From assembly GCA_003225055.1 (NCBI GenBank), contig QIAU01000144.1, positions 62,001 through 126,000 of the forward strand: a stretch of 64,000 nucleotides of DNA, in the 5' to 3' direction. This document shows, piece by piece, positions 1-64,000 of the stretch. Each line of letters opens with the position of its first letter. Position 1 is the stretch's first letter. The DNA is from Acidobacteriota bacterium (GTDB taxonomy: Bacteria > Acidobacteriota > Terriglobia > Terriglobales > Acidobacteriaceae). Position numbers and translations under genes: made by a program. The notes under the pieces are model-generated. The model was not told where the DNA came from. It made no database searches and saw nothing but the letters and a program-made list of their open reading frames with translations.

Positions 1-244
1 GCTCGCATACCTGACGCAGGATGGAATCCAGCGGTGGAACGACGGAGGAAATGACGATGCCCCGAATACCGGGAATTTCGATCGCGTCCATCGCGAACAG
101 GTTGCGGAAGAGGACACCGTACTCGTCGACGGTCTGCGTCTGGATAGTGGCTACACGCCAGTGAGCTACCAGCCGCTGATCGCCAGAGACGTCATAGACT
201 CCCAGGACCGTGTTGGTGTTTCCAACATCGAGAACGAGAAGCAT
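1..244 (-). CDS. coaX: Type III pantothenate kinase, N-terminal part (runs off the window)
   Basis: The gene begins at the ATG at 244 and leaves the window at base 1, so only about 81 N-terminal residues are present. The start reads MLLVLDVGNTNTVLGVYD; the DVGNTN stretch (residues 6-11) is the phosphate-binding loop typical of CoaX, followed by the expected segment ending ISSVVPPLD. The family phosphorylates pantothenate, the first step of coenzyme A synthesis, in the cytosol. It lies 23 bases downstream of birA on the same strand, a common pairing (birA-coaX) suggesting co-transcription. The C-terminal half cannot be judged. Confidence 0.9.
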   Translation of the reverse strand, partial: MLLVLDVGNTNTVLGVYDVSGDQRLVAHWRVATIQTQTVDEYGVLFRNLFAMDAIEIPGIRGIVISSVVPPLDSILRQVCE

Positions 245-267
245 GGTAAAGATGCTCGGGTCGCGCT

Positions 268-1386
268 TTATTGCGGTTTCGGTCTTACGGATCCGCTGAG
301 CACTGTGCGCATTCCGTGCGCCGTACGCACCTGCAGAAAGCCGCGCGGATCGAGGCTTTCGGTTACGCCATCGAAGCCGCCGTTCTCGTCCACGTGAACC
401 TGCATTCCGCGCACATAGGACGATTGCTGGGAGAAACGCCTCAGAATCGAGCCTGGGGCGTCCGGTTTTCTCAGCAGGTTGCGATACTCGCGATCGAGCG
501 ATTTTAGCAGAGCGGCGGTCAGCTCCACTCGCGACCATTCCGTTCCTGTGGCCAGTCGCAGCGAGGTCGCTTCCTTTTCGATGGACGCTGGAAAGTCGGA
601 ATGATTCACGTTGACGCCGATCCCAACCACCAGGTGGCGAACTCGGGTAGCTTCCGCGCTCATCTCGGTCAGAATGCCGCAGAATTTTTTCCCTTCTAAC
701 AGCAGGTCGTTGGGCCAGCGCAAGTCAACTTTGAGGTTGGCGCCAATTTCTTCCACGGCAGCCTTTACCGCGAGTGCCACGGCCAGCGCCAAGATGAGCA
801 CGTCCGCGGGCGGAAGCAGGGGCCGCAATACGACGGAGCAGTAAATCCCGGCCGAGCGCGAAGAATGCCAGCTGCGCGAGCTGCGTCCTCGGCCGGCAGT
901 CTGCTCTTCGGTGAGAAAGACACTGCCTTCGGGCGCCCCGGCAGTGGCTGCTTCCAGGGCAGCAATATTGGTCGAGCCAATCTTGTAATAGTGGTGAATG
1001 TGCTCGCTGAAGATGGTCCCGCGAACCAGAGGGGCGAGGATGTCGGGCAGCAGAAGATCGGGAAGGGCTCGCAATTGGTAGCCGGTGGCTGGGTGGCCGG
1101 CAATGTCGACGCCCAGGCGGCGGAGCTGCTGAATCAGGCGCCAGACTTGGGAGCGGGTGGTGCCGATCTGCTGAGAAATCTTTGTGCCGCTCACGACCAC
1201 GGTGGCATGATCCATGAGCAGGCGGACAATCTGTCCCAGGCGTACGTCGCTCTGATAAGACCGGCGCGGCGCGGCCGCCCCCGCCCGCGAAACCTTCCCC
1301 ACTGGAGTTGTAGGCGACTTGGTGATGGCGGAATTATGCGGGAGGACGTGGGAAAGGACAAATAGCAGTCCGGCAACCCGGACCAT
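268..1386 (-). CDS. birA: Biotin--[acetyl-CoA-carboxylase] ligase BirA with HTH domain
   Basis: The protein attaches biotin to the carrier protein of acyl-CoA carboxylases, and the N-terminal winged helix (about residues 50-105) suggests it also represses biotin genes. The biotinyl-AMP loop GRGRSSRSW is at about 165-173, and WPNDLLLEGKKFCGIL, typical of the catalytic core, follows near 224. Read from 1386 it has 372 residues, about 45 more than usual at the N-terminus; the first residues look like non-coding repeat DNA, so the true start may lie further in (a GTG at 1302 is one option). Its likely substrate, a biotin carrier, is encoded in this window at 29194-29691. Confidence 0.9.
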   Translation of the reverse strand: MVRVAGLLFVLSHVLPHNSAITKSPTTPVGKVSRAGAAAPRRSYQSDVRLGQIVRLLMDHATVVVSGTKISQQIGTTRSQVWRLIQQLRRLGVDIAGHPATGYQLRALPDLLLPDILAPLVRGTIFSEHIHHYYKIGSTNIAALEAATAGAPEGSVFLTEEQTAGRGRSSRSWHSSRSAGIYCSVVLRPLLPPADVLILALAVALAVKAAVEEIGANLKVDLRWPNDLLLEGKKFCGILTEMSAEATRVRHLVVGIGVNVNHSDFPASIEKEATSLRLATGTEWSRVELTAALLKSLDREYRNLLRKPDAPGSILRRFSQQSSYVRGMQVHVDENGGFDGVTESLDPRGFLQVRTAHGMRTVLSGSVRPKPQ

Positions 1387-1388
1387 AA

Positions 1389-1436
1389 CCGAGCTGGGCT
1401 TGGCTTAGACGGCCGAGGGCAGGCCGTCCCCACACA
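1389..1436. repeat. GC-rich double-hairpin repeat, family 1, intergenic copy
   Basis: Lies between the kinase gene and birA. An imperfect first hairpin (CCGAGCTGGGCTTGG) is followed by a 7-bp stem GACGGCC/GGCCGTC (1408-1414 and 1422-1428) and the tail CCCCACAC. The same order and sequence recur inside mnmG at 51744-51790. Confidence 0.7.
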
Positions 1437-1443
1437 GGTGCAG

Positions 1444-2109
1444 CTAGGCCCCTGCAGCTTCTTCGGAACCGAGTGGAAGGAAGTACTGCGTCCCCTTGAT
1501 GGGGGCCGAGACTTTGCGCAGGAGTTCCTGCAAGTCTTCGTTACGGTCGACGAAATCGATCTCTGACGTGTTGACGATAAGCAGGTCTGACGAGGTGTAG
1601 TGAAAGAAAAAATGCTCGTAGGCCTTAACCACCTCTTCGAGGTATTCCTCGTTGATTGCCTTCTCACCGGCAGCGTTCTTCTTCCTCAAACGCTTCTTCA
1701 GGACCTCGGGCGTCGCCTGCAGATAAATAACCAGGTCAGGCGTGGGCAGCTGCTCGCGGAAATAGTTGTAGAACCGATTGTAGGTATCGAGTTCCTGATC
1801 GGTCAGGTTAAGGCAGGCGAAGAGCTTGTCCTTCTCGAAAATGAAGTCGGCCACCATGGTTTTTTGCGAGCGGGCGCCCAAGTCGAGAGCTTGGAGCTGC
1901 TCAAAACGGCGAATCAGGAAGGCGAACTGCGCCTGGAACGCAGCTCCCGGCTGCCCATCGTAAAAAAGATTGAGAAACGGGTTATCCTCGGGCTCCATCA
2001 CGCGCTGGGCGTTCAGGCGCTCCGCCAGGATCCTAGCCAAGGTACTTTTGCCGACGCGTATGGGACCTTCGACTGCGATGTAGCGGGGCGACTCAAAAAG
2101 ATTGGCCAT
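1444..2109 (-). CDS. Deoxynucleoside kinase family protein
   Basis: A 221-residue P-loop kinase of the dGK/dCK type, which phosphorylates deoxynucleosides for nucleotide salvage. The P-loop GPIRVGKST is at residues 15-23 (the usual form is GxxGxGKS, so Arg-Val replaces Gly at one position). The segment MVADFIFEKDKLFA matches the family's substrate/lid region, and LVIYLQATPEVLKKRLRKK is the typical strand and helix before the arginine-rich lid. Length fits the family. Substrate preference (dG, dA or dC) cannot be read from sequence. The gene is 58 bases upstream of birA, separated by a repeat, so co-transcription is possible but unproven. Confidence 0.85.
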   Translation of the reverse strand: MANLFESPRYIAVEGPIRVGKSTLARILAERLNAQRVMEPEDNPFLNLFYDGQPGAAFQAQFAFLIRRFEQLQALDLGARSQKTMVADFIFEKDKLFACLNLTDQELDTYNRFYNYFREQLPTPDLVIYLQATPEVLKKRLRKKNAAGEKAINEEYLEEVVKAYEHFFFHYTSSDLLIVNTSEIDFVDRNEDLQELLRKVSAPIKGTQYFLPLGSEEAAGA

Positions 2110-2187
2110 GGCCTAGAAGGAAACGAGAATTTGAGCATAGCTCGGTTGGGGCGCAGAGGCAATTGCGCGCTGAGTTAACCCGGGGTT

Positions 2188-2275
2188 GGCCAATTCCCGA
2201 TTGGAGGTTTGGAAATTTACTCACTCGACGCTATTGGCAATGGAAAATTGGCAATCGGCAATTACAATTTCCACG
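2188..2275. repeat. AT-rich AATTGGCAAT-type repeat cluster
   Basis: A run of imperfect direct and inverted copies of motifs such as CCAATT, GGAAATTT and AAAATTGGCAATCGGCAATT. It contrasts with the GC-rich surroundings and resembles clusters at 14371-14483, 15928-15976 and 26896-26934. It lies directly upstream of the deacetylase ORF and makes upstream in-frame start codons there doubtful. Confidence 0.55.
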
Positions 2276-3001
2276 ATGCTCGGGTATTGGACGGCGACAG
2301 CGGCGGCGCTCGCAACGGCGGGTTACCAATCCATGGCGCCCACCGGGCAGTGGTATGGGCGCACCTTCGTCGGATTAGGCCGCGGCTCGAAAAAACTCGC
2401 GCTTACCTTCGATGACGGGCCGAACGACCCCCACACTTTGCGTCTGCTCGAGGTTCTTGCCAAACACGATGTCCGTGCAACTTTCTTTATGATTGGGCAC
2501 TATGTGCAGCAACGACCCGACATCGCGCGCGAGGTGGCCAGAGGCGGACATGTCATCGGGAACCACACCTTCACCCACCCGAACTTGATCTTTGTCTCCG
2601 ATCTCGAAACCCGCCGGCAATTGCAGGATTGTGAAATTGCTCTGAACGACGTGATCGGAGAGCACTCGCGCCTGTTCCGCCCCCCTTTTGGAGGGCGGCG
2701 GCCGGGTTCACTGCGCGTCGCGCGGTCGCTCGGGTTGGAGCCCGTGATGTGGAAGGTCACGGGCTGGGATTGGAAGACGACCTCTGCCGATTACGTAGAG
2801 CAGAGAGTCGCGAAACAGATTCGCGGCGGAGACGTCATTCTGCTGCACGATGGAAGCCACATGGCGATGGGCGCGGACCGGTGGCATACGGTAGTTGCGA
2901 CCGATCGTTTGATTACCAATTACAAAGCCGAAGGCTATGAGTTCGCGACCATACTGGAAATGATGAAGGCTGGTAATGCCCATGGGGAGGCCGGCCTTTG
3001 A
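2276..3001 (+). CDS. Polysaccharide deacetylase (NodB homology domain)
   Basis: A 241-residue carbohydrate esterase family 4 protein, expected to remove acetyl groups from N-acetylglucosamine polymers such as peptidoglycan or exopolysaccharide. Motif 1 is TFDDGP (residues 44-49, catalytic base and metal Asp). Motif 2 is HTFTHP (H-x3-H metal ligands), motif 3 is RPPFGGRRPGSL, and motif 5 is DVILLHDG. The N-terminus MLGYWTATAAALATAG is a weak signal or anchor. The ATG at 2276 was chosen because a TTG start at 2186 would translate a repeat cluster; neither has a clear ribosome site. It converges on hemL. Confidence 0.85.
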   Translation: MLGYWTATAAALATAGYQSMAPTGQWYGRTFVGLGRGSKKLALTFDDGPNDPHTLRLLEVLAKHDVRATFFMIGHYVQQRPDIAREVARGGHVIGNHTFTHPNLIFVSDLETRRQLQDCEIALNDVIGEHSRLFRPPFGGRRPGSLRVARSLGLEPVMWKVTGWDWKTTSADYVEQRVAKQIRGGDVILLHDGSHMAMGADRWHTVVATDRLITNYKAEGYEFATILEMMKAGNAHGEAGL

Positions 3002-3023
3002 CCCGCAACCTCACGGTACTCCA

Positions 3024-4322
3024 TCAGGCGGGCGCGAGCGCAAATGCCTGCTTGGCTGCGGCGATGGTCCGCCGGACATCTTCTTCCGTGTGCGCGGCGC
3101 TGAGGAATGCGGCCTCAAACTGCGAGGGGGGCAGGTACACCCCGTTGTCCAGCATGGAGCGGAAGAAGCGCCCGAAGGCCTCCGTATCTGATTTGGACGC
3201 CGAGGTCCAGTCGGTGACCGGAGCCGGTGTGAAGAACCAGGTGAACATCGAGCCCACGCGGTTGTAGGTCATCGGCACACCGGCCTCCTTCGCAGCCGCG
3301 GCAACGCCCGCCACCAGTTCGCCGCTGCGTTTGTCGATCTGGTCGTAAATTTCCTTATGTTCGCGCAGGTAGCGAAGCGTGACGCAGCCTGCTGCCATGG
3401 CGAGCGGGTTGCCGGAGAGGGTTCCGGCCTGGTACATGGGCCCGAGAGGAGCGACCAGTTCCATGATCTCGGCTGGCCCTCCGTAAGCGCCAACGGGCAG
3501 TCCTCCGCCGATAATTTTGCCCATGGTCGTCAGATCGGGACGGATGGCGTACAACTCCTGCGCGCCTCCGAAGGCCACGCGGAAGCCGGTCATCACCTCG
3601 TCGAAGATAAGAATGGTGCCGTTTCTCGAAGTGACTGCCCGCACTGCCTCAAGGTACCCGGGCGCGGGCGGCACGCAGCCCATGTTGCCGACTACGGGTT
3701 CCACGATCACACAGGCAATCTGGTTCTTGAATTTGTTAAAAGCTTCTTCCAGGGCATCCATGTTGTGGTAAGCCAACGCCAGCGTGTACTGCGTGAATTC
3801 TTCCGGCACGCCGGCAGAGCCGGGGATGCCGAGCGTGGCTACTCCTGAGCCGGCTTTGACCAGGAGAGCGTCGGCGTGGCCGTGGTAGCAGCCTTCAAAC
3901 TTCACGATGTATTTGCGCTGGGTATAAGCCCGCGCCAGGCGGATGGCCGACATCGTCGCCTCGGTTCCTGAGCTTACGAAACGTACTCTTTGCACATGCG
4001 GAAACGCGGATATCACCAGCTCCGCCAGGTCCGCCTCTGTCGGAGTAGAAGCGCCGAAGCTGGTGCCGTTGCGGGTGGCTGAAATAATGGCGTCCACCAC
4101 CTGGGGAGCGGCGTGTCCGAGAATCTGCGGACCCCAGGAACCGATGTAGTCGATGTACTGGTTGCCATCTGCATCCCAGAGATGGGAGCCCTGACCGCGC
4201 ACGATGAATGGCGGGTCGCCGCCCACGGCGCGAAACGCCCGCACCGGTGAATTGACGCCTCCCGGAATCATCTGCTCCGCTCGCTTCTGCAGCCTGCGGG
4301 ATTGTTCGAGTTTACGCGGCAT
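3024..4322 (-). CDS. hemL: Glutamate-1-semialdehyde 2,1-aminomutase
   Basis: A 432-residue PLP enzyme converting glutamate-1-semialdehyde to 5-aminolevulinate in the C5 haem pathway. Visible features are the N-terminal signature [13 protein letters not shown], the [10 protein letters not shown] substrate region, [15 protein letters not shown] (phosphate binding), [10 protein letters not shown], and the PLP lysine in [18 protein letters not shown]. Length matches the family. The ATG at 4322 is preferred over upstream starts because AGGAGG sits 7 bases before it and because the protein then starts where the family does. No other hem gene is adjacent. Confidence 0.95.
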
Positions 4323-4816
4323 GGGGCGGTCCTCCTGGGCTGGCGGCCGGATTGGGAAACGGCCGACGAAAAGCTTAACTATAACAGCGCAGGGGTCGGG
4401 GATGGTCGAGCTGATCACATTGGACGGCGATCAGGCGCGCAACGTAACGTGGAGAGCGAGGACGCCCGCCCCTCCATCTCCGATTTCAAATTCATGGAAA
4501 ATTCACCGGTCTGCAACCTTGCTGAAATAGAGGCGAGATACTCTGCGACCACTGACATGCCCTTCTAACCGGGAGGGTTTCAGGACAGCTTCGGGGGTCC
4601 GAGCTGTCCTCTTGCATTTTGTGGTTCTATGGTGTGGGGCGGATCTCCAACTGGGCACGGGTCTCCGAACCGTCCAGTCTGAGAGCGGCTCGATTCATAG
4701 AAGCGATGCCGCGTGAATTTCGCGGGTCAGAGACCCGCGGCCAGACCGCCGTGCCAGATTGCTTTTGCCATCGGGGCCATTTAGATTTTCGGTCGGAAGC
4801 ACACGCTTCAAGGTCC
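4323..4816. other. Intergenic region between hemL and the dimethylargininase-like gene
   Basis: About 490 bases without a convincing gene. It holds the upstream region of hemL, a strong 9-bp hairpin at 4582-4610, and a small perfect palindrome GCGGGTC-aga-GACCCGC at about 4725-4741 that resembles other repeat debris here. An upstream in-frame extension of the next gene to 4619 is possible but has no family support. Confidence 0.5.
4582..4610 (+). terminator. Strong hairpin, possible rho-independent terminator
   Basis: Perfect 9-bp stem AGGACAGCT/AGCTGTCCT with an 11-base loop, followed by a modest T-rich stretch (cttgcatttt). No obvious plus-strand gene ends just before it, so it may end a small untranslated RNA or be a transcription barrier upstream of the next gene. 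Confidence 0.5.
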
Positions 4817-5701
4817 ATGGATTCACCCTGCTTCAACGGACATTCGATGGTCGGAATGCTGCAGCGGGTGATGGTGTGCTCTCCGCGGAATGCCGGCTGG
4901 AATGAGCCGAAGAAGGCGAGACATTGGCAGGAGCTGGGCTTTCTGCATGTTCCCGATTTCCCTGCCGCGCAAGCTCAGCACGAAGCAATGTGCCGGGAAC
5001 TCGCGTCGGCCGGCGCTGAAGTCGTCTATCTGAGGCCTTCCGCCAAGCTCTCCCTGGATGCGGTTTATGTGCATGATACGTCTCTTCCCACCGACTTTGG
5101 GCTGATCCTGATGCGCCCGGGCAAGCCGAACCGTGTCGCGGAAGTGTGCGAGCATCGCGAGTTCTGCCAGGGAATGGGCATTCCCATCCTCGGTCAGATC
5201 GAAGCTCCGGGAACCACGGAAGCCGGCGACATGGTCTGGCTCGACTCCGAGACTCTGCTCATCGGGCATGGCTATCGAACAAATGCTGCCGGGATCGAGC
5301 AGATGCGGGTCTTGATGAAGCCGAACCGAGTCGAAGTGATTCCGGCGCCATTGCCTTATGGCTCGGGATCTTCCGCCTGTTTGCACCTGATGACGCTGAT
5401 TAGCCTTCTGGATGAACAAACAGTCCTGGTGGATTTGGCGTGGTTGGCGGTGGAAACCGTCGAACTGCTGCGGTCGCGGGGGTATAAGTTTGTTGAGATC
5501 GAGGCCAGCGAGCGCCGCACGTTGGCCTGCAATGTCCTCTCACTTGGCAGGAGGCGTTTGCTGGCGCTCCAGGAGAACGATGGAACCAATGATCGCTTGC
5601 GGCGCGCGGGGTTTGAGGTGCGAACCTTCCCGGGCCGCGAGTTGGGCATTAATGGCAGCGGCGGCCCTACCTGCCTGACAAGGGCCCTCCTGCGCAGTTA
5701 G
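4817..5701 (+). CDS. Dimethylargininase / arginine deiminase-like amidinotransferase-fold protein
   Basis: A 294-residue guanidino-modifying enzyme of the pentein fold. Visible signatures are RVMVCSPRNAGW near the N-terminus, HDTSLPTDFGLILMRPGKPNR (in place of the more usual ED pair), GTTEAGDMVWLD, GHGYRTNAAGIEQM, a histidine in ACLHLMTLISLLD (probable catalytic His), and GSGGPTCLTRAL near the C-terminus with the catalytic cysteine. Known relatives hydrolyse dimethylarginine or arginine to citrulline; the substrate here is uncertain. The start could also be the ATG at 4847. It stands alone with no arginine-metabolism neighbour. Confidence 0.75.
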   Translation: MDSPCFNGHSMVGMLQRVMVCSPRNAGWNEPKKARHWQELGFLHVPDFPAAQAQHEAMCRELASAGAEVVYLRPSAKLSLDAVYVHDTSLPTDFGLILMRPGKPNRVAEVCEHREFCQGMGIPILGQIEAPGTTEAGDMVWLDSETLLIGHGYRTNAAGIEQMRVLMKPNRVEVIPAPLPYGSGSSACLHLMTLISLLDEQTVLVDLAWLAVETVELLRSRGYKFVEIEASERRTLACNVLSLGRRRLLALQENDGTNDRLRRAGFEVRTFPGRELGINGSGGPTCLTRALLRS

Positions 5702-6312
5702 CGGGGGTTCGTCCCTGGCTGGACTCGGCACATTTTATTTTTGCCCTCCCGGCACTTCCCGTACCGGGCTTTCATAGGGTACGGACCGGGACATTGCTGA
5801 CCCGGGGTTGGTCAGTCCAGGGCATATAAGAATAAGCCATGCCCTGGAAAGAGAGCAGGGTCGTGGAACTGAGGACCGGGGTGCTGGGCCGCGAAGGGTT
5901 GGTCGTGCCCCGGCAAGCGCCGTCGATGCGCCGAACCGATACCTGCTTCACTGATTATTTCGCCCCAGTTTTCCCAATGCTCGCTTCGACAGCCGCCGCC
6001 GCGGACGCCGCTCCTCCACGCCTGCGCCTCTCGACCAGCTGGCCCGTGACCTCGCCAGCCGAGGCTTCCTTACTCGTGTCCAAAATCGCTGGGTGAAGAC
6101 CCAACTGGAGCTGCGCTCGGCCCGACAGGCGACCACCCGATCGCGCCAAAATCGGGCGCGCTGGGGACCCCGGTGCCAGGGTGCCTGTGCCTACTATTTA
6201 CTAAGTGGACTTTGAATTCAGGGAGCACCATCAGGCACGAGGTCCTCTGACTTCGCGCGGGCTCTCGCTGCGCGAGCTCCCAGCTCCGGTCTGGATGACA
6301 GTTGTTGGTCGG
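5702..6312. other. Long intergenic region with degraded material
   Basis: About 610 bases without an intact gene. It contains a possible IS481 N-terminal scrap (5839-5874). Further on, a frame open from about 5960 to 6200 encodes arginine-rich sequence including LDQLARDLASRGFLTRVQNR; it lacks a start and is probably decayed coding DNA or chance. A GGCACGAG/CGCGAGCTCCC-rich segment follows at 6225-6290. The mixed composition looks like an old insertion site. Confidence 0.45.
5839..5874 (+). pseudogene. Possible N-terminal remnant of an IS481-type transposase
   Basis: The reading frame begins MPWKESRVVELR, which matches from memory the opening of many IS481/IS3-like transposases (MPWKE...V...R). 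After residue 12 the frame continues with unrelated sequence and ends at 6096 without a helix-turn-helix or DDE domain. No terminal inverted repeats were found. Twelve residues are thin evidence, so this is tentative. Confidence 0.4.
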
Positions 6313-7323
6313 TTATTCGATCTGGACGAGGCCGCCCTGGGGCGCGGCTGCGGGCCTCTGGGGCGCACGCCAGGCGTCCAGCACCGACACCTGGTGCACA
6401 CAAGAAACGGTGCAATGGGGTGCGCAGGACTTCTCAGTGACGTATTCGCGGCGGATGTCGTAGATCGTGTACTTCTCCAGCGGAATGGCAGGATAGCCTC
6501 GTTGCTGCGAACAGTAGTGCACCAGGCCGTCTTCACAAATGTAGAGATAGCGCGCGCCTGCGCGGCAGCGCCACTGGTTGGGGCGGCCCTGTGCGATGTT
6601 GTCCTGGAAACGATTGATGCGCGTGAAACTGCGCTTCTCCAGCTCTTTCATCGCGTGGTAGACCTGGCGCTCTTCTTCGCTCAACGGTTGGAGTTGTCCG
6701 TCTCCGTCGTGAATGATGCCGATGGTTGAGCTGAAACCCAGTTCGACAGCGCGCTTGCCAATCACCAGGGCGTCCTGCGGGTTGCGCCCGCCACCACCCA
6801 CCACGGAGTTGATGTTCACATGAAAGTCGGCGTGCTCGGCCAGGAGCTGGAGCTTCTTGTCCAGCACTTTCAGGCTCTTTTTGGAAACATCGTCGGGAGT
6901 GACATTGTCGATCGATATCTGCAACCACTCCAGGCCGGCGTGGTTGAGCCGCTGGATGCGTTCTGCGGTGAGCAAGTAGCCATTCGTGATGAGGCCCGCG
7001 ACCATGCCGTGATGCCGGATACGTGAAATGATCGCATCCAGCTCGGGGTGGAGCAGCGGCTCGCCCCCGCTGATCGTGATCACCGATGTCCCCAGCTCTC
7101 CCAGCTTGTCCACCCGTCGGAACATCAGTTCGGTCGGGACCGGTTTGGAGAAGTCGTCGAACTCGTTGCAGTACTTGCAGGCAAGATTGCAGCGGCGGAT
7201 GGGAATGAGGTGCGCCAGGAGCGGGTGCTCACTGGACACTAAGGCGCGCAGAACTTCTCTTGTCCCGCGCAGGTTGCGCTGGACGGCCCGAAGCTGTCGG
7301 CGAACCGTACGGCTGGCTTGCAT
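6313..7323 (-). CDS. Radical SAM protein with C-terminal cysteine cluster
   Basis: A 336-residue radical SAM enzyme. The CxxxCxxC cluster (C45, C49, C52 in [15 protein letters not shown]) binds the SAM-cleaving [4Fe-4S] centre; [12 protein letters not shown] follows as the SAM-binding GGE motif. The C-terminal part has further cysteines ([24 protein letters not shown] and CAPHCTVSC) arranged like an auxiliary cluster domain of the SPASM/twitch type. Such proteins often modify peptides or small metabolites. No partner enzyme or precursor peptide is adjacent, so the reaction is unknown. The gene is monocistronic, with degraded DNA downstream. Confidence 0.85.
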
Positions 7324-7445
7324 GATGACGAATGAATTTGGTTATTAAAACACACATCGCGGGTAACTGCATCATTTCCAACAGCATTCTGCGGAAATTG
7401 AGGGGCGAATGGAGCACTCTAAGAGTTGACCCCAATCACCCCCGT

Positions 7446-7844
7446 TTAGATTGATTTTGCAATCTGCTCGTGTCCGGCCGTGCGCAGAACTGCTAAGGCC
7501 TTTTCCACGAACTCAGCCTTGATTAACACGTAATCGGTGTCGAACGTCGAGATCACAAAGATGGGGATCGCGTTTTCGGAGAGAGGCCGGATGAAGGAAC
7601 TTAGCACGCCAGTTTCGGAGAAGGAGATTGGTCCTTCTAGCCTGAAACACCTCCATCCGCGATCAGCCTTAAGGTCGAGGGGAACGAACTCTTCCGCACA
7701 CACGATCGACAATTCGTTATCGGTGCGGACGACTGAACTGAAATAGCGGGGATGCAGGGCGCAAGCGGGAATGGCCGCATGTGCAGCGAGACGACAGATG
7801 GCGAATTTGCCTTGCACCAAGGAATATCTGAGATGATGAGCCAC
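7446..7844 (-). CDS. ACT-domain protein (amino-acid sensing type)
   Basis: A 132-residue protein whose centre and C-terminus (ELSIVCAEEFVP, GWRCFRLEGPISFSETGVLSSFIRPLSENAIPIFVISTFDTDYVLIK) match the tandem ACT fold of the CASTOR/ACT_7 group, small proteins that bind amino acids. It starts with GTG at 7844, four bases after the stop of the racemase gene, so the two are almost certainly co-translated. Inference: it may sense the amino acid handled by the racemase. No catalytic residues are evident. Confidence 0.75.
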   Translation of the reverse strand: MAHHLRYSLVQGKFAICRLAAHAAIPACALHPRYFSSVVRTDNELSIVCAEEFVPLDLKADRGWRCFRLEGPISFSETGVLSSFIRPLSENAIPIFVISTFDTDYVLIKAEFVEKALAVLRTAGHEQIAKSI

Positions 7845-7848
7845 GGCT

Positions 7849-8541
7849 TTATCCGCTGACTGCTTTTCTCAGCGCGGCGCGAGCCAGCAGACGCGTGGAA
7901 TCCAACGTCGGGAGCGACGAAGCCTCCGGCGTGACCAGCAGCGGGATCTCCGTGCAGCCCAGGACCACGGCATCGCAGCCCTCGTCCTCGAAGCCTCGAA
8001 TCACTTCTGTGAAGTACGCCAAAGACGCAGGTGTGAACTGCGAGTAGACCAGTTCGTCAAATACGATTTGGTTGATGCGCTCCCGTTCCCTCTGGCCGGG
8101 AATGCGGTAGGCGAGCCCTGCTGCTCGGAGCTTTTCGGGATAGACAGGACCTTCCATTAGGACGCGGGTTCCCAGCACGCCAAGCCGCTTGTAGTGGCAG
8201 CGTTTTGCCTCGCAGGCAACTTCCTGGACTATGTGCAGCCAGGGACGCGGCGAGCGGTGCTGGACCAAGTCGAAGGCCTGGTGAATTGTGTTATCGGGGC
8301 AAACAAGAAAGTCGGCGCCGGCACGCGCAAGTTTTTCCGCCGAAGACATCATCAGACCGGCCACTCCGGCCCAGTCGCCGGCTTCAATACACTTCATGTA
8401 GTCGGCGAGCGAGTGCGTATGCAGAGAAACTTCCGGATGTCCGTGCCGTCCCATCAGTTTGGTGCCTTCGAGGCAGATGGTGCGGTAGCACAGCGCCGCT
8501 CCTTCCGCGCTGCAAGCGACGATACCGATGTGCTGGGACAT
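7849..8541 (-). CDS. Aspartate/glutamate racemase family protein
   Basis: A 230-residue cofactor-independent racemase fold protein. The two catalytic cysteines are visible in FLVCPDNTIHQ and VVLGCTEIPLL, the standard pair for proton abstraction and return. The N-terminus IGIVACSAEGAALCYRTI also fits the group. Starting at 8541 (MSQHIGIVACS) gives the family's usual length; a longer frame upstream translates repeat DNA. It is followed by the ACT-domain gene at a 4-base gap and preceded by add, forming a small minus-strand operon. Substrate (Asp, Glu or another acid) is not determined. Confidence 0.88.
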   Translation of the reverse strand: MSQHIGIVACSAEGAALCYRTICLEGTKLMGRHGHPEVSLHTHSLADYMKCIEAGDWAGVAGLMMSSAEKLARAGADFLVCPDNTIHQAFDLVQHRSPRPWLHIVQEVACEAKRCHYKRLGVLGTRVLMEGPVYPEKLRAAGLAYRIPGQRERERINQIVFDELVYSQFTPASLAYFTEVIRGFEDEGCDAVVLGCTEIPLLVTPEASSLPTLDSTRLLARAALRKAVSG

Positions 8542-8566
8542 GAGCAGCTCTATTTCCGATGGAGAA

Positions 8567-8618
8567 GGGGCGTTCCCACCCTTTGTGCACGGGCGGGGCA
8601 AGCCCGGGCCTCCATGAC
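8567..8618. repeat. GC-rich hairpin repeat, family 3
   Basis: Contains CGGGCggggcaaGCCCGG followed by CCTCCATGA. A close relative lies at 54191-54241 (ACGGGC-gaggaa-GCCCGT then CCTCCATGA). Both sit directly beside gene ends, here between add and the racemase start. Confidence 0.6.
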
Positions 8619-8674
8619 TGCAAGTTATTTTACCCAACCCAGCTTTTCGCGAGCGTAATGCCGACCGCCTACGA

Positions 8675-9706
8675 TCATGGGCGCGACGCGGTGGCGTCAA
8701 ACAAATTCAGCAACTCCAACTTCTTTTCGGCGGGCAGGAAAGATGCCTCGAACGAGTTCCGCGCCAACTCCCGCAGGTGCTCGTCCGTGAAACCGAAAGC
8801 GCTTTGGGCCAACTGATATTCCCGTGTAAGAGACGTGCCGAACATGGCCGGATCGTCCGTGTTGAGCGTAATCATCAAACCATGGTCGAAGTAGTTGCGT
8901 ACGGGATGCTCCGGCAGGGAAGTACAACAGCCGGTGCGCAGGTTGCTGGTAAGGCAAATCTCGATCGGGATCTGCCGCTGCGAAAGTTCCTCAACCAGTT
9001 CGGGATCTTGGCCCGCATGCAAACCGTGGCCAATCCGCTCGACTCCCAAGTTCAGGGCGCCCCAGACAGATTCCGGTCCGCAGGTCTCCCCAGCGTGGGC
9101 GGTAAGGTGCAGGCCGCGCTCGGCGCAGAAGGAATAAACGTCCCGGAAAAGCTCGGGCGCTGCCTGCCGCTCATTTCCGCCGATGCCGAAACCCACGACA
9201 TTACGATCTTGGTAGCGCACGGCCAACTCCGCAACTCTCTGCGCCCGCTCGGGACCGAAGTGGCGTACTGCATCGAAGATCCAGAGCAGGGATACGCCAA
9301 AATCCCGCTCACCTCGCTCGCGGCCGCGTTCCAGACCTTCAAAGATGGCGGCGAAATCCAGCTTCCACCACAAGCAAACGCCGACCGAAACATAGACTTC
9401 GGCGTGCAGAACATTTCCCGCCCTAAGCTGATCCATAAGCTCGTAGGTGATTAATTCGTAGTCTTCCGGTGTTCTCAGAAGCTCGCTGACTCCCTTGAAG
9501 GCAAGTAGAAACCCATTGAAGTCGCGGTAGTGGTAGAGTTGCTCGACTTCGGCGACGGTTGCGTTCGGGAATCCGCGGCGCTTCTTGAGTTCCAGCAGGG
9601 CAGGAGGCTGAATCGAACCTTCCAGATGCAGATGCAATTCGGCCTTGGGAAGGGCAACGATAAACGGACTGGAACTCGGAGCCGAACTCATGCTTTCAGA
9701 TTTCAC
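8675..9706 (-). CDS. add: Adenosine deaminase family protein
   Basis: A 343-residue metal-dependent deaminase. The zinc ligands are visible in HLHLEGS (H25, H27), the catalytic HAGE motif (LHLTAHAGETCGP), RIGHGL, and NTDDPAMFG with the conserved aspartates. The segment before the active site reads GFGIGGNE where classical adenosine deaminases have GGDE, so the substrate may be adenosine, adenine or 6-amino-6-deoxyfutalosine. The enzyme acts in purine salvage or menaquinone synthesis accordingly. It heads a minus-strand group with a racemase and an ACT protein. An alternative start is the second ATG six codons in. Confidence 0.88.
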   Translation of the reverse strand: MKSESMSSAPSSSPFIVALPKAELHLHLEGSIQPPALLELKKRRGFPNATVAEVEQLYHYRDFNGFLLAFKGVSELLRTPEDYELITYELMDQLRAGNVLHAEVYVSVGVCLWWKLDFAAIFEGLERGRERGERDFGVSLLWIFDAVRHFGPERAQRVAELAVRYQDRNVVGFGIGGNERQAAPELFRDVYSFCAERGLHLTAHAGETCGPESVWGALNLGVERIGHGLHAGQDPELVEELSQRQIPIEICLTSNLRTGCCTSLPEHPVRNYFDHGLMITLNTDDPAMFGTSLTREYQLAQSAFGFTDEHLRELARNSFEASFLPAEKKLELLNLFDATASRP

Positions 9707-9777
9707 CGCCGAGATCGCCCAGAACGCCGAGAAGAAATTGCCCCTGAATTTCTCCGCGCTCTCGGCGTACTCCGCGG

Positions 9778-11379
9778 TTATCTTTCTGCAAATTCACTGC
9801 GATGCCGGCTATAGAAAGAGTAGATGCCCAGCCCAATCGTCAGCCATCCGAAAAATCGAAGCCAAGTCAGGATAGGAAGGCCGCTCATCAACAGCGCGCA
9901 GAAGAACACACTCAGCACGGGAGCAAGAATCCCTCCAGGGGCGCGGAAGCCGCGGTGGCGGCCGGGATCACGATAACGGAGGATAATCACACCAATTGAC
10001 ACCAGGACAAAGGCAAACAGGGTTCCGATGTTGGACAGGTCTGCCAGGGTTCCAATGTCCAGGATTCCTGCCGGGATACCTACTACCAAGCCCGCAATCC
10101 AGGTCGCTGTTGAGGGCGTACGGAAGCGGGGGTGGACTCGGCCAAAGAACCGGGGCAGCAGGCCGTCGCGCGACATGGCGAACCACACGCGGGCTTGCCC
10201 CAGTTGGAAAACGAGCAGGGAGGAAATCATACCCATCATCGCGCCAAACAGCACACCCAGCCGTACCCAATGCAGGCGGTGTGAACCCGTGGCCAAGGTG
10301 AGCTTCTTCATGCTGTTGACAACGGGGGCGGCGTCGTCAAGCAGTGATTGCCACGGCACAATTCCCGTGAGCACCACCGCGACACCGATATACAAGATCG
10401 TGCAGATCACTAATGTCGCGATGATTCCGATGGGCAGGTCACGTTGCGGATTTCGTGCTTCTTCGGCAGCGGTTGAAACTGAATCGAAGCCAATATAAGT
10501 GAAGAAAATGATAGAGCCGCCGGTCAGGATGCCGGACCAGCCCAGCGGCGCGAATGGATGCCAGTTGGCGGGGTGGATATAATGCGCGCCCGCGATAATG
10601 AAGGCCGTGATGGCCGCGATCTTTAAGATCACCATTGTATTATTGGCTTCAGCCGACTCACGGATGCCGCGCACCAGGATTACCGTGAGGATCATGACCA
10701 CGAGAAATGCCGGAAAGTTGAAGCCCAAGTGCAGGCCCGGAGCGTAAAGGACGCTTCCTTTTAGGTCGCTCAGGCCGCCGGGCAGATATGCGGGTGAGAT
10801 CCAGCGCAGGGGCGGATGCCATCCAAACCAATCGAACATGTCAACCAGATGGGCGGCGAAGCCGACGCTTACCGCCATGTTGCTAACTGCATACTCAAGG
10901 ATCAGGTCCCATCCGATGATCCATGCGATCAGCTCGCCCATGGTGGCGTACGTGTACGTATAGGCGCTGCCCGCGATGGGAATCATCGAGGCCAACTCCG
11001 CGTAGCACAGGGCCGTAAAACCGCAGACAATGGCTACCAGCACAAGCGACAGGGCGAGAGCAGGTCCCGCCCCCGGACGGCCGAGGGTCGCAGTACGGTG
11101 AACGAAATAGTCAAGCAGGGGTGCGTTCAGGATGGAGGACGTGTCAAATTTTTGCCCGGCGATTGCGGTTCCAACTACCGTAAAGATTCCAGATCCGATC
11201 ACAGCGCCTATTCCCAATGCGGTCAGGGAGAGAGGCCCCAGAGTTTTCTTGAGCCGCCGGTCCGGCTCTTCGGAGTCGGAGATCAACTTGTCGATGGACT
11301 TACAGGCGAAAAGTTGGCTGCCATTCTTCAGACTGGCAGGTTGCTCGGTGGGGTTGGTGGTTGCTGGAGGTTGTGCCAA
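9778..11379 (-). CDS. APC family amino acid permease (cationic type)
   Basis: A 533-residue integral membrane transporter with about 12-14 hydrophobic segments. TALGIGAVIGSGIFTVVGTAIAG is the first-helix motif of APC transporters, and FIGFDSVSTAAEEARNPQRDLP matches the helix 6-7 loop of the cationic amino acid transporter branch. It would import amino acids by proton or sodium symport, or exchange. The start is a TTG at 11379, supported by GAGG five bases before it. The C-terminus FYSRHRSEFAER ends in the cytoplasm. It is monocistronic. Confidence 0.9.
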   Translation of the reverse strand: MAQPPATTNPTEQPASLKNGSQLFACKSIDKLISDSEEPDRRLKKTLGPLSLTALGIGAVIGSGIFTVVGTAIAGQKFDTSSILNAPLLDYFVHRTATLGRPGAGPALALSLVLVAIVCGFTALCYAELASMIPIAGSAYTYTYATMGELIAWIIGWDLILEYAVSNMAVSVGFAAHLVDMFDWFGWHPPLRWISPAYLPGGLSDLKGSVLYAPGLHLGFNFPAFLVVMILTVILVRGIRESAEANNTMVILKIAAITAFIIAGAHYIHPANWHPFAPLGWSGILTGGSIIFFTYIGFDSVSTAAEEARNPQRDLPIGIIATLVICTILYIGVAVVLTGIVPWQSLLDDAAPVVNSMKKLTLATGSHRLHWVRLGVLFGAMMGMISSLLVFQLGQARVWFAMSRDGLLPRFFGRVHPRFRTPSTATWIAGLVVGIPAGILDIGTLADLSNIGTLFAFVLVSIGVIILRYRDPGRHRGFRAPGGILAPVLSVFFCALLMSGLPILTWLRFFGWLTIGLGIYSFYSRHRSEFAER

Positions 11380-11409
11380 AAGGCCTCGTGTGTGTGGGCC
11401 CGCATTTTC

Positions 11410-11445
11410 TGACCCGGGCAGGCGGGTCCACGCCCCGCCTCCACA
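11410..11445. repeat. GC-rich hairpin repeat, family 3-like
   Basis: GACCCGggcaGGCGGGTC (11411-11428) forms a hairpin and is followed by CACGCCCCGCCTCCAC. It lies in the promoter side of the permease and downstream of the small basic protein gene. Confidence 0.45.
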
Positions 11446-11452
11446 CGGTCAA

Positions 11453-11617
11453 TTATGCACGTTTCGCCTGGCCACGGGCCAACTTCTTCACCTTGCGTTT
11501 CTGCGACCCGCGGGCGTACTCGCGCGGTTGAAGCGGCTTTTCGGTTTTACGTTTTTGGCGCGCCGCCCGCTTGGCCTTTTTGCGTTCTTGCTTACTCAAA
11601 CTTGCAGTATTCGCCAT
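11453..11617 (-). CDS. Small, highly basic protein of unknown function
   Basis: A 54-residue protein (MANTASLSKQERKKAKRAAR at its start) of which roughly four in ten residues are Lys or Arg, with few hydrophobic residues. The ATG at 11617 is preceded by a purine-rich GAGGAAAG. No fold is predicted; the composition suggests binding to RNA, DNA or the ribosome, which is inference. An upstream extension to 11698 is possible but translates a repeat-rich region. I do not recognise a named family. Confidence 0.6.
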   Translation of the reverse strand: MANTASLSKQERKKAKRAARQKRKTEKPLQPREYARGSQKRKVKKLARGQAKRA

Positions 11618-11642
11618 TAGTGCTTCGTCTTTCCTCTCTGGA

Positions 11643-11724
11643 GAAGTTTCAGGTTTCGCGTGGGCAGTTAAGACCACTGTCGTTCGCTCGAACCTCAAAA
11701 CCCAAAACTTGAAACTGAAGTTCC
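11643..11724. repeat. GTTTCAAGTTTC-type repeat cluster
   Basis: Imperfect copies of GAAACTTGAAACT-like words on both strands (gaagtttcaggtttcg; aaaacttgaaactgaagtt). Similar clusters occur at 41930-41996 and inside tgt around 44815-44842. It fills the gap between pcrA and the small basic protein gene. Confidence 0.5.
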
Positions 11725-14370
11725 CTAGGCTCTTTCCAGCTGGGCATATTTCTCGACCAGCTTCTTCAACCCGAAGCGTAGGAATTGTACCGTAATCTTA
11801 GCGTCTTCACCTTCACCTTCGCGCTGGTAGACCGTTCCTTCGCCGTATCTAGGATGCCGGACTCTTTGTCCGGGGCGGAAGCCTCGGCTGCCTGTAGGCT
11901 GTTTGACCGGTACTTTAGGCAGGCTGAACTTCCGGCCGCGCGAAGCAAAGAACTCGGCAATGTTCTCCACCGAATTGTAGGTCTCGCCGGAATACGAGGG
12001 CTGCTGCTTGCTGCCTTGACGGCGGTTCCAAGCTGCACTCTGGTCTTCGTCTTCATAGGCGTAGTGAGAGGAGTCTCGGAGGTGGTCGGTTGCGGAACTG
12101 CGCTCCGCCTGGGTGGGTCGGAGAGCCGTCCCCCTGCTCCTGGCGCCCCCACCTCTTCGACGCGGCGAGCCGATATCTTCCAGCAACCGCGAGGGCACTT
12201 CCTCGAGAAAACGGGAGGGCACGCTGGCCTCGGGAAGATCGCTCCCGTAACGGCGCCGGTAAACAGCTCGCGTCAAAACCAGAGCATCCATTGCCCGAGT
12301 CATGCCGACATAGCAAAGGCGCCGCTCCTCCTCAATATCGTCAGGCTTGAGTAAAGTTCGAGAATGCGGAAACAGTCCCTCTTCCAACCCGCACAGGAAA
12401 ACCAGAGGAAACTCCAGACCTTTGGCCGCATGCAAAGTCATCAGCGTAATCTGCGCGCGTTCATCATAGGCATCGGCTTCGCTGACGAGGGCCGCGTGGT
12501 CGAGAAATTGATCGAGTGTCTCGCCGCGATCGCGGGAATCCATGGCTGCATTTACCAATTCCTGTAGGTTTTCGATACGCGAGTAAGCCTCTGGAGTGTC
12601 TTGTTCCTCGAGTTGCGTGATGTAGCCGGTGCGGTCAATTAAGAATTTCAGGATCTCGGCGGTGCTGACCCGGGGAGCTGGGAAGTCCGATGGCACTTCG
12701 CCCACTTCCGTTGGCGGGGGCGGGACGCCCGCACCGACAGCCGGCGAGACACCGGCGCTACCGCTCTCAACGTCGAACTGCTGCGGGTCGAACCTGGTTG
12801 CGTCCTCTTCTTTGTCTACGGCTATCGCAGCCGGTAGGTCCGTTGCTTCTTGCTTCCGAGTGCGCTCCAGCCGCTCTCCATAGGTGCCGGCGAGCATTGC
12901 GCCAGCATCTTCGATAATCTCCTTAAAGCTCGTCAGCGCGGCCAAAGCCCTGGCCGGGAGAAGTTGACGCCTGACAGCCTCGCTAATCGCACCCCACATC
13001 GAAACTCCGGTTTCGAGCGCCAAATGCTCCAAGGTCTCCAGGGTAGTTTTTCCGATTCCGCGGGCCGGCGTGTTGACCACGCGCTGCAGGGAAACCGAGT
13101 CGTCTGGATTCTGAATGACTTTCAGGTACGAAATCATGTCCTTAATTTCGGCCCGCTCGTAGAAAGAGAATCCACCGACCACGTGATATTTCAGCTGGTA
13201 GCGGCGCATCGCCTCTTCGAAGAGGCGTGACTGTGAATTCGTGCGGTACAGGACTGCCACCCGCGCCGTGTCGCCCCGATCAGCCGCCCGGCGCACATAA
13301 ACGGCGACTCGGTCGGCTACAAAGAGAGCCTCATTCTCGCCGTCGGGAGCCTCGTAATACCCGATCTTTGCTCCGCCCTGGCGCGAAGTCCACAGGTTCT
13401 TGCCTTTGCGCTTGACGTTGTTGGCCACGACCGACGAGGCCGCCTGCAAAATATTCTGCGTGGAGCGGTAGTTTTGCTCGAGCCGGATGATCTTGGCTTC
13501 CGGGAAGTCTTGTTCGAATTCCAGGATGTTGCGAATCTCGGCGCCGCGCCAGGAGTAGATCGACTGGTCCTCATCGCCGACGGCGCAGACATTGTGGCCA
13601 GAGCCGGCCAGAAGCCGCATCAACTCGTATTGCGGACGATTCGTATCCTGGTATTCATCGACGAGGAGATACTGAAAGCGTCGGTTGTAATCGTCGCGCA
13701 CTTCCCCGGAACTCTTCAGAAGGCGGACCGCTTCGAGCAGCAAGTCGTCGAAGTCCATCGCGTTCGCCTTGCGCAGTTCTTTTCGATATTCCTGGTAAAT
13801 GTGTGCGACGCGCTGAGTTTTCGGATCGCCCGATTGCAGATAGATCTCCTGCGGATCAAGCATGTGGTTTTTGGCCCAGGAAATCCGGGACAACACGGTA
13901 CGGGGCGTGAGCTGCTTGTCGTCGATGCCCAGCCGCCGCAGCACGCCCTTGACTACTTGCTGCTGATCGGCTTCGTCGTAGATGACAAAATTCTTCGTGA
14001 GACCGATAGGGGGCTTGCCTGGAACTCGGGAAGCGATTTCGAGAGCCTGGATGTCTCGCCGCAGCACGCGTACGCAGAAAGAATGGAAGGTGGAAATAAC
14101 CGGCTTGACAATTGAGCAAGCGCCGACCAGCTTTTCTACCCGTTCCCCCATCTCCGACGCGGCCTTGTTGGTGAAGGTAACGGCCAGGATAGACTCCGGC
14201 ATCACCCCCATGTTTTCGATGAGATAGGCGATGCGGTAGGTGATGACGCGCGTCTTGCCGCTACCGGCACCGGCCAGGATAAGCACCGGACCTTGGATGG
14301 TCTTGACCGCCTCGCGTTGTTGGGGATTGAGATCGTCAAGAAACGACAAGGTGCTTACCACCCTCTTCAT
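11725..14370 (-). CDS. pcrA: UvrD/PcrA-type ATP-dependent 3'-5' DNA helicase
   Basis: An 881-residue superfamily 1 helicase acting in repair and replication restart. Visible motifs are Walker A AGAGSGKT (residues 33-40), Ia FTNKAASEM, II VDEYQDTN, III GDEDQSIYSWRGA, IV LEQNYRS, V TLMTLHAAKGLEFP, and VI YVGMTRA. The C-terminal segment FRPGQRVRHPRYGEGTV is the RNA-polymerase-interacting Tudor-like domain of PcrA. The ATG at 14370 is chosen over a TTG two codons upstream. Two segments look foreign: about residues 530-556 and 743-762 are translated repeats (see those entries), both in regions between conserved blocks. The protein is about 100 residues longer than typical PcrA. Confidence 0.95.
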   Translation of the reverse strand: MKRVVSTLSFLDDLNPQQREAVKTIQGPVLILAGAGSGKTRVITYRIAYLIENMGVMPESILAVTFTNKAASEMGERVEKLVGACSIVKPVISTFHSFCVRVLRRDIQALEIASRVPGKPPIGLTKNFVIYDEADQQQVVKGVLRRLGIDDKQLTPRTVLSRISWAKNHMLDPQEIYLQSGDPKTQRVAHIYQEYRKELRKANAMDFDDLLLEAVRLLKSSGEVRDDYNRRFQYLLVDEYQDTNRPQYELMRLLAGSGHNVCAVGDEDQSIYSWRGAEIRNILEFEQDFPEAKIIRLEQNYRSTQNILQAASSVVANNVKRKGKNLWTSRQGGAKIGYYEAPDGENEALFVADRVAVYVRRAADRGDTARVAVLYRTNSQSRLFEEAMRRYQLKYHVVGGFSFYERAEIKDMISYLKVIQNPDDSVSLQRVVNTPARGIGKTTLETLEHLALETGVSMWGAISEAVRRQLLPARALAALTSFKEIIEDAGAMLAGTYGERLERTRKQEATDLPAAIAVDKEEDATRFDPQQFDVESGSAGVSPAVGAGVPPPPTEVGEVPSDFPAPRVSTAEILKFLIDRTGYITQLEEQDTPEAYSRIENLQELVNAAMDSRDRGETLDQFLDHAALVSEADAYDERAQITLMTLHAAKGLEFPLVFLCGLEEGLFPHSRTLLKPDDIEEERRLCYVGMTRAMDALVLTRAVYRRRYGSDLPEASVPSRFLEEVPSRLLEDIGSPRRRGGGARSRGTALRPTQAERSSATDHLRDSSHYAYEDEDQSAAWNRRQGSKQQPSYSGETYNSVENIAEFFASRGRKFSLPKVPVKQPTGSRGFRPGQRVRHPRYGEGTVYQREGEGEDAKITVQFLRFGLKKLVEKYAQLERA
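12088..12134. repeat. Family 1 repeat inside pcrA, in frame
   Basis: On the plus strand it reads GGAACTGCGCTCCGCC and then GGTCGGAGAGCCGTCCCCC, like the intergenic copy at 31290-31338 read on the minus strand. Within PcrA it encodes the stretch around GTALRPTQAERSSATDH, which has no counterpart I know in the family. Confidence 0.55.
12713..12763. repeat. Family 2 double-hairpin repeat inside pcrA, in frame
   Basis: Two hairpins side by side: GCGGG-acg-CCCGC and GCCGG-cgagaca-CCGGC. In PcrA it encodes SAGVSPAVGAGVPPPP. A related copy in the opposite order and orientation lies between genes at 16453-16506. Confidence 0.65.
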
Positions 14371-14483
14371 TGCCAATTTCCGAGTGGCAATTGCCGATGG
14401 AGAAGCGAGATTCCTCGCCTCGCTCGGAACGACCGGATTTAAATTGGCAGCGGCAATTGAAAATTGGCAATTGGAAATTCATA
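14371..14483. repeat. AT-rich AATTGGCAAT-type repeat cluster
   Basis: Multiple imperfect copies of TTGGCAATTG and CAATTTCC words (for example gaaaattggcaattggaaatt at 14458-14478). Fills the gap upstream of pcrA and likely overlaps its promoter. Related clusters are at 2188-2275, 15928-15976 and 26896-26934. Confidence 0.6.
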
Positions 14484-14864
14484 TCAGCTCTTAGTTTTTA
14501 CGGTCTCCCGCACTGCCTTACATTCCGCGCAGGGGCACACATCCCGCAGAAACTGCCAGGAATAGAGCCCAAGGTCATGCTTGTCATTCCAGATGAACTT
14601 GATGGCGTACCGGCCTACCGGCTCGACCTGGTTGGGCTTGGCGGTCGGCTTAAACATCGGCAAGGCGCCGGGCGCCAGCTTCGGCGGGTCTCCGGGCTGA
14701 CGACCAGTCTTGCTCCGTTCTTCGTCGCACAAAGCGCAGGGGCAGGCATCCCGCAGAAAGGTAAAGCTGTAGTTCGAAATATGTCCGTCCTTCCACACTA
14801 TTTCCATGCCCGTGCCAGTGGTGACGTTCACCTTGACCGACTTGGGTTCTGCCCACGACTCCAT
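14484..14864 (-). CDS. DUF971 (gamma-butyrobetaine hydroxylase N-terminal-like) domain protein
   Basis: A 126-residue protein containing one long DUF971 domain: IVWKDGHISNYSFTFLRDACPCALCDEE, then LYSWQFLRDVCPCAECKAVRET. Two CPCAxC clusters (each with three cysteines) suggest a bound metal, probably zinc or an iron-sulfur cluster. In other bacteria this domain occurs alone near iron-sulfur or Mrp-type genes; its function is not established. The start at 14864 (MESWAEPKS) fits the domain; a longer frame to 15071 overlaps the promoter and start of rpmB and is rejected. Confidence 0.8.
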   Translation of the reverse strand: MESWAEPKSVKVNVTTGTGMEIVWKDGHISNYSFTFLRDACPCALCDEERSKTGRQPGDPPKLAPGALPMFKPTAKPNQVEPVGRYAIKFIWNDKHDLGLYSWQFLRDVCPCAECKAVRETVKTKS

Positions 14865-15069
14865 ATTTTCAGTATCGCACAGGCTGGCGCGGGGCGAACG
14901 CGGGAGGACAATCGATGGCGACGGAGCAGCGCTCGCTTGAGCGCCCGGTGGACAAGCGCGGGCAGGTGTCCGCGCCACGGGGGCTGTTGTTCTCGCGTTT
15001 GTCGAAACCGCCGCCCGTCCGGTAGAATCAATAGTTCGTAGAACAGCTTCTGAAGTTTCTGGAGAAGTC

Positions 15070-15258
15070 ATGGCACAGGTATGTCATATTTGCGGCAAGG
15101 GGCCGCAATTCGGCAACAACATCAGCCACGCCCACAACGTGACCAAGCGGCGCTGGAACGTCAACCTGCGCCCGGTCCGCGCCAGGGTGGGGGGCTCGAC
15201 TAAGCGCATCCGCGTCTGCACTTCTTGCCTGCGCAGCGGGAAGGTCGTCAAGGCGTAG
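15070..15258 (+). CDS. rpmB: 50S ribosomal protein L28
   Basis: A 62-residue L28. The typical opening [19 protein letters not shown] has one CxxC pair, and [11 protein letters not shown] supplies the second, so this is the zinc-binding form. [11 protein letters not shown] is the conserved middle. GGAG lies about 6 bases before the ATG. It is transcribed alone, divergently from the DUF971 gene. Confidence 0.97.
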
Positions 15259-15384
15259 AAATTCCCTGGACCGAAGCCGCACGTCTCAGGCGAGAAAACA
15301 GGTGCCGCCCCGCAGCAGGCTGGCACAGGCCCGGCCTCGCTCCCACCGCCTAACCAAGCGGTGGGTTAACGGATGCCACCGTTA

Positions 15385-15443
15385 CTCGGCTCAAGCGAAG
15401 CCGCAAAGCAGGGTTCAAGCCGAGGGCGTCTGTCCCCACATCG
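15385..15443. repeat. Family 1 repeat, intergenic copy
   Basis: CTCGGCTCAAGCGAAGCCG followed after about 17 bases by GCCGAGGGCGTCTGTCCCCACA. The last part matches the family 1 second hairpin and tail. Lies between rpmB and the FKBP gene, which converge. Confidence 0.55.
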
Positions 15444-15447
15444 ATCC

Positions 15448-15900
15448 TTACTGGACGCCCAGCAGCTCCACGTCGAAAATCAAAGTTGATTTTGGCGGGA
15501 TGACTGGTGGATAACCGGCCTCGCCATAGGCAAGCTGGTACGGGATACGCAACTGGCGCTTGCCGCCGATCTTCATACCGGCGACGCCTTCGTCCCAGCC
15601 TTTGATGACCTGGCCAGCTCCGAGCTTGAAGGTGAACGGTCGGCCTGCGTCTACCGAGCTGTCGAACTTCTTGCCGTTGGTCAACCATCCCGTGTAGTGG
15701 ACTTTGACGGTCTGTCCTCGGGTTGCAGTTGGCCCAGGACCCGTCTTGATGTCCCAGTACTCAAGGCCGTCGGCGGTCTTGGTAGGCTGTCCTGTGACCT
15801 TGGTGGGCACGCTGGTATCGGAGGTGCTGCCTTTCTTCTGTCCCCACACCATAGGCGCGGCCAGCAGCAGGCCCAGTATTAGAACCGTCATTTTCAACAT
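15448..15900 (-). CDS. FKBP-type peptidyl-prolyl cis-trans isomerase, exported
   Basis: A 150-residue protein with a signal peptide ([20 protein letters not shown], cleavage near residue 20) and one FKBP domain: [55 protein letters not shown]-type ending [25 protein letters not shown]. It would catalyse prolyl isomerisation during folding in the periplasm. The ATG at 15900 has GGAG nine bases upstream, better than a start 12 codons earlier. It is preceded by a RidA gene on the same strand with an AT-rich repeat cluster between. Confidence 0.92.
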
Positions 15901-15927
15901 GAATCTTCTCCAGATTGTGGCTTGCGA

Positions 15928-15976
15928 ATTTTCCAATTGCCGATTGATTCTAAATTGGCAAGCCAGAAATTGGACA
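15928..15976. repeat. AT-rich AATTGGCAAT-type repeat cluster
   Basis: Contains ttttccaattgccgatt and aaattggcaagccagaaattgg, an imperfect inverted arrangement. It sits between the FKBP gene and the RidA gene. Confidence 0.5.
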
Positions 15977-15981
15977 ATCTC

Positions 15982-16359
15982 TTACGCCAATGCGATGACA
16001 TCGATCTCGACCAGCACGTCTTTGGGCAGTCGGGCAACTTCTACGGTCGAGCGTGCCGGGGGCTCGGACGAAAAGTACCGGCTATAGACTTCGTTCATGC
16101 CGTTAAAGTCGGTCATGTTCTGGAGAAAGACGGTTGAGCGCACGACCTTCTCCAGCCCGCTCCCCGCCGCTTTCAGTATTCCGGCAAGATTTTTCAGCAC
16201 GCGATCGGTCTGAAAACTTACGTCTCCGGAAACCAGGGTGTTGGTTACCGGATCAATGGCAATCTGCCCGGAAAGGAACAGGAATCCGTTGGCCTTAATT
16301 GCCTGCGAATACGGCCCGATGGCCTTCGGACCATCATTTGTCGCAATGACCTCTTTCAT
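15982..16359 (-). CDS. ridA: RidA family (YjgF/UK114) protein
   Basis: A 125-residue RidA. The family hydrolyses reactive enamine/imine intermediates made by PLP enzymes. The opening ATNDGPKAIGPYSQAIKANGFLFLSGQIAIDP, the middle NLAGILKAAGSGLEKVVRSTVFLQNMTDFNGMNEVY, and the end ARSTVEVARLPKDVLVEIDVIALA are all canonical, including the conserved Arg and Glu that bind the substrate carboxylate and water. A more divergent RidA is at 57901-58296. Confidence 0.95.
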   Translation of the reverse strand: MKEVIATNDGPKAIGPYSQAIKANGFLFLSGQIAIDPVTNTLVSGDVSFQTDRVLKNLAGILKAAGSGLEKVVRSTVFLQNMTDFNGMNEVYSRYFSSEPPARSTVEVARLPKDVLVEIDVIALA

Positions 16360-16452
16360 GAAACCTCCATGATCGGAATTCAGATTTTAGATTGCAGATA
16401 GACAAACGAGGTGAAAATCGAGACCCCTCGCTGGGTGAGGGATGACAACAGC

Positions 16453-16506
16453 AGCGCCGGCATCTTGCCGGGCCCAGGCGCGGGCGGGACGCCCGCGTGA
16501 CAGCCG
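16453..16506. repeat. Family 2 double-hairpin repeat, intergenic copy
   Basis: CGCCGGcatcttgCCGGgc and GCGGG-acg-CCCGC hairpins in one element, the same parts as in pcrA 12713-12763. It lies in the 250-base gap between relA and ridA, which otherwise shows nothing recognisable. Confidence 0.6.
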
Positions 16507-16626
16507 TCAAGGTCCCTCGACTCGCGCAAAAAAACCGCGCTCGCCCGGGATGGCAAGGCTGGTGGTGCGACGCGTTGAGTGGTGATTGAGCGAGGCTTTC
16601 TTATCTTAATTTAATAGCGCTGACTT

Positions 16627-18834
16627 CTATATTTTCTGCAGTCGTTGGACATCGTGCACGCCTGGGATCTTTCGTACGCCCGAAACAATCGTCTCCAGGT
16701 GTTTGAGATCGAGGATGTCGAGGACCACGTCGATGTTAGCCTGGCCATTGGCGGTGCGCGCTTCGATGTTCCGGATATTGGTTTTGGTATCGCTGATCAC
16801 GGCCGTGATCTGCTTCAACATGCCCCACTTGTCATCGCAGAAGAGCGTCAATTTAACCGGATAAGCGGCGGCTGCGCCTTCGTCTTTAGCGCGGGTCCAC
16901 TGCACATCAATGCGCCGCTCCGGTTCGTAGAGCAGGTTAGTGACGTTGGGGCAGTTCTTGGAGTGCACGGCCACGCCTTTGCCGCGAGTGACATAGCCCA
17001 CGATGTCCTCGCCGCGGATGGGGTTGCAACAGCGCGCGCGATAGACAAGCAGGTCGCCGTGGCCTTTGACGGTGATCGCGTTGGCATCGCCGCCGAAAAC
17101 CCGGCGTACCACGCTGGCGAACCCGCCGCCCTGATCCTCCCCTTCACCCGAGGGCTGTGTGCCCGCCGGCGCGAGTCGTCCCAAAACCTGTCGCGCGGAG
17201 TATTTTCCATAGCCGATGCCCGCCATCAAGTCGTCGGGCCGGCCCAGGCCGTAGTCGGAGGCAATTTTTTGCAGGGCTTCGTCCTTCACCGCTTTGAGGG
17301 AGATGCGATACTTGCGTGCTTCCTTTTCGATCAGCTTGCGGCCAATTTCGATAGCTCTCTCGCGCTGGTGGACATTCAGCCAATGTTTGATCTTATTTCG
17401 TGCGCGAGACGACTTCACCACGGCCAGCCAGTCGCGGCTGGGCTTGTGCCCGAGCTGGGTAAGGATTTCGACGATGTCGCCGCTGTGCAGCTTATGACGC
17501 AGCGGCACCATGCGCCCGTTCACCTTGGCGCCCACACAGCTGTGTCCCACCTCGGTGTGGACAGTGTAAGCAAAATCGATGGGGGTTGAATCGCGCGGCA
17601 GAACAACTACCTTGCCTTTCGGCGTGAAGGTATAGACCTCTTCCGGATAAAGATCGATCTTCAGAGTGGAAAGGAACTCGTTAGGATCGGAAACGTCGCG
17701 CTGCCAGTCCACCACCTGGCGCAACCACGCCAGCCGCTGCTCGTCTTTGGCGGAAACCGAGCCATCCTTGTACTTCCAGTGCGCGGCAATGCCTTCTTCC
17801 GCCATCTTGTGCATCTCTTCGGTGCGGATCTGCACTTCGAATGGCGTGCCGTTCTCGGCAATGACGGATGTGTGCAACGACTGATAGAAATTCGGCCGCG
17901 GCATGGCAATGAAATCCTTGATGCGTCCGGGCACCGGTCGCCACAAGTTGTGGATGATGCCGAGCACGGCATAGCAATCCTGCACTGACCGCGTGATTAC
18001 CCGCATGGCGCACAGATCGTAGACTTGCTCTACTGTAATCCGCTGCCGCTGCAGCTTCTTGTGGATACTGAACAGCCGCTTTATCCGGCTTTCCACGTTG
18101 GCGGTAATGCCCGCCTCTTTCAGCTTGTCGCGCAGCACGGTCTCGACGTGCGACAAAAAGGCTTCGCCTTCTTTGCGCCGGGCCTCGACCGCGTCATGAA
18201 CCTGCTGATAGCCGATCGGATCGAGGTAGCGGAAGCCAAGATCTTCCAACTCTCCGCGAATTTTCCCCATGCCGAGCCGGTGCGCAATCGGCGCATAAAT
18301 GTCCAGCGTCTCCCGTGCGATTGTCTGTTGGCGTTCCGGCGGAAGGTGCTCCAGCGTGCGCATGTTATGCAGGCGGTCGGCAAGCTTGATGAGCACCACG
18401 CGAATGTCGTCCACCATGGCCAGCATCATCTTGCGCAGGTTTTCGGCCTGCTGTTCCTCACGGGTGGCAAAGTCGATCTTACTGATTTTGGTGACGCCCT
18501 CGACGATGTGGGCCACCTGATCGCCGAATTCCTTTCCGATATCGACGATGGTAATGGAGGTGTCTTCGACCGAATCGTGCAGCAGCCCGGCAGCGATGCC
18601 GATAGGGTCCATCTTCATTTCCGCCAGGACGCAGGCGACTTCAAGGGGATGAACCAGGTAGGGCTGGCCGGAGGCACGGGTCTGTCCGGCGTGATATTTC
18701 TGGGAATACTCGTACGCCTTGCGGACGATTTCCAGGTCGTCGTTGGGCCGGTTGGCCTCCAACTTCTTCATCAGGTCACGGAAACGGGTGACGGTGAGGA
18801 CGTTGGTGGCAATCTGTTGACGTAGAGTCCCCAT
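16627..18834 (-). CDS. Bifunctional (p)ppGpp synthetase/hydrolase RelA/SpoT
   Basis: A 735-residue Rel-type enzyme of the stringent response. An HD hydrolase domain comes first (YLVHPLEVA, LLHDSVEDT, KLADRLHNMRTL), then the synthetase domain (CAMRVITRSVQDCYAVLGIIHNLWRPVPGRIKDFIAMPRPNFYQSLHTSV), then TGS (VYTFTPKGKVVVLPRDSTPIDFAYTVHTEVG), a zinc-finger-like region (YRARCCNPIRGEDIVGYVTRGKGVAVHSKNC) and a C-terminal ACT domain. The HD residues are intact, so both making and degrading (p)ppGpp is expected. Length is standard. ATG at 18834; monocistronic. Confidence 0.97.
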   Translation of the reverse strand: MGTLRQQIATNVLTVTRFRDLMKKLEANRPNDDLEIVRKAYEYSQKYHAGQTRASGQPYLVHPLEVACVLAEMKMDPIGIAAGLLHDSVEDTSITIVDIGKEFGDQVAHIVEGVTKISKIDFATREEQQAENLRKMMLAMVDDIRVVLIKLADRLHNMRTLEHLPPERQQTIARETLDIYAPIAHRLGMGKIRGELEDLGFRYLDPIGYQQVHDAVEARRKEGEAFLSHVETVLRDKLKEAGITANVESRIKRLFSIHKKLQRQRITVEQVYDLCAMRVITRSVQDCYAVLGIIHNLWRPVPGRIKDFIAMPRPNFYQSLHTSVIAENGTPFEVQIRTEEMHKMAEEGIAAHWKYKDGSVSAKDEQRLAWLRQVVDWQRDVSDPNEFLSTLKIDLYPEEVYTFTPKGKVVVLPRDSTPIDFAYTVHTEVGHSCVGAKVNGRMVPLRHKLHSGDIVEILTQLGHKPSRDWLAVVKSSRARNKIKHWLNVHQRERAIEIGRKLIEKEARKYRISLKAVKDEALQKIASDYGLGRPDDLMAGIGYGKYSARQVLGRLAPAGTQPSGEGEDQGGGFASVVRRVFGGDANAITVKGHGDLLVYRARCCNPIRGEDIVGYVTRGKGVAVHSKNCPNVTNLLYEPERRIDVQWTRAKDEGAAAAYPVKLTLFCDDKWGMLKQITAVISDTKTNIRNIEARTANGQANIDVVLDILDLKHLETIVSGVRKIPGVHDVQRLQKI

Positions 18835-18947
18835 ACTCGATTATAGCCGGAAGATGCGCTAATTGAGCCGTGTGAGGAGGGGCCTACGACCCGTCCAGGA
18901 GACGGGACACACCCTGTCTCGGCCTCAGTTCTGCTACATTTACCGAC

Positions 18948-19844
18948 ATGCCTGCACGTATCCTGGTCAGCGGCGTTTCCGGTCCGCTGGGCGCCGCTCT
19001 CCTGCCCTCTCTCCGCGACCGCGGCTACAGGGTGGTTCGCCTGGTGCGCGGAGCCGACTCGGACGACGAGCAGATCAGTTGGGAGCCAGCCAAGCCTTTG
19101 CCGGTGGAGTCAGTTTCGGGGTTCGATATCGTCATACACCTGGCCGGCGAAAGCATTGTCGGCCGCTGGACTGCGGCGAAGAAGGCCCGCATCCGCGACA
19201 GCCGTCTCCTAGGTACCCGGAATCTGGCGGAAGCCCTGTCACGGGCCGCTGAGCGCCCATGGGTTCTAATTACCGCCTCTGCGATCGGCTACTACGGGAA
19301 TCGCGGCGACGAGGTGCTGCGGGAGGACAGTTCTCCCGGTCGGGATTTCCTCGCGGAGCTGTGCCGCCAGTGGGAAGAAGCCACCCAACCCTCTGCTCAG
19401 GCGGATATCCGCACGGCGAATCTGAGGATTGGACTGATCCTCAGCTTAGCCGGTGGTGCCTTACCGCGGATGCTCATTCCCTTCCGGATGGGAGTGGGCG
19501 GCAAGATTGGTCAGGGCCGCCAGTGGTGGAGTTGGGTTGATGTCAATGACGTGGTTGGCGCCATTCACCACGTCATCAAGGCCGATAGTTTGCAAGGCCC
19601 GATTAATGTAGTTGCCCCTAGGCCGGTGACCAACGCCGAGTTCACCAAGACCCTGGCTGAGGTTCTCGACCGTCCGGCAATTTTTCCGATGCCTGCATTT
19701 GCAGCGCGGCTCGCGTTTGGGGAAATGGCTGACGAACTGCTGCTAGCCAGCCAGCGGGTGGAGCCTGCGAAATTGATTTCCAGTGGGTACCCGTTCCAGC
19801 ATTCAGAGCTGAGGAAGGCTCTGGAAGATATTCTGATCCGGTAA
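18948..19844 (+). CDS. TIGR01777-type NAD-dependent epimerase/dehydratase-like protein
   Basis: A 298-residue extended short-chain dehydrogenase fold protein. ILVSGVSGPLGAALLPSL is the nucleotide-binding GxxGxxG turn; VIHLAGESIVGRWTAAKKARIRDSRLLGTRNLAEAL is the family's hallmark, as is ASAIGYYGNRGDEVL with the YxxxK-type tyrosine region. The C-terminal part (PMPAFAARLAFGEMADELLLASQRVEPAKLISSGYPFQHSELRKALEDIL) corresponds to the DUF1731 tail. The function is not known; relatives (YfcH, SulA-like) are linked to cell division in some bacteria. Confidence 0.9.
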   Translation: MPARILVSGVSGPLGAALLPSLRDRGYRVVRLVRGADSDDEQISWEPAKPLPVESVSGFDIVIHLAGESIVGRWTAAKKARIRDSRLLGTRNLAEALSRAAERPWVLITASAIGYYGNRGDEVLREDSSPGRDFLAELCRQWEEATQPSAQADIRTANLRIGLILSLAGGALPRMLIPFRMGVGGKIGQGRQWWSWVDVNDVVGAIHHVIKADSLQGPINVVAPRPVTNAEFTKTLAEVLDRPAIFPMPAFAARLAFGEMADELLLASQRVEPAKLISSGYPFQHSELRKALEDILIR

Positions 19845-19893
19845 GAAACCCGGTAGGAAAAACGAGGCCATGGATTTTCCGGACCCGGAGCTT

Positions 19894-22125
19894 CTACTTT
19901 CCCTGCTGCATTTCCTGGCTAAGCCTATCCAGCAGCTGGGCGCGCTGCTCGGTAGTCAACTCGCGGCGCAGCTCTTCCAAAGCCAGAGCAACGATGTGGT
20001 AGTGATGAGCGCCGGCATACTTGGGGTCGCTGGTGATCTGTAGCCAGAGGCTATGCAACAATTCCAGGTCCTGCGGGCGCAGGTGGGGCGCGTGCGGGCC
20101 GAGCAAGTACTCGTGGACAGAACCATCGGGCGAGTAGACCTCCAGGGTGAGACGCGGTTTGGGCTCCGGCAGCCGCTCCCAGGCATCGCCGCTGAGTTTT
20201 CCCTGCTCGTCGGCGGTTAGCTTGTTGGACAGTCCGCAAACCACGCGGCTGGATTCGAGCCGCTGCGCGGTCAGCAAAATGGCCTCGAACACGTCCGTGG
20301 CCGGGACTACCAGCAGAGAAACCGGCTTGCCTTCCTTTTCCGCCACCGCTACGACGCTGGTAAATAGCTCCTGCTCGTAGCGATCAAAGATCTCGTTGGC
20401 CTCGTAAACGCGGCTGCCGCTGAAACTGTGCTCACGATGGTAGAGCCGGGCCGTCATCACCACCACATCCTGACGCGCGGTATCGGTGTGCGCGAGGATA
20501 TTGCGCAGGTAGTACAGATTCCGGGGATCCCGCACGGCCACCAGGATGTTCCCTGGGCGGGCACCGAGAGCACCGCTGCCTAGTTCCTGGTTTCCATAGA
20601 CCCGAAATTGTTCCAGTTGTTCAGGCTTGCCATGCCGCTCTTTGGCGACCCGGTGCTCGGAGTAAGCAAATAACGCAAAGAACACGAGGCTGAACGACAC
20701 TCCAGCAATCGTCGCTTCTGTTTTGGTGAGAAGATTGACCACAGCGGTCATGAACAGCACCAACGAAATGATGATCAGGCCGACAGGAACTTCTTTGCCC
20801 CCAATGGGAAAATTAAGTGGAACCTTCCATTCGCGATTAGCCGGCTCGGTATAGCGCAGCACTAACACAGCCAGGGATTTCAGAGCAAAGCTCCAGATCA
20901 CGCCGAAGGCATACAGGCCGGCCAGGATGAACACATTGCCTTTGCTGGCGATGATGGTAAGCAGTTGCAAGCCGACAACGAGGTTGACAATGCGGTAGCT
21001 GGTTCCATAACGCGGATGGGGCTTCTGGAAGGCAGAGGTCAGCACGCCATCTTCCGCCACCCGGTTCAATACGCCGTTGGCGCCGACAATCGAGGTGTTC
21101 TGCGCACCCGCAAGGATCAGCACGCCTACCAGAACAACAAAGCCATGAAAGAGCAGCCTGGCCCACATCGGTCCGGCCAAGTACATCGAAATGCCGCCAA
21201 TCAGGTTGGCGAAGTACTCCGGCCGCACCTTGTCGGGGATCATCATGACCGCGAAGAATGAAACTAACGACGTGAAAAGCAGGCTGTAGATGAAAATCAC
21301 AAGCCCGGTTCTTTCCAGGTTCTTCAGCTTGGGGTGTTCGATTTCGCGATTTACCTGCGCCAGTGTTTCTTCGCCGCTCATGGCCAGCACGGAGTGGCCG
21401 AAGCCCACGAACAGGATGATCATAGTGAGCTGGCTGATCCAGGTGCCGTTCAGCCAGCCTAAAGATTCTCTGTCGAGCCTGACCACACCGAGGTGGAGAG
21501 GATTTGGCGGGAACTGGATCGGCGCCCTGAAAATGCTGACCAAACACCAGACGATCAGGATCACCACCATGATGGTCGTGATAACCATGATCTGCACCGC
21601 TTTTTGACTGGATTCGTGGATTCCTTGGGTATTCTTTCGCCAGAAGTAAAGCACGATGAGGCAGCCGAAGACGGCGGCGAAGCCGTTCTCGGGAAAATGC
21701 GCCAAGGGATGGCCAAGATAGCTGGCAATATCTTCTACAAAACCGGCCAGGTACTGTCCGGCGGAAACCGCGCTGATGGGGCCGGTCAGAACGTAGTCAA
21801 AGAGCAGCGCGGAGACCGAGAACTTGGCCAACGTGCCGCCCATGGCCTCCTTGACCACCCTGTAGACGCCGCCACGCACGAACATGCTGCTGGACTCGAT
21901 GTACAGAGCCCGAACCGCGTAGCTGAACAGCATTACCGCCAGGATGAACCAAGGAGCACTCTTGCCGATGACTTTCTCAGCATCACCTCCGGCATAGTAC
22001 GCCGAGGACGCCAAGTCTGAGAGCACGATGGCCGCCGCCCGCCAGAAGGAGATGAACGATAACATCACTGTGGTGGCGACGAAAACCTTTACGGCGGGAC
22101 GTTTAATTTGCAGGGAACTCGCCAT
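19894..22125 (-). CDS. APC superfamily permease fused to a cytoplasmic stress-protein-like domain
   Basis: A 743-residue protein. Residues to about 490 hold 12 or so membrane segments of an APC-type transporter (WFILAVMLFSYAVRALYIESSSMFVRGGVYRVVKEAMGG in place of the usual first-helix motif, then GEETLAQVNREIEHPKLKNLERTG). After YSEHRVAKERHG the last 210 residues are soluble, with two Rossmann-like stretches (NILVAVRDPRNLYYLRNIL and KPVSLLVVPATDVFEAILLTAQRLESSRVVCGLS) like universal stress proteins. Inference: nucleotide or second-messenger control of transport. Start at 22125; an earlier ATG (22176) is possible. Substrate unknown. Confidence 0.85.
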   Translation of the reverse strand: MASSLQIKRPAVKVFVATTVMLSFISFWRAAAIVLSDLASSAYYAGGDAEKVIGKSAPWFILAVMLFSYAVRALYIESSSMFVRGGVYRVVKEAMGGTLAKFSVSALLFDYVLTGPISAVSAGQYLAGFVEDIASYLGHPLAHFPENGFAAVFGCLIVLYFWRKNTQGIHESSQKAVQIMVITTIMVVILIVWCLVSIFRAPIQFPPNPLHLGVVRLDRESLGWLNGTWISQLTMIILFVGFGHSVLAMSGEETLAQVNREIEHPKLKNLERTGLVIFIYSLLFTSLVSFFAVMMIPDKVRPEYFANLIGGISMYLAGPMWARLLFHGFVVLVGVLILAGAQNTSIVGANGVLNRVAEDGVLTSAFQKPHPRYGTSYRIVNLVVGLQLLTIIASKGNVFILAGLYAFGVIWSFALKSLAVLVLRYTEPANREWKVPLNFPIGGKEVPVGLIIISLVLFMTAVVNLLTKTEATIAGVSFSLVFFALFAYSEHRVAKERHGKPEQLEQFRVYGNQELGSGALGARPGNILVAVRDPRNLYYLRNILAHTDTARQDVVVMTARLYHREHSFSGSRVYEANEIFDRYEQELFTSVVAVAEKEGKPVSLLVVPATDVFEAILLTAQRLESSRVVCGLSNKLTADEQGKLSGDAWERLPEPKPRLTLEVYSPDGSVHEYLLGPHAPHLRPQDLELLHSLWLQITSDPKYAGAHHYHIVALALEELRRELTTEQRAQLLDRLSQEMQQGK

Positions 22126-22287
22126 TAGACCTGCAGAATCACTTAGGCAGTCTAGCGAAACCATTAAAGATAGCACACAGCACGGTGTCGGAAATCAAAG
22201 GCGAGAGCCGTAGGAGTGCCGAAAGCCACTGCGCTGGGCGTGTGTTGGGGGGAGCTCGACCCGAATCGCAGCCCGGCTAGTAAGGGC

Positions 22288-23436
22288 TTATCTAGGGGCC
22301 AAATAGGTCTGTGTGATTCGGTCGTGCCAGCACAGGGCATCCTCGTCGAGATAGCACCAGGCGAATCCCAATCCCAGCGAGACAGCCGACAAGATTGACG
22401 CCAACACGCGCCAAAAGCGGGTTCGGCGATCCACGGGAGTTCCGTCGAAACGACAAATACGCAAGCGGGCCAGTCGCAGGCCCGGCGTGCTCCCCGTGTA
22501 AACCAGCAATAGGTACTGGTAGCCGACCCAGAGGGCGCCGCTCATGCCGACCCTCACAACCAACCCTTGTGGCAACGGTGGTACGAATGCAACCAATTTG
22601 AAAAATATGTAGGCAAACCAGGCGCAAGCCAAGGTGACCAGGAGTCCGTCGCAAGCACCGGCTAGAAGGCGGCGCGGCACCGGCGCAGCCTGCAGCGGGA
22701 TCTCAAATTCGGGTCGCTTCTCAGGCTCGGTTTCCTCGGGCTCCAGAATGATGCCACCTAAGGCGGGAGCAGGAGGAACGACTTCCGGGACTTCCACGAT
22801 GCGGGGGCCCTCCACCGCAGGCTCGGCCAATTCGTCGAAGGCAGGAAATAGAGCAGAATAGGGCCGTGGGAACTCGATGATCCTGCCAACTTCGGGCGAC
22901 GCGGTTTCCCCCGGTGCTGGTTTCGACCCAGAACCCGGCCGAGCTGATTCGGAAATCAGAGGGGGTTCGGGGCAGGCCTCGTCCGTGCCCTTAACGTTTT
23001 CGCATTTCGGTTCGGCCGCTTCGAACCTAAGCCGCAATGACGGATATCTCGGTGGCTGTGGCTTGCGTCGAGCGCGATAACGGTTCAGCCGCTCCGCAAC
23101 CTGATTTTTCCAGCATGGAGGATCAGTAGGAGCCCCGAAGCCGTCGTCAGCAGACCCGGTCGGGACATTTTGCTCATTTCTGTATGCCCCCGCAGGGTTA
23201 GATCCGGGTTGGACTGGGTTGGCCGGTGTTGCAGCCGAGGCATTCGAACTGGCCGAAAAGCGTTCATCGCTTGCGTCGTAGGCGTCCGGACCGAGGAGAA
23301 CATGATCTGGTGCCGGCGAGGAGCCGTTGGCCGGATTTGCATTAGGCGGCAACGGGGAAGGCGGCGGAGGACAGGAGTCAGGGAACGGCGACGCTAGGGT
23401 GCAATGGCAGACGTTGCCGCAAAACGGACAACCCAT
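22288..23436 (-). CDS. RDD-family membrane protein with N-terminal CxxC motif and proline-rich linker
   Basis: A 382-residue protein. It opens MGCPFCGNVCHC (C3, C6, C10, C12), a possible metal site, followed by a roughly 210-residue low-complexity linker rich in Pro, Ala, Glu and Ser. The last 130 residues form an RDD domain with hydrophobic helices (RRLLAGACDGLLVTLACAWFAYIFF; GYQYLLLVYTGSTPGLRLARLRICRFDG). RDD proteins are membrane proteins, some acting as sodium/proton antiporters; the role here is unknown. The ATG at 23436 places the cysteine motif first. Divergent from lptD. Confidence 0.75.
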   Translation of the reverse strand: MGCPFCGNVCHCTLASPFPDSCPPPPSPLPPNANPANGSSPAPDHVLLGPDAYDASDERFSASSNASAATPANPVQPGSNPAGAYRNEQNVPTGSADDGFGAPTDPPCWKNQVAERLNRYRARRKPQPPRYPSLRLRFEAAEPKCENVKGTDEACPEPPLISESARPGSGSKPAPGETASPEVGRIIEFPRPYSALFPAFDELAEPAVEGPRIVEVPEVVPPAPALGGIILEPEETEPEKRPEFEIPLQAAPVPRRLLAGACDGLLVTLACAWFAYIFFKLVAFVPPLPQGLVVRVGMSGALWVGYQYLLLVYTGSTPGLRLARLRICRFDGTPVDRRTRFWRVLASILSAVSLGLGFAWCYLDEDALCWHDRITQTYLAPR

Positions 23437-23585
23437 GGGCCGGTGTTCGAAGAATTCCAGAACCAGAGCCGTGCGGAGCAACCAAACGGGCGCGCCAGCG
23501 ATTCCAACTTTCCCTGACGAGCACGACCGTGTTAACGTCACCCTGTCTTCAAACTGGCGGACGGGCGGCCGCTCGTGCGCTTCCC

Positions 23586-25952
23586 ATGATCTCCCGCATA
23601 CGATTGCTTATCACGGCGGCGTGGCTTTGTCATCTGCTTCTCTTCCCCACCTTAGTTACTAGCCAGTTGCAGTTGCAATGTCCACCCCCCGTGACCTCGC
23701 AGGATAAGGCAGATATTTGCGCCATCACGCAGGAAAAGGATGGGCCGGTCTACCAACTGCACGGTCGGGAGAGAATTCACTACCGAAACCTTGATCTCTG
23801 GGCAGACGAAGCAACCTATAACTCGGAAAGCGGTGACCTAACCCTCCAAGGCCATGTCATTCTCGATGGTGGTCCTAACCATGAGCGCATTCAGGCCAGC
23901 CATGGGAGCTACAACGTAGACACAGAAATCGGCCGCTTTTACGACGTGGTGGGTATGATCGGAGCAACCCCGCACCAGCATCGCGCCTTCCTGACCACCT
24001 CCAACCCTACGGCTTTCACCGGCAAGATGGTCGAGAAAACGGGTCCCGACCATTACGTCGTGCACCATGGCACGGTGACCAGTTGTGAACTTCCGCATCC
24101 GAAATGGCAATTCAATTCGCCGCATGTGACTCTGGAACTGGGCAAGCGCGCCATGATCTACAACAGTACGTTCCGCGTGCGCGGCGTGCCCGCCCTGTTT
24201 TTTCCGATTGCCACTCACCCCTTGCAGCGCCTGCCCCGGCAATCCGGATTCCTGATTCCCGGCTTCGGCACATCGACGATCAAGGGTACGGTTTTCGGCG
24301 ATTCTTTTTTCTGGGCCATTAACCGGAGCGTGGACGCCACGATCGGCGCCGAGTCTTACTCCAAGCGGGGATGGGCGCAGCATGGCCAGCTTCGCCTGCG
24401 ACCCAGCCAGACTTCTCACATCGAGCTGTTCTACTTTGGGGTGCGCGATCGCGGCCTACGCACCCCTCGGGTCAGCCAGGGCGGTGAAAATGTACGGCTT
24501 AGTGGAGAAGCTCGTTTCGGGCACGGCTTCCGAGGCGTCGCCGATGTCGACTACCTGAGCTCCTTCGTGTTTCGCGTGGTTTTCAACGAGGTTTTCACTC
24601 AGGCCGTGTACTCGGAAGTGAGATCACAAGGCTTTCTCTCCAAAACTTCCCAGGGATATTCCTACAACGCTCTGATCGAGCGTTATCAGAACTTCGAGAG
24701 CACGAACAAGGGCGACGTAGTCACCATTCTTCATGCCCCCAGCCTGGAATTCTTCAGCGTAGACCGGCCTCTCGGGCGGTCTCCCTTCTATTGGAATTTC
24801 GACACTGCGTTGGAGGGTTTGTCGCGCAGCGAGCCGGGGGTGACCGGACGGTCGGGAACCGAGACACCGTTTCGCACGGCTCCGCTGGTCGGACGTTTTG
24901 ATTTCAGCCCCAGCATTTCCTTGCCCCTGCAGGTTGCGGGATGGTCCCTCCTTCCATCGTTCAACGTGCGGGATACCCTTTATAGCCAGCAACTGATCCC
25001 ATCGTCCGGAATTGGAATCGCCAGCAATGACCCGATTAACCGGCGGGCTCTCGAGACCTCCGTTGAGCTTCGTCCACCGTCCCTCGAGCGGGTCTTCAAC
25101 CGGGGACTACTCGGACGCAGCCTGAAGCACGCGGTCGAACCGCGCGTGGTGTACCGGCGCATTTCAGGCGTCAATAACTTCGGGGAGATACTCCGGTTCG
25201 ACGAACGTGACGTGCTCAGCGACACAAACGAAGTCGAGTACGGCCTGGTCCACCGTCTCTATGCGAAGAAACGTCCCAAGCCCGAGAACTGCGGGTCCGC
25301 GCTGACGCCTTGCGCCAAACCAGCGCCAGCCCGCGAACTTATCAGCTGGGAGCTGGGGCAAAAGTATTTCCTGGATCCCAATTTTGGAGGAGCTTTGGTG
25401 TCTGGTCGTCGCAATGTTTTCACCACCACCACAGACTTCACCGCTATAGCATTTCTTACCCAGCCTCGCCACCTCTCCCCGTTGATCTCGCGTCTTCATA
25501 TCGGACCCAGTTCGCGACTGGAAGCCGGCTGGGACTTCGACTACGACTTCAAAATCAGCCACATGAGCGCCAGCAATGTTTTCCTTAACTATCACATCGG
25601 CCAGGTCAGCTTGGGCTGGGCCGATGCTTATCTGGAGACGCCCGGCGAAGTGTTGGTGTCCAACAATTTGGCGCCATCCAAGTTCCATCAATTCCGCGTC
25701 CAAATGACGTATGGGGCCGCCCTGAAGCGCGGTTTCAGCGGTACTACGGTATTTGGCTACGACCTGAATACCGGAATTCTTCAGTACTCCGGCGTGCAGT
25801 CAACCTACAACTGGGACTGTTGCGGGATCACGGGGGAGGTTCGCCGGTTTGCCTTGGGTACGGTCCGTCGTGAGAACCAGTACCGCTTCCAGTTCACCCT
25901 GGCAAATATCGGCGCCTTCGGTAACTTGAGGCGGGAGGAGAGACTGTACTAG
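23586..25952 (+). CDS. lptD: LPS-assembly outer membrane protein LptD
   Basis: A 788-residue outer membrane protein that inserts lipopolysaccharide into the outer leaflet. A signal peptide (MISRIRLLITAAWLCHLLLF) is followed by a periplasmic OstA/LptA-like domain (YRNLDLWADEATYNSESGDLTLQGHVILDG) and the LptD barrel with repeated amphipathic strands. It includes the typical segment TFRVRGVPALFFPIATHPLQRLPRQSGFLIPGFG. It ends in an aromatic residue (RLY), as outer membrane barrels do. The ATG at 23586 precedes the signal peptide; a longer frame to 23529 has no support. It indicates a Gram-negative envelope with LPS-like lipid. Confidence 0.92.
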   Translation: MISRIRLLITAAWLCHLLLFPTLVTSQLQLQCPPPVTSQDKADICAITQEKDGPVYQLHGRERIHYRNLDLWADEATYNSESGDLTLQGHVILDGGPNHERIQASHGSYNVDTEIGRFYDVVGMIGATPHQHRAFLTTSNPTAFTGKMVEKTGPDHYVVHHGTVTSCELPHPKWQFNSPHVTLELGKRAMIYNSTFRVRGVPALFFPIATHPLQRLPRQSGFLIPGFGTSTIKGTVFGDSFFWAINRSVDATIGAESYSKRGWAQHGQLRLRPSQTSHIELFYFGVRDRGLRTPRVSQGGENVRLSGEARFGHGFRGVADVDYLSSFVFRVVFNEVFTQAVYSEVRSQGFLSKTSQGYSYNALIERYQNFESTNKGDVVTILHAPSLEFFSVDRPLGRSPFYWNFDTALEGLSRSEPGVTGRSGTETPFRTAPLVGRFDFSPSISLPLQVAGWSLLPSFNVRDTLYSQQLIPSSGIGIASNDPINRRALETSVELRPPSLERVFNRGLLGRSLKHAVEPRVVYRRISGVNNFGEILRFDERDVLSDTNEVEYGLVHRLYAKKRPKPENCGSALTPCAKPAPARELISWELGQKYFLDPNFGGALVSGRRNVFTTTTDFTAIAFLTQPRHLSPLISRLHIGPSSRLEAGWDFDYDFKISHMSASNVFLNYHIGQVSLGWADAYLETPGEVLVSNNLAPSKFHQFRVQMTYGAALKRGFSGTTVFGYDLNTGILQYSGVQSTYNWDCCGITGEVRRFALGTVRRENQYRFQFTLANIGAFGNLRREERLY

Positions 25953-26046
25953 CTAGCTAGGGAAGGGAAGAGCCATGCGTGCTGACCTGTCCCGCCGAGC
26001 GGAGCCCGGCTTCCCCTGTTATCGGCCAGCATTTAAGATACTTGTC

Positions 26047-26895
26047 ATGGGGTCGATCAACGCCGAGCTTAGTCAAAAGAGCAAAGCTCTGGATTCCCAT
26101 CTGCGCACCCTGAAACGTACCCTGGTTGCCTACTCTGGCGGCGTGGACTCGGCTTTTCTCGCCTACGCCGCGCATGCCGTCCTGGCCGACGACATGGTCG
26201 CGATCATCGCCGATTCTCCCAGCCTGGCCCGCACGCACCTCGCCGATGCCGTGGCTTTTGCGCGCGAGCAGAACATACCGCTTGAGATAGTCTCAACCGC
26301 CGAACTCGAGCGCCCGGAGTACGCTAGCAACGATGCCAACCGCTGCTTCCATTGCAAGGACGAACTGTTCACGGTGATGGAAGGTATCCGGAGTTGCCGC
26401 GGATTCGACACGATTGCGTACGGCGTGAATGTGGACGATCAGGGCGAGTTCCGTCCCGGCCAGCAGGCCGCCAGTCAGCACAAAATCGCAACCCCCCTGC
26501 TCGAGGCGGGACTGACAAAGCAGGAGATCCGGGAACTAGCCCGTGCCGCCGGCCTCCGCGTCTGGGACAAACCCGCCTCGGCCTGCCTCTCTTCGCGTAT
26601 CGAATACGGACGTCCGGTGACGCGCGCAGCGCTCAGTGCGATTGAGCAGGGGGAAGATGCGCTTCGGGCCCTCGGTTTCCGCCAATTTCGGGCGCGTCAT
26701 CACGGCGAGATGGTGCGAATCGAAATCGCTCGCGAAGAATTGCCGCGCGCCCTCACCCCAGAAATGGCCTCCGAATTTACGCGCATTTTCCAGGCCCTAG
26801 GCTTCAAGTTTGTCACGCTCGATCTGGAGGGCTTCCGCTCGGGCTCGATGAACTCATTGCTGAATGCTGATCAGCTCACCCGCAAGGGCCATTGA
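26047..26895 (+). CDS. larE: ATP-dependent sacrificial sulfur transferase LarE
   Basis: A 282-residue PP-loop protein. SGGVDSAFLAYAA (near residue 30) is the ATP pyrophosphatase loop; NRCFHCKDELF and KPASACLSSRIEYGRPVT are LarE signatures. The cysteine in ASACLSSR corresponds to the one that donates its own sulfur in single-cysteine LarE proteins, during synthesis of the nickel-pincer cofactor of lactate racemase. The larA, larB and larC genes are not in this window. The start at 26047 is used because the frame upstream to 25975 is repeat-like. It follows lptD by about 95 bases. Confidence 0.9.
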   Translation: MGSINAELSQKSKALDSHLRTLKRTLVAYSGGVDSAFLAYAAHAVLADDMVAIIADSPSLARTHLADAVAFAREQNIPLEIVSTAELERPEYASNDANRCFHCKDELFTVMEGIRSCRGFDTIAYGVNVDDQGEFRPGQQAASQHKIATPLLEAGLTKQEIRELARAAGLRVWDKPASACLSSRIEYGRPVTRAALSAIEQGEDALRALGFRQFRARHHGEMVRIEIAREELPRALTPEMASEFTRIFQALGFKFVTLDLEGFRSGSMNSLLNADQLTRKGH

Positions 26896-26934
26896 TTTTC
26901 GATTGCCCCTTTTCCAATTTCCGATTGCAGCAGC
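26896..26934. repeat. AT-rich AATTGGCAAT-type repeat
   Basis: Contains gattttcgattgccccttttccaatttccgattgc-like words, matching the clusters upstream of pcrA and the FKBP gene. Lies right after the larE stop. Confidence 0.4.
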
Positions 26935-27053
26935 TGACGCTTGCCTCCGAATGACGGCTCTCTTGCCGCTTTGCCCGTCGGTAACCCCGTATTCTGGCCG
27001 TTCTTCCGTAGGACGACAGCGCAGATATGAGATAATTTCTCCCTGATTCCTCC

Positions 27054-28010
27054 ATGTTCAGGCGGTTCCTAGTGACGTTTTTTCGACGTGGTTTTGCGGT
27101 TTTTTTGCTGATTTGCCTGGGTTGCTCGGCGCAATCGGCTCCCCCCGATTTAGCCAAACGCATCGAGCGCCAGGTGCGGTCCTTCTACAGCCTGCCAGCC
27201 GACGTGAAAGTCACGGTCAATCCGCTCAAGCCGAGCGAGTTTCCCAACTACGACGCGCTTACTGTGACTCTCAACAACGGCGATCGCAAGCAGGAAGTTG
27301 CGTTCCTGCTCTCCAAGGATGGTCAGACGCTCGTCCGCTTTAACAAGATGGACCTGAGCAAGGATCCCTATGCCGAGATCATGAAGAAGATCGACCTCAA
27401 CGGCAGGCCCACACGTGGCAACAAGGATGCCAAGGTAGTGGCCGTCAACTACGACGACTTTGAGTGCGCCTTCTGTTCGCGCATGCACCAGCAGTTGTTC
27501 CCCACGCTGTTCAACGAATATGGCGGTCGCGTATTGTTTGTCTACAAGGATTTTCCTCTCGCCGAGCTTCATCCCTGGGCAATTCACGCGGCGATCGACG
27601 CGAACTGCCTGGCCGCCCAGAACAACGACGCGTACTGGGATTTTGCGGACTACGTCCATGCCAACCAGTCAGTGGTAAATAGCGCGGGCAACCTGGATGC
27701 CCGTTTTGCCACCTTGGACCGGCTGGCATTCGAAGAGGGGCAAAAGCGAAATATGGACTTGTCCAAACTCCAGTCTTGCGTCAAAGCGCAGAAGGACGAT
27801 GCGGTAAAGAGCTCGATGCACGAGGCTGAACTGCTGGATGTAACCGCCACGCCGACAGTGTTCGTGAACGGCGAGAAGATTGATGGTGCGCTGCCTCTTC
27901 CACAGCTGCGCGCAGTATTCGATCGCGCGTTGAAAGATGCCGGCGTGGCTACGGCCACGTCAGCACCGAGCCCGGCTGCCTCGGCCGCCACCGCACCCAC
28001 TCCTAAATAG
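27054..28010 (+). CDS. DsbA-family thiol-disulfide oxidoreductase, exported
   Basis: A 318-residue protein with an N-terminal signal sequence (FAVFLLICLGCSAQS, lipobox-like LGC at about residue 23, so possibly a lipoprotein). Residues 30-105 form an N-terminal domain of unknown role. The DsbA-like thioredoxin domain follows: VVAVNYDDFECAFCSRMHQQLFPTL with the CAFC redox motif, VYKDFPLAELHPWA, and the cis-proline loop VTATPTVFVNGEKIDG. A Pro/Ala-rich tail ends the protein. It would oxidise or shuffle disulfides in the periplasm. It precedes a peptidyl-prolyl isomerase by 49 bases, an apparent protein-folding pair. Confidence 0.88.
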   Translation: MFRRFLVTFFRRGFAVFLLICLGCSAQSAPPDLAKRIERQVRSFYSLPADVKVTVNPLKPSEFPNYDALTVTLNNGDRKQEVAFLLSKDGQTLVRFNKMDLSKDPYAEIMKKIDLNGRPTRGNKDAKVVAVNYDDFECAFCSRMHQQLFPTLFNEYGGRVLFVYKDFPLAELHPWAIHAAIDANCLAAQNNDAYWDFADYVHANQSVVNSAGNLDARFATLDRLAFEEGQKRNMDLSKLQSCVKAQKDDAVKSSMHEAELLDVTATPTVFVNGEKIDGALPLPQLRAVFDRALKDAGVATATSAPSPAASAATAPTPK

Positions 28011-28059
28011 CGTTTTGGGATATTTCGTAGTCGTGTTTCTCGGGCTCTGGAGGCACTGC

Positions 28060-29139
28060 TTGAAACCTGAACGGCTGGCGGCGCGCCCCGCGCGCACGAT
28101 GGGTATCGTTCTGCTCAGCGTTAGTAGTCTTGTCTCACTGGGATGTCGCGAAGGCAGAGGCGGTTCCGACGTGATGGCCAAAGTAGATGGGCGACAAATC
28201 TTCCGGGCAGACGTCGACAAGTATTATCAGAACCAAACCTCCGGCTCCGAGCAGCAACCTAGCGGCGAACAGGTTTCCACCCTGCGTTTGAACATCCTTG
28301 ACCAGTTGATCGAAACCGAAATCCTCATGCGCCGTGCCGAGAAGCTGGGTCTACTTGCCACGGATGAGGAAGTCGAGCGCAAGCTCACCGAGATCAAGTC
28401 TCCCTACACGCAGGAGCAGTTTGACCAACGACTGAAAGACAAGAAGATCTCCCTGGAAGATTTCAAACAGGATTTGCGCCGCAGCTTGACCCGCGAAAAA
28501 GTCCTGAACAAGGAGGTCACTTCCAAGATCAACATTACCGACCAGGACATTACCAACTACTACAACCAGCACCGAGCTGAGTTCAACCTGATTGAGCCGC
28601 AATATCACCTGGCGCACATTTTCGTCACACCACTCCCCAACCCTCAAGTCCGCAATCTTCAGAACAGCAAGGCCCAGAACGAAGCCGATGCCCGCAAGAA
28701 GATGCAGATGATCCTGAATCGGCTCGATAGTGGTGAGGATTTTGCCACTTTAGCGATGAACTACTCGGAAGATACCGATACTACCAGCAACGGTGGAGAC
28801 CTGGGTTTTACTCCCGAGTCCGCGCTGAACAACACCGACGCTGCGACTCGCGAGGCCGTAATGAGGCTCAAGCCGGGTCAGTACACTGCGATTATCCCGG
28901 TCATGAATCCCGCGACCAAGCAGGTTTACGGCTATCGGATCGTGAAACTGGTGGCCAAGGAACCGGCGGGTCAGCGGGCATTCAATGACCCACGCGTGCA
29001 GCAGGCAATCCGCGAACAACTCCGCGACCGTCGCGAACAGCTCCTGAAAGCTGCCTATTACGAGACTCTGCGGGGCCAGGCCAAGGTCGAGAATTTCTAC
29101 GCGCAGGAGATCCTGGATAAGGCGGGAGCGGGGAAGTGA
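28060..29139 (+). CDS. Parvulin-type peptidyl-prolyl isomerase lipoprotein (SurA/PrsA-like)
   Basis: A 359-residue protein. The TTG at 28060 is chosen because GGAGG lies six bases before it, and translation then gives a proper signal: charged KPERLAARPART, a hydrophobic stretch MGIVLLSVSSLVSLG, and a cysteine (residue 27) as likely lipidation site. An N-terminal SurA-like helical region (VDGRQIFRADVDKYYQ, ETEILMRRAEKLGLLATDEEVERKL) leads to a rotamase domain (YHLAHIFVTP, FATLAMNYSEDTDTTSNGGDLGFTP). It is expected to assist folding of exported or outer membrane proteins, in step with the DsbA-like protein encoded just upstream. Confidence 0.88.
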   Translation: MKPERLAARPARTMGIVLLSVSSLVSLGCREGRGGSDVMAKVDGRQIFRADVDKYYQNQTSGSEQQPSGEQVSTLRLNILDQLIETEILMRRAEKLGLLATDEEVERKLTEIKSPYTQEQFDQRLKDKKISLEDFKQDLRRSLTREKVLNKEVTSKINITDQDITNYYNQHRAEFNLIEPQYHLAHIFVTPLPNPQVRNLQNSKAQNEADARKKMQMILNRLDSGEDFATLAMNYSEDTDTTSNGGDLGFTPESALNNTDAATREAVMRLKPGQYTAIIPVMNPATKQVYGYRIVKLVAKEPAGQRAFNDPRVQQAIREQLRDRREQLLKAAYYETLRGQAKVENFYAQEILDKAGAGK

Positions 29140-29151
29140 CGAAGGTCACAG

Positions 29152-29191
29152 TGAGCCGACGCTGTCCGGCCGAGAGCGAAGCTCGGCTGAT
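29152..29191. repeat. Family 1 repeat, intergenic copy
   Basis: Read on the minus strand it is GCCGAGCTTCGCTCTCGGC followed by CGGACAGCGTCGGC, i.e. hairpin 1 and part of hairpin 2. It separates two convergent genes and could act as a bidirectional terminator. Confidence 0.55.
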
Positions 29192-29193
29192 GG

Positions 29194-29691
29194 TCACTCC
29201 ACAATCGCCAGCACGTCGCCAGCGTTAACGGCTGCGCCCTCCGCCGCCAGAACTTTCTGCACAACGCCCTTCTTAGGTGACTTCAGCTCGTTCTGCATCT
29301 TCATCGCTTCGACAACCATGACGCCCTGGCCCGCTTCCACTTCGGTCTGAGCCGGAGCCAGCACGCGCACCACTCTCCCCGGCATGGGAGCCACCAGTTT
29401 TTTCGCACCACGCTCGTCGGCCGCACTGCCCTTCCGGCTGCGCAGCGAACGCGGATCGCGCAGCTCGACAGCAAATCGCTCAGCCCCAACCCACAGATGC
29501 ATGTCGGTGGGCGTGCGCTCGCGCTTGACCTCGTAAGCCTTTCCATCGATCAGCACCGACAAAACGTCGCGGCGCGTCAGCACGGCATCGAGACGAATCT
29601 GGCGACCATCGAGCCGGCATTGCCAGAGGCCATCAGCTCGCTCCAGTTCCAGGCGGTGGCTCTTGCCGTCGATTGTGACTTCGTAAGTCAT
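29194..29691 (-). CDS. Biotin carboxyl carrier protein / biotinyl domain protein
   Basis: A 165-residue protein whose C-terminal 75 residues are a biotinyl domain with the biotinylation motif EAMKMQNEL (lysine modified by BirA). The N-terminal half (YEVTIDGKSHRLELERADGLWQCRLDGRQIRLDAVLTRRDVLSVLIDGKAYEV) resembles the BT linker found before the biotinyl domain in acyl-CoA carboxylase alpha subunits. This suggests the substrate may be propionyl- or another acyl-CoA rather than acetyl-CoA only. It follows accC by about 60 bases, with a repeat between. No carboxyltransferase subunit is in the window. Confidence 0.88.
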   Translation of the reverse strand: MTYEVTIDGKSHRLELERADGLWQCRLDGRQIRLDAVLTRRDVLSVLIDGKAYEVKRERTPTDMHLWVGAERFAVELRDPRSLRSRKGSAADERGAKKLVAPMPGRVVRVLAPAQTEVEAGQGVMVVEAMKMQNELKSPKKGVVQKVLAAEGAAVNAGDVLAIVE

Positions 29692-29698
29692 AAGACAA

Positions 29699-29759
29699 GT
29701 GGCTAGTGGTCACGGGACAGCGGCCAGCAAGGAGCTTGCTCCGGCCCCTGACCACTATC
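29699..29759. repeat. Inverted repeat between accC and the biotin carrier gene
   Basis: Arms TAGTGGTC (29704-29711) and GACCACTA (29750-29757) flank a GC-rich core with AAGGAGCTTGCTCC. It overlaps the last codons of accC. A similar repeat style is at 52244-52325. Confidence 0.5.
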
Positions 29760-31281
29760 CGCTTCTCAATCCTTCCGCGCGCGCGGTTCGCTTCCAACTG
29801 GACGTCCCATTGCGGTCACCGCCGCCATGGGAGGAAGTTCCATGGCTTGATGGGGCGATCGGTTCCAATACTGCAAACAGGCCTGCGGCAACCGCCGCAA
29901 TTTCTGATCCCCCGGCAGGCGCCGATGCGGTCCCCGCCGAAAGCGCGAGTAACCGATCAAGGTAGCCCGTGTCCAGGTTTCCTGCCTGGAAGTCCGGATC
30001 ATTCAAAATCCTTCGGAACAGAGAAAGGTTGGTCTTGATGCCGCCAACGAAATATTCATTCAGCGCCCGAAGGAGCCGGCCGATGGTCTGCTTGCGGTCG
30101 GTACCGTATCCGATCAGCTTGGCCAGCAGCGGGTCGTAATCAATCGGAACCGTCCACCCTTCATAGATTCCGCTATCGTGGCGAATGCCCGGTCCGGATG
30201 GCGCGAGCAGCAGCGTTATCTTTCCGGGGCTGGGGAAGTAGTGGTTGTCGGGATCTTCGGCGTAAATGCGGCACTCCATGGCGTGACCACGAATCTGCAC
30301 TTGCTCCTGGGTAAACGGCAGCTTCTCGCCTGACGCGATACGGATCTGCAGGTGAACCAGATCGAGCCCGGTGATCAGCTCCGTCACTGGGTGCTCCACC
30401 TGCAATCGAGTATTCATTTCGAGGAAGTAAAAGTTCTTTTCCTGGTCGGAGAGGAACTCAACTGTGCCGGCGTTGGTGTAGTCGGCGGCTCTGGCGACAC
30501 GCACTGCAATTTCGCCCATGCGCCGACGCATGTCGGGATCAACCAAGGGGGAGGGCGATTCCTCGAGCACCTTCTGATGGCGGCGCTGTATGGAGCACTC
30601 GCGCTCTCCCAGCCAAACACAGTTCCCCTGCTCATCCCCCAGAATCTGCATCTCGATGTGCCGTGGATTGACGATATATTTCTCTAGGTAGACTTCGCTG
30701 TCTCCGAACGAGCGCTGTGCTTCGCTGCGAGCGGCTTCGAGGGCCGACTCCAGATCGTCCGGCGACCCAACGAGCCGCATGCCTTTGCCGCCGCCGCCCG
30801 CTGCTGCCTTCAGCATCACCGGATATCCGATTCTGGCGGCCACTTGCTCCGCCTCATCGAAGGACTCGAGGGCCCGCGACGTTCCCGGCACAAACGGCAC
30901 TCCGGCTTGCTCCATGCGCTGCCGCGCCCGGGTCTTGGACCCCATCATTTCCATGGCGGCTGCGGTGGGGCCAATGAACTTGATTCCAGAGTCGACACAG
31001 GCCTGCGCAAACTTTGCGTTCTCAGAGAGGAAGCCGTAACCAGGATGAATTGCCTCAGCGCCACTCCGCCTGGCTACATCCAGGATCTCGGCGATGTTCA
31101 GGTAGGATTCGCTGGCCGCTGCCGGGCCTATGTAGTAGGCCTCATCAGCCTTGCGCACATGCAGCGACGCCCGATCCACATCGGAATAAACCGCCACCGA
31201 GGTAATCCCGAGTTCGCGGCAGGCGCGAATCACCCGTACCGCAATTTCTCCTCGATTGGCGATCAGGATCTTTTTGAACAT
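29755..31281 (-). CDS. accC: Biotin carboxylase (acyl-CoA carboxylase subunit)
   Basis: A 508-residue ATP-grasp enzyme that carboxylates biotin using bicarbonate. Visible: the start MFKKILIANRGEIAVRVIRACRELG, the glycine-rich ATP loop KAAAGGGGKGMRLV, GERECSIQRRHQKVLEESPSP, and EMNTRLQVEHPVTELITGLDLV with catalytic Glu and Arg. The last 55 residues (after ALSAG) are low-complexity, rich in Gly, Ser and Ala, and extend past the usual 450-residue end; this extension overlaps repeat DNA and may be a read-through of junk. It is the first gene of the pair with the carrier protein. Confidence 0.95.
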   Translation of the reverse strand: MFKKILIANRGEIAVRVIRACRELGITSVAVYSDVDRASLHVRKADEAYYIGPAAASESYLNIAEILDVARRSGAEAIHPGYGFLSENAKFAQACVDSGIKFIGPTAAAMEMMGSKTRARQRMEQAGVPFVPGTSRALESFDEAEQVAARIGYPVMLKAAAGGGGKGMRLVGSPDDLESALEAARSEAQRSFGDSEVYLEKYIVNPRHIEMQILGDEQGNCVWLGERECSIQRRHQKVLEESPSPLVDPDMRRRMGEIAVRVARAADYTNAGTVEFLSDQEKNFYFLEMNTRLQVEHPVTELITGLDLVHLQIRIASGEKLPFTQEQVQIRGHAMECRIYAEDPDNHYFPSPGKITLLLAPSGPGIRHDSGIYEGWTVPIDYDPLLAKLIGYGTDRKQTIGRLLRALNEYFVGGIKTNLSLFRRILNDPDFQAGNLDTGYLDRLLALSAGTASAPAGGSEIAAVAAGLFAVLEPIAPSSHGTSSHGGGDRNGTSSWKRTARAEGLRSG

Positions 31282-31289
31282 AAGCGAAG

Positions 31290-31338
31290 ATGTGGGGGGA
31301 CGGGCGTCCTTGTCCGTTCCGCCGAGCGCAGTCCGCGG
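31290..31338. repeat. Family 1 repeat, intergenic copy
   Basis: On the minus strand: GGACTGCGCTCGGCGG then GGACAAGGACGCCCGTCCCCCCACAT. It is nearly the same as the copies in pcrA (12088-12134) and mnmG (50629-50691). It sits just upstream of accC, in its 5' region. Confidence 0.6.
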
Positions 31339-31456
31339 CTCTGGCTTGCCGAATCAAGGCCGCTGAAACGTCGATTTTAACGGAGTTCCGGCACGGCGGC
31401 GCACCCTCCGGCAAGTAACTCTAGCAGCCTGTATTGCCCGCCTTGTGTGTTCCAGA

Positions 31457-32743
31457 TCACACGGCGCTGTGCTCTGGGCCTTCTCTCAACCCAGACGGTT
31501 GCGAGCTGAAAAAGCGAGCTTCGGAGACCAAAAACACCGCCAGGATCAGCAGTTCCGGTTCAATAGGATGGCGATAACGTGCATGGGCGAAAACAAAGTA
31601 GTAGACCGTGGGATAAGACAGCAGGAGAAGAGCAAACAGTCCGGCTCCCATCCTTTTCTGGCGCAAGGCGCGCACCAGCCCGCCTAACGCCAACAGCGAC
31701 GAAGCTAGAAAGACAAGGCTCCTCGCGAGTGCGGCCAACATGCTATCGCCCCGCTTGGGCGGTGCCGCCCAGTAGTAGACGAATCGCTTCAAGCTGATGA
31801 CGGCAAAACGGCCCGGATTCTCCCGAATAAAATCGAAGGCTTCCCGCTTACGCTCCCTGGCATACGCCAGTTCGCCCATCTGTTCAAATCGGCTCCGTTC
31901 GGCGGCATTCAGATTTGGCTGAAGATAAGCCATGAGGATGCCATCTGCATTGGGTCCATTGCCCAACCGGAACTGCTGACCAAAGTCGTCGCGAATGAAA
32001 ACGAATCTCCCGAATGCATGGTAATTGCGCACCAGCCAGGGGCTGAGGCACAGGAAGAACACTAACCACGCCAGTACTACGCCGTCGAACGAAGACAAAC
32101 CATGCTTACATCGCCGATACCACACCCATAGCCCGCAGAACGGGAGGAACGAGAGAATCGAAGGGTTCATCAATGCGCCGATTCCCCACAGCACACCGAA
32201 CAAAATCCATCCCTTGAGGCCTGGCCACTCCTCTAATCGCAAAGATAGCAGAAAAATCAGGCTCAGGATCAGGGGAGTGATGGTGGTATCCCAGACCCAG
32301 TGAATCGACCAGTACCAGGTGTACGGGAGAAGAGCCCACGTCCAGGCAGACCAGCGCGCCACTCTCTCGCCCAGGGTCTTGCGGGCAATCAGGTATAAGG
32401 GGATCGAGGTCAGTGAGGCGAACAGGCTGTTGATGGTCAACAGCACCCATGCGGAGGCAACGGAATAAATTCCAAACAGGGTGAAAACCCCGCCGATCAA
32501 GTAGGGGTATAGGGGCGGCTCCCACGCGCTGGGGCCAGCTCCTCGACAGTAGGGGTCGCTGAAGCCCCGGCCTTCGGCGAGGGCACGTCCGATGCAGCCC
32601 ATCTCCCAGCCAAAGCCGAAATGGTTGTCAGTTGCCCGAATGCGATACTGGCCGAGTAGAGCGATCGCGGCCACCTGCAGGGCTAATGACAAAAGAACCG
32701 CTTGCCACACGAACTTGGGCAGCTTCGGGCTCTGCGATCTCAA
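31457..32743 (-). CDS. GT39-like membrane glycosyltransferase (ArnT/PMT type)
   Basis: A 428-residue polytopic membrane protein with about 9-11 hydrophobic segments. The region DNHFGFGWEMGCIGRALAEGRGFSDPY corresponds to the first periplasmic loop; PYTWYWSIHWVWDTTITPLILSL and PTVYYFVFAHARYRHPIEPELLILAVF are typical of the family (the RYRHPIEPELLIL end is common). Such enzymes transfer sugars from polyprenyl phosphate to lipid or protein. The start is a TTG at 32743 with AGGAA nine bases before it. It is in the same cluster as a GT2 enzyme and two more GT39-like proteins. Confidence 0.8.
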   Translation of the reverse strand: MRSQSPKLPKFVWQAVLLSLALQVAAIALLGQYRIRATDNHFGFGWEMGCIGRALAEGRGFSDPYCRGAGPSAWEPPLYPYLIGGVFTLFGIYSVASAWVLLTINSLFASLTSIPLYLIARKTLGERVARWSAWTWALLPYTWYWSIHWVWDTTITPLILSLIFLLSLRLEEWPGLKGWILFGVLWGIGALMNPSILSFLPFCGLWVWYRRCKHGLSSFDGVVLAWLVFFLCLSPWLVRNYHAFGRFVFIRDDFGQQFRLGNGPNADGILMAYLQPNLNAAERSRFEQMGELAYARERKREAFDFIRENPGRFAVISLKRFVYYWAAPPKRGDSMLAALARSLVFLASSLLALGGLVRALRQKRMGAGLFALLLLSYPTVYYFVFAHARYRHPIEPELLILAVFLVSEARFFSSQPSGLREGPEHSAV

Positions 32744-32795
32744 GGTGTGATTCCTGCGGTCATGGTATCGTGCAGGGCAGGTCGACCTCGGTAAC

Positions 32796-33647
32796 TCAGT
32801 CGCGGGGAGAGCGGACCAACCCTACCGCGAAAGGCGTGGCCTCGTTCAGGTCAGAGGAGACGACCTGCCGCCGTGATGCGAAGCGAAAGCGAATCAGGGT
32901 CCAGATTGCCAGAAATCCATCCGCGTGGCGAATCTTCTTGCCCTGATCCCGGGTGCGAGGGGTGTATTTGACGGGAACCTCTGCAATGCGTTCACCGAGG
33001 CGGGTCAACTTGGCCGTCACTTCGGGGCAGAACTCAAAGCGCCGGCACTCCAGACGCAGTTGCTGCAGCACCGAGCGCCGAAAGACCTTGTAGCAGGTAG
33101 CTTCGTCGTGAATTCCACAGCGATACAGAAGGTTGGCCAGGCGAGTCAGCAGCTTGGCACCCAGAAAGAACCGCAGCCCTCGCTCCGGCCGGTCGGGTCG
33201 CACACCGTAGACCACATTCGCTTTACCTGCGCGCAACGGCTCCAGCAGCACCGGATAATCCTGCGGATCGTATTCGAGATCTGAGTCCTGAATCAGGACA
33301 TATTCGCCGCGGGCGTAGCGTAGGCCCGTGCGAATGGCCGCCCCCTTGCCGCAGTTGTGCTGGTGAAAGACCAGCGTGGTGTCCGGGGATGGTCTCAAAT
33401 TCATGAGCTTCTCCCGCGTCCCGTCCGTGGAACCGTCGTCAATGATGATGATTTCCTTCGCCACCGGAGACGCTTGAATTTGCCGCAGCAGCTCCTCGAC
33501 GTGGTCCATCTCGTTGTAAATGGGAACGATGACCGACACGCATCCCGTGCGTTCCGCTAGCTGCGGAGGACAGCGATCAGCCACGATTTCCGTACCAAGG
33601 GCCGGCAATGTCATGGGATACAATCGGCGGAGCAGACCTGCCGTCAT
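32796..33647 (-). CDS. Family 2 glycosyltransferase, polyprenyl-phosphate sugar synthase type
   Basis: A 283-residue GT-A enzyme without membrane segments. CVSVIVPIYNEMDHVEELLRQI begins the nucleotide-binding fold; IIIDDGSTDGTREKL and YVLIQDSDLEYDPQDYPVLLEPL (the DxD-like metal site) follow. The closest type is dolichyl/undecaprenyl-phosphate mannose or glucose synthase, which makes the donors used by GT39 enzymes, three of which flank it. The start at 33647 is the first in-frame ATG after AGGAGG (spacing 14, long); an alternative is the ATG ten codons on. It is divergent from the two GT39 genes downstream. Confidence 0.88.
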   Translation of the reverse strand: MTAGLLRRLYPMTLPALGTEIVADRCPPQLAERTGCVSVIVPIYNEMDHVEELLRQIQASPVAKEIIIIDDGSTDGTREKLMNLRPSPDTTLVFHQHNCGKGAAIRTGLRYARGEYVLIQDSDLEYDPQDYPVLLEPLRAGKANVVYGVRPDRPERGLRFFLGAKLLTRLANLLYRCGIHDEATCYKVFRRSVLQQLRLECRRFEFCPEVTAKLTRLGERIAEVPVKYTPRTRDQGKKIRHADGFLAIWTLIRFRFASRRQVVSSDLNEATPFAVGLVRSPRD

Positions 33648-33692
33648 ATTAACATTGGAATCCTCCTGCTCCAACGCGTAGGGAGAGAAGGT

Positions 33693-35237
33693 GTGGCATC
33701 TCCTGACACCCTGGAAAGGTCGCGGCAATCGGGCAACCCGCCTCTGAACCGCCGGTTTTCACGGGCGTTGCCACTGCTTCTCGTCTCGACCGCGATGGTG
33801 CTGGCGGCCGTGCTCCGGTTCCATGCTATCGGCCGGAAACCGATCTGGATTGACGAAGGCGTCAGCATCGAACTGGCCCGCCTCGACTGGTACAACTTCC
33901 TGCGTATCCTCTGGCGGCATGAGGGAAACATGACGCTGTACTACGTCCTGCTCCGCGCCTGGCTCCCGTTTGGCAACGGCGAGGGTTATATACGCGCGCT
34001 CTCGGTGCTGCCTTGCCTGGCTGCGATTCCCGCCATCTACGCTCTGGGCCGACGGATGCTCAATTCCGGTGTCGGCCTGATTGCGTCGCTTCTGCTCGCC
34101 CTGAACGCATACGACATCCGCTACGCGCAGGAGGCACGCAGCTATTCACTGTGTCCGCTGCTGTGCATTCTTTCGTCAATTTATTTCCTGAAATGTGTGG
34201 AAGAACCTTCGCGCTCTAGCCGGATCGGACATGTGCTAACCGGCGCTCTCGCTGCTTATGCCCACTTCTTTGCGGGATTCGTCGTTGTCGCTCAGTGGAT
34301 TTCGTTGCGCATGCTCGATCGCGAAGATCTCGAGCGGAAAATGAAGGAGAATTGGCGTCAGCTCGCGATCGCAGTGGCGCCGATCGCACTGTTTATTATC
34401 ACGACAGGCACCGGCGTGATCCGATGGATTCCGCGGCCTGGACTCTCCTCGCTCAGAGACTGCGCACGCTTGCTGACGGGCAACGGCGGCATGGTGCTTG
34501 CGCTCGGTTTTCTGGCTGCGTGCGCCGGCGCATTGGTCCCTGTTTTCCGGGCTGGTCTAGTTCAACGAGTATCCCGGGATAGCTGGCACTATCGTTACCT
34601 TCTCCTGTGGCTGCTATTTCCAATCGGGTTTACTTTTGTGATCTCGCAACTGAAACCTTTCTTTCTCATCCGTTATTTCATTTTTACGTTGCCGGCGCTG
34701 GTTCTATTGGCGGCTAGCGGGTTGGCCCGCTTGCGGCCGCGCTGGTTATTGGCCGGAGCCTTAACATTTTTTGCGATCTTCTCGCTCCGCGGCGTCTTCT
34801 CCTTCTATGAAAGGGATTTCGACATCGCGCGCGAGGACTGGCGCCCCGTGGCCCAATACCTGCTAAGCCATGCTCAGGCGGGGGACGTGATCCTGTTCCA
34901 TCAGCCGATCGCCCGCATGCCCTACGAGTACTATCGCAGCCGAATTCCCGCGGCCGCCCACCCCAAGGTCATCTATCCGGAGCATAGCGACCGGCTCAGC
35001 TATCGCGATTTTTACGCGGGCCGCGTGCCCGAGAAATTCCTGGAGGGCCTGCCTGCCCAGCATCCGCGGGTGTGGGTCGCGCTTGCCTACAATGAAACGC
35101 CGGCCGGCCCCGATCCCACCACAAGTTCCATTTTCAGCATTTTTGGCCACGCGTATGCCGCCATGCAGCAGGATCAATTCCCCGGCATCGAGCTGAGGCT
35201 CTATAGCAAGTCCAACGGCACTAAACATCAGCCATAG
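33693..35237 (+). CDS. GT39-like membrane glycosyltransferase, first tandem copy
   Basis: A 514-residue polytopic membrane protein, GTG start with GGGAGAG before it. WIDEGVSIELARLDWYNFLRILWRHEGNMTLYYVLLRAWLPFGNGEGYIRALSVLPCLAAIPAIYALGRRM holds the acidic motif (the DE pair near residue 54) that binds the lipid-linked sugar in PMT/ArnT-type enzymes. About 12 hydrophobic segments follow, then a soluble C-terminal domain from about residue 385. It is clearly paralogous to the next gene: the same loop, segment order and C-terminal ending. Acceptor and sugar are unknown. Confidence 0.85.
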   Translation: MASPDTLERSRQSGNPPLNRRFSRALPLLLVSTAMVLAAVLRFHAIGRKPIWIDEGVSIELARLDWYNFLRILWRHEGNMTLYYVLLRAWLPFGNGEGYIRALSVLPCLAAIPAIYALGRRMLNSGVGLIASLLLALNAYDIRYAQEARSYSLCPLLCILSSIYFLKCVEEPSRSSRIGHVLTGALAAYAHFFAGFVVVAQWISLRMLDREDLERKMKENWRQLAIAVAPIALFIITTGTGVIRWIPRPGLSSLRDCARLLTGNGGMVLALGFLAACAGALVPVFRAGLVQRVSRDSWHYRYLLLWLLFPIGFTFVISQLKPFFLIRYFIFTLPALVLLAASGLARLRPRWLLAGALTFFAIFSLRGVFSFYERDFDIAREDWRPVAQYLLSHAQAGDVILFHQPIARMPYEYYRSRIPAAAHPKVIYPEHSDRLSYRDFYAGRVPEKFLEGLPAQHPRVWVALAYNETPAGPDPTTSSIFSIFGHAYAAMQQDQFPGIELRLYSKSNGTKHQP

Positions 35238-35247
35238 TGGTCCAAAC

Positions 35248-36765
35248 ATGCCCCGAGCGACAAGAACAGCCGATTCTTCAGCAATTCAGGAGTTCCGCGA
35301 GCCGGCTCAGCGCCCAATCGAAGCCCTGATTCTCTCTCTACTGATGCTGATCGCTGCTGTCCTGGGTTTCCTGTTTTTGGGGAGGAAGGCATTCTGGTTT
35401 GATGAAGCATTCAGCGTTGCGCTGGCGCGCTTCGGTTGGCACAACTTCGCGGGCCTGGTCTGGCAACGCGAAGGCAACATGGTGCTGTATTACTTGCTCT
35501 TGCGTGCCTGGACGGGTTTTGGACACACTCCGTTCTTTTTTCGAAGTTTGTCGGTTTTGCCAGCCGTAGCGACCGTGCCGGTTGTGTATTGGCTGGGGCG
35601 TCGGCTCTATGACGCGCGCGTCGGCCTGATCGCCGCTATGCTCCTGACCTTCAATGCCTGGCAAATCCGTTATGCCCAAGAAACCCGCAGCTACTCGCTT
35701 CTCATCTTTCTAGGAGCGCTGTCCAGTGCGTTTCTTGTGGCCCATCTTCGGCGGCCATCACCTTGGACGCGGGTTGGACACATTGTAGTCAGCAGCCTGG
35801 CCATCTACGCCCATTTCTACGCGGAGCTTCTGGTGATCGCGCACTGGGTGTCGCTAAGATTCGTGCAGCGCGCGGAAATTCCGCCCAAAACCAACCGGAA
35901 CTGGCGCTGGATCGTTCTCCTGACGGCTCCGGCCATGATCTTTGTTGCCAAGACGGGATCGAGTCCTTTGCACTGGATTCAGCGCCCTGGGACTCGGGAC
36001 CTCTATCAGTTTGCGGGACAGATCACGGGAAATGGTGGCGTGCTGCTTGTGCTAGCGTATGCCTGTGCCTCGATCGCCGGGCTGCTGCCCATAAACCCGA
36101 CACCGTGGCGGGTTCCCTGGCATGGTTGGCGCGAGCGGTTTCTGCTTGTCTGGCTGCTGTTCCCGGTTCTTTTTACGCTGGCAGTTTCGCTTGTCCGGCC
36201 ATTATTTCTCAGCCGTTATTTCGTATTTTGTCTGCCGCCCCTCGTGCTGCTGGCGGCAGCAGGCATCGCTCGCGTGAATAGAACCCTGCTTCTGGTACCC
36301 GCGCTGGCCGCGTTCCTGGCGCTCTCGCTGAAGGGGACCCTATCCTACTACGACCACGATTTCGATTTGACCCGCGACGACTGGGCGGGAGTTTCAAACC
36401 ACCTGCTGGCGCATTCCCGCCCCAAAGATGGGCTCGTGTTTTACGTGGCAATGGGGCGCATGCCCTACCAGTTTTTCCAATCTCTCGCGCCCAACGGTGC
36501 CACCTCGCCGGCCATTGTTTTTCCCGGGAAAGGAGACCGTTTAGATTTTCATGAATTACTGGCAAAACCTACTGCGGACGATCTGAAGGCAATTACCGAC
36601 GAGTACACCCGCGTCTGGGTCGTGCTGATGAACAACGGGACAGCGTCTCATCCGGACGCGACTACGCGCACCCTGAACGAGATTTTCAGCCGACGCTTTC
36701 CCGAGCCGGAGCGGCGGGTCTTTTTCCCTGCCATCGAAGTGCGCCTGTACAGCAGGAATCGTTGA
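35248..36765 (+). CDS. GT39-like membrane glycosyltransferase, second tandem copy
   Basis: A 505-residue protein starting 10 bases after the first copy. It shares the sequence plan: WFDEAFSVALARFGWHNFAGLVWQREGNMVLYYLLLRAWTGFGHTPFFFRSLSVLPAVATVPVVYWLGRRLYDARVGLIAAMLLTFNAWQIRYAQETRSYSL. The acidic motif D-E is present. The repeated elements YAQE(A/T)RSYSL and the C-terminal soluble part (YDHDFDLTRDDW versus YERDFDIAREDW) show these are tandem duplicates that have diverged. They are probably co-transcribed. A shared but altered substrate range is likely but not readable. Confidence 0.85.
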   Translation: MPRATRTADSSAIQEFREPAQRPIEALILSLLMLIAAVLGFLFLGRKAFWFDEAFSVALARFGWHNFAGLVWQREGNMVLYYLLLRAWTGFGHTPFFFRSLSVLPAVATVPVVYWLGRRLYDARVGLIAAMLLTFNAWQIRYAQETRSYSLLIFLGALSSAFLVAHLRRPSPWTRVGHIVVSSLAIYAHFYAELLVIAHWVSLRFVQRAEIPPKTNRNWRWIVLLTAPAMIFVAKTGSSPLHWIQRPGTRDLYQFAGQITGNGGVLLVLAYACASIAGLLPINPTPWRVPWHGWRERFLLVWLLFPVLFTLAVSLVRPLFLSRYFVFCLPPLVLLAAAGIARVNRTLLLVPALAAFLALSLKGTLSYYDHDFDLTRDDWAGVSNHLLAHSRPKDGLVFYVAMGRMPYQFFQSLAPNGATSPAIVFPGKGDRLDFHELLAKPTADDLKAITDEYTRVWVVLMNNGTASHPDATTRTLNEIFSRRFPEPERRVFFPAIEVRLYSRNR

Positions 36766-36809
36766 GGAAGCAGTTCCTCGCAGATTTCTCCGCGGTGAAT
36801 ACAAAAACC

Positions 36810-36842
36810 AAAGGCCCTTCCGCTTCCTGGAAGAGGCCTTTT
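36810..36842. terminator. Bidirectional rho-independent terminator
   Basis: Stem AAAGGCC/GGCCTTT with an inner CTTCC/GGAAG stem, A-rich on the left and T-rich on the right. It separates two convergent genes (the second GT39 copy and the TPR protein), so it serves both strands. Confidence 0.75.
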
Positions 36843-36862
36843 CCTTTCTGAGGAGAACGCGA

Positions 36863-37687
36863 CTACTTGCTCGATTGATCCTGCACGATGCCGGTAACGC
36901 CCGGCTGTTTCTCGGCCTTGGCCTTCTTGGTGGCCATCGTCTTATCGACCCACTCGTCGGCCATCTTCAAATCTGCCGCTCGCGCCGCCGGATCATCGCA
37001 CTCGAGATCGGCTTTCTCGCGATACATGAGGTTCAAGTATGCCATGGCATCGTCGTAATCGGGACGCTGTTGCAGCGCCTTGTTGAGATTGTCGATACCA
37101 TCCTTAATCACGTCGCCGTTCTTAGCTGCCAGGTCGCGGCAGACCTTCTTGTCCTTGAGCGGCTCGTCGGGTTTCAAACCCAGCTTGGCACGCTCTTCCA
37201 TGCGCGGCTGGTAAGACTCGGTCCAGTCAATTACGCCGATGGAGTAATAGGTCTCAGGGTCATTAGGATCAAGCTGCGCTACCTTCTGGTGATACTGCTT
37301 GGCCAGGTCAAGCTTCTTCATGTTGAAGTACAGCGAGGCAATTCCTTTCAAGCTGCTGACCTGCTGATCGCGGCCAGGATGCATGTCGAGCACCTTCTTA
37401 AACTGATCGATCGCTTGCTCCGCATTCCGATTGTTGTCTTCCGTGTCGGCTCCGGGAATGTACTGCTGAGCGTAGGCAGTGGCCAGATAAAGGCGTGCGT
37501 TGAGCAAACTCGAATCCAGCTCGACCGCCCGCTGAAAATGGTTAATGGCGTCTTCGTATTTGGCGTTTTTGTAGGACTGGACGCCTTTGTTGAGCTGGTC
37601 GCGGGCCCGCAGCTTGTTGCAACCTGCTCCGCCAAGAAGCGCCAAGGCCGCTGCCGCTACTGCCAACCCTCGTAGGCTTCGGTTCAT
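36863..37687 (-). CDS. TPR-repeat lipoprotein
   Basis: A 274-residue exported protein. MNRSLRGLAVAAAALALLGGAGC is a lipoprotein signal with lipobox GGAGC (cysteine at residue 23). After it come several tetratricopeptide repeats: LNKGVQSYKNAKYEDAINHFQRAVELDSSLLNARLYLATAYAQQY, DQFKKVLDMHPGRDQQVSSLKGIASLYFNMKKLDLAKQYHQKVAQLDPNDPETYYSIG. The C-terminus is Lys- and Gln-rich. TPR proteins are scaffolds. It is last in the tonB-exbB-exbD-exbD series, suggesting a role with the TonB complex at the outer or inner membrane. GGGAGA lies 11 bases before the ATG at 37687. Confidence 0.8.
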   Translation of the reverse strand: MNRSLRGLAVAAAALALLGGAGCNKLRARDQLNKGVQSYKNAKYEDAINHFQRAVELDSSLLNARLYLATAYAQQYIPGADTEDNNRNAEQAIDQFKKVLDMHPGRDQQVSSLKGIASLYFNMKKLDLAKQYHQKVAQLDPNDPETYYSIGVIDWTESYQPRMEERAKLGLKPDEPLKDKKVCRDLAAKNGDVIKDGIDNLNKALQQRPDYDDAMAYLNLMYREKADLECDDPAARAADLKMADEWVDKTMATKKAKAEKQPGVTGIVQDQSSK

Positions 37688-37821
37688 TGTGATAAGAATC
37701 TCCCTTGCCATGAAATGCCGGGACCTGTCGGTGATGGCATGCGCGGGGCCCGTGTGCGACCTGGAGGCGCGCACGCACCCGCCGCACCCCGGGACTGGCA
37801 TCTAATCGAATTACGAAACGG

Positions 37822-38265
37822 TTAGCCGCCCGCTTCGATCTTAGCGGTGATCAGTCCGACCTTCTCTACCCCTGCCGAGTGGGCGATGTCAATCACGTCT
37901 GCCACGTCGGCAAACGGAATGTTGTTGTCGCCCTTCACGAACATCACTTTTTCCGCGCGGGTCTTGAAGATGTCCGACAGCCGCCCTTGCAGGTTCTCCC
38001 AGGTCGTATCTTCCTGGTTGATCTTCAGAGCCGGCAACTGCCCGGGACCACGATCCAGCAACTGCACCACAATGGTACGGTCGGGGGTGGTGTTCTTGGG
38101 CGCATTCGGCGGCGGGGGCTGGGGCACGAGTGCTTCGAGGCCCTTCGGGGTCAGCGGCGTAATCACCATGAAGATGATCAGCAGCACTAGAAGTACGTCA
38201 ATGAGCGGGGTAACGTTGATGTCCGCTGTCGGACCGCCACCCGCTCCTCCCACTGCCATTCCCAT
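37822..38265 (-). CDS. exbD: ExbD/TolR-type proton channel subunit, second copy
   Basis: A 147-residue protein with one N-terminal membrane helix (INVTPLIDVLLVLLIIFMVITPL) holding the essential aspartate in LIDVLL, followed by a periplasmic domain ending VADVIDIAHSAGVEKVGLITAKI. It couples the proton motive force to TonB. It begins 12 bases after the first ExbD, and the two differ (this one has a proline-rich PQPPPPNAPKN segment after the helix), so a heteromeric ring is possible. Confidence 0.92.
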   Translation of the reverse strand: MGMAVGGAGGGPTADINVTPLIDVLLVLLIIFMVITPLTPKGLEALVPQPPPPNAPKNTTPDRTIVVQLLDRGPGQLPALKINQEDTTWENLQGRLSDIFKTRAEKVMFVKGDNNIPFADVADVIDIAHSAGVEKVGLITAKIEAGG

Positions 38266-38277
38266 AATCGATCTCCT

Positions 38278-38736
38278 CTATTGCCCGCCGGCCGGCGGGG
38301 TTTGCTGCTGTGGCGTATTCTTCTTTTGGTCGGTCAATAAACCCAACTGGTCTACACCCGCGGAGCGTACGTTGTCCACCACTTCCACGACCGAGCCATA
38401 CTTCGCCCGGGCATCGGCGCGGATGAAAACCCGCTTGTCGGTGCGATTGGCGAGCCGGTCCTTAACCTTTTGCGTCAATTGATCGGGAACCACCGGGTCA
38501 CTGCCGAAAAATATCTTCCCGTCGCGCATGACGGCTACGATCAGCGCGTCTTCTTTGTCGGCGTCCGGCATCGCTTCCGGACTGTTGACCTTGGCCAGGT
38601 CGACGCTCACACCTTTCTGCAACATGGGCGTAACGACCATGAAGATGATCAGCAGCACCAGCATCACGTCCACCATGGGGGTGACGTTGATGTTGGAATT
38701 GATCTTCTTCCCTTCATCACGTTTTGCCATTGACAT
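38278..38736 (-). CDS. exbD: ExbD/TolR-type proton channel subunit, first copy
   Basis: A 152-residue protein: NSNINVTPMVDVMLVLLIIFMVVTPML contains the membrane helix and the essential Asp in MVDVMLVLL. The periplasmic part (VFIRADARAKYGSVVEVVDNVRSAGVDQLGLLTD) is typical, ending in a Gln/Pro-rich tail. The start at 38736 has GGAG 11 bases before it; the ATG two codons on is an alternative. It follows exbB by 138 bases. Confidence 0.92.
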   Translation of the reverse strand: MSMAKRDEGKKINSNINVTPMVDVMLVLLIIFMVVTPMLQKGVSVDLAKVNSPEAMPDADKEDALIVAVMRDGKIFFGSDPVVPDQLTQKVKDRLANRTDKRVFIRADARAKYGSVVEVVDNVRSAGVDQLGLLTDQKKNTPQQQTPPAGGQ

Positions 38737-38874
38737 AAGCTTCAGGTCTCCTGCGCGGATTGCGCGCTCGCTGGCTTCGGGCAAGTCCTTGGGTCGGGAA
38801 TTGGAGCCCGCCGGCGCCGGCTTCAGCAACCGGCGCCAGGCCGGCAACTCAGGACCGCAAACTCCCCTTCGGGC

Positions 38875-39630
38875 TTAGGCCCGGCGCATTCCCCGCCGCT
38901 TCAGGAAGTAATCGATCAATTCGCTCGAGGAGTTATCCATCTCCACGTCGAATGCTTCCACGCGGCCGGTCAGGTAGTTGAACATCATCACGGCCGGGAT
39001 AGCCACGAACAACCCGATGGCGGTAGTCACCAGCGCTTCCGCAATGCCGCCGGCGACGGCAGCCAGACCGGTAGCCTTCTGCTCGGAAATTCCCTGGAAG
39101 GCGTGTAGAATGCCCATCACCGTGCCGAACAATCCGACGAAGGGAGCGGTCGAGCCGATGGTTGCCAGTCCGCCCAAGCCGCGCTTCAACTCGGCGTGAA
39201 CGATGGCTTCGGTACGCTCCAAGGCGCGCTTGGAAGCCTCAATGGTTTCGCCGGGGATTTCCCCGCTCTCCTGGTGAGCGCGGAATTCCATGAGGCCGGC
39301 AGTGACTACCTTGGCCAAATGGCTCTTCTTGTTGCGCTCGGCGACCCGGATGGCCTCGTCAATCTTGCCATCCCGCAATGCGCCGGCCACGGCCGGAGCG
39401 AAGGACCGCGACTGCTTGCGCGCGGCGCTGAAGGCCATCCAACGGTCAATCATGACACCGATGGACCAGCCGGACATGATGAACAGAATGATGACCACGA
39501 TTCTGGCGGCCCAGTTCATCTGGCGCCAGAGCGAGATCGGGTCCCAGCCCACCGGTTGTTCCTGGATAATCCAGGCAGCCAAGGTGTACACGTGCACAAA
39601 TGCTAGGCTTGCTAGGTTCGCTAAAAGCAT
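38875..39630 (-). CDS. exbB: ExbB/TolQ/MotA-type proton channel protein
   Basis: A 251-residue membrane protein with three predicted helices: RIVVIILFIMSGWSIGVMIDRW near the N-terminus, TIGSTAPFVGLFGTVMGILHAFQGI, and AEALVTTAIGLFVAIPAVMMFNYLTGRVEAF. These match the ExbB/TolQ core that forms the pentamer around ExbD. It energises TonB-dependent transport, and lies between tonB and two exbD genes on the same strand. Confidence 0.95.
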   Translation of the reverse strand: MLLANLASLAFVHVYTLAAWIIQEQPVGWDPISLWRQMNWAARIVVIILFIMSGWSIGVMIDRWMAFSAARKQSRSFAPAVAGALRDGKIDEAIRVAERNKKSHLAKVVTAGLMEFRAHQESGEIPGETIEASKRALERTEAIVHAELKRGLGGLATIGSTAPFVGLFGTVMGILHAFQGISEQKATGLAAVAGGIAEALVTTAIGLFVAIPAVMMFNYLTGRVEAFDVEMDNSSSELIDYFLKRRGMRRA

Positions 39631-39834
39631 GAGTTGCTTTCCTCCTCAAAACTTTCTCAATGTCTGGTTCTTTGATATCGGTTTCGGTCGCAATGTTGTG
39701 CGCTACGCTGACCAATTCAAGGGACAGTCCAAGGTCAACGCGCACAAAAACCACATCTGTTTCCCCGGCCACGGGTTGCAAGGTGGGAGGGGAAGGCAAC
39801 CGCGGTCCTGCCGCTGTCAACTAGCAGCCCGGCT

Positions 39835-40514
39835 CTAGCCTCCGGACAGCGAAAAGATCACAGTAATCTGGGTCTCCACTTCTACCGGCTCGCCATTCAG
39901 GTAGTAGGGCTTGTACCGCCACTGCTTAACCGCCTCGATGGCGGACGGTGCTAGCATGGGGTGGCCGCTGATCAAGCGCAAGTTCTGGATCGAGCCATCC
40001 TTGCTGATTTCCGCCTGTAGCACGACCTGGCCCTGAATGCGGGCCTGCCGCGCCAGAGGCGGGTAAGGCGGCTGTATCTTCTTGATCAGGAGGCCCTGCG
40101 AGACGCCTTGCGAAACTCGTACCCGCTGGGGCGCGGCCCGCCGGGTACTCCACCGGGCACGCCACCCACCACGCCGCCCATGGAAGCCAGCGGCGGCGCC
40201 TCTTCCTCTTTAATCATCTGGACTTTCTCAGGAATCTTGGTAGGGGTGCGGAGTTGGCCGTTCATGATGTCGCTTTGCACTATCTTCACCGTCCTGACCG
40301 GCGTCGCAGCCGGAGGTGGTGGCGGCGGTGGCGGCGGAGGTGGCGCCACCAGGAAAGTCATTAATTGCTGTTTGGGCAAGGCTTCCGTGAACAATAGCGG
40401 GACCAGAACCAGCACGCCGACCAGGGCCACCTGCAAGACAAACGAAAGCGCCGTCGTCATGCCCCGCTTAGTTTTAAGCCTGCCACCGGACTCGATAAGG
40501 CTGTCTTCAAACAT
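39835..40514 (-). CDS. tonB: TonB energy transducer, interrupted by a one-base frame change
   Basis: The N-terminal part from ATG 40514 (RBS GGGAG) has a membrane helix (TTALSFVLQVALVGVLVLVPLLF), then a Pro-only run of about 11 and MIKEEEAPPLASMGGVVGGVPGGVPGG. The frame then ends at a TGA near 40086. In the -1 frame the text continues as APQRVRVSQGVSQGLLIKKIQPPYPPLARQARIQGQVVLQAEISKDGSIQNLRLISGHPMLAPSAIEAVKQWRYKPYY, the TonB C-terminal domain, to 39835. One missing base between about 40128 and 40141, in a GC run, explains it. It would otherwise be a normal 226-residue TonB. True mutation, assembly error and programmed frameshift are open. Confidence 0.85.
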
Positions 40515-40697
40515 AGGCACGCTCCCGAGACACTACCCTACGTAGGTTTAGACACCGCCCCCGCCCTGTTTGCTCCCGCAGCCAAGCACCTTAGCGGCGA
40601 CGGAAAGCATAGCCGGCAGACATCGGCCAAGTAGAACAAAATGTGAAACTTACATCAACCCGCCTGCCCACCATCGGATTCGGCGGCGAGCGGGTTG

Positions 40698-41918
40698 CTA
40701 AGCTTTCACCTTTACTTTCTCGCGGCCCTTTTCTGCCGGTATTGCAACGGGCCGTTTTCCCCTGCCGCTTCGCCAGTCCTGGTAGGCCACCAGGATGGGG
40801 GCAGCAATTGCGATCGACGAATAGGTCCCGATTAAGATGCCGATTACCAGGGCAAAGGAAAACCCGTGCAGCACTTCGCCCCCGAAAAGATACAGCGCCA
40901 ATACTGTCAAAAATGTAAGGCCCGCGGTCAGAATGGTCCGGCTCAGGGTCTGATTAATGCTCTTGTTTACGATGTCGGACAGCTTCTCCCGCCGCAGCAT
41001 CTTGATATTCTCGCGGATACGGTCGAAGACGACGATCGTATCGTTGTTCGAGTAGCCCACCAAGGTCAGGATGGCCGCGATCACCGTCAACGAGAGTTCC
41101 TTATTCGTCAAGGAAAACGCTCCCACCGTGATCAGGGTGTCGTGGAATACCGTGACCACGGCAGCCAGCCCATAGATCCATTCGAAGCGGAACCACAAGT
41201 AGACCAACATGCCGAGCAGCGAATACAAAATCGCCAACTCGGCCTGCCGCTGCAGTTGTGCTCCTACCTGAGGGCCAACGATTTCGACGTTGCGGACCCC
41301 GAAGTTCGACAGGAAGAAGTCTTGCTGCAATATTGCTACGACCTCGGGAGGGGCCGCAGCTTTCAGCTCATCAAAGGAGCTCAGCACGCCGCCTTTGGTC
41401 CGGTCGCGGTAATTCACGATCGCGCGTGCGATGGCCGTGTAGCGCTCGTTGGCGTCGGTGCCCGGATGCAGCGGGTCCTTGTCCATCAGGTAATTGAAAA
41501 TTGTCAAAGAGCTGGCGTTATTCAGGTCCGGCTTGCCCTCTGGAGTACTGGTCTCCAGCGCGTTGATGATCTGGGTTTTGCCCTTGTCCAGCGCCTGCTC
41601 GCTGGTTTCTTTTTCGTCCAGCGCAATCAGCACTTCGTTGTTGCTGGGCGGACCATAGCGCTGAATTCGTGCCCGGTTCAGCCCGACGCGGTCCAGAGAC
41701 GCGCGGATGTGATTGTCATCGGGCGTCCCCACGAACTTGACGTACACCAGCGTGCCGCCCCGGAAGTCTACACCTAAAGGGATGTGATGCCAAAAGAGCA
41801 TGGACAGCACACCCGCGACGCTGAAGACTAGGGAAAAGGCGAGAAAATACCACTTTTTCCCGAGAAAATCTATGTCTGGATTGCGAAAAAATTCCACGCG
41901 GTCGTAAACCCCTCTCAA
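40698..41918 (-). CDS. secF: Protein translocase subunit SecF
   Basis: A 406-residue membrane protein that helps pull secreted proteins through SecYEG using the proton motive force. Visible: RVEFFRNPDIDFLGKKWYFLAFSLVFSVAGVLS (first helix), GVDFRGGTLVYVKF (the GGT motif), a periplasmic domain longer than usual (about residues 60-205), and the five-helix core ending NIKMLRREKLSDIVNKSINQTLSRTILTAGLTFLTVLALYLFGGEVLHGFSFALVIGILIGTYSSIAIAAPI. The start is a TTG at 41918; a GTG seven codons on (VEFFRN) is also plausible. Confidence 0.95.
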   Translation of the reverse strand: MRGVYDRVEFFRNPDIDFLGKKWYFLAFSLVFSVAGVLSMLFWHHIPLGVDFRGGTLVYVKFVGTPDDNHIRASLDRVGLNRARIQRYGPPSNNEVLIALDEKETSEQALDKGKTQIINALETSTPEGKPDLNNASSLTIFNYLMDKDPLHPGTDANERYTAIARAIVNYRDRTKGGVLSSFDELKAAAPPEVVAILQQDFFLSNFGVRNVEIVGPQVGAQLQRQAELAILYSLLGMLVYLWFRFEWIYGLAAVVTVFHDTLITVGAFSLTNKELSLTVIAAILTLVGYSNNDTIVVFDRIRENIKMLRREKLSDIVNKSINQTLSRTILTAGLTFLTVLALYLFGGEVLHGFSFALVIGILIGTYSSIAIAAPILVAYQDWRSGRGKRPVAIPAEKGREKVKVKA

Positions 41919-41929
41919 GGTCTCGAGGT

Positions 41930-41996
41930 TTCAAAGTTCCGGGTTTCGGAGTCTTTGGCCCGGCAGACCTTGGAACCTCTGGAACTTTGAAACCTA
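41930..41996. repeat. GTTTCAAAGTTCC-type repeat cluster
   Basis: Words such as gaggtttcaaagttccgggtttcgg and ggaactttgaaacc form an inverted arrangement (gtttcaaagttcc / ggaactttgaaac). Fills the space between secD and secF. Confidence 0.55.
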
Positions 41997-43622
41997 AATG
42001 CTTAGTGCTTCGCCGCGCTGCTTGCGGCTCAACAGCCAATCAAAAATTACGCGCGACACAAATACAGCCGTGAATAAGTTGGCTAGCAGACCAAAGGTCA
42101 GCGTCACGGCAAAGCCTTTCACGGGCCCGGTGCCGAAGATGAACAGGATCGCGGCTGACACAATCGTAGTCACGTGCGTATCCACGATCGTGATCCAGGC
42201 ATGACTGAAGCCCTGTTCGACCGCTGAAGGCGGCGTCTTGCCGTTGCGCAACTCTTCCCGGATGCGCTCGAAGATCAGGACGTTGGAGTCCACGCCCATG
42301 CCGACGGTGAGAATCACACCCGCAATTCCCGGCAGCGTGAGCGTAGCTCCGAAATAACCCATGAACCCAAGCAGGATGATCAGATTCAAAATCAGAGCCA
42401 GGTCGGCATTGACTCCCGCGCCGCGGTAGTAAACCAGCATGAAGATGAGGACGGCCAACATGCCGATGATGGCCGCGCGGACTCCGGCGCGGATCGAGTC
42501 TGCGCCCAACGAAGGACCCACCGTGCGCTCTTCGAGGTACTTGATGCTGGCCGGCAAGGCTCCGGAATTCAGGATCAAGGCAAGGTCCTTTGCCTGCTGG
42601 TCAGTGAAGCGGCCTTCAATGACTCCCTGGTCTCCAATCTGGCTCTTGATCACGGCAACCTCCATGACTTTGTTATCCAGCACCACGGCCAGGTAGTCGC
42701 CGACGTGCGCCCCAGTGAAATCCGAAAAGCGCTTTCCACCCTCTGCGGTCAGGAAGAACTCGACTTCTGGCATGTTGGTCTGCGAATTACGGCTGACCCG
42801 GGCTTCGCGCAGATCGTGTCCCGCGACCGCAGAGACGCGGGAAATGAGGTAGACCACGTCTCCTGAATCGGATGGGTCGGTGCTCCCGATGCTGCGGCCG
42901 TGCAGCAGAACTGTGTTGGGAGGAAGCACACCGCCGTTGGCTTCAAGCGCGGCCTGCTCATTCGCGTAAGGGGCACCGTTGTTCAGCGCCTGCCGGACCT
43001 CCAGCATGGCGGTCGATTGCATGATTTCTTTTACGCGGGCCGGGTCATCCACGCCCGGCAACTGGACCAGAATCTGATATTGCCCGAGGCCGTGTTCCTG
43101 AATGACGGGCTCGCTGATGCCCAGTTTGTCCACGCGATTACGGATGGTTTCGATAGCCTGTGCCACCGCCCGGTTCTTCAAGTCCGCGAGAGCGGTCGGC
43201 TTCATAGCAAGGGTCCAGGTGTTCTGGGCCCCGGATGCGGCGTCGTATTCCGGCAGGCGATCGGTGATCAAGTTGCGAAGGTCCGAACTTACCTCGGGGG
43301 GCACGCCCTTGATAACAATCTGTTCGGGATGATTTACCGGGTCGGGCTTGCTGATCTCCGTGTAATTAATCTTGCGCTTGCTGAGGCTTTCCTTCAGCCG
43401 TTCAATCGCCCGGTCGGTATCTGCGTTCACCGCGTCGTTGACTTGCACTTGAAGGATCAGGTGCGTCCCACCCTTCAGGTCGAGGCCCAGGTGAATGCGC
43501 TCGGTAATGGATTGTACGACTCCCGCTCCCGACCAGCTCTGAGGAATGCCGATGAGCCCGAAGAAAAATACCAGCAGCGTTGCGATGATGAGGATCAGTT
43601 TCCAACCCAGATTCTTGTTCAT
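41994..43622 (-). CDS. secD: Protein translocase subunit SecD
   Basis: A 542-residue membrane protein. First helix WKLILIIATLLVFFFGLIGIP, then HLGLDLKGGTHLILQVQ (the D-LKGG motif), a large periplasmic P1 region with VDKLGISEPVIQEHGLGQYQILVQLPGVDDPARVKEIM, and five helices at the C-terminus (AIIGMLAVLIFMLVYYRGAGVNADLALILNLIILLGFMGYFGATLTLPGIAGVILTVGMGVDSNVLIFERIREELRNGK). It works with SecF and YajC in protein export. Gene order yajC-secD-secF is conserved in many bacteria. Confidence 0.97.
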   Translation of the reverse strand: MNKNLGWKLILIIATLLVFFFGLIGIPQSWSGAGVVQSITERIHLGLDLKGGTHLILQVQVNDAVNADTDRAIERLKESLSKRKINYTEISKPDPVNHPEQIVIKGVPPEVSSDLRNLITDRLPEYDAASGAQNTWTLAMKPTALADLKNRAVAQAIETIRNRVDKLGISEPVIQEHGLGQYQILVQLPGVDDPARVKEIMQSTAMLEVRQALNNGAPYANEQAALEANGGVLPPNTVLLHGRSIGSTDPSDSGDVVYLISRVSAVAGHDLREARVSRNSQTNMPEVEFFLTAEGGKRFSDFTGAHVGDYLAVVLDNKVMEVAVIKSQIGDQGVIEGRFTDQQAKDLALILNSGALPASIKYLEERTVGPSLGADSIRAGVRAAIIGMLAVLIFMLVYYRGAGVNADLALILNLIILLGFMGYFGATLTLPGIAGVILTVGMGVDSNVLIFERIREELRNGKTPPSAVEQGFSHAWITIVDTHVTTIVSAAILFIFGTGPVKGFAVTLTFGLLANLFTAVFVSRVIFDWLLSRKQRGEALSI

Positions 43623-43669
43623 GACTGATTATGATTCCCGTCGCGCCGGCGGCGGGCCGGCTTCACTCC

Positions 43670-44002
43670 TTATTTGGTCGTTTCTTCGGCAGCGGTCGTC
43701 ACCGACACAATGGAAGCCTTCGTGACTTCCAGCTTCAAATTATCCGGAGGCACCCGCAGGGTTATCGCGTCGTCCTTCATGGCGAAAATGGTCCCGCGCA
43801 GGCCGCCGCTTGTTACTACCTTATCGCCGGTCTTCAGGGTGTCGAGCATAGCCTGCCACTTCTTCTGGCGCCGTTGTTGCGGCAGGATAAGCAGAAAGTA
43901 GAAGACGGCGAATATAAGGAGGAGAGGGGCAATGCCGAGCCAACCGAATCCTCCCGAGGACGACTGCCATAGCGCCGCTCCTACCAGCTTTTCTGCCACC
44001 AT
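43670..44002 (-). CDS. yajC: Preprotein translocase accessory subunit YajC
   Basis: A 110-residue protein with one membrane helix (GIAPLLLIFAVFYFLLILPQQRRQKKWQAMLDTLKTGDKVVTSGGLRGTI), the exact YajC signature. The start at 44002 (MVAEKLV) gives the normal length; a longer frame to 44050 exists. It sits between tgt and secD, as in many genomes. Confidence 0.95.
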   Translation of the reverse strand: MVAEKLVGAALWQSSSGGFGWLGIAPLLLIFAVFYFLLILPQQRRQKKWQAMLDTLKTGDKVVTSGGLRGTIFAMKDDAITLRVPPDNLKLEVTKASIVSVTTAAEETTK

Positions 44003-44151
44003 AAGTTTGGGCAAACATGAAAGCTTGCGGAACCCTTCCCCTGCTGCCAACCGGGCCCTTACTAATGGACTCCGAGCCCCTCGATTTGACTGCGGGATTC
44101 TTACTCTTTCAGGCCGGATGTTCCTTCAATTTCAGGCACGTACGGGGATGC

Positions 44152-45432
44152 CTAAGGTTTCGGTGCAGATCGGACACCAGAAAGAAAACTAGCCTTTTCC
44201 CCAAGTGCAATAGAATGACGTACCCTCCCGATAGTGTCAAGGTAGAAGCTCAGGTTGTGGACGGTGTTCAAAACCTGGGCCAACACTTCATTGGACGCGT
44301 AGAGGTGACGCAAATAGGCGCGCCGGTAGCGCGTACAAACCCGGCACGCGCAGTTCGGGTCCAAGGGGCCATCGTCGCCCGCATAGCGGGCCTGCTTGAT
44401 CGAGATCTTGCCCTCGGACGTAAATAGCAGCCCATGCCGGGCCGCCCGTGTGGGCAACACGCAATCCATCATGTCGATGCCGAGATTCGCGTACTCGGCA
44501 ATTTCCTCTGGAGTTCCCACCCCCATCAGATAACGGGGCTGGTCGGAGGGGAGGTGTTCGACGGTGGCTTCCACGATCTCTCGAGTAACAGTTCGTGGTT
44601 CACCGACACTTAGGCCCCCAATGGCATACCCGGGAAAGGCAATCTCGACGGTCCGCTCGGCCGATTCTTTGCGGAGTTTGGCATCCATCCCACCCTGCAC
44701 AATCCCAAAGAGAGCCTGGGTGGCTGGGCAGCCGGGGCCGGCTGCCCCGACATGGGCAGGGGCAGAACCTTCATTTTCCGGTTTCCCGTTTATAGCATGG
44801 TTCTTGCCCGAAACTTGCACCTCGAAACTTGAAACTTTCTTGGCTCCGTACTGGGCACTGGGGGCTGGGGATTGCCGCCCCCACGGCACTTCGTGTCTAT
44901 GTTCTGCAAAATATTTTTTCGACCGCTGCCCCCAGCGCAGAGTCATCTCCATCGACTCGCGCACCCGAGCCGGCTCGGCAGGGTATTCCGTACACTCGTC
45001 AAAGGCCATAATAATATCCGCCCCTAGCCCGATCTGGGCTTCCATCGCGCTTTCCGGACTGAAGAAATGCGAGGAACCGTCGAGATGCGATCGGAAAGTC
45101 ACTCCCTCTTCGGTGACCTTCCTCAGCTGGCTGAGGCTGAACACCTGAAATCCGCCCGAATCCGTGAGAACGGCTCGTGGCCAGGACATGAATTGATGCA
45201 GACCGCCCAGTCTTCTGACCCGCTCCACGCCGGGCCTTAAGTAAAGGTGGTAGGTATTGCCGAGCAAAATCTGTACACCAAGATCCTCGAGCACATCCTG
45301 GGGGACGCCCTTGACCGAGCCCAGTGTACCTACGGGCATGAACACGGGCGTTTCGATTTCCCCATGCGGTGTAAGCAAACGCCCGGCGCGGGCGGCACCC
45401 ATCGTGGATTCGACCCGAAACTGAATGGACAT
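44152..45432 (-). CDS. tgt: tRNA-guanine transglycosylase with an unusual internal insertion
   Basis: A 426-residue enzyme swapping guanine-34 for the queuosine precursor. Visible: GVPQDVLEDLGVQILLGNTYHLYLRPG, LTDSGGFQVFSLSQ with the catalytic Asp, IIMAFDECTEYP, FGIVQGGMD, GGLSVGEP, VLPTRAARHG (second Asp region at DMMDCVLPTR), and the zinc site CACRVC...H. Between SKKYFAEHRHE and QALFGIVQGG about 55 extra residues (roughly 180-236) appear where relatives have around ten. The DNA there is made of intergenic repeat types. The ATG at 45432 fits the family start. First gene of the sec/ton run. Confidence 0.93.
   Translation of the reverse strand: MSIQFRVESTMGAARAGRLLTPHGEIETPVFMPVGTLGSVKGVPQDVLEDLGVQILLGNTYHLYLRPGVERVRRLGGLHQFMSWPRAVLTDSGGFQVFSLSQLRKVTEEGVTFRSHLDGSSHFFSPESAMEAQIGLGADIIMAFDECTEYPAEPARVRESMEMTLRWGQRSKKYFAEHRHEVPWGRQSPAPSAQYGAKKVSSFEVQVSGKNHAINGKPENEGSAPAHVGAAGPGCPATQALFGIVQGGMDAKLRKESAERTVEIAFPGYAIGGLSVGEPRTVTREIVEATVEHLPSDQPRYLMGVGTPEEIAEYANLGIDMMDCVLPTRAARHGLLFTSEGKISIKQARYAGDDGPLDPNCACRVCTRYRRAYLRHLYASNEVLAQVLNTVHNLSFYLDTIGRVRHSIALGEKASFLSGVRSAPKP
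44712..44895. repeat. Composite repeat insertion inside tgt, in frame
   Basis: From low to high coordinate: a perfect 10-bp hairpin GGGCAGCCGG/CCGGCTGCCC (44726-44735 and 44738-44747) with tail CCGACAT, like hairpin 2 of family 1; GAAACTTGAAACTTTC-type words (44824-44839); and tactgggcactgggggctgg (44849-44868). All three are intergenic repeat styles elsewhere in the window or typical of junk. Translated, they give the extra segment in Tgt. Confidence 0.65.
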
Positions 45433-45539
45433 TGTCTGGAATTGTAGCTCGGGGACGTATCCACGGGTCGGCGGGCGAGTACGCACGCAGGATGCCGGCG
45501 CGCTACAAAAACCCTCCCGGTGCGCCTCCCCGGAAACCT

Positions 45540-46010
45540 TCACTCTCGAATCCTGACGATCTCACCGCTAATCCTGCCGGCTTTCATCATCAACTTCCCT
45601 ATCGTAATCGGCAGGCGGAAGCGCTTCGGACCTGCGCTCCCTGGATTGAAGTAGAGCACGCCGTGCCGGGTTTCCTGCTTAGGCATATGCGTATGCCCAG
45701 ATATGACCACGGAAAACCCTGCTGCCTCCGGTTGGAGCTCGAGAGTCTTCAAATCGTGCAGGATATAAATCGACGCGCCTTCAACTTCGAGCACCTCGGT
45801 CTCGGGAAACCGGCGCGCCCAGTGTTCGCGGTCCACGTTGCCGCGCACCGCTGTGACCGGCGCGATCTCGGTCAGCGTTTTCAGGATGCCGGGGTCGCCG
45901 ATGTCCCCGGCATGAATGAGGTGATCCGACCCCTGCAGCGCCTCTAACGCTTCCTGTCGCAGTAATCCATGCGTATCAGAAATGACGCCGATGGTGACTG
46001 CTCTTGACAT
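45540..46010 (-). CDS. YfcE-type metallophosphoesterase
   Basis: A 156-residue phosphodiesterase fold protein with all metal ligand motifs: ISDTHG, HAGDIGD, VRGNVD, and VISGHTHMPKQE. The family hydrolyses small phosphodiesters, often with manganese; the natural substrate is unknown. It is followed by the PEP-mutase-like gene upstream on the same strand with a 22-base gap, so the two may be co-transcribed. Confidence 0.9.
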   Translation of the reverse strand: MSRAVTIGVISDTHGLLRQEALEALQGSDHLIHAGDIGDPGILKTLTEIAPVTAVRGNVDREHWARRFPETEVLEVEGASIYILHDLKTLELQPEAAGFSVVISGHTHMPKQETRHGVLYFNPGSAGPKRFRLPITIGKLMMKAGRISGEIVRIRE

Positions 46011-46032
46011 GAGATGCCGGGCCCGACCACCG

Positions 46033-46905
46033 TCAGCTCGCGCGGTCGGTCATCATGCGATTCACCTCAGCATGGGACGGCGCTCCTTCAAGTGCCACGT
46101 AGGTTCCGGCGGCCTTCAGTTCTTCGGCTATCCTTCGCATCAAGCCAAGCGTCGCCCGCATGGGCGCTGACCCGAGGCTCACTCGCGCCACCCCTAGCTT
46201 CTCCAATTCCAAGATAGAGGGAAAACCGGGGCCGGCCAGAATGTTGACCGGAACCTTCAGTGCCGCGACAGAACGTGCGATGGTGTCGGCATCGCGCAGG
46301 CCGGGAATGAAAATGCAGTCTGCCCCGGCATCTTTGTAGGCCACCGCCCGCCGTACCGCCACGTCATAACGCTTTTCCGGATCGCCCACCTGGTTTAGGT
46401 ACACGTCGGTGCGAGCATTGAGCACGATAGGGATATCCGAATCGGCGGCCTCTTCCCGAATCGCTGCGATTTTTTCCAGCTGCAGCGAGAGGTCGACGAG
46501 AGGGTTGTCGGCGTCCTCCCTTCCATCCTCCAAGTTCAGCCCTACGGCACCTGCCTGGATTACGCCTCGGGCGGTGAACGCCGCATCCTCCGGGCGATCT
46601 CCGTAGCCGGCCTCCACGTCGGCTGTCACCGGCACTTTCACTGCACCCGCGATTCTCGCCACGACCGACAGCATCTCCTGGCGCGAAATTTTCTGCCCAT
46701 CCGGATATCCAAGCGTATACGCCACCCCGGCGCTGGTGGTCGCAAGGGCGGGAAATCCGGCATCCTCAACCATGCGCGCGCTCGAGACGTCCCACACATT
46801 GGGCAAAACCAGAGTTCTCGGTCCACGGTGCAATCTAAGAAACTGGATGGCCTTACTTCTCTGTTGATCGATGTTGCGCCCGAGTTCCTTTGGGGAGGGC
46901 TGCAT
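46033..46905 (-). CDS. Isocitrate lyase / PEP mutase superfamily protein
   Basis: A 290-residue TIM-barrel protein. LVLPNVWDVSSARMVEDAGFPALATTSAGVAYTLGYPDGQ and VPVTADVEAGYGD are characteristic of the carboxyvinyl-carboxyphosphonate phosphorylmutase-like group; GAVGLNLEDGRE and INARTD-type VLNARTDVYL also match. Magnesium-binding aspartates are present in TADVEAGYG. The reaction (lyase on a 2-methylisocitrate-like acid, or C-P bond chemistry) cannot be told. Start at 46905 (MQPSPKELG) is chosen for family fit; the upstream extension is not supported. Confidence 0.85.
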   Translation of the reverse strand: MQPSPKELGRNIDQQRSKAIQFLRLHRGPRTLVLPNVWDVSSARMVEDAGFPALATTSAGVAYTLGYPDGQKISRQEMLSVVARIAGAVKVPVTADVEAGYGDRPEDAAFTARGVIQAGAVGLNLEDGREDADNPLVDLSLQLEKIAAIREEAADSDIPIVLNARTDVYLNQVGDPEKRYDVAVRRAVAYKDAGADCIFIPGLRDADTIARSVAALKVPVNILAGPGFPSILELEKLGVARVSLGSAPMRATLGLMRRIAEELKAAGTYVALEGAPSHAEVNRMMTDRAS

Positions 46906-47013
46906 GATGCAAATCCCAGTGGAAGGATCCGCTTGGATTAGATCGTCCCATGCCCAAATAAGTTTCGGCCAAAGGCGGCCACGGATTGATCGGATTCGAC
47001 CACTCACCCTCCA

Positions 47014-47439
47014 TCAAGTCTGGTCTCGGTACGGGCGACTCGGTACGGGCCGCTTTCTCTTCATCTTCTCCAGAAACTTTCCCGCGCTTACTACGGCGCG
47101 GGTCACCCTTCCTCGCCCAATCTCCCGCACCTCATCACGAGCGGTGACCTGCAAAACGTAAAATCGCCCGCGCAATGATTCCAGTACGGCCTCGGCTTTA
47201 ATCCGCGCTCCCACCCCGCTCGCCGCCCGATGCTCGACGTTAATGGCCGTGCCGACCGTAATCTCATCTCCTTCGCAATACGGCTGGAGCGCGTTGAAAG
47301 CAGCCGTTTCCATCAAGCGGATCATGTCCGGCGTCGAGTAGACGGGCGGCAGCTTGGGGTGGTACGCGGTGAGCGTGTGTTTGAACTCGACGGTCTGCTC
47401 CATCTCGCCACGGGCACCGACAGGAACTGATTTTGCCAT
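47014..47439 (-). CDS. Hotdog-fold thioesterase-like protein
   Basis: A 141-residue hotdog-fold protein. YHPKLPPVYSTPDMIRLMETAAFNALQPYCEGDEITVGTAINVEHRAASGVGARIKAEAVLESLRGRFYVLQVTARDEVREIGRGRVTRAVV matches the fluoroacetyl-CoA thioesterase-like (FlK) group, including the conserved Thr, Glu and His region (MIRLMETAA; VEHRAA). These hydrolyse acyl-CoAs; specificity unknown. Start at 47439 with AGGAGA six bases ahead. Divergent from the peroxiredoxin gene. Confidence 0.8.
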   Translation of the reverse strand: MAKSVPVGARGEMEQTVEFKHTLTAYHPKLPPVYSTPDMIRLMETAAFNALQPYCEGDEITVGTAINVEHRAASGVGARIKAEAVLESLRGRFYVLQVTARDEVREIGRGRVTRAVVSAGKFLEKMKRKRPVPSRPYRDQT

Positions 47440-47536
47440 TTTCGTTCTCCTGAAGCTGTTGCGGAAAATGCCGGAAAAGCGGAAGGGGGAATCTGCCCCC
47501 GCGGCACGGAGACACGGGGTTGGGAACAGAAACACG

Positions 47537-47563
47537 AGGATCCCTCGCTGCGCTCAGAATGAC
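47537..47563. repeat. Dispersed intergenic repeat (cctcgctgcgctcagaatgac type)
   Basis: The word CCTCGCTGCGCTCAGAATGA is a very common intergenic repeat in several bacterial phyla; when read as protein on the other strand it gives the familiar HSERSEGS. It sits 100 bases upstream of the peroxiredoxin start. Confidence 0.5.
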
Positions 47564-47663
47564 CTGATTGTTGTCGGGTACAATCCATCCTTCTTATGAA
47601 TTGCCCGTCTCGCTCGCCGACAACTACACTATATCTATATCGCGGTACACGACAGGAGACTTC

Positions 47664-48152
47664 ATGCCCTTGAAAGTTGGCGACATGGCGCCTGATTTCG
47701 AACTTCCCGCCGTGGAAGGGGAACGCCCGTTGGTAGTTCGTATGCGCGAGTACCGCGGCAAGCAGAACGTCGTACTTGCCTTCCATCCTCTCGACTGGAC
47801 GCCCACCTGAGCGGCGCAGGTGCCAGCGCTCAGCTCCGCCCGGGAGAAGTTCGCTGCGCTCAATGCCCAGGTTCTGGACATCAGTGCTGATTCCACCGTC
47901 AGCCACGTGGCCTGGCAGAAGAAAGAACTCGGCACCGTCAACATCCCAATGTGTTCCGATTTCTTTCCCCACGCCGACGTGACCAAGCAATTTGAGATTC
48001 TGCGGGAAGGCCCGCCCGTGCCGGGAATTTGCGAGCGTGCCGTGTTCATTGTCGACAGGAACGGCAGAATTACGTTCGCAAGAGTCTATCCCCTCGACCA
48101 GGTGCCGAACGTCGATGAACTGTTGAACGAGGTCAAGAAAGCAGAGGCGTAA
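47664..48152 (+). CDS. Peroxiredoxin with in-frame UGA at the peroxidatic position (probable selenoprotein)
   Basis: From ATG 47664 (AGGAG before it) the frame reads MPLKVGDMAPDFELPAVEGE and on to AFHPLDWTPT, then TGA at 47808-47810 (residue 49), then AAQVPALSSAREKFAALNAQ in the same frame to 48152, 162 residues in all. DWTPT-x is exactly the site of the peroxidatic cysteine in AhpC/TSA-type peroxiredoxins, which reduce peroxides. Residues after it (LDISADSTVSHVAWQKKELG, IPMCSDFFPHADVTKQF, ERAVFIVDRNGRITFARVYPLDQVPNVDELL) are well conserved for the family. No sign of decay is visible. Selenocysteine is the most economical reading; a nonsense mutation of TGC to TGA is the alternative. Confidence 0.85.
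47808..47832 (+). promoter_or_regulatory. Hairpin starting at the in-frame UGA (candidate SECIS, weak)
   Basis: TGAGCG (47808-47813) pairs perfectly with CGCTCA (47827-47832); the loop contains GCAGGTGCC. A second possible stem, CAGCG (47824-47828) with CGCTG (47849-47853), lies a little further on. The GU in the loop is only about nine bases from UGA, closer than in the known bacterial SECIS, so this is suggestive only. Confidence 0.35.
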
Positions 48153-48240
48153 AGATTGGACATTGCCCTGCCGCCACAGCGGGACCGTGGAACGGGAGGG
48201 TAAAAGAAGAGCCGGCAGGACCTAGCATAGCGCGACCGAG

Positions 48241-48708
48241 CTAAGCCGTACGCCTGTGCCGCCGTCCTTTAGGCGACTCGATTTGGGTAACCCCACCTTC
48301 TTTTGAATCTTTTGAATGATTCCCTTTGCCGACCTGCTTGGAATGATCTTTTTTGGTGACCCTTGCGGGTTCCACGCGTTTGGTGACCTCTGCGGGTTCC
48401 ACGCGTTTGATGACCTCTGCGGGTTCCACGCGTTTGATGACCTCCGCGGGTTCCACGCGCTCCACAATGACCTCCTCTTCAGTCGGAACTTTTGAATCGA
48501 AGAGTTGTCCCATGTACTTGTCCTTGCACCTGGTTGAGCAAAAATGGACAGCCAGGGGCAGGACGGCACGGTCTCGCTCCCAGTCGGCCAGAATCGTCGC
48601 TTCCCGCCGAACAGCTGTGTAGCCGACGGTCTCTGCCGCGATGCCCAGAATCCAGGCCTCCTGCGGTCCTTTCAGACGCGAACACCAGTCACACGAAAAC
48701 CGGATCAT
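48241..48708 (-). CDS. Zinc-finger-like protein with nine-residue tandem repeats
   Basis: A 155-residue protein of unknown function. Cys6, Cys9, Cys57 and Cys61 (SCDWC and FCSTRC) can bind a metal as a split zinc ribbon. From residue 84 four copies of RVEPAEVIK (the last two with T for I, the fourth with R for E) follow, then a Lys/His-rich tail with GKGNHSKDSKEGG. GGAGG six bases before the ATG at 48708 makes the start certain. The repeats are 27 bases each and nearly identical in DNA, so copy number may vary between strains. I do not recognise a named family. Confidence 0.75.
   Translation of the reverse strand: MIRFSCDWCSRLKGPQEAWILGIAAETVGYTAVRREATILADWERDRAVLPLAVHFCSTRCKDKYMGQLFDSKVPTEEEVIVERVEPAEVIKRVEPAEVIKRVEPAEVTKRVEPARVTKKDHSKQVGKGNHSKDSKEGGVTQIESPKGRRHRRTA
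48352..48459. repeat. 27-bp tandem repeat, four copies, coding
   Basis: Near-identical 27-bp units (ggttccacgcgtttgatgac at the core of each), in frame inside the zinc-finger-like gene. The copies differ at a few positions, showing recent expansion. Confidence 0.85.
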
Positions 48709-48877
48709 GGTTACCTCCCCGACTAGTATCGCCAACCAAACAATTGGTTTCCATCGGGTGAAGGCTGTACCAATGTTCGGCTGGGTTACATTACATCGCA
48801 AGGATTCGTTAGATCGGAAAGAGCGGAACGTTCGCGCGAGGCGTCTTGCTAAGCGAGGGCGATTCTGAACGGCCTTA

Positions 48878-50065
48878 TTAAATGAAGCTTTTCAGCGCGG
48901 CAAGCAGCGCCGCGATGTCTTCCGCCGAATTGTAGAAATGGCAAGAGACTCGGACACCGCCGACATTGGATGTGTAGCGCACCGATACCAGAATCTTGTT
49001 CTTCTCGAGCCGCCGCACGAGCCGAACGTTCTCTTCGGCGGAACCGGCTGAGAAAGTAATGATGCCGGAGCGATTCTCGGGCGCCCGAGGAGTGACGACC
49101 TTTACGGGAAGGGAATCGAGACCAGTGAGCAGTTGGTCGGTAAGGGCGACGATGTGCTCCGCGATCTCATGCTGGCCCAGCTTGTCGATCAAGTTCAAGG
49201 AGGCTGCCAATCCCACAGCCCCCGGATAGTTCGCAGTCCCACCGGTCTCAAAACGGCGAGCGGTATTCACCAATTGATAGTCACCTAGGGGCGTGATGTT
49301 TGGCGTTTGAAAGTATTCCCCCCAACCGCCGGGCGGATCCTGAATGCTCAAATATCCGGCGAGCGGAGGCTGTAGCTGGGAGAAGGCGGCGCGCCTGACA
49401 TAGAGAAATCCGCAGCCAAATGGCGCATTCAGCCATTTGTGACCGCCACAGGCAAGGATGTCGACGGGAATCCGTCGGACGTCCAGCGGCACTGCCCCCA
49501 ACTGTTGAATGGCGTCCACCACCAGCCGGATTCCGTGCTCCCGGCACAACTTGCTCAGTGCCTCCAGATCAGCCCGGTAGCCGTTGTTCCACTGCACGGT
49601 GCTGATGGCAATCACACGTGTGCGCGGTGTGATTCGTGCAGCAAAATCCTCGACTCGAGCCTCGCCGTTCTGATTGGGAACCACCTCGATCTCGATTCCG
49701 TCCTTTTTCCTCTGCACCCACGGCAGCGCGACTTCCAAGAACTCAAGATCCGAAATTAAGACGCGATCGCCACGTTCCAAAGGAATCGAAGCCGCCGCCA
49801 AGGTGAGGCCGTGTGTGGTGCTCTCTACCAACGCAATCTCGTCCGGATGGGCGTTGATCAGGCGGGCAGCCGCGGGGCGCGCTGCGGCGCGCATTTCATC
49901 CATGAAGATGTGGTGATGGGTGGAGGAGTCCAGCGGACAAACCATCGCCAGATCAAGAAACTTCTCGATCGCCTCGACAGCAGGACGTGGCGCAAGCGAC
50001 ACGCAAGCGGCATCCAGAAAGACCTTGTCGAAGAGCCCGGGAAAGTGCTGGCGAGCAGAGAGCAT
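48878..50065 (-). CDS. Class V aminotransferase (cysteine desulfurase-like fold)
   Basis: A 395-residue PLP enzyme of fold type I. VFLDAACVSLAPRPAVEAIEKFLD begins the domain; VESTTHGLTLAAASIPLERGDRVLISDLEF, VDAIQQLGAVPLDVRRIPVDILACGGHKWLNAPFGCGFLYVR (PLP lysine in GGHKW), and RFETGGTANYPGAVGLAASLNLID follow. It lacks the clear cysteine loop of NifS/IscS, so aminotransferase, isomerase or lyase activity is possible (SufS-like or kynureninase-like are alternatives). The start at 50065 fits the family; a longer frame overlaps mnmG. Confidence 0.85.
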   Translation of the reverse strand: MLSARQHFPGLFDKVFLDAACVSLAPRPAVEAIEKFLDLAMVCPLDSSTHHHIFMDEMRAAARPAAARLINAHPDEIALVESTTHGLTLAAASIPLERGDRVLISDLEFLEVALPWVQRKKDGIEIEVVPNQNGEARVEDFAARITPRTRVIAISTVQWNNGYRADLEALSKLCREHGIRLVVDAIQQLGAVPLDVRRIPVDILACGGHKWLNAPFGCGFLYVRRAAFSQLQPPLAGYLSIQDPPGGWGEYFQTPNITPLGDYQLVNTARRFETGGTANYPGAVGLAASLNLIDKLGQHEIAEHIVALTDQLLTGLDSLPVKVVTPRAPENRSGIITFSAGSAEENVRLVRRLEKNKILVSVRYTSNVGGVRVSCHFYNSAEDIAALLAALKSFI

Positions 50066-50112
50066 GGCTGCTGATTTAACCACACTGCTCAGCTCTGTGG
50101 CTTGCGCCAGAG

Positions 50113-52197
50113 TTACAAAGCGGCAGCCTGTTCTCGCCGCCGGGCCTGGATTTCGATGTACACGTTCACCAACGATACAGCGGCCGGGGTGACCCCCGGA
50201 ATTCGCGAGGCGTGTCCCAAGGTGCGAGGCCGCACTTTGACGAGCTTCTCCTGCATCTCGCGCGAGAGGCCGCTTACGGAGCGATAGTCGAACCACTCTG
50301 GAATGGTGCGTTGCTCGGCTTTCTTCAGGCGCTCGATGGCGCGCTGCTGCTGTTGCAGATAACCGGCATACTTCACCTCCGTCTCTACCGACTTGAGTTC
50401 ATTGCGAACTTCCCAAGGCAAATCCGCCGAGATGGCCGTGCAGCCGTTTCGCTCAAAGAATGCAGGATTCAATTCCCGAAGCACCGGCACAAGATGCTCG
50501 ATGATCACCTCCGGCCGCCTCAGCAGCTGGGCGCAGCTTTGGCCAAGTGTTCCAGACAAATCCACCTGCGATGATTGAATAGGCGGAGCCAGTCCATCGT
50601 CAAAGTCCGTGTCGGGGCGAGTCTCCTCGGCGAGGCTCGCGGGGGGACGCCCGCCCTCGGCCGTCGTCCGGGCGAGCGCAGCTCGGCTTGCTTCTATTAC
50701 TCCCTCGATCTTTTCCCGTATCTCCCCGCTAACTCTAGTCTTCTCCAGCAACTGCTTCATGGACTCAAGCCGTTCCTGCGTGGCCAGGAAATCTGCCCAG
50801 GCGACATCGGAGATAAGCCCTACGCGCCGTCCATGTGGGGTCAGACGCCGATCGGCATTATCAATCCTCAGGTGCAGCCTAAATTCGGCCCGCGAGGTGA
50901 ACATGCGGTAAGGCTCATTCGTTCCCTTGGAGATCAAATCGTCAATGAGGATGGCGGTGTAGGCTTCGGTGCGATTCAGCACCAGCGGCGCCTCACCCTT
51001 CACCGTCAGCGCCGCGTTAATCCCCGCCATGATGCCCTGACAAGCCGCCTCCTCATAGCCGCTGGTGCCGTTGATCTGGCCAGCCAGAAAAAGTAGGGCA
51101 ATCTTCTTGGTCTCGAGAGTGCGCTCCAGTTCGGTGGGATCGATGGCGTCGTATTCGATGGCATAGCCAGGGCGCATCATCTCCGCCGTCTCGAGACCCG
51201 GGATGGACTTAATGATGGCCAACTGAACGTCGATGGGCAGAGAAGTGCTCATGCCGTTCACGTAAATCTCGTGCGTGTTCAGCCCCTCGGGTTCCAGAAA
51301 AAGCTGGTGCGTGGACTTGTCCGGAAACTTAACGATCTTGTCTTCAATCGAGGGACAATAACGCGGTCCGATGGACTTGATCTGCCCGCTGTACATCGGC
51401 GAGCGATGCACATTCTCGCGGATGATGCGGTGGGTTTGCTCGGTAGTCCCCGCGATATAGCACGGCACTTGCGAGTCATGATGCGCCACCCGCTTGGTAC
51501 GAAAGCTGAACGGCGTGGGATCGGGGTCGCCGGGCTGCAACTGAAAACGAGACCCTAGACCCTTCAACGCTTCCCCGAGCAGGACCGCTGGCGGCTCTCC
51601 GCTGCGGCCTGCGGGGTATTGCTGTTCCCCGCAGTGGATTACGCCGTTCAGAAACGTACCGGTCGTGATGACTACGGCGCCTGCCCGCACGGTACGTCCG
51701 TCGCGCAGCTTGATACCGACTACAAGCCGTCGCGGCCTCTGCTCCACCGAGCTTGGCTCGGCTGGACAGCCGAAGGCGGCTGTCCCTGCGTGGTCCGTGG
51801 AGTCTTCCACGATCAAGTCGGCGACTTCCGCCTGCTTGACTTTCAGGTTCGATTGAGACTCCAGCACCTCGCGCATCTTGAGCCGGTAGGCTTGCTTATC
51901 GCACTGGGCGCGGGGTGACCATACCGCCGGCCCGCGAGAGGTGTTCAGCAACCGGAACTGGATCCCAACCGCATCGGTGACTTCGCCCATAATGCCGCCC
52001 AGGGCGTCTACTTCGCGGACGAGGTGTCCCTTGGCAATGCCGCCAACCGCCGGGTTGCAGGACATCTGCGCAATCAGATCGATGTTGAGGGTGTAGAGCG
52101 CGGTCTTCAGGCCCATGCGGGCGGCCGCCATAGCGGCCTCGCACCCGGCATGCCCGGCACCGACCACAACGACATCGAACTGTTCGTTAAACGGCAC
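50113..52197 (-). CDS. mnmG: tRNA uridine-5-carboxymethylaminomethyl modification enzyme MnmG, with two repeat insertions
   Basis: A 694-residue FAD protein that with MnmE modifies wobble uridines. [23 protein letters not shown] is the FAD site; [25 protein letters not shown], the second nucleotide site [21 protein letters not shown], and [16 protein letters not shown] all match. GTG start at 52197. Compared with the usual 620-630 residues it is longer by two inserts: about residues 129-154 ([25 protein letters not shown]) and about 499-529 ([22 protein letters not shown]). Both are translated copies of repeat family 1. The reading frame is intact through both. Confidence 0.95.
50629..50691. 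repeat. Family 1 repeat inside mnmG, in frame (second copy)
   Basis: On the minus strand: CGAGCTGCGCTCGCC, then ACGGCCGAGGGCGGGCGTCC, then CCCCGC. It matches the copies at 1389-1436 and 31290-31338 and corresponds to the insert near residue 510. Confidence 0.7.
51744..51790. repeat. Family 1 repeat inside mnmG, in frame (first copy)
   Basis: Two perfect hairpins: CCGAGC-ttg-GCTCGG (51747-51761) and GGACAGCCG-aagg-CGGCTGTCC (51764-51785), followed by CTGCGTGG. It is the clearest copy of the element and lies in the opposite orientation to the other mnmG copy. Confidence 0.8.
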
Positions 52198-52243
52198 GGA
52201 TCAGCAGAACCCCACAGAGTTTTATTTTACGGCACCTAGCACG

Positions 52244-52325
52244 TGGCAGTTAGCGTTTGGCCCCTGACCCGCGTAGCGCTTCCCACAAAGCCAAGGGGCC
52301 AAATGCCAACTGCTAATTGCTAACA
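52244..52325. repeat. Intergenic inverted repeat
   Basis: TTTGGCCCCT (52256-52265) pairs perfectly with AGGGGCCAAA (52294-52303), flanked by looser arms (GGCAGTTAGC / GCTAATTGC). Lies upstream of mnmG. Another repeat style of the same kind is at 29699-29759. Confidence 0.55.
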
Positions 52326-52338
52326 GCTCGGCACACCA

Positions 52339-52368
52339 AAATTAAAGGGCGACCTCGCGGCCGCCCTT
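52339..52368 (-). terminator. Rho-independent terminator of the cold-shock gene
   Basis: Stem AAGGGCG/CGCCCTT with a 10-base loop; on the minus strand it is followed by TTTAATTTTG, and the cold-shock gene ends 24 bases before it. Confidence 0.7.
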
Positions 52369-52391
52369 CGTCGCAATGTGATTGGAGTGGT

Positions 52392-52592
52392 TTACAGAGC
52401 CTTAACGTTCTCCGCTTGCCAGCCCTTGGGGCCCTTCACGACGTCGAACTGCACCTGTTGACCTTCCTGCAGGCTGCGGAATCCGCTCGACTGAATGGCG
52501 GAGAAATGCACGAAGACATCCTCGCCATTCTGACGGCTGATAAAACCATAGCCCTTGGCATCGTTAAACCACTTCACTGTTCCTGTTTCCAT
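52392..52592 (-). CDS. csp: Cold-shock protein, CspA family
   Basis: A 66-residue single-domain protein binding single-stranded nucleic acids. [33 protein letters not shown] contains both RNA-binding motifs (KGYGFI and DVFVHF), and the end [20 protein letters not shown] is typical. The ATG at 52592 gives normal length. The roughly 260 bases upstream of it hold no other gene and may include a long 5' leader, as is usual for cold-shock genes. Confidence 0.95.
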
Positions 52593-52856
52593 TGTGTTGC
52601 TATTTCCTTTTATCTGATTTTGCGCTGATTCGAGAGCAGAGTGCTGCAGGCAGGTCACGCTGAGGGCAGAGTTACTGCTTACAACCGCTAAGATCAAACG
52701 CATGCCTATTCTACATAGATTGCGTTCAAATATCCATCTATGTTCCTGGGCAGAGTACCTCCTTAAGCAGTCAGGCGCCTGTTGTCGGGAGTCGGCAGGT
52801 CCCAGTTAAGACAAGTGAATCCAATAGATTACAAAAGAATTGCTGACTCCTGAGCC

Positions 52857-53507
52857 CTACGGAGTGATGAGCCGGCTACCTGCCTCTTGCGGCGCCCGAA
52901 TGGCTGGTTCGGGAAACTGGCCGAAGAGGAAATCAAGGAAGGCCCGGGATTTCGGCCGGCCGGAGGTGCGCCCGTGCGCCAACCTGATCAGAAACACCAG
53001 GGCCTTGAGCACGTCTGAATCGCGCAGGGTGGAATACCCCAGATACCGCTGCTCCGCCTCGCGGAACTGCTCGAGCCGGTTCTTAACCTCCTCCGCTACG
53101 GTCTGCTGGCCAATTCCGGCAATGGGAGTTTGGTAGTGCAACCCGGAACTGATCAGGGTCTCATAGGTTTTCGCCATTGCGGTCAATGCGGCGATCAGGT
53201 CGCGGTCGTTCAGGCTGCGGTCCGCGCGCGCACTCTTGGCTAGCGCATAACTCAGTCCCATGAGCAGGTGTTCGCGGTCATAGATGAATTGCTCTCCAAA
53301 CTCGACCTGAAGGAAGAGCTCCGCGTTTTTCAGTTCGTCGCTGGAGCGAGGCCGTTCATGCGCACGCGCCTGCTGCAAGTAGACGCACCCGCTCGGACAA
53401 TCCAACGTCACCTCGCGCTGTGCTCCACAACACTGCGGACAAATTCGCCTGTGCACCGCGGGGCAAAAGCGCTTTTCTTTCCGCGTCTCGCAGATGGCGC
53501 AACTCAC
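52857..53507 (-). CDS. Conserved-looking protein with N-terminal cysteine-rich domain
   Basis: A 216-residue protein of unknown function. Its first 45 residues hold eight cysteines (3, 6, 15, 23, 26, 27, 37, 41: SCAICETRKEKRFCPAVHRRICPQCCG and DCPSGC), likely two zinc sites of a treble-clef or ribbon type. The remainder is helical and charged without membrane segments. GTG is the only possible start, since an in-frame stop lies two codons upstream; AGGAG precedes it. It stands alone. The cysteine domain suggests nucleic acid or protein binding. Confidence 0.75.
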   Translation of the reverse strand: MSCAICETRKEKRFCPAVHRRICPQCCGAQREVTLDCPSGCVYLQQARAHERPRSSDELKNAELFLQVEFGEQFIYDREHLLMGLSYALAKSARADRSLNDRDLIAALTAMAKTYETLISSGLHYQTPIAGIGQQTVAEEVKNRLEQFREAEQRYLGYSTLRDSDVLKALVFLIRLAHGRTSGRPKSRAFLDFLFGQFPEPAIRAPQEAGSRLITP

Positions 53508-53763
53508 TGTCTATGGCTCCTGATTCATTATGACATGCCGGGACAGGCACACTCGCCCCTCGGGGGGAACATTCAAAGGCACTCGAAAGCCTGCTTCCAA
53601 GGGCCTTTTGTCAGCGCTACTCCCGAACAACCTGTTGTTATGCCCCCTTTCATGGTGCTACTCAAAAAAAACCGCAAAAAATGCGGGCTAAACGCTACTT
53701 TTCCACAGCGTCGCTGGTATAAGATGCCTTCGACCTCAGCACTACAAATTTTAGGAGGACTTC

Positions 53764-54057
53764 ATGGCAGCTGGAATGACCAAGACTCAACTCGTCCGTC
53801 ACCTGGCCGAGAAAACCGAGCTCAACAACAAGACTGCGGCGGCATTTCTCGAGCAGCTGGCCGACACAGCCATCAAAGAAACCAAGAAGAGCGGCATATT
53901 CGTTCTCCCCGGCCTCGGCCGCCTAGTGAAGGCGCACCGCAAGGCCCGCGTAGGACGCAACCCGCAGACCGGCGAACCCATTCAGATCAAGGCCAAGACG
54001 GTGGTGAAGTTCCGCGTCGCCAAGGCCGCCAAGGACGCGATCGCCCCCAAGAAGTAG
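53764..54057 (+). CDS. HU-family DNA-binding protein
   Basis: A 97-residue histone-like protein. MTKTQLVRHLAEKTELNNKTAAAFLEQLADTAIKETKKSG and FVLPGLGRLVKAHRKARVGRNPQTGEPIQIKAKTVVKFRVAKAAKDAI match the HU/IHF fold, with GRNPQTGEPIQI forming the start of the DNA-binding arm. A strong ribosome site AGGAGG is six bases before the ATG. It ends at a clear terminator. It packages DNA, and here the C-terminal lysine-rich tail is short. Confidence 0.93.
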   Translation: MAAGMTKTQLVRHLAEKTELNNKTAAAFLEQLADTAIKETKKSGIFVLPGLGRLVKAHRKARVGRNPQTGEPIQIKAKTVVKFRVAKAAKDAIAPKK

Positions 54058-54098
54058 TTTCGAGGAACAGAGTGGCTCGGACGGTTCTGCCCGCGCAA

Positions 54099-54128
54099 AA
54101 GGCCGGCGCCATGCCGGCCTTCTTTTTT
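54099..54128 (+). terminator. Rho-independent terminator after the HU gene
   Basis: Nine-bp stem AAGGCCGGC/GCCGGCCTT (54099-54107 and 54113-54121) followed by CTTTTTTG. Confidence 0.9.
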
Positions 54129-54190
54129 GCAGTCGTGTAAAGGCATGCAAAGGCAGGTGTTGACCCGCTGCTTTCGCACTTGGTGGAGCA

Positions 54191-54241
54191 ACGGACGTCC
54201 CGTCCGCTCTACTTACGGGCGAGGAAGCCCGTGCCTCCATG
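54191..54241. repeat. GC-rich hairpin repeat, family 3
   Basis: GGACGTCCCGTCC plus ACGGGC-gaggaa-GCCCGT, then CCTCCATGA, as at 8567-8618. It abuts the end of the first amidohydrolase gene. Confidence 0.6.
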
Positions 54242-54243
54242 AT

Positions 54244-55548
54244 CTATTTTCCGTACTGATTCTTCACCACCTCGCCGCCCTTCATCACAAACTTCACGTG
54301 CTCCAGCGTGGCCACATCTTTTAGAGGATCGCCGTCCACCGCAATGATGTCGGCGAATTTTCCTGGTTCCAGCGTCCCAATTCTGTCGGCCCAGCCCAGG
54401 AGATCCGCATCGTTCACGGTCGCCGACTGAATCGCCTGCAAGGGCGTCATGCCCAGCCGGACGTAGACCGCCAGTTCATGGGCATTCAGCCCGTGCGGAT
54501 AGACTGCGGCATCGGTCCCTAGCCCGATTCTCACGCCCGCGGCGATCGCCTGTTTCGCATTGCTCTGTGCCGCATCGGAAACCATCTGCATCTTGCGCCG
54601 TGAGAACTCCGGCACATCACTGTGGGCGGCGTTTTCTCTGTGCCAATCGATGAGATAGAGGGTAGGCACGAGGTAAGTGCCATTTTTCTTCAGCGCGGCT
54701 ATGGCGGCGCCATCCATGAGGTGACCGTGCTCGATCGAGTCAACCCCCGCATCCGATGCCCATCGCACGCCCTCGGCCCCGTGCGCGTGGGCGGCAACTT
54801 TTCTTCCCAGCCGGTGGGCTTCGGCCACGATCGCCTTCATCTCCTCGAACGTGAACTGCGAGGCATTGGGATCGTCGCCCTTGGACATCACGCCGCCCGT
54901 GGCGCAGATCTTGATGACGTCTGCGCCATACTTGATCACCTCGCGAACCTTGTGCTGGACATTCTCAATTCCGTCGGCGACACCGTCGCCCTGGGCATGA
55001 TACTCGTAAGGCAGCAGGTTGTTGTCGCAGTGGCCCCCGGTTATTCCGAGAGGCGGGCCGCTGGCCACGATCCGCGGACCCGGCACATCGCCGGCATTGA
55101 TGGCGTCGCGCAGGGCGATGTCGCTATAGCCGCTGGCGCCCACATTGCGCACCGTAGTAAAGCCGGCTTCGAGCGTGATGCGGGCGTTCTTGGCCCCGGT
55201 TAACGCCTCCCGAGGAGTTGAGATTCCCAACCGCGAATAGCCCGCTCCGCCGGGGTCGAAGGTCAAGTGCGTGTGCGCATCAATCAGGCCCGGCAAGACT
55301 GTGGCATTCGAGAGGTCGACGGTGACGGCCTCCGGGGCTGCCTTCGCCTGCGAGGCTGGATCTACGCTGACAATCTTGTCGCCTTCGATCACGATCGTCT
55401 GATCCGCCAGCATCTTGCCCCCCTTCACATCGAGGAGATGGCCGGCGCGAACCATTACGCGCTTAGTCGGCGCTGGCGTCTGCGCAACGGCAGCCACGCT
55501 GGCAATCGCAACTGAGCACACGACTACACTTCTGAATGCCTTGCTCAT
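54244..55548 (-). CDS. Exported amidohydrolase (imidazolonepropionase-like)
   Basis: A 434-residue metal-dependent hydrolase with a signal peptide ([23 protein letters not shown]). [14 protein letters not shown] gives the first metal-binding Hx[33 protein letters not shown] gives the next histidines, and [12 protein letters not shown] the catalytic Asp. The substrate of this subgroup (Xaa-Pro dipeptidase-like, with [22 protein letters not shown]) is unknown. AGAGGTG lies just before the ATG at 55548. A paralogue lies 1 kb away at 56506-57831, with a CBS-domain gene between. Confidence 0.9.
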
Positions 55549-55716
55549 GTTCACCTCTTTTGGATTTGAAGGATAGTTAACTGAGAGTGATCTGGTTATG
55601 CCGTCATCTGTCCAGGGCCCGCGGTAGAGAGGGGGGCTTGCCGCGTTTCCCGATTGCGTCAGATACCCCCCACCCGAGGCGGGGAAGCACTGGAGAAGGG
55701 GACCGCCGAAAACCCC

Positions 55717-56154
55717 TTAGCCCCCGGGCCCGTCATTTGCCACGTATTGCTCCAGCGAATCCAGTTCCTGGCTGAGATCGTCGATGCGCCACTCCAACAG
55801 ATTTCGTATGGATAGGATGCCCAGCAATTTCCCATTGTCATCGGCGACCGGCAAGTGACGGTAATGACGCTCGACCATGGTGGCCATAGCTTCGCCTGGT
55901 CTGGTAGAGAGCGTAGCCAGCACCACCGGGGTGGTCATCAACTCGCGGACCGGGGTATGGGCCGGATCTCGCCCGCTGAGGGACATTTTCATCAGCACGT
56001 CGCGCTCGGTGAAAATTCCCGCCACGCGGCCGTCTAGGTCGATAACACCCACCGCGCCGACGTGCCGGTTTAGCATCATGCCGATGGCGTCAGCAACGCT
56101 TGCCTCCAGCCGGACGGCTGCCGGCTCGGGATCACATAATTCCAGAAGAGTCAT
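55717..56154 (-). CDS. Tandem CBS-domain protein
   Basis: A 145-residue protein made of two CBS motifs: VADAIGMMLNRHVGAVGVIDLDGRVAGIFTERDVLMKM, then MTTPVVLATLSTRPGEAMATMVERHYRHLPVADDNGKLLGILSIRNLLEW. CBS pairs bind adenosine nucleotides and switch partner proteins by energy status. The C-terminus LSQELDSLEQYVANDGPGG is helical. No catalytic domain is attached. It is flanked by the two amidohydrolases on the same strand, but a repeat-rich gap of 351 bases lies upstream. Confidence 0.9.
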   Translation of the reverse strand: MTLLELCDPEPAAVRLEASVADAIGMMLNRHVGAVGVIDLDGRVAGIFTERDVLMKMSLSGRDPAHTPVRELMTTPVVLATLSTRPGEAMATMVERHYRHLPVADDNGKLLGILSIRNLLEWRIDDLSQELDSLEQYVANDGPGG

Positions 56155-56505
56155 AACTACCTCATTGGGTTGGATGCGGCATTATGACTGGTATGCCGTT
56201 CCTGTCAAGGGGTGATCCCTAGGGTCTAGCCTCCCTAGCCTCCCTAGCCTCCCTAGCCTCCCTAGCCTAGCGGGACCATATACTTGCTTTTGCGTTCCCG
56301 GCCCTTCCGTGCAGGGTTTTCCTGTTCCGCCGCCGCACGGTCTCGGCGAGCTCGAGGCGGTATCGACAGTGGGGCCCGATCTCCGACCCGGGCAGGCGCG
56401 CTTAGCCCGTCAAATTCGGGCTAGTAGCCGTTGGCGTTGAGCCCGTGTAGCCTGGCGGCAGGGACCTGTGCGAAGATCCGTCTATTCACAAGTTATCTCG
56501 GATAT
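56155..56505. other. Intergenic region with minisatellite
   Basis: About 350 bases without a gene. It contains the 9-bp tandem repeat at 56231-56266, and otherwise GC-rich sequence with no clear hairpin or promoter. Confidence 0.5.
56231..56266. repeat. 9-bp tandem repeat, four copies (CTCCCTAGC)
   Basis: Four perfect copies of CTCCCTAGC, flanked by partial copies CTAGC on both sides. Perfect identity suggests ongoing copy-number change. Confidence 0.9.
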
Positions 56506-57831
56506 TCATTTTCCGCCGAGTTGGTTCTGGAACACCTTCCCATCCTTCATGACGAATTTCACCTTTCCGAGTTCTTTGATATCCCGCAAAGGATCGCCCG
56601 CAACGGCAATCAAGTCAGCCAATGCTCCGGGAGCGATTACGCCGATCTGCCCGGCCCGGTCCAGCATCTCTGCCGGCCGGGAGGTGGCGCTTTGGATGGC
56701 ATCCATAGGCGACATCCCCAGGTCCACCATGCGTGGAAACTCCTGCGCGATCGGCTCGGTCCAGGGAATTCCGCCCATGTCGGTTCCGAACACGATCTTC
56801 GCCCCTGCCTTCAGAGCTTTCTTGAAAGTCTGCTCATGCACGGACGCGCGCTTCCGATCCCGCTGGCCGGCGGCTGTGTCCGGCGGCGCCCAGTCGGTGT
56901 AGTAAACGCTGAGGGTAGGACAGTACCAGGTACCTTGCTTGACCATCTGCGCGATCTGCGCGTCGGTCATTTCCAGTCCGTGCTCGATTGAATCGCAACC
57001 GCCGTCCAGCGCCCGCTGCAGTCCGATCCCGTTATAGGCATGGCACGCGACTTTTTTTTCCCATCCATGAGTCTCGTCCACGATTGCCTTCAGTTCCTCC
57101 AGAGTCAGCGTGGGCTGCGAAACCAGTTCGCCGTTCTTACCCACCCACGAGCGATGCGTCATGTAGACCTTGATCCAGTCCGCGCCGTGATCAAGTTGCT
57201 CCCGCGCTGCCTTGCGCGCCTCAACCGGGCCGTCGATGGTCTCGACGCCTTTCGGCATCGTCAGCTCCGGCGCATAACCTTCTAAGGGGTATCCACCTGT
57301 CGTGGAAATGGCGAGCGTAGAGACGAACAGCCGCGGTCCGGGAATGTATCCGCCTTCAATCGCTTCCTTGATTCCGACGTCCCCGTAGCCTGCGCCCTCC
57401 GTTTCCACGTCGCGCAGAGTGGTGAAGCCCTGTTCCAGCGCACGTCGCGCCGACACCGTCGCCCGCGCCGCACGCAAGGCGAGCGGATACTTCAGGATGT
57501 TGGCGTCATAGCCGCCCTGCTTCGGATCTTCCCCTTGTAAGAAGATGTGGGTATGGGAGTCGATCAGCCCTGGCAACACCGTCGCACGGGACAAATCGAT
57601 CACGGCGGCGCCTGCCGGAGTCTTTGTGCTGCCGGCGTCGGACACGCTGTCGAGTCGGTCCCCACGAATGACGATGACCTGGTCGTGCCGAACCGTATCC
57701 GACTTGCCGTCAATCAGCGTCCCCGCCCGAATCACCACGAATTGCCGAAGCAGCGGAACGCCGCCCTCCTCCTGCGCAGCCCCGGCACAAGTAAGAAGCG
57801 AAAAAACCACAGCCCAGCGAAGAATTCTCAT
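56506..57831 (-). CDS. Exported amidohydrolase, paralogue of the gene at 54244-55548
   Basis: A 441-residue protein with signal peptide MRILRWAVVFSLLTCAGAA. Metal motifs: LIDSHTHIFLQGED, KVACHAYNGIGLQRALDGGCDSIEHGLEMTD, and VFGTDMGGIPW. It shares with its neighbour the order of motifs, the segment [19 protein letters not shown] (neighbour: [18 protein letters not shown]) and the ending KFVMKDGKVFQNQ (neighbour: [13 protein letters not shown]). The pair arose by duplication. Substrate unknown; both are probably periplasmic. A RidA homologue follows upstream with a 69-base gap. Confidence 0.9.
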   Translation of the reverse strand: MRILRWAVVFSLLTCAGAAQEEGGVPLLRQFVVIRAGTLIDGKSDTVRHDQVIVIRGDRLDSVSDAGSTKTPAGAAVIDLSRATVLPGLIDSHTHIFLQGEDPKQGGYDANILKYPLALRAARATVSARRALEQGFTTLRDVETEGAGYGDVGIKEAIEGGYIPGPRLFVSTLAISTTGGYPLEGYAPELTMPKGVETIDGPVEARKAAREQLDHGADWIKVYMTHRSWVGKNGELVSQPTLTLEELKAIVDETHGWEKKVACHAYNGIGLQRALDGGCDSIEHGLEMTDAQIAQMVKQGTWYCPTLSVYYTDWAPPDTAAGQRDRKRASVHEQTFKKALKAGAKIVFGTDMGGIPWTEPIAQEFPRMVDLGMSPMDAIQSATSRPAEMLDRAGQIGVIAPGALADLIAVAGDPLRDIKELGKVKFVMKDGKVFQNQLGGK

Positions 57832-57900
57832 GCGTCCTCTCCTCCTCGAAGCGCACGATTGTACGCCAGTAGCGGTCCAGAAAAGAGCGGGACTCGGGTT

Positions 57901-58296
57901 TCAGCCCGCCACGATGGCATCCACTTCAATTTCCACCAACATCTCCGGCGAGACCAGCGCGCTGATCGCAACCATGGTGGCCGCCGGGCGTATATCCCGG
58001 AAGAATTCGCCATGCGCTTTTCCGACTCTTTCCCAGTCGGCAATGTTGATGACGAACATGCGCGTGCGCACGACATGCTTCAGCGCGGCGTCCACCTTCT
58101 GCAACGCAGTCTCAATGTTCTTGAAAACCTGGACCGCCTGCGCATAGGGATCGCCCACGCCCACGATCTTTCCATCGGGCCCCGTGGCGGTGGTGCCGGC
58201 CACGTGAACGTAAGGTCCCACCCTAACCGCCCGTGAGTATCCGACTTTGGGTTCCCAGGGCGTGCCGCTGGAAAAGTTCTGCCGTTGCATCTGCAT
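57901..58296 (-). CDS. RidA family protein, divergent
   Basis: A 131-residue RidA-fold protein ([123 protein letters not shown]). It belongs to the subgroup with TMV rather than TVE near the end, so its substrate may differ from that of the RidA at 15982-16359. It lies upstream of the second amidohydrolase on the same strand, perhaps co-transcribed. Confidence 0.9.
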
Positions 58297-58574
58297 GAAT
58301 GACTCCTCCGAGGTACCAGTTGGAATCTGGGAGCGTACGGTCGCTCGTCGAGGCCACTACAGGCCTCTCGGTAACCATTTCGATTAGCAGTCGCCAGAGT
58401 TGGCTGCCAAAAACCGCTTTTGCAACGCTCTGACGGCGCGTCTCTTCTAACTGATTACGGGTTTTTGCGGGCGGCTTACGAAAGTCACTTGCCTTTGTGA
58501 CTAAGCTGCGATAAAGAACTCGCACGCAGAGTAGTTGGAAACCTTGACGGAGGCGGGTTTCCGAAAGGGGGTCC

Positions 58575-59126
58575 ATGATTCCGGAATCGCACCCATTGCA
58601 GCAGTTGTTCGTCGAACTGGTGGGGCGGCACTACGCCCAGGAGATCGGCCTGCGCGACCCGCAGTTGACTGCCTACGTGGCCCACCTGCTGTCGGAATTT
58701 TGCGACGCCGACCAGCTGTTCCAGATCCGTAATGCCGCCGGCCGTCCCCTCAGTGACATTGGCGAAATGCTGCTGGAATCCGATCCGATTTTTGGTCCCG
58801 CTCCCTCATTCGACCGCGAACGCCAGGTGCGTAAACATATCGGCGACTACGCACTGTTCTTTACCGGCATGTTCCCTGAAAGCATCAGCCGTTTCCGCCT
58901 GCGCCGAAATCGCCTGGAGAACTTCGTCGATTGGATGAAAGCCGGCAAAGAAAGCTATTACATCGTCTCCAAGTTTGAGTTTTTCGAATATTCGAAAGTA
59001 GCTCCGCTGTTTGCCAAACTCTCCGAAAATTTCGAGCAGTGCGTCTATGGTCTGAACCAGGTTAAGAACGAATTGCAGGAGATGCAGCACCCCATCATCC
59101 GCCGCACCGACGAACTACTGATGTGA
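58575..59126 (+). CDS. Hypothetical protein
   Basis: A 183-residue soluble protein without a recognised domain, rich in charged and aromatic residues (HYAQEIGLRDPQLTAYVAHLLSEF, FFTGMFPESISRFRLRRNRLENFVDWMKAGKESYYIVSKFEFFEYSKVAPLFAKLSENFEQCVYGLNQVKNELQ). It is predicted all-helical with no signal peptide. The ATG at 58575 lies a few bases after GGGGG. No neighbour relation is apparent. It looks like a real gene by composition and length. Confidence 0.7.
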   Translation: MIPESHPLQQLFVELVGRHYAQEIGLRDPQLTAYVAHLLSEFCDADQLFQIRNAAGRPLSDIGEMLLESDPIFGPAPSFDRERQVRKHIGDYALFFTGMFPESISRFRLRRNRLENFVDWMKAGKESYYIVSKFEFFEYSKVAPLFAKLSENFEQCVYGLNQVKNELQEMQHPIIRRTDELLM

Positions 59127-59227
59127 TTAGGTCGGATTACCGAACTCTCCGGTTGCACAGGCTAAATCCTTCCCTCCCAGGCGCTCGCACAGCATGACGA
59201 CCTTTAGTAGGAAGTGCTTCCCAGCTG

Positions 59228-59797
59228 TCATCTGACAAGCCTATAAAAGCTCAAAGCCGCATCGCCCTGTTCCAGCTTCCTGTAGCGTTGAAGCCGCCCG
59301 AATTGCGGGCCCGGATCGAATTTTCTCTCGTGCTCGGCCATCACCACGCTGCTACTGTTCAATAGCGGCGCTCCGGACAGCATCTGCAACGTTCTCGTGT
59401 AAACATCCTTCATTCGATAGGGGGGATCCAGGAACACAAAGTCGGCCACCGCACCCGCATGCTCCAACTTAGCTATCGCCGCGGCTACCTCCAGCGCCAT
59501 CACTTGAAATCCATCTCTGATTCCGAGTGAATGCAGGTTTGTTTCGATCAATCCTGCGGCCTTCCGGGAGGATTCGACGAAGATCACCCCTCCTGCGCCC
59601 CGGCTCAACGCCTCAATTCCGACGGCGCCCGTGCCGGCGAAAAGATCAAGCCACACCCTGCCCCCCAGTGCTCCGCGATTCCCGGCACACAACACGTTGA
59701 AAAGCGTCTCGCGCAGCCGGTCTGACGTCGGGCGGACATCGGTGCCGCGCAGGGACTTAAGCGGCCGGCTCCGATATTTCCCCGCAATCACCCTCAT
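59228..59797 (-). CDS. rsmD: 16S rRNA (guanine966-N2)-methyltransferase
   Basis: A 189-residue SAM-dependent methyltransferase. MRVIAGKYRSRPLKSLRGTDVRPTSDRLRETLFNVL is the RsmD opening, WLDLFAGTGAVGIEALSRGAG is the SAM-binding motif, and FVFLDPPYRMKDVYTRTLQML contains the DPPY catalytic motif. The ATG at 59797 gives the family start; a longer frame to 60082 runs into the neighbouring gene. Usually coaD follows rsmD; it does not here. Confidence 0.93.
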   Translation of the reverse strand: MRVIAGKYRSRPLKSLRGTDVRPTSDRLRETLFNVLCAGNRGALGGRVWLDLFAGTGAVGIEALSRGAGGVIFVESSRKAAGLIETNLHSLGIRDGFQVMALEVAAAIAKLEHAGAVADFVFLDPPYRMKDVYTRTLQMLSGAPLLNSSSVVMAEHERKFDPGPQFGRLQRYRKLEQGDAALSFYRLVR

Positions 59798-59927
59798 TAT
59801 AATGCCTAACTGTGGTCTGCAGATCGTCGGCCACTCCTGGTACTTCCGGGTTCCTAAACCGCAACGGCAATGTCGCGTCTGGCGTCTAAATATATAGAAT
59901 GTCGGTAGCCAACGCGGCACGAATCTC

Positions 59928-61055
59928 ATGAGAAATTGGTCCATTTCGGTGGGGAAGATTTTCGGAATCGAACTCCGTATCCACCTGACTTTTTTTATTC
60001 TGCCGCTGTTCATCTGGTGGACCGAGTATGCCTCCCATGGCAAGGCCGACAGCGGCCGCGATTTCGCGTTGCTGGGCATCATCTTTGCCTGCGTAATTCT
60101 GCACGAGCTGGGTCACGCCGTGGTTGCCATGCGGGCGGGCGTGCCTACAAAGTCGATCATCCTGTTGCCGATTGGTGGGGTCACGATGCTGGACGACTCG
60201 CGCCTCTTGGCGGAGAGTTCCACCGGGAATGTGAATTGGCAGCGTGACATCCGAGTCGCGCTCGCCGGGCCTGCGGTGAACATTCTCCTGGCGCTCATTT
60301 CGGCCGCCGTCATTGCCGACGTGCTGCCCGGAGCGCAACTTTGGACATGGCCTTTTCTCCACTCCAGCAACTTGCTGCGCAGCTTTGTCTGGACCAACAT
60401 TTATCTGGCGGCTCTGAATTTGCTTCCCGCCTACCCGCTGGACGGCGGCCGCGTCCTGCGCGCGTTATTCTTAAGAAAAAGCGACCCGGTTCACGCCACT
60501 CGCCGTGCCGTGATTATTGGCCAGGCGCTTGCCATGCTCTTAATGCTGCTGGGCATGTTGGTGAACGTGTGGCTCGCCCTGGTGGGCTTCTTCCTGTTCG
60601 TCGGCGCACAACTGGAAGAGCGCTCCGTAGTCTTTCACTCCGTGCTGGAGACGGTGCGCATGGAAGAAATCATGCTTACCGATTTTGCAACCCTTTCCCC
60701 AGCCGACACGCTGGAAGACGCTCTCGACAAGGCCGTGCATTCCTTGCAGGATGATTTCCCGGTAATCCGCGGCAGCGACATGGTGGGCGTGGTCTCGAAG
60801 CAGAATATTCTGGAAGCGCTGCGCGCCCAGGGTAACGGCTACGTGCAGTCGGTCATGCACCGCATCTTCGATGTGGCCAGCCGCACGGAGTCCCTGGCCT
60901 CCGCCTTCCGGAAGCTTACATCCCGCAATCTCACCATCATTCCTGTGGTGGAAGACCAGCACCTGGTAGGGATCGTCACGCTGCAGAACCTGACGCACTC
61001 GATGGCCCTGCTGGCCGAAAGCCGCAAACTGCGCCGCGAAGCGTTAAATCAGTAG
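59928..61055 (+). CDS. Site-2 protease family metalloprotease (M50) with CBS domains
   Basis: A 375-residue inner membrane protease. HELGHAVVAMRAG is the zinc motif HExxH, and NLLPAYPLDGGRVLRA is the second (NxxPxxPLDGG) with the third ligand Asp. About six membrane helices span residues 15-230. Two CBS motifs follow (DFATLSPADTLEDALDKAVHSLQDDFPVIRGSDMVGVVSKQNILEAL; RTESLASAFRKLTSRNLTIIPVVEDQHLVGIVTLQNL), suggesting control by adenosine nucleotides. The substrate, likely a membrane-bound regulator, is unknown. Divergent from rsmD. Confidence 0.9.
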   Translation: MRNWSISVGKIFGIELRIHLTFFILPLFIWWTEYASHGKADSGRDFALLGIIFACVILHELGHAVVAMRAGVPTKSIILLPIGGVTMLDDSRLLAESSTGNVNWQRDIRVALAGPAVNILLALISAAVIADVLPGAQLWTWPFLHSSNLLRSFVWTNIYLAALNLLPAYPLDGGRVLRALFLRKSDPVHATRRAVIIGQALAMLLMLLGMLVNVWLALVGFFLFVGAQLEERSVVFHSVLETVRMEEIMLTDFATLSPADTLEDALDKAVHSLQDDFPVIRGSDMVGVVSKQNILEALRAQGNGYVQSVMHRIFDVASRTESLASAFRKLTSRNLTIIPVVEDQHLVGIVTLQNLTHSMALLAESRKLRREALNQ

Positions 61056-61106
61056 AAAAGGATTTCACCGCCGAGAACGCCGGGAGCACAGAGCCAAGCC
61101 CAACTT

Positions 61107-62729
61107 CTAGAAAAGCCGAATGGCCTTGGCCTGTTTGACCGCCGGCACCTTTCGCAGTGCAGTCAAAACCTCATCCGGGACCTGCCCATCCACGTGCACG
61201 ACCGCAACCGCCTCGCGGGGTTCACCTTCTTTACCCCCGCTCGGCATCGATGTCCCGTTTCCCGCCTGCCGGCCCAGGGAAAAGTTGGCGATGTTGATCT
61301 TGTGCTCACCCAGAATCGTGCCTACACGGCCAATAACACCCGGTACGTCTCGGTTCCGCATGTAGATCAGATTGCGTTCCAGCGGAGCTTCTACGTCAAT
61401 GTCATCAATGGCGAGGATTCTGGGAGCATGTCCATGCAGAACTGCCCCCTTAGCTAGGTGCTCCTGGCTGCTGGTTTTCAGAAAAATCGATACCACGCTG
61501 CCCGCGCCGCCCATGCTGCTCTTTGCCTTGCGCGCCTCATGTACGCGCAGCCCCCGCGAGTCGGCGATGGCGGCGGCGTTCACCAGGTTTGCCTTCTCCT
61601 CCAGCGCCTGATTGAGAATTCCTTTGATGGCGGCGTTCCGCACCAGTTCGGTTTTCCACTCAGCAATATGACCGCTGTATCGAATGGTGATTTCCTCTAC
61701 GCTGCCATCGGAAGCCTGCGCGAGGAAAGAACCTAAGCGTTCGGCGAGCACGATGTACGGTTCCATCTTGGCGTACTCATCGTGTGAAACCGACGGGACG
61801 TTGACTGCATTCTGGAACACTCCATGCTTCAGGTACTCCTTCACTTGCAACGCGATCTGGTATCCGACGGCCTCCTGTGCCTCGTGGGTAGAACCGCCGA
61901 TGTGGGGCGTCAGAATCACGTTGTCCAGCGCAAGCAGCGGTGAATTCCTCGGAGGCTCCTCGGTGAAGACATCTATCGCCGCCCCAGCTACAGGCCCGTG
62001 TTTGAGCGCGCCCGCAAGGTCCGCTTCGTTGACCAGTTCCCCGCGTGCACAGTTGACCAGCCGCGCTCCTTTCTTCATCTTCTTCAGCGACCCGGCATTG
62101 ATCATGCCCATGGTCTGTGGAGTAAGCCCGACGTGTAGCGTGAGGTAATCGGCGGCCGCATAGACCTCGTCGAGGGTCGTCATGTGTATACCGCATTCCT
62201 TGGCGACACCGGTCGACACAAAGGGATCGTGTGCGATGACCTCCATCCCGAAGCTACGCGCCCGCTTTGCCACCTCCATGCCAATCCGGCCCAGGCCCAC
62301 GATGCCCAGCGTCTTGGCGCGTAACTCAGTACCCTGCAGCGATTTCTTCTCCCACTTCCCGGAGTGCGTTAACTCATTGGCCCGGCAGACGTGGCGGGCC
62401 ATGGCCAGCATCAGCGCCAGCGTGTGCTCGGCGACGGCCACCGCGTTCGCCCCGGGCGTGTTCATGACCGCGATGCCCTTGCGGGTGGCAGCATCGAGAT
62501 CAATGTTGTCTACGCCAACGCCGGCACGCCCAATCACCCGTAACTTATTGGCGTGCTCGAGCAGCCGCGCGTCAACCTGCACCGCCGAGCGCACAATCAA
62601 CGCGTCCGCTGATTCAAGTTGCGACGTTAGCTTTCCGTCCAGCTGATCCGCCGTGACCACCGTCCAGCGGGGTTGCTTGAGTAATGCCACCGCCGAGGAG
62701 GAAATCTTTTCTGCGACGACAATTTTCAT
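61107..62729 (-). CDS. serA: D-3-phosphoglycerate dehydrogenase
   Basis: A 540-residue enzyme, the first step of serine synthesis (3-phosphoglycerate to 3-phosphohydroxypyruvate). Substrate-binding domain (VIGRAGVGVDNIDLDAATRKGIAVMNTPGANAVAVAEHTLALMLAMARH), NAD site LGIVGLGRIGMEVAKRARSFGM, catalytic Arg/Glu/His in NCARGELVNEADL and HIGGSTHEAQEAVG, then the intervening (ASB) domain and an ACT domain (AVAVVHVDGQVPDEVLTALRKVPAVKQAKAIRLF). It is the long form. The ATG at 62729 (MKIVVAEKI) is the family start. The ACT domain implies serine feedback. Confidence 0.96.
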   Translation of the reverse strand: MKIVVAEKISSSAVALLKQPRWTVVTADQLDGKLTSQLESADALIVRSAVQVDARLLEHANKLRVIGRAGVGVDNIDLDAATRKGIAVMNTPGANAVAVAEHTLALMLAMARHVCRANELTHSGKWEKKSLQGTELRAKTLGIVGLGRIGMEVAKRARSFGMEVIAHDPFVSTGVAKECGIHMTTLDEVYAAADYLTLHVGLTPQTMGMINAGSLKKMKKGARLVNCARGELVNEADLAGALKHGPVAGAAIDVFTEEPPRNSPLLALDNVILTPHIGGSTHEAQEAVGYQIALQVKEYLKHGVFQNAVNVPSVSHDEYAKMEPYIVLAERLGSFLAQASDGSVEEITIRYSGHIAEWKTELVRNAAIKGILNQALEEKANLVNAAAIADSRGLRVHEARKAKSSMGGAGSVVSIFLKTSSQEHLAKGAVLHGHAPRILAIDDIDVEAPLERNLIYMRNRDVPGVIGRVGTILGEHKINIANFSLGRQAGNGTSMPSGGKEGEPREAVAVVHVDGQVPDEVLTALRKVPAVKQAKAIRLF

Positions 62730-62957
62730 GGCTTCTTGGTATCTGCGCGCCCTGCTCCGATTGTAAACGCGGGACAGGAGTTTGCGGTGTGATAGCAATC
62801 GCGCTACGAGGACGGCGTCCTCGCCCCGTCCAGTCGGCCGGAAATGGCCGAAGTTTTACAAGAGAATGACATCCTGGTGACACTCGCGTTCGAGGTGCGG
62901 GTTAGCCTGGCTTCTGATCCGGAAGATCCTGGTCCGGAAGATCTTGGCAGGTGGAAA

Positions 62958-63311
62958 ATGCGACTTACCGCTCTTTGGTTTGTGCCACTCCTAATGGTTG
63001 GGTGTGGTTACGGGTCCAAGAATTACAACCCCGGCATGACGGGCGGAGCAACTGCGCCCACGATCGCGACACTGTCGCCCAGCAGCGCCATGCACGGGGG
63101 CTCCGGTTTTACTTTGACAATCAACGGCGGCAACTTCGGCACCGATGCAGCGGTCTACTGGAATGGAGCGGCCCAGGGAACTATGTACGTGACGGGAAAC
63201 CAAGTCACGGCAGCCATAACGGCCACCGACATTATGAACGCCGGGACGGTTCCGGTTTACGTTCGCAGCGGCGGACAAAATTCCACTCCGGTTAATTTTG
63301 ACGTGCAGTAA
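62958..63311 (+). CDS. Exported IPT/TIG-domain lipoprotein
   Basis: A 117-residue protein. MRLTALWFVPLLMVGCGYG is a lipoprotein signal (lipobox VGC, cysteine at residue 16). The rest, APTIATLSPSSAMHGGSGFTLTINGGNFGTDAAVYWNGAAQGTMYVTGNQVTAAITATDIMNAGTVPVYVRSGGQNSTPVNFDV, is one immunoglobulin-like IPT/TIG domain, common in acidobacterial surface proteins. Alone it probably acts in surface or matrix binding; no partner is adjacent. Start at 62958. Confidence 0.8.
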   Translation: MRLTALWFVPLLMVGCGYGSKNYNPGMTGGATAPTIATLSPSSAMHGGSGFTLTINGGNFGTDAAVYWNGAAQGTMYVTGNQVTAAITATDIMNAGTVPVYVRSGGQNSTPVNFDVQ

Positions 63312-63316
63312 AGCCA

Positions 63317-63371
63317 GCGGGCTCGGCCTCCATCACACCCTTCTCTCTCCGTGATCGCAGGCCGAGCCCGC
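63317..63371. terminator. Strong bidirectional hairpin between convergent genes
   Basis: Perfect 13-bp stem GCGGGCTCGGCCT (63317-63329) / AGGCCGAGCCCGC (63359-63371) around a 29-base loop. No T-run follows on either side, so it may be a factor-assisted terminator or a family-1-like repeat used as one. Confidence 0.55.
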
Positions 63372-63384
63372 CCGGGTGCATCTT

Positions 63385-64000
63385 CTATACCACCGCCGGG
63401 ACCGTCTCACGGTTCGCCTGGCACGCGTAGACTTCCTGAGCGGCCCGTAAGCCGGTTCCGTATTGGATTGGGCGCCCGCCAATTTTTGCCAGCACGTGTT
63501 CCAGGGCCGCCACAATACCGATGGTGTCGACATAATCGTAGTAGCCCAAGTGTGCGATGCGAAACAGCTTGCCCTTCATCTCGCCCTGACCGTTGGCCAC
63601 CACTGCGGCAAAAGATTCGCGGAATTCTTTGACGATCGCGCCCGAATCAATTCCTGGGGGAGCCGAAATCGCGGTAAGTGCCGCGGCAGGGCACGACGGC
63701 GAAAACAGCTTGAGCCCCAGCGCCTGAACTGCCGCGCGTGTCATTTCAGCACAGAGTTCCGCGCCCGCAATGAGCACCCCTCGTCCAGTCACAAGGTCCC
63801 CCTCCCCCAGCTGCCGTATGTAATCCAGAGACGCAGACAGCGCCCCAATCAGCGAGGTGGCCGGAGTAAATGCGGACTCGCCCCTGGCTGCGGCTTTCCG
63901 TTCCTTGCGAAGATCGAAGTAATAACGCGGCGACTGGGTGGATTCCATCCTTTGCCATGCACGCTCGCTCACCGCAAGGTAGGCCAGCCCCGGCGGGATC
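63385..64000 (-). CDS. Class V aminotransferase (alanine-glyoxylate / serine-glyoxylate type), C-terminal part
   Basis: The gene enters from the right edge, so only about 204 C-terminal residues are seen. Upstream of the in-frame GTG at 63972 the frame stays open and reads IPPGLAYLAVSERAW, the family segment after the PLP lysine, showing that this is not a start. RYYFDLRKERKAAARGESAFTPATSLIGALSASLDYI and FRIAHLGYYDYVDTIGIVAALEHVL are typical of PucG/SGAT-type transaminases that act on glyoxylate. Substrate pair unknown. Confidence 0.88.
   Translation of the reverse strand, partial: IPPGLAYLAVSERAWQRMESTQSPRYYFDLRKERKAAARGESAFTPATSLIGALSASLDYIRQLGEGDLVTGRGVLIAGAELCAEMTRAAVQALGLKLFSPSCPAAALTAISAPPGIDSGAIVKEFRESFAAVVANGQGEMKGKLFRIAHLGYYDYVDTIGIVAALEHVLAKIGGRPIQYGTGLRAAQEVYACQANRETVPAVV

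Follow-up and report, generated by a model that had tools for sequence, protein, structure and literature searches.

The gene at positions 47664 to 48152 of the window, by which we mean the entire 64,000-nt stretch of acidobacterial DNA analysed here, is predicted with high confidence to encode a peroxiredoxin that carries selenocysteine (Sec) as its peroxidatic residue. This reading, made from sequence data, draws on an open frame that runs through a TGA codon, on the alternation of TGA and cysteine codons at the aligned position of related genes, on the Sec machinery genes of the same genome, on a family-level folding signal downstream of the TGA, and on the co-occurrence of TGA-containing forms with SelA. 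An initial annotation of this DNA had proposed a probable selenoprotein at this locus, an interpretation that gains support from the machinery, the alternation, the co-occurrence and the fold signal alike.

The gene and its product

The main elements of the gene are as follows:

47654 to 47658 (+), AGGAG, likely ribosome-binding site, read directly from the sequence, 5 nt upstream of the ATG
47664 to 48152 (+), predicted Sec-peroxiredoxin gene, with Sec at residue 49 of 162, identified through PF00578, AlphaFold2 and PDB matches
47808 to 47810 (+), TGA codon 49, proposed selenocysteine codon in the context PLDWTPTU (PxxxTxxU), with Cys at the aligned site in 7 of 49 loci

The frame runs from the ATG at 47664 to the TAA at 48150-48152 and gives 162 amino acids if the TGA is read as a residue; codon 49 is its sole in-frame TGA and aligns to the peroxidatic position. 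Translation bore out the earlier description of a single frame of 162 codons with TGA only at codon 49, and the good ribosome site described there is present as the AGGAG before the start codon. When read with the standard code, the gene falls into two separate ORFs, the first of which ends at the TGA, and because this code ends the frame there, such a gene is easily split or missed in annotation. The AhpC-TSA family PF00578 matched residues 5-138, spanning the TGA (E 7.8e-30, 103.8 bits, cut-off 26), and at E 0.001 PF00578 and PF08534 were the only Pfam families found in the gene product. This match across the TGA, together with the Cys residues of the aligned loci, upholds the earlier placement of the TGA at the peroxidatic position of an AhpC/TSA peroxiredoxin. 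The context FHPLDWTPT-U-AAQVP corresponds to the PxxxTxxU pattern of Sec peroxiredoxins given in PMC13188914. The AlphaFold2 model obtained from 39 aligned rows had a mean pLDDT of 97, the top PDB matches of the gene product were peroxiredoxins, and in 39 hand-chosen rows C/U49 and R125 were invariant, with P42 and T46 almost so.

Minus-strand neighbours with Pfam matches are a PEP-mutase-like and a FlK-thioesterase-like gene upstream and a class-V aminotransferase downstream. Between the gene and the aminotransferase lies an ORF (48241-48801, minus strand) that contains short VEPAEVIKR-type tandem repeats and gave no match in a Pfam search.

It is established that the peroxidatic residue of peroxiredoxins reduces hydroperoxides, as residue 49 would do here. 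In the proposed mechanism, the UGA at codon 49 would be decoded by SelB and tRNA-Sec(UCA), presumably directed by a SECIS hairpin just downstream in the mRNA (47819-47860). The selenol may then attack the hydroperoxide, yielding a selenenic acid that would be reduced back by a cellular thiol. Besides position 49, the best-shared Cys column is position 97, which holds Cys in 18 of 49 rows; since no Cys column goes beyond this share, a single-active-residue cycle, in which an external thiol would reduce the selenenic acid, appears likelier from the alignment.

Codon 49 among relatives and the selenocysteine machinery

Relatives were drawn from the best 80 of 274 matches of one search and from 30 matches of another that were fetched as loci; keeping for each locus its top match, provided that this reached 100 bits, and including the own gene gave a set of 49 loci with 49 different rows. 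The aligned codon was TGA in 42 of them, TGC in 5 and TGT in 2 (TGA in 41 of 48 without the own gene), so that the alternation of U and C among homologues, which had been put forward as a check, was indeed found. Twenty-three of the loci have record titles, 22 of them naming Acidobacteriota and one, a Cys row, Pseudodesulfovibrio. The frame is uninterrupted in the Cys loci. Amino acid identity to four TGA relatives was 60-71% before the TGA and 58-69% after it, in agreement with the earlier statement that both parts are preserved, and at least half of the differences to these relatives lay at third codon positions. Not part of the 42/7 count are nine second copies that score at least 100 bits, were fetched separately and are absent from the trees, the fold tests and the Cys-column count; they carry 1 TGA, 1 Cys and 7 Ser at codon 49, and with them the 58 loci comprise 43 TGA, 8 Cys and 7 Ser. 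The seven weaker paralogues in which Ser replaces the peroxidatic residue, e.g. in NWEPVSGK (L136, L146, L147, L148, L149, L150 and L151, one of them in the own genome), are 39-45% identical to the window protein and perhaps represent a non-peroxidatic branch of the family.

The assembly comprises 7.41 Mb in 301 contigs and is 98.7% complete, with the window belonging to contig C23. Absence of selA, selB or selC had been named as grounds for abandoning the selenoprotein reading; all three are present above curated cut-offs, as is selD. SelA lies on C23 like the gene itself (528.4 bits with two pieces joined, cut-off 268), SelB reached 355.6 bits (cut-off 242) and SelD 347.8 bits (cut-off 125) in the own genome, and a tRNA-Sec with anticodon UCA was identified by profile search and ARAGORN (69.4 bits, above the curated cut-off). 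The SelD gene (L135:478-1572, minus strand) likewise has a TGA within its frame (KAAGUASK) and is a predicted selenoprotein. In 14 well-known control genomes, matches above cut-off were obtained for tRNA-Sec in 5, SelB in 2, SelA in 1 and SelD in 2, and a second own-genome match above the tRNA-Sec cut-off is a tRNA-Ser according to ARAGORN. The ARAGORN call therefore matters for the tRNA-Sec, as the model exceeds its cut-off in these 5 controls and on the genome's own tRNA-Ser.

Among the matches listed, 22 of 61 genomes had a copy with TGA that scored at least 98 bits, while SelA was found at E 1e-30 or better in 48 (47 above cut-off); all 22 fall among these 48 (hypergeometric 0.0012, kinship not corrected for), and no TGA match from the 13 SelA-less genomes was among the matches listed. 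SelB was above cut-off in 21 of the 22 and below it in G030.

An unusual tRNA that inserts plain cysteine, or some other standard amino acid, at UGA has to be weighed here, as Cys is the alternative residue at codon 49 and UGA-as-Cys tRNAs are known from a few bacteria. We regard this as very improbable: in the eight tRNA-bearing loci examined with ARAGORN, tRNA-Sec alone has a UCA anticodon and the single tRNA-Cys has GCA, SelA, SelB and SelD are present, the TGA forms occur only with SelA among the matches listed for the 61 genomes, and an RNA fold signal, described below, accompanies the TGA.

The own genome has 28 PF00578 matches. In six of them the frame has a TGA at the active-site position; three are of the TxxU and three of the UxxC type. 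In addition to the window gene, these are:

L140, C23:29580, TPGU (TxxU type)
L134, C195:52576, TGGU (TxxU type)
L141, C232:7579, YWUPYC (UxxC)
L142, C91:15484, TWUKNC (UxxC)
L143, C135:582, YWUPSC (UxxC), with a second TGA, looks damaged

Across the 61 genomes, PF00578 matches with TGA numbered at least 50 by hand count, and for every listed one the genome also has a SelA match, which in G048 lies below the cut-off. None of the 29 PF00578 matches listed for SelA-negative genomes had a TGA. The window gene points to selenium-dependent peroxide defence in Acidobacteriota.

On a tree of the 49 rows, made with the codon-49 column left out, 6 Sec/Cys changes are needed, about as many as with shuffled labels (6.7). 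The number rises to 7 with an added outgroup of 12 weaker, hand-chosen Cys matches that do not lie on one side of a branch, in a tree with long branches. Cys rows are found within Sec groups, namely L117 with L113 (97/88) and L024 with L124 beside L025 (100/91), which suggests that Sec-to-Cys changes occurred, the direction being read from the sequence tree. For Prx, the table in PMC1794560 (2006) scores 5 Cys-to-Sec and no Sec-to-Cys events, whereas the acidobacterial trees here suggest such changes. When the phylum was sampled evenly with 149 genomes, a family match at E 1e-24 or better was found in 17, 8 of which have a match with a TGA at any place in it (hand count). Because the family occurs in only 17 of these 149 genomes, and with TGA in 8, we give no more than roughly even odds to a scenario in which, in the sampled acidobacterial lineages, Sec is the older state and was lost to Cys several times, with Ser as a side branch and with peroxiredoxin-heavy selenoprotein sets. 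Having close Sec, Cys and Ser relatives, the family would be a test bed for the direction and the cost of such exchanges.

RNA folding downstream of the UGA

We compared the folding of the 54 nt after codon 49 with that of 400 synonymous recodings per gene, and three stretches elsewhere in the TGA genes, each set against 100 recodings, served as control stretches. The native fold was better than the recoding mean (z below 0) in 41 of 42 TGA genes, with a mean z of -1.59 and 32 of the 42 below -1, while the 7 Cys genes had a mean z of -0.20 and the control stretches -0.20, -0.30 and +0.05. Folding of the bases after the TGA, which had been recommended earlier, thus gave a signal at the family level. 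For the last hairpin loop, a start 23-32 nt downstream of the UGA was seen in 41 of the 42 TGA genes, against a mean of 22.1 genes (sd 2.9) and never more than 30 in 200 recoded sets; 4 of the 7 Cys genes also have the loop in this range. In one Cys relative (L107:1495-1980, minus strand), the RNA after the TGC still folds well (z -1.66) and is possibly a relic SECIS.

In the window, the structures considered are as follows:

47819 to 47860 (+), proposed SECIS hairpin of the bacterial type, lying within the coding sequence, put forward from the predicted fold, four published constraints (weak) and the family-level signal
47838 to 47842 (+), apical loop GCCCG of the proposed SECIS, starting 27 nt after the UGA
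47808 to 47832 (+), hairpin TGAGCG/CGCTCA of the initial annotation, found in the sequence, probably not the SECIS

Pairing probabilities in the 47819-47860 hairpin were at least 0.94 for the apical and middle stems and 0.38-0.88 for the lower stem in three contexts. The SECIS model in PMC13188914 has an apical loop of 3-9 nt, an upper stem of 4-16 bp, a G within the first two loop bases, a distance of 16-37 nt from the UGA and an MFE of at most -7.5; the window hairpin agrees with it in its loop GCCCG, its 4-bp apical stem, its distance of 27 nt and its energy of -19.6 kcal/mol. Loop size, G, spacing and MFE jointly fit in 18 of the 42 genes with TGA and also in 2 of the 7 with Cys, which makes this a weak test, and the window hairpin taken alone is unremarkable (z -0.75 against synonymous recodings, +0.39 against dinucleotide shuffles). 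RNAalifold, run on the ungapped 42-row set, returned no long conserved hairpin, just a 5-pair stem around the UGA. According to averaged pair probabilities, one subgroup pairs at about positions 16-50 and the other at about 24-46; because the pairing registers differ between subgroups, RNAalifold misses a long hairpin, and synonymous-recoding controls were therefore used.

The 47808-47832 stem was also considered as the SECIS. Its sequence TGAGCG/CGCTCA exists as had been described, but among the 42 TGA genes it pairs completely in the window's own alone, where its ensemble pairing probability is 0.00-0.03, and it is thus neither conserved nor predicted to form. It is probably not the SECIS, and the predicted 47819-47860 hairpin would be the likelier one.

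These results also bear on whether an ordinary Cys peroxiredoxin has been broken by a nonsense change from TGC to TGA or by a miscalled base, the alternative that was raised at the outset. TGC and TGA are one base apart and the assembly is split into 301 contigs, but we hold such an accident to be extremely improbable, as TGA is kept across dozens of diverged genes, standing at the same codon in 41 of the other 48 loci and occurring on either side of a well-supported tree split. Moreover, conservation is alike before and after the TGA, folding after it is better than in recodings in nearly every TGA gene, and TGA is seen only beside SelA, with the 13 SelA-less genomes contributing no TGA match to those listed. 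Hardly credible, too, is termination at the TGA with the downstream part made separately from GTG 47820 (110 aa), for although an ORF from this GTG to 48152 exists, neither half would contain a complete peroxiredoxin active site, and in the Cys loci the frame runs on without a break.

Comparison with known peroxiredoxins

As a predicted selenoprotein, the window gene joins a catalogued family, Sec peroxiredoxin (Prx, TxxU, PF00578), listed in PMC1794560, PMC9312934 and PMC13188914; like the bacterial Sec-Prx (TxxU), it combines PF00578, the PxxxTxxU pattern, a peroxidatic Sec, predicted here, and genomic Sec machinery. The string 'acidobacteri' has 0 occurrences in the main texts of the reviews PMC13188914 and PMC9312934, and by titles and abstract starts none of the literature searched, mostly without subscription papers, had acidobacterial Sec-peroxiredoxins as its topic. 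PMC12013277 lists three known selenoproteins for a single acidobacterium, Occallatibacter riparius.

The window protein is related over residues 3-158 to the PrxU equivalog (NCBIfam NF040737), but it scores 71.7 bits where the cut-off is 270 and so falls outside this equivalog. We take PrxU of NF040737 to be the Eubacterium acidaminophilum Sec-peroxiredoxin that is cited in PMC9312934. AhpE of Mycobacterium tuberculosis (PDB 5c04, 4x0x) resembles the window protein in fold and size, with a TM-score of 0.87-0.88 by query and 31% identity. AhpE is a Cys enzyme with a single-Cys mechanism, whereas the window protein is predicted to contain Sec.

Typical 2-Cys Prx (plant 5zte, animal Prx1-4) were also the top sequence and fold matches of the window protein. 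However, typical 2-Cys Prx/AhpC possess a C-terminal domain with a resolving Cys, whereas the window chain ends at residue 162 without a conserved resolving Cys, and 1-cysPrx_C is not among its Pfam families at E 0.001; by C-terminal domain and resolving Cys, the protein is placed outside this class. One subgroup of Bcp/PrxQ typically has its resolving Cys five positions beyond the peroxidatic one, and the corresponding residue 54 of the window protein is Pro. The best matches mix 2-Cys Prx and AhpE, and the class is given no finer than 'peroxiredoxin'. To the known Sec-peroxiredoxins, the window gene adds a little-described acidobacterial set.
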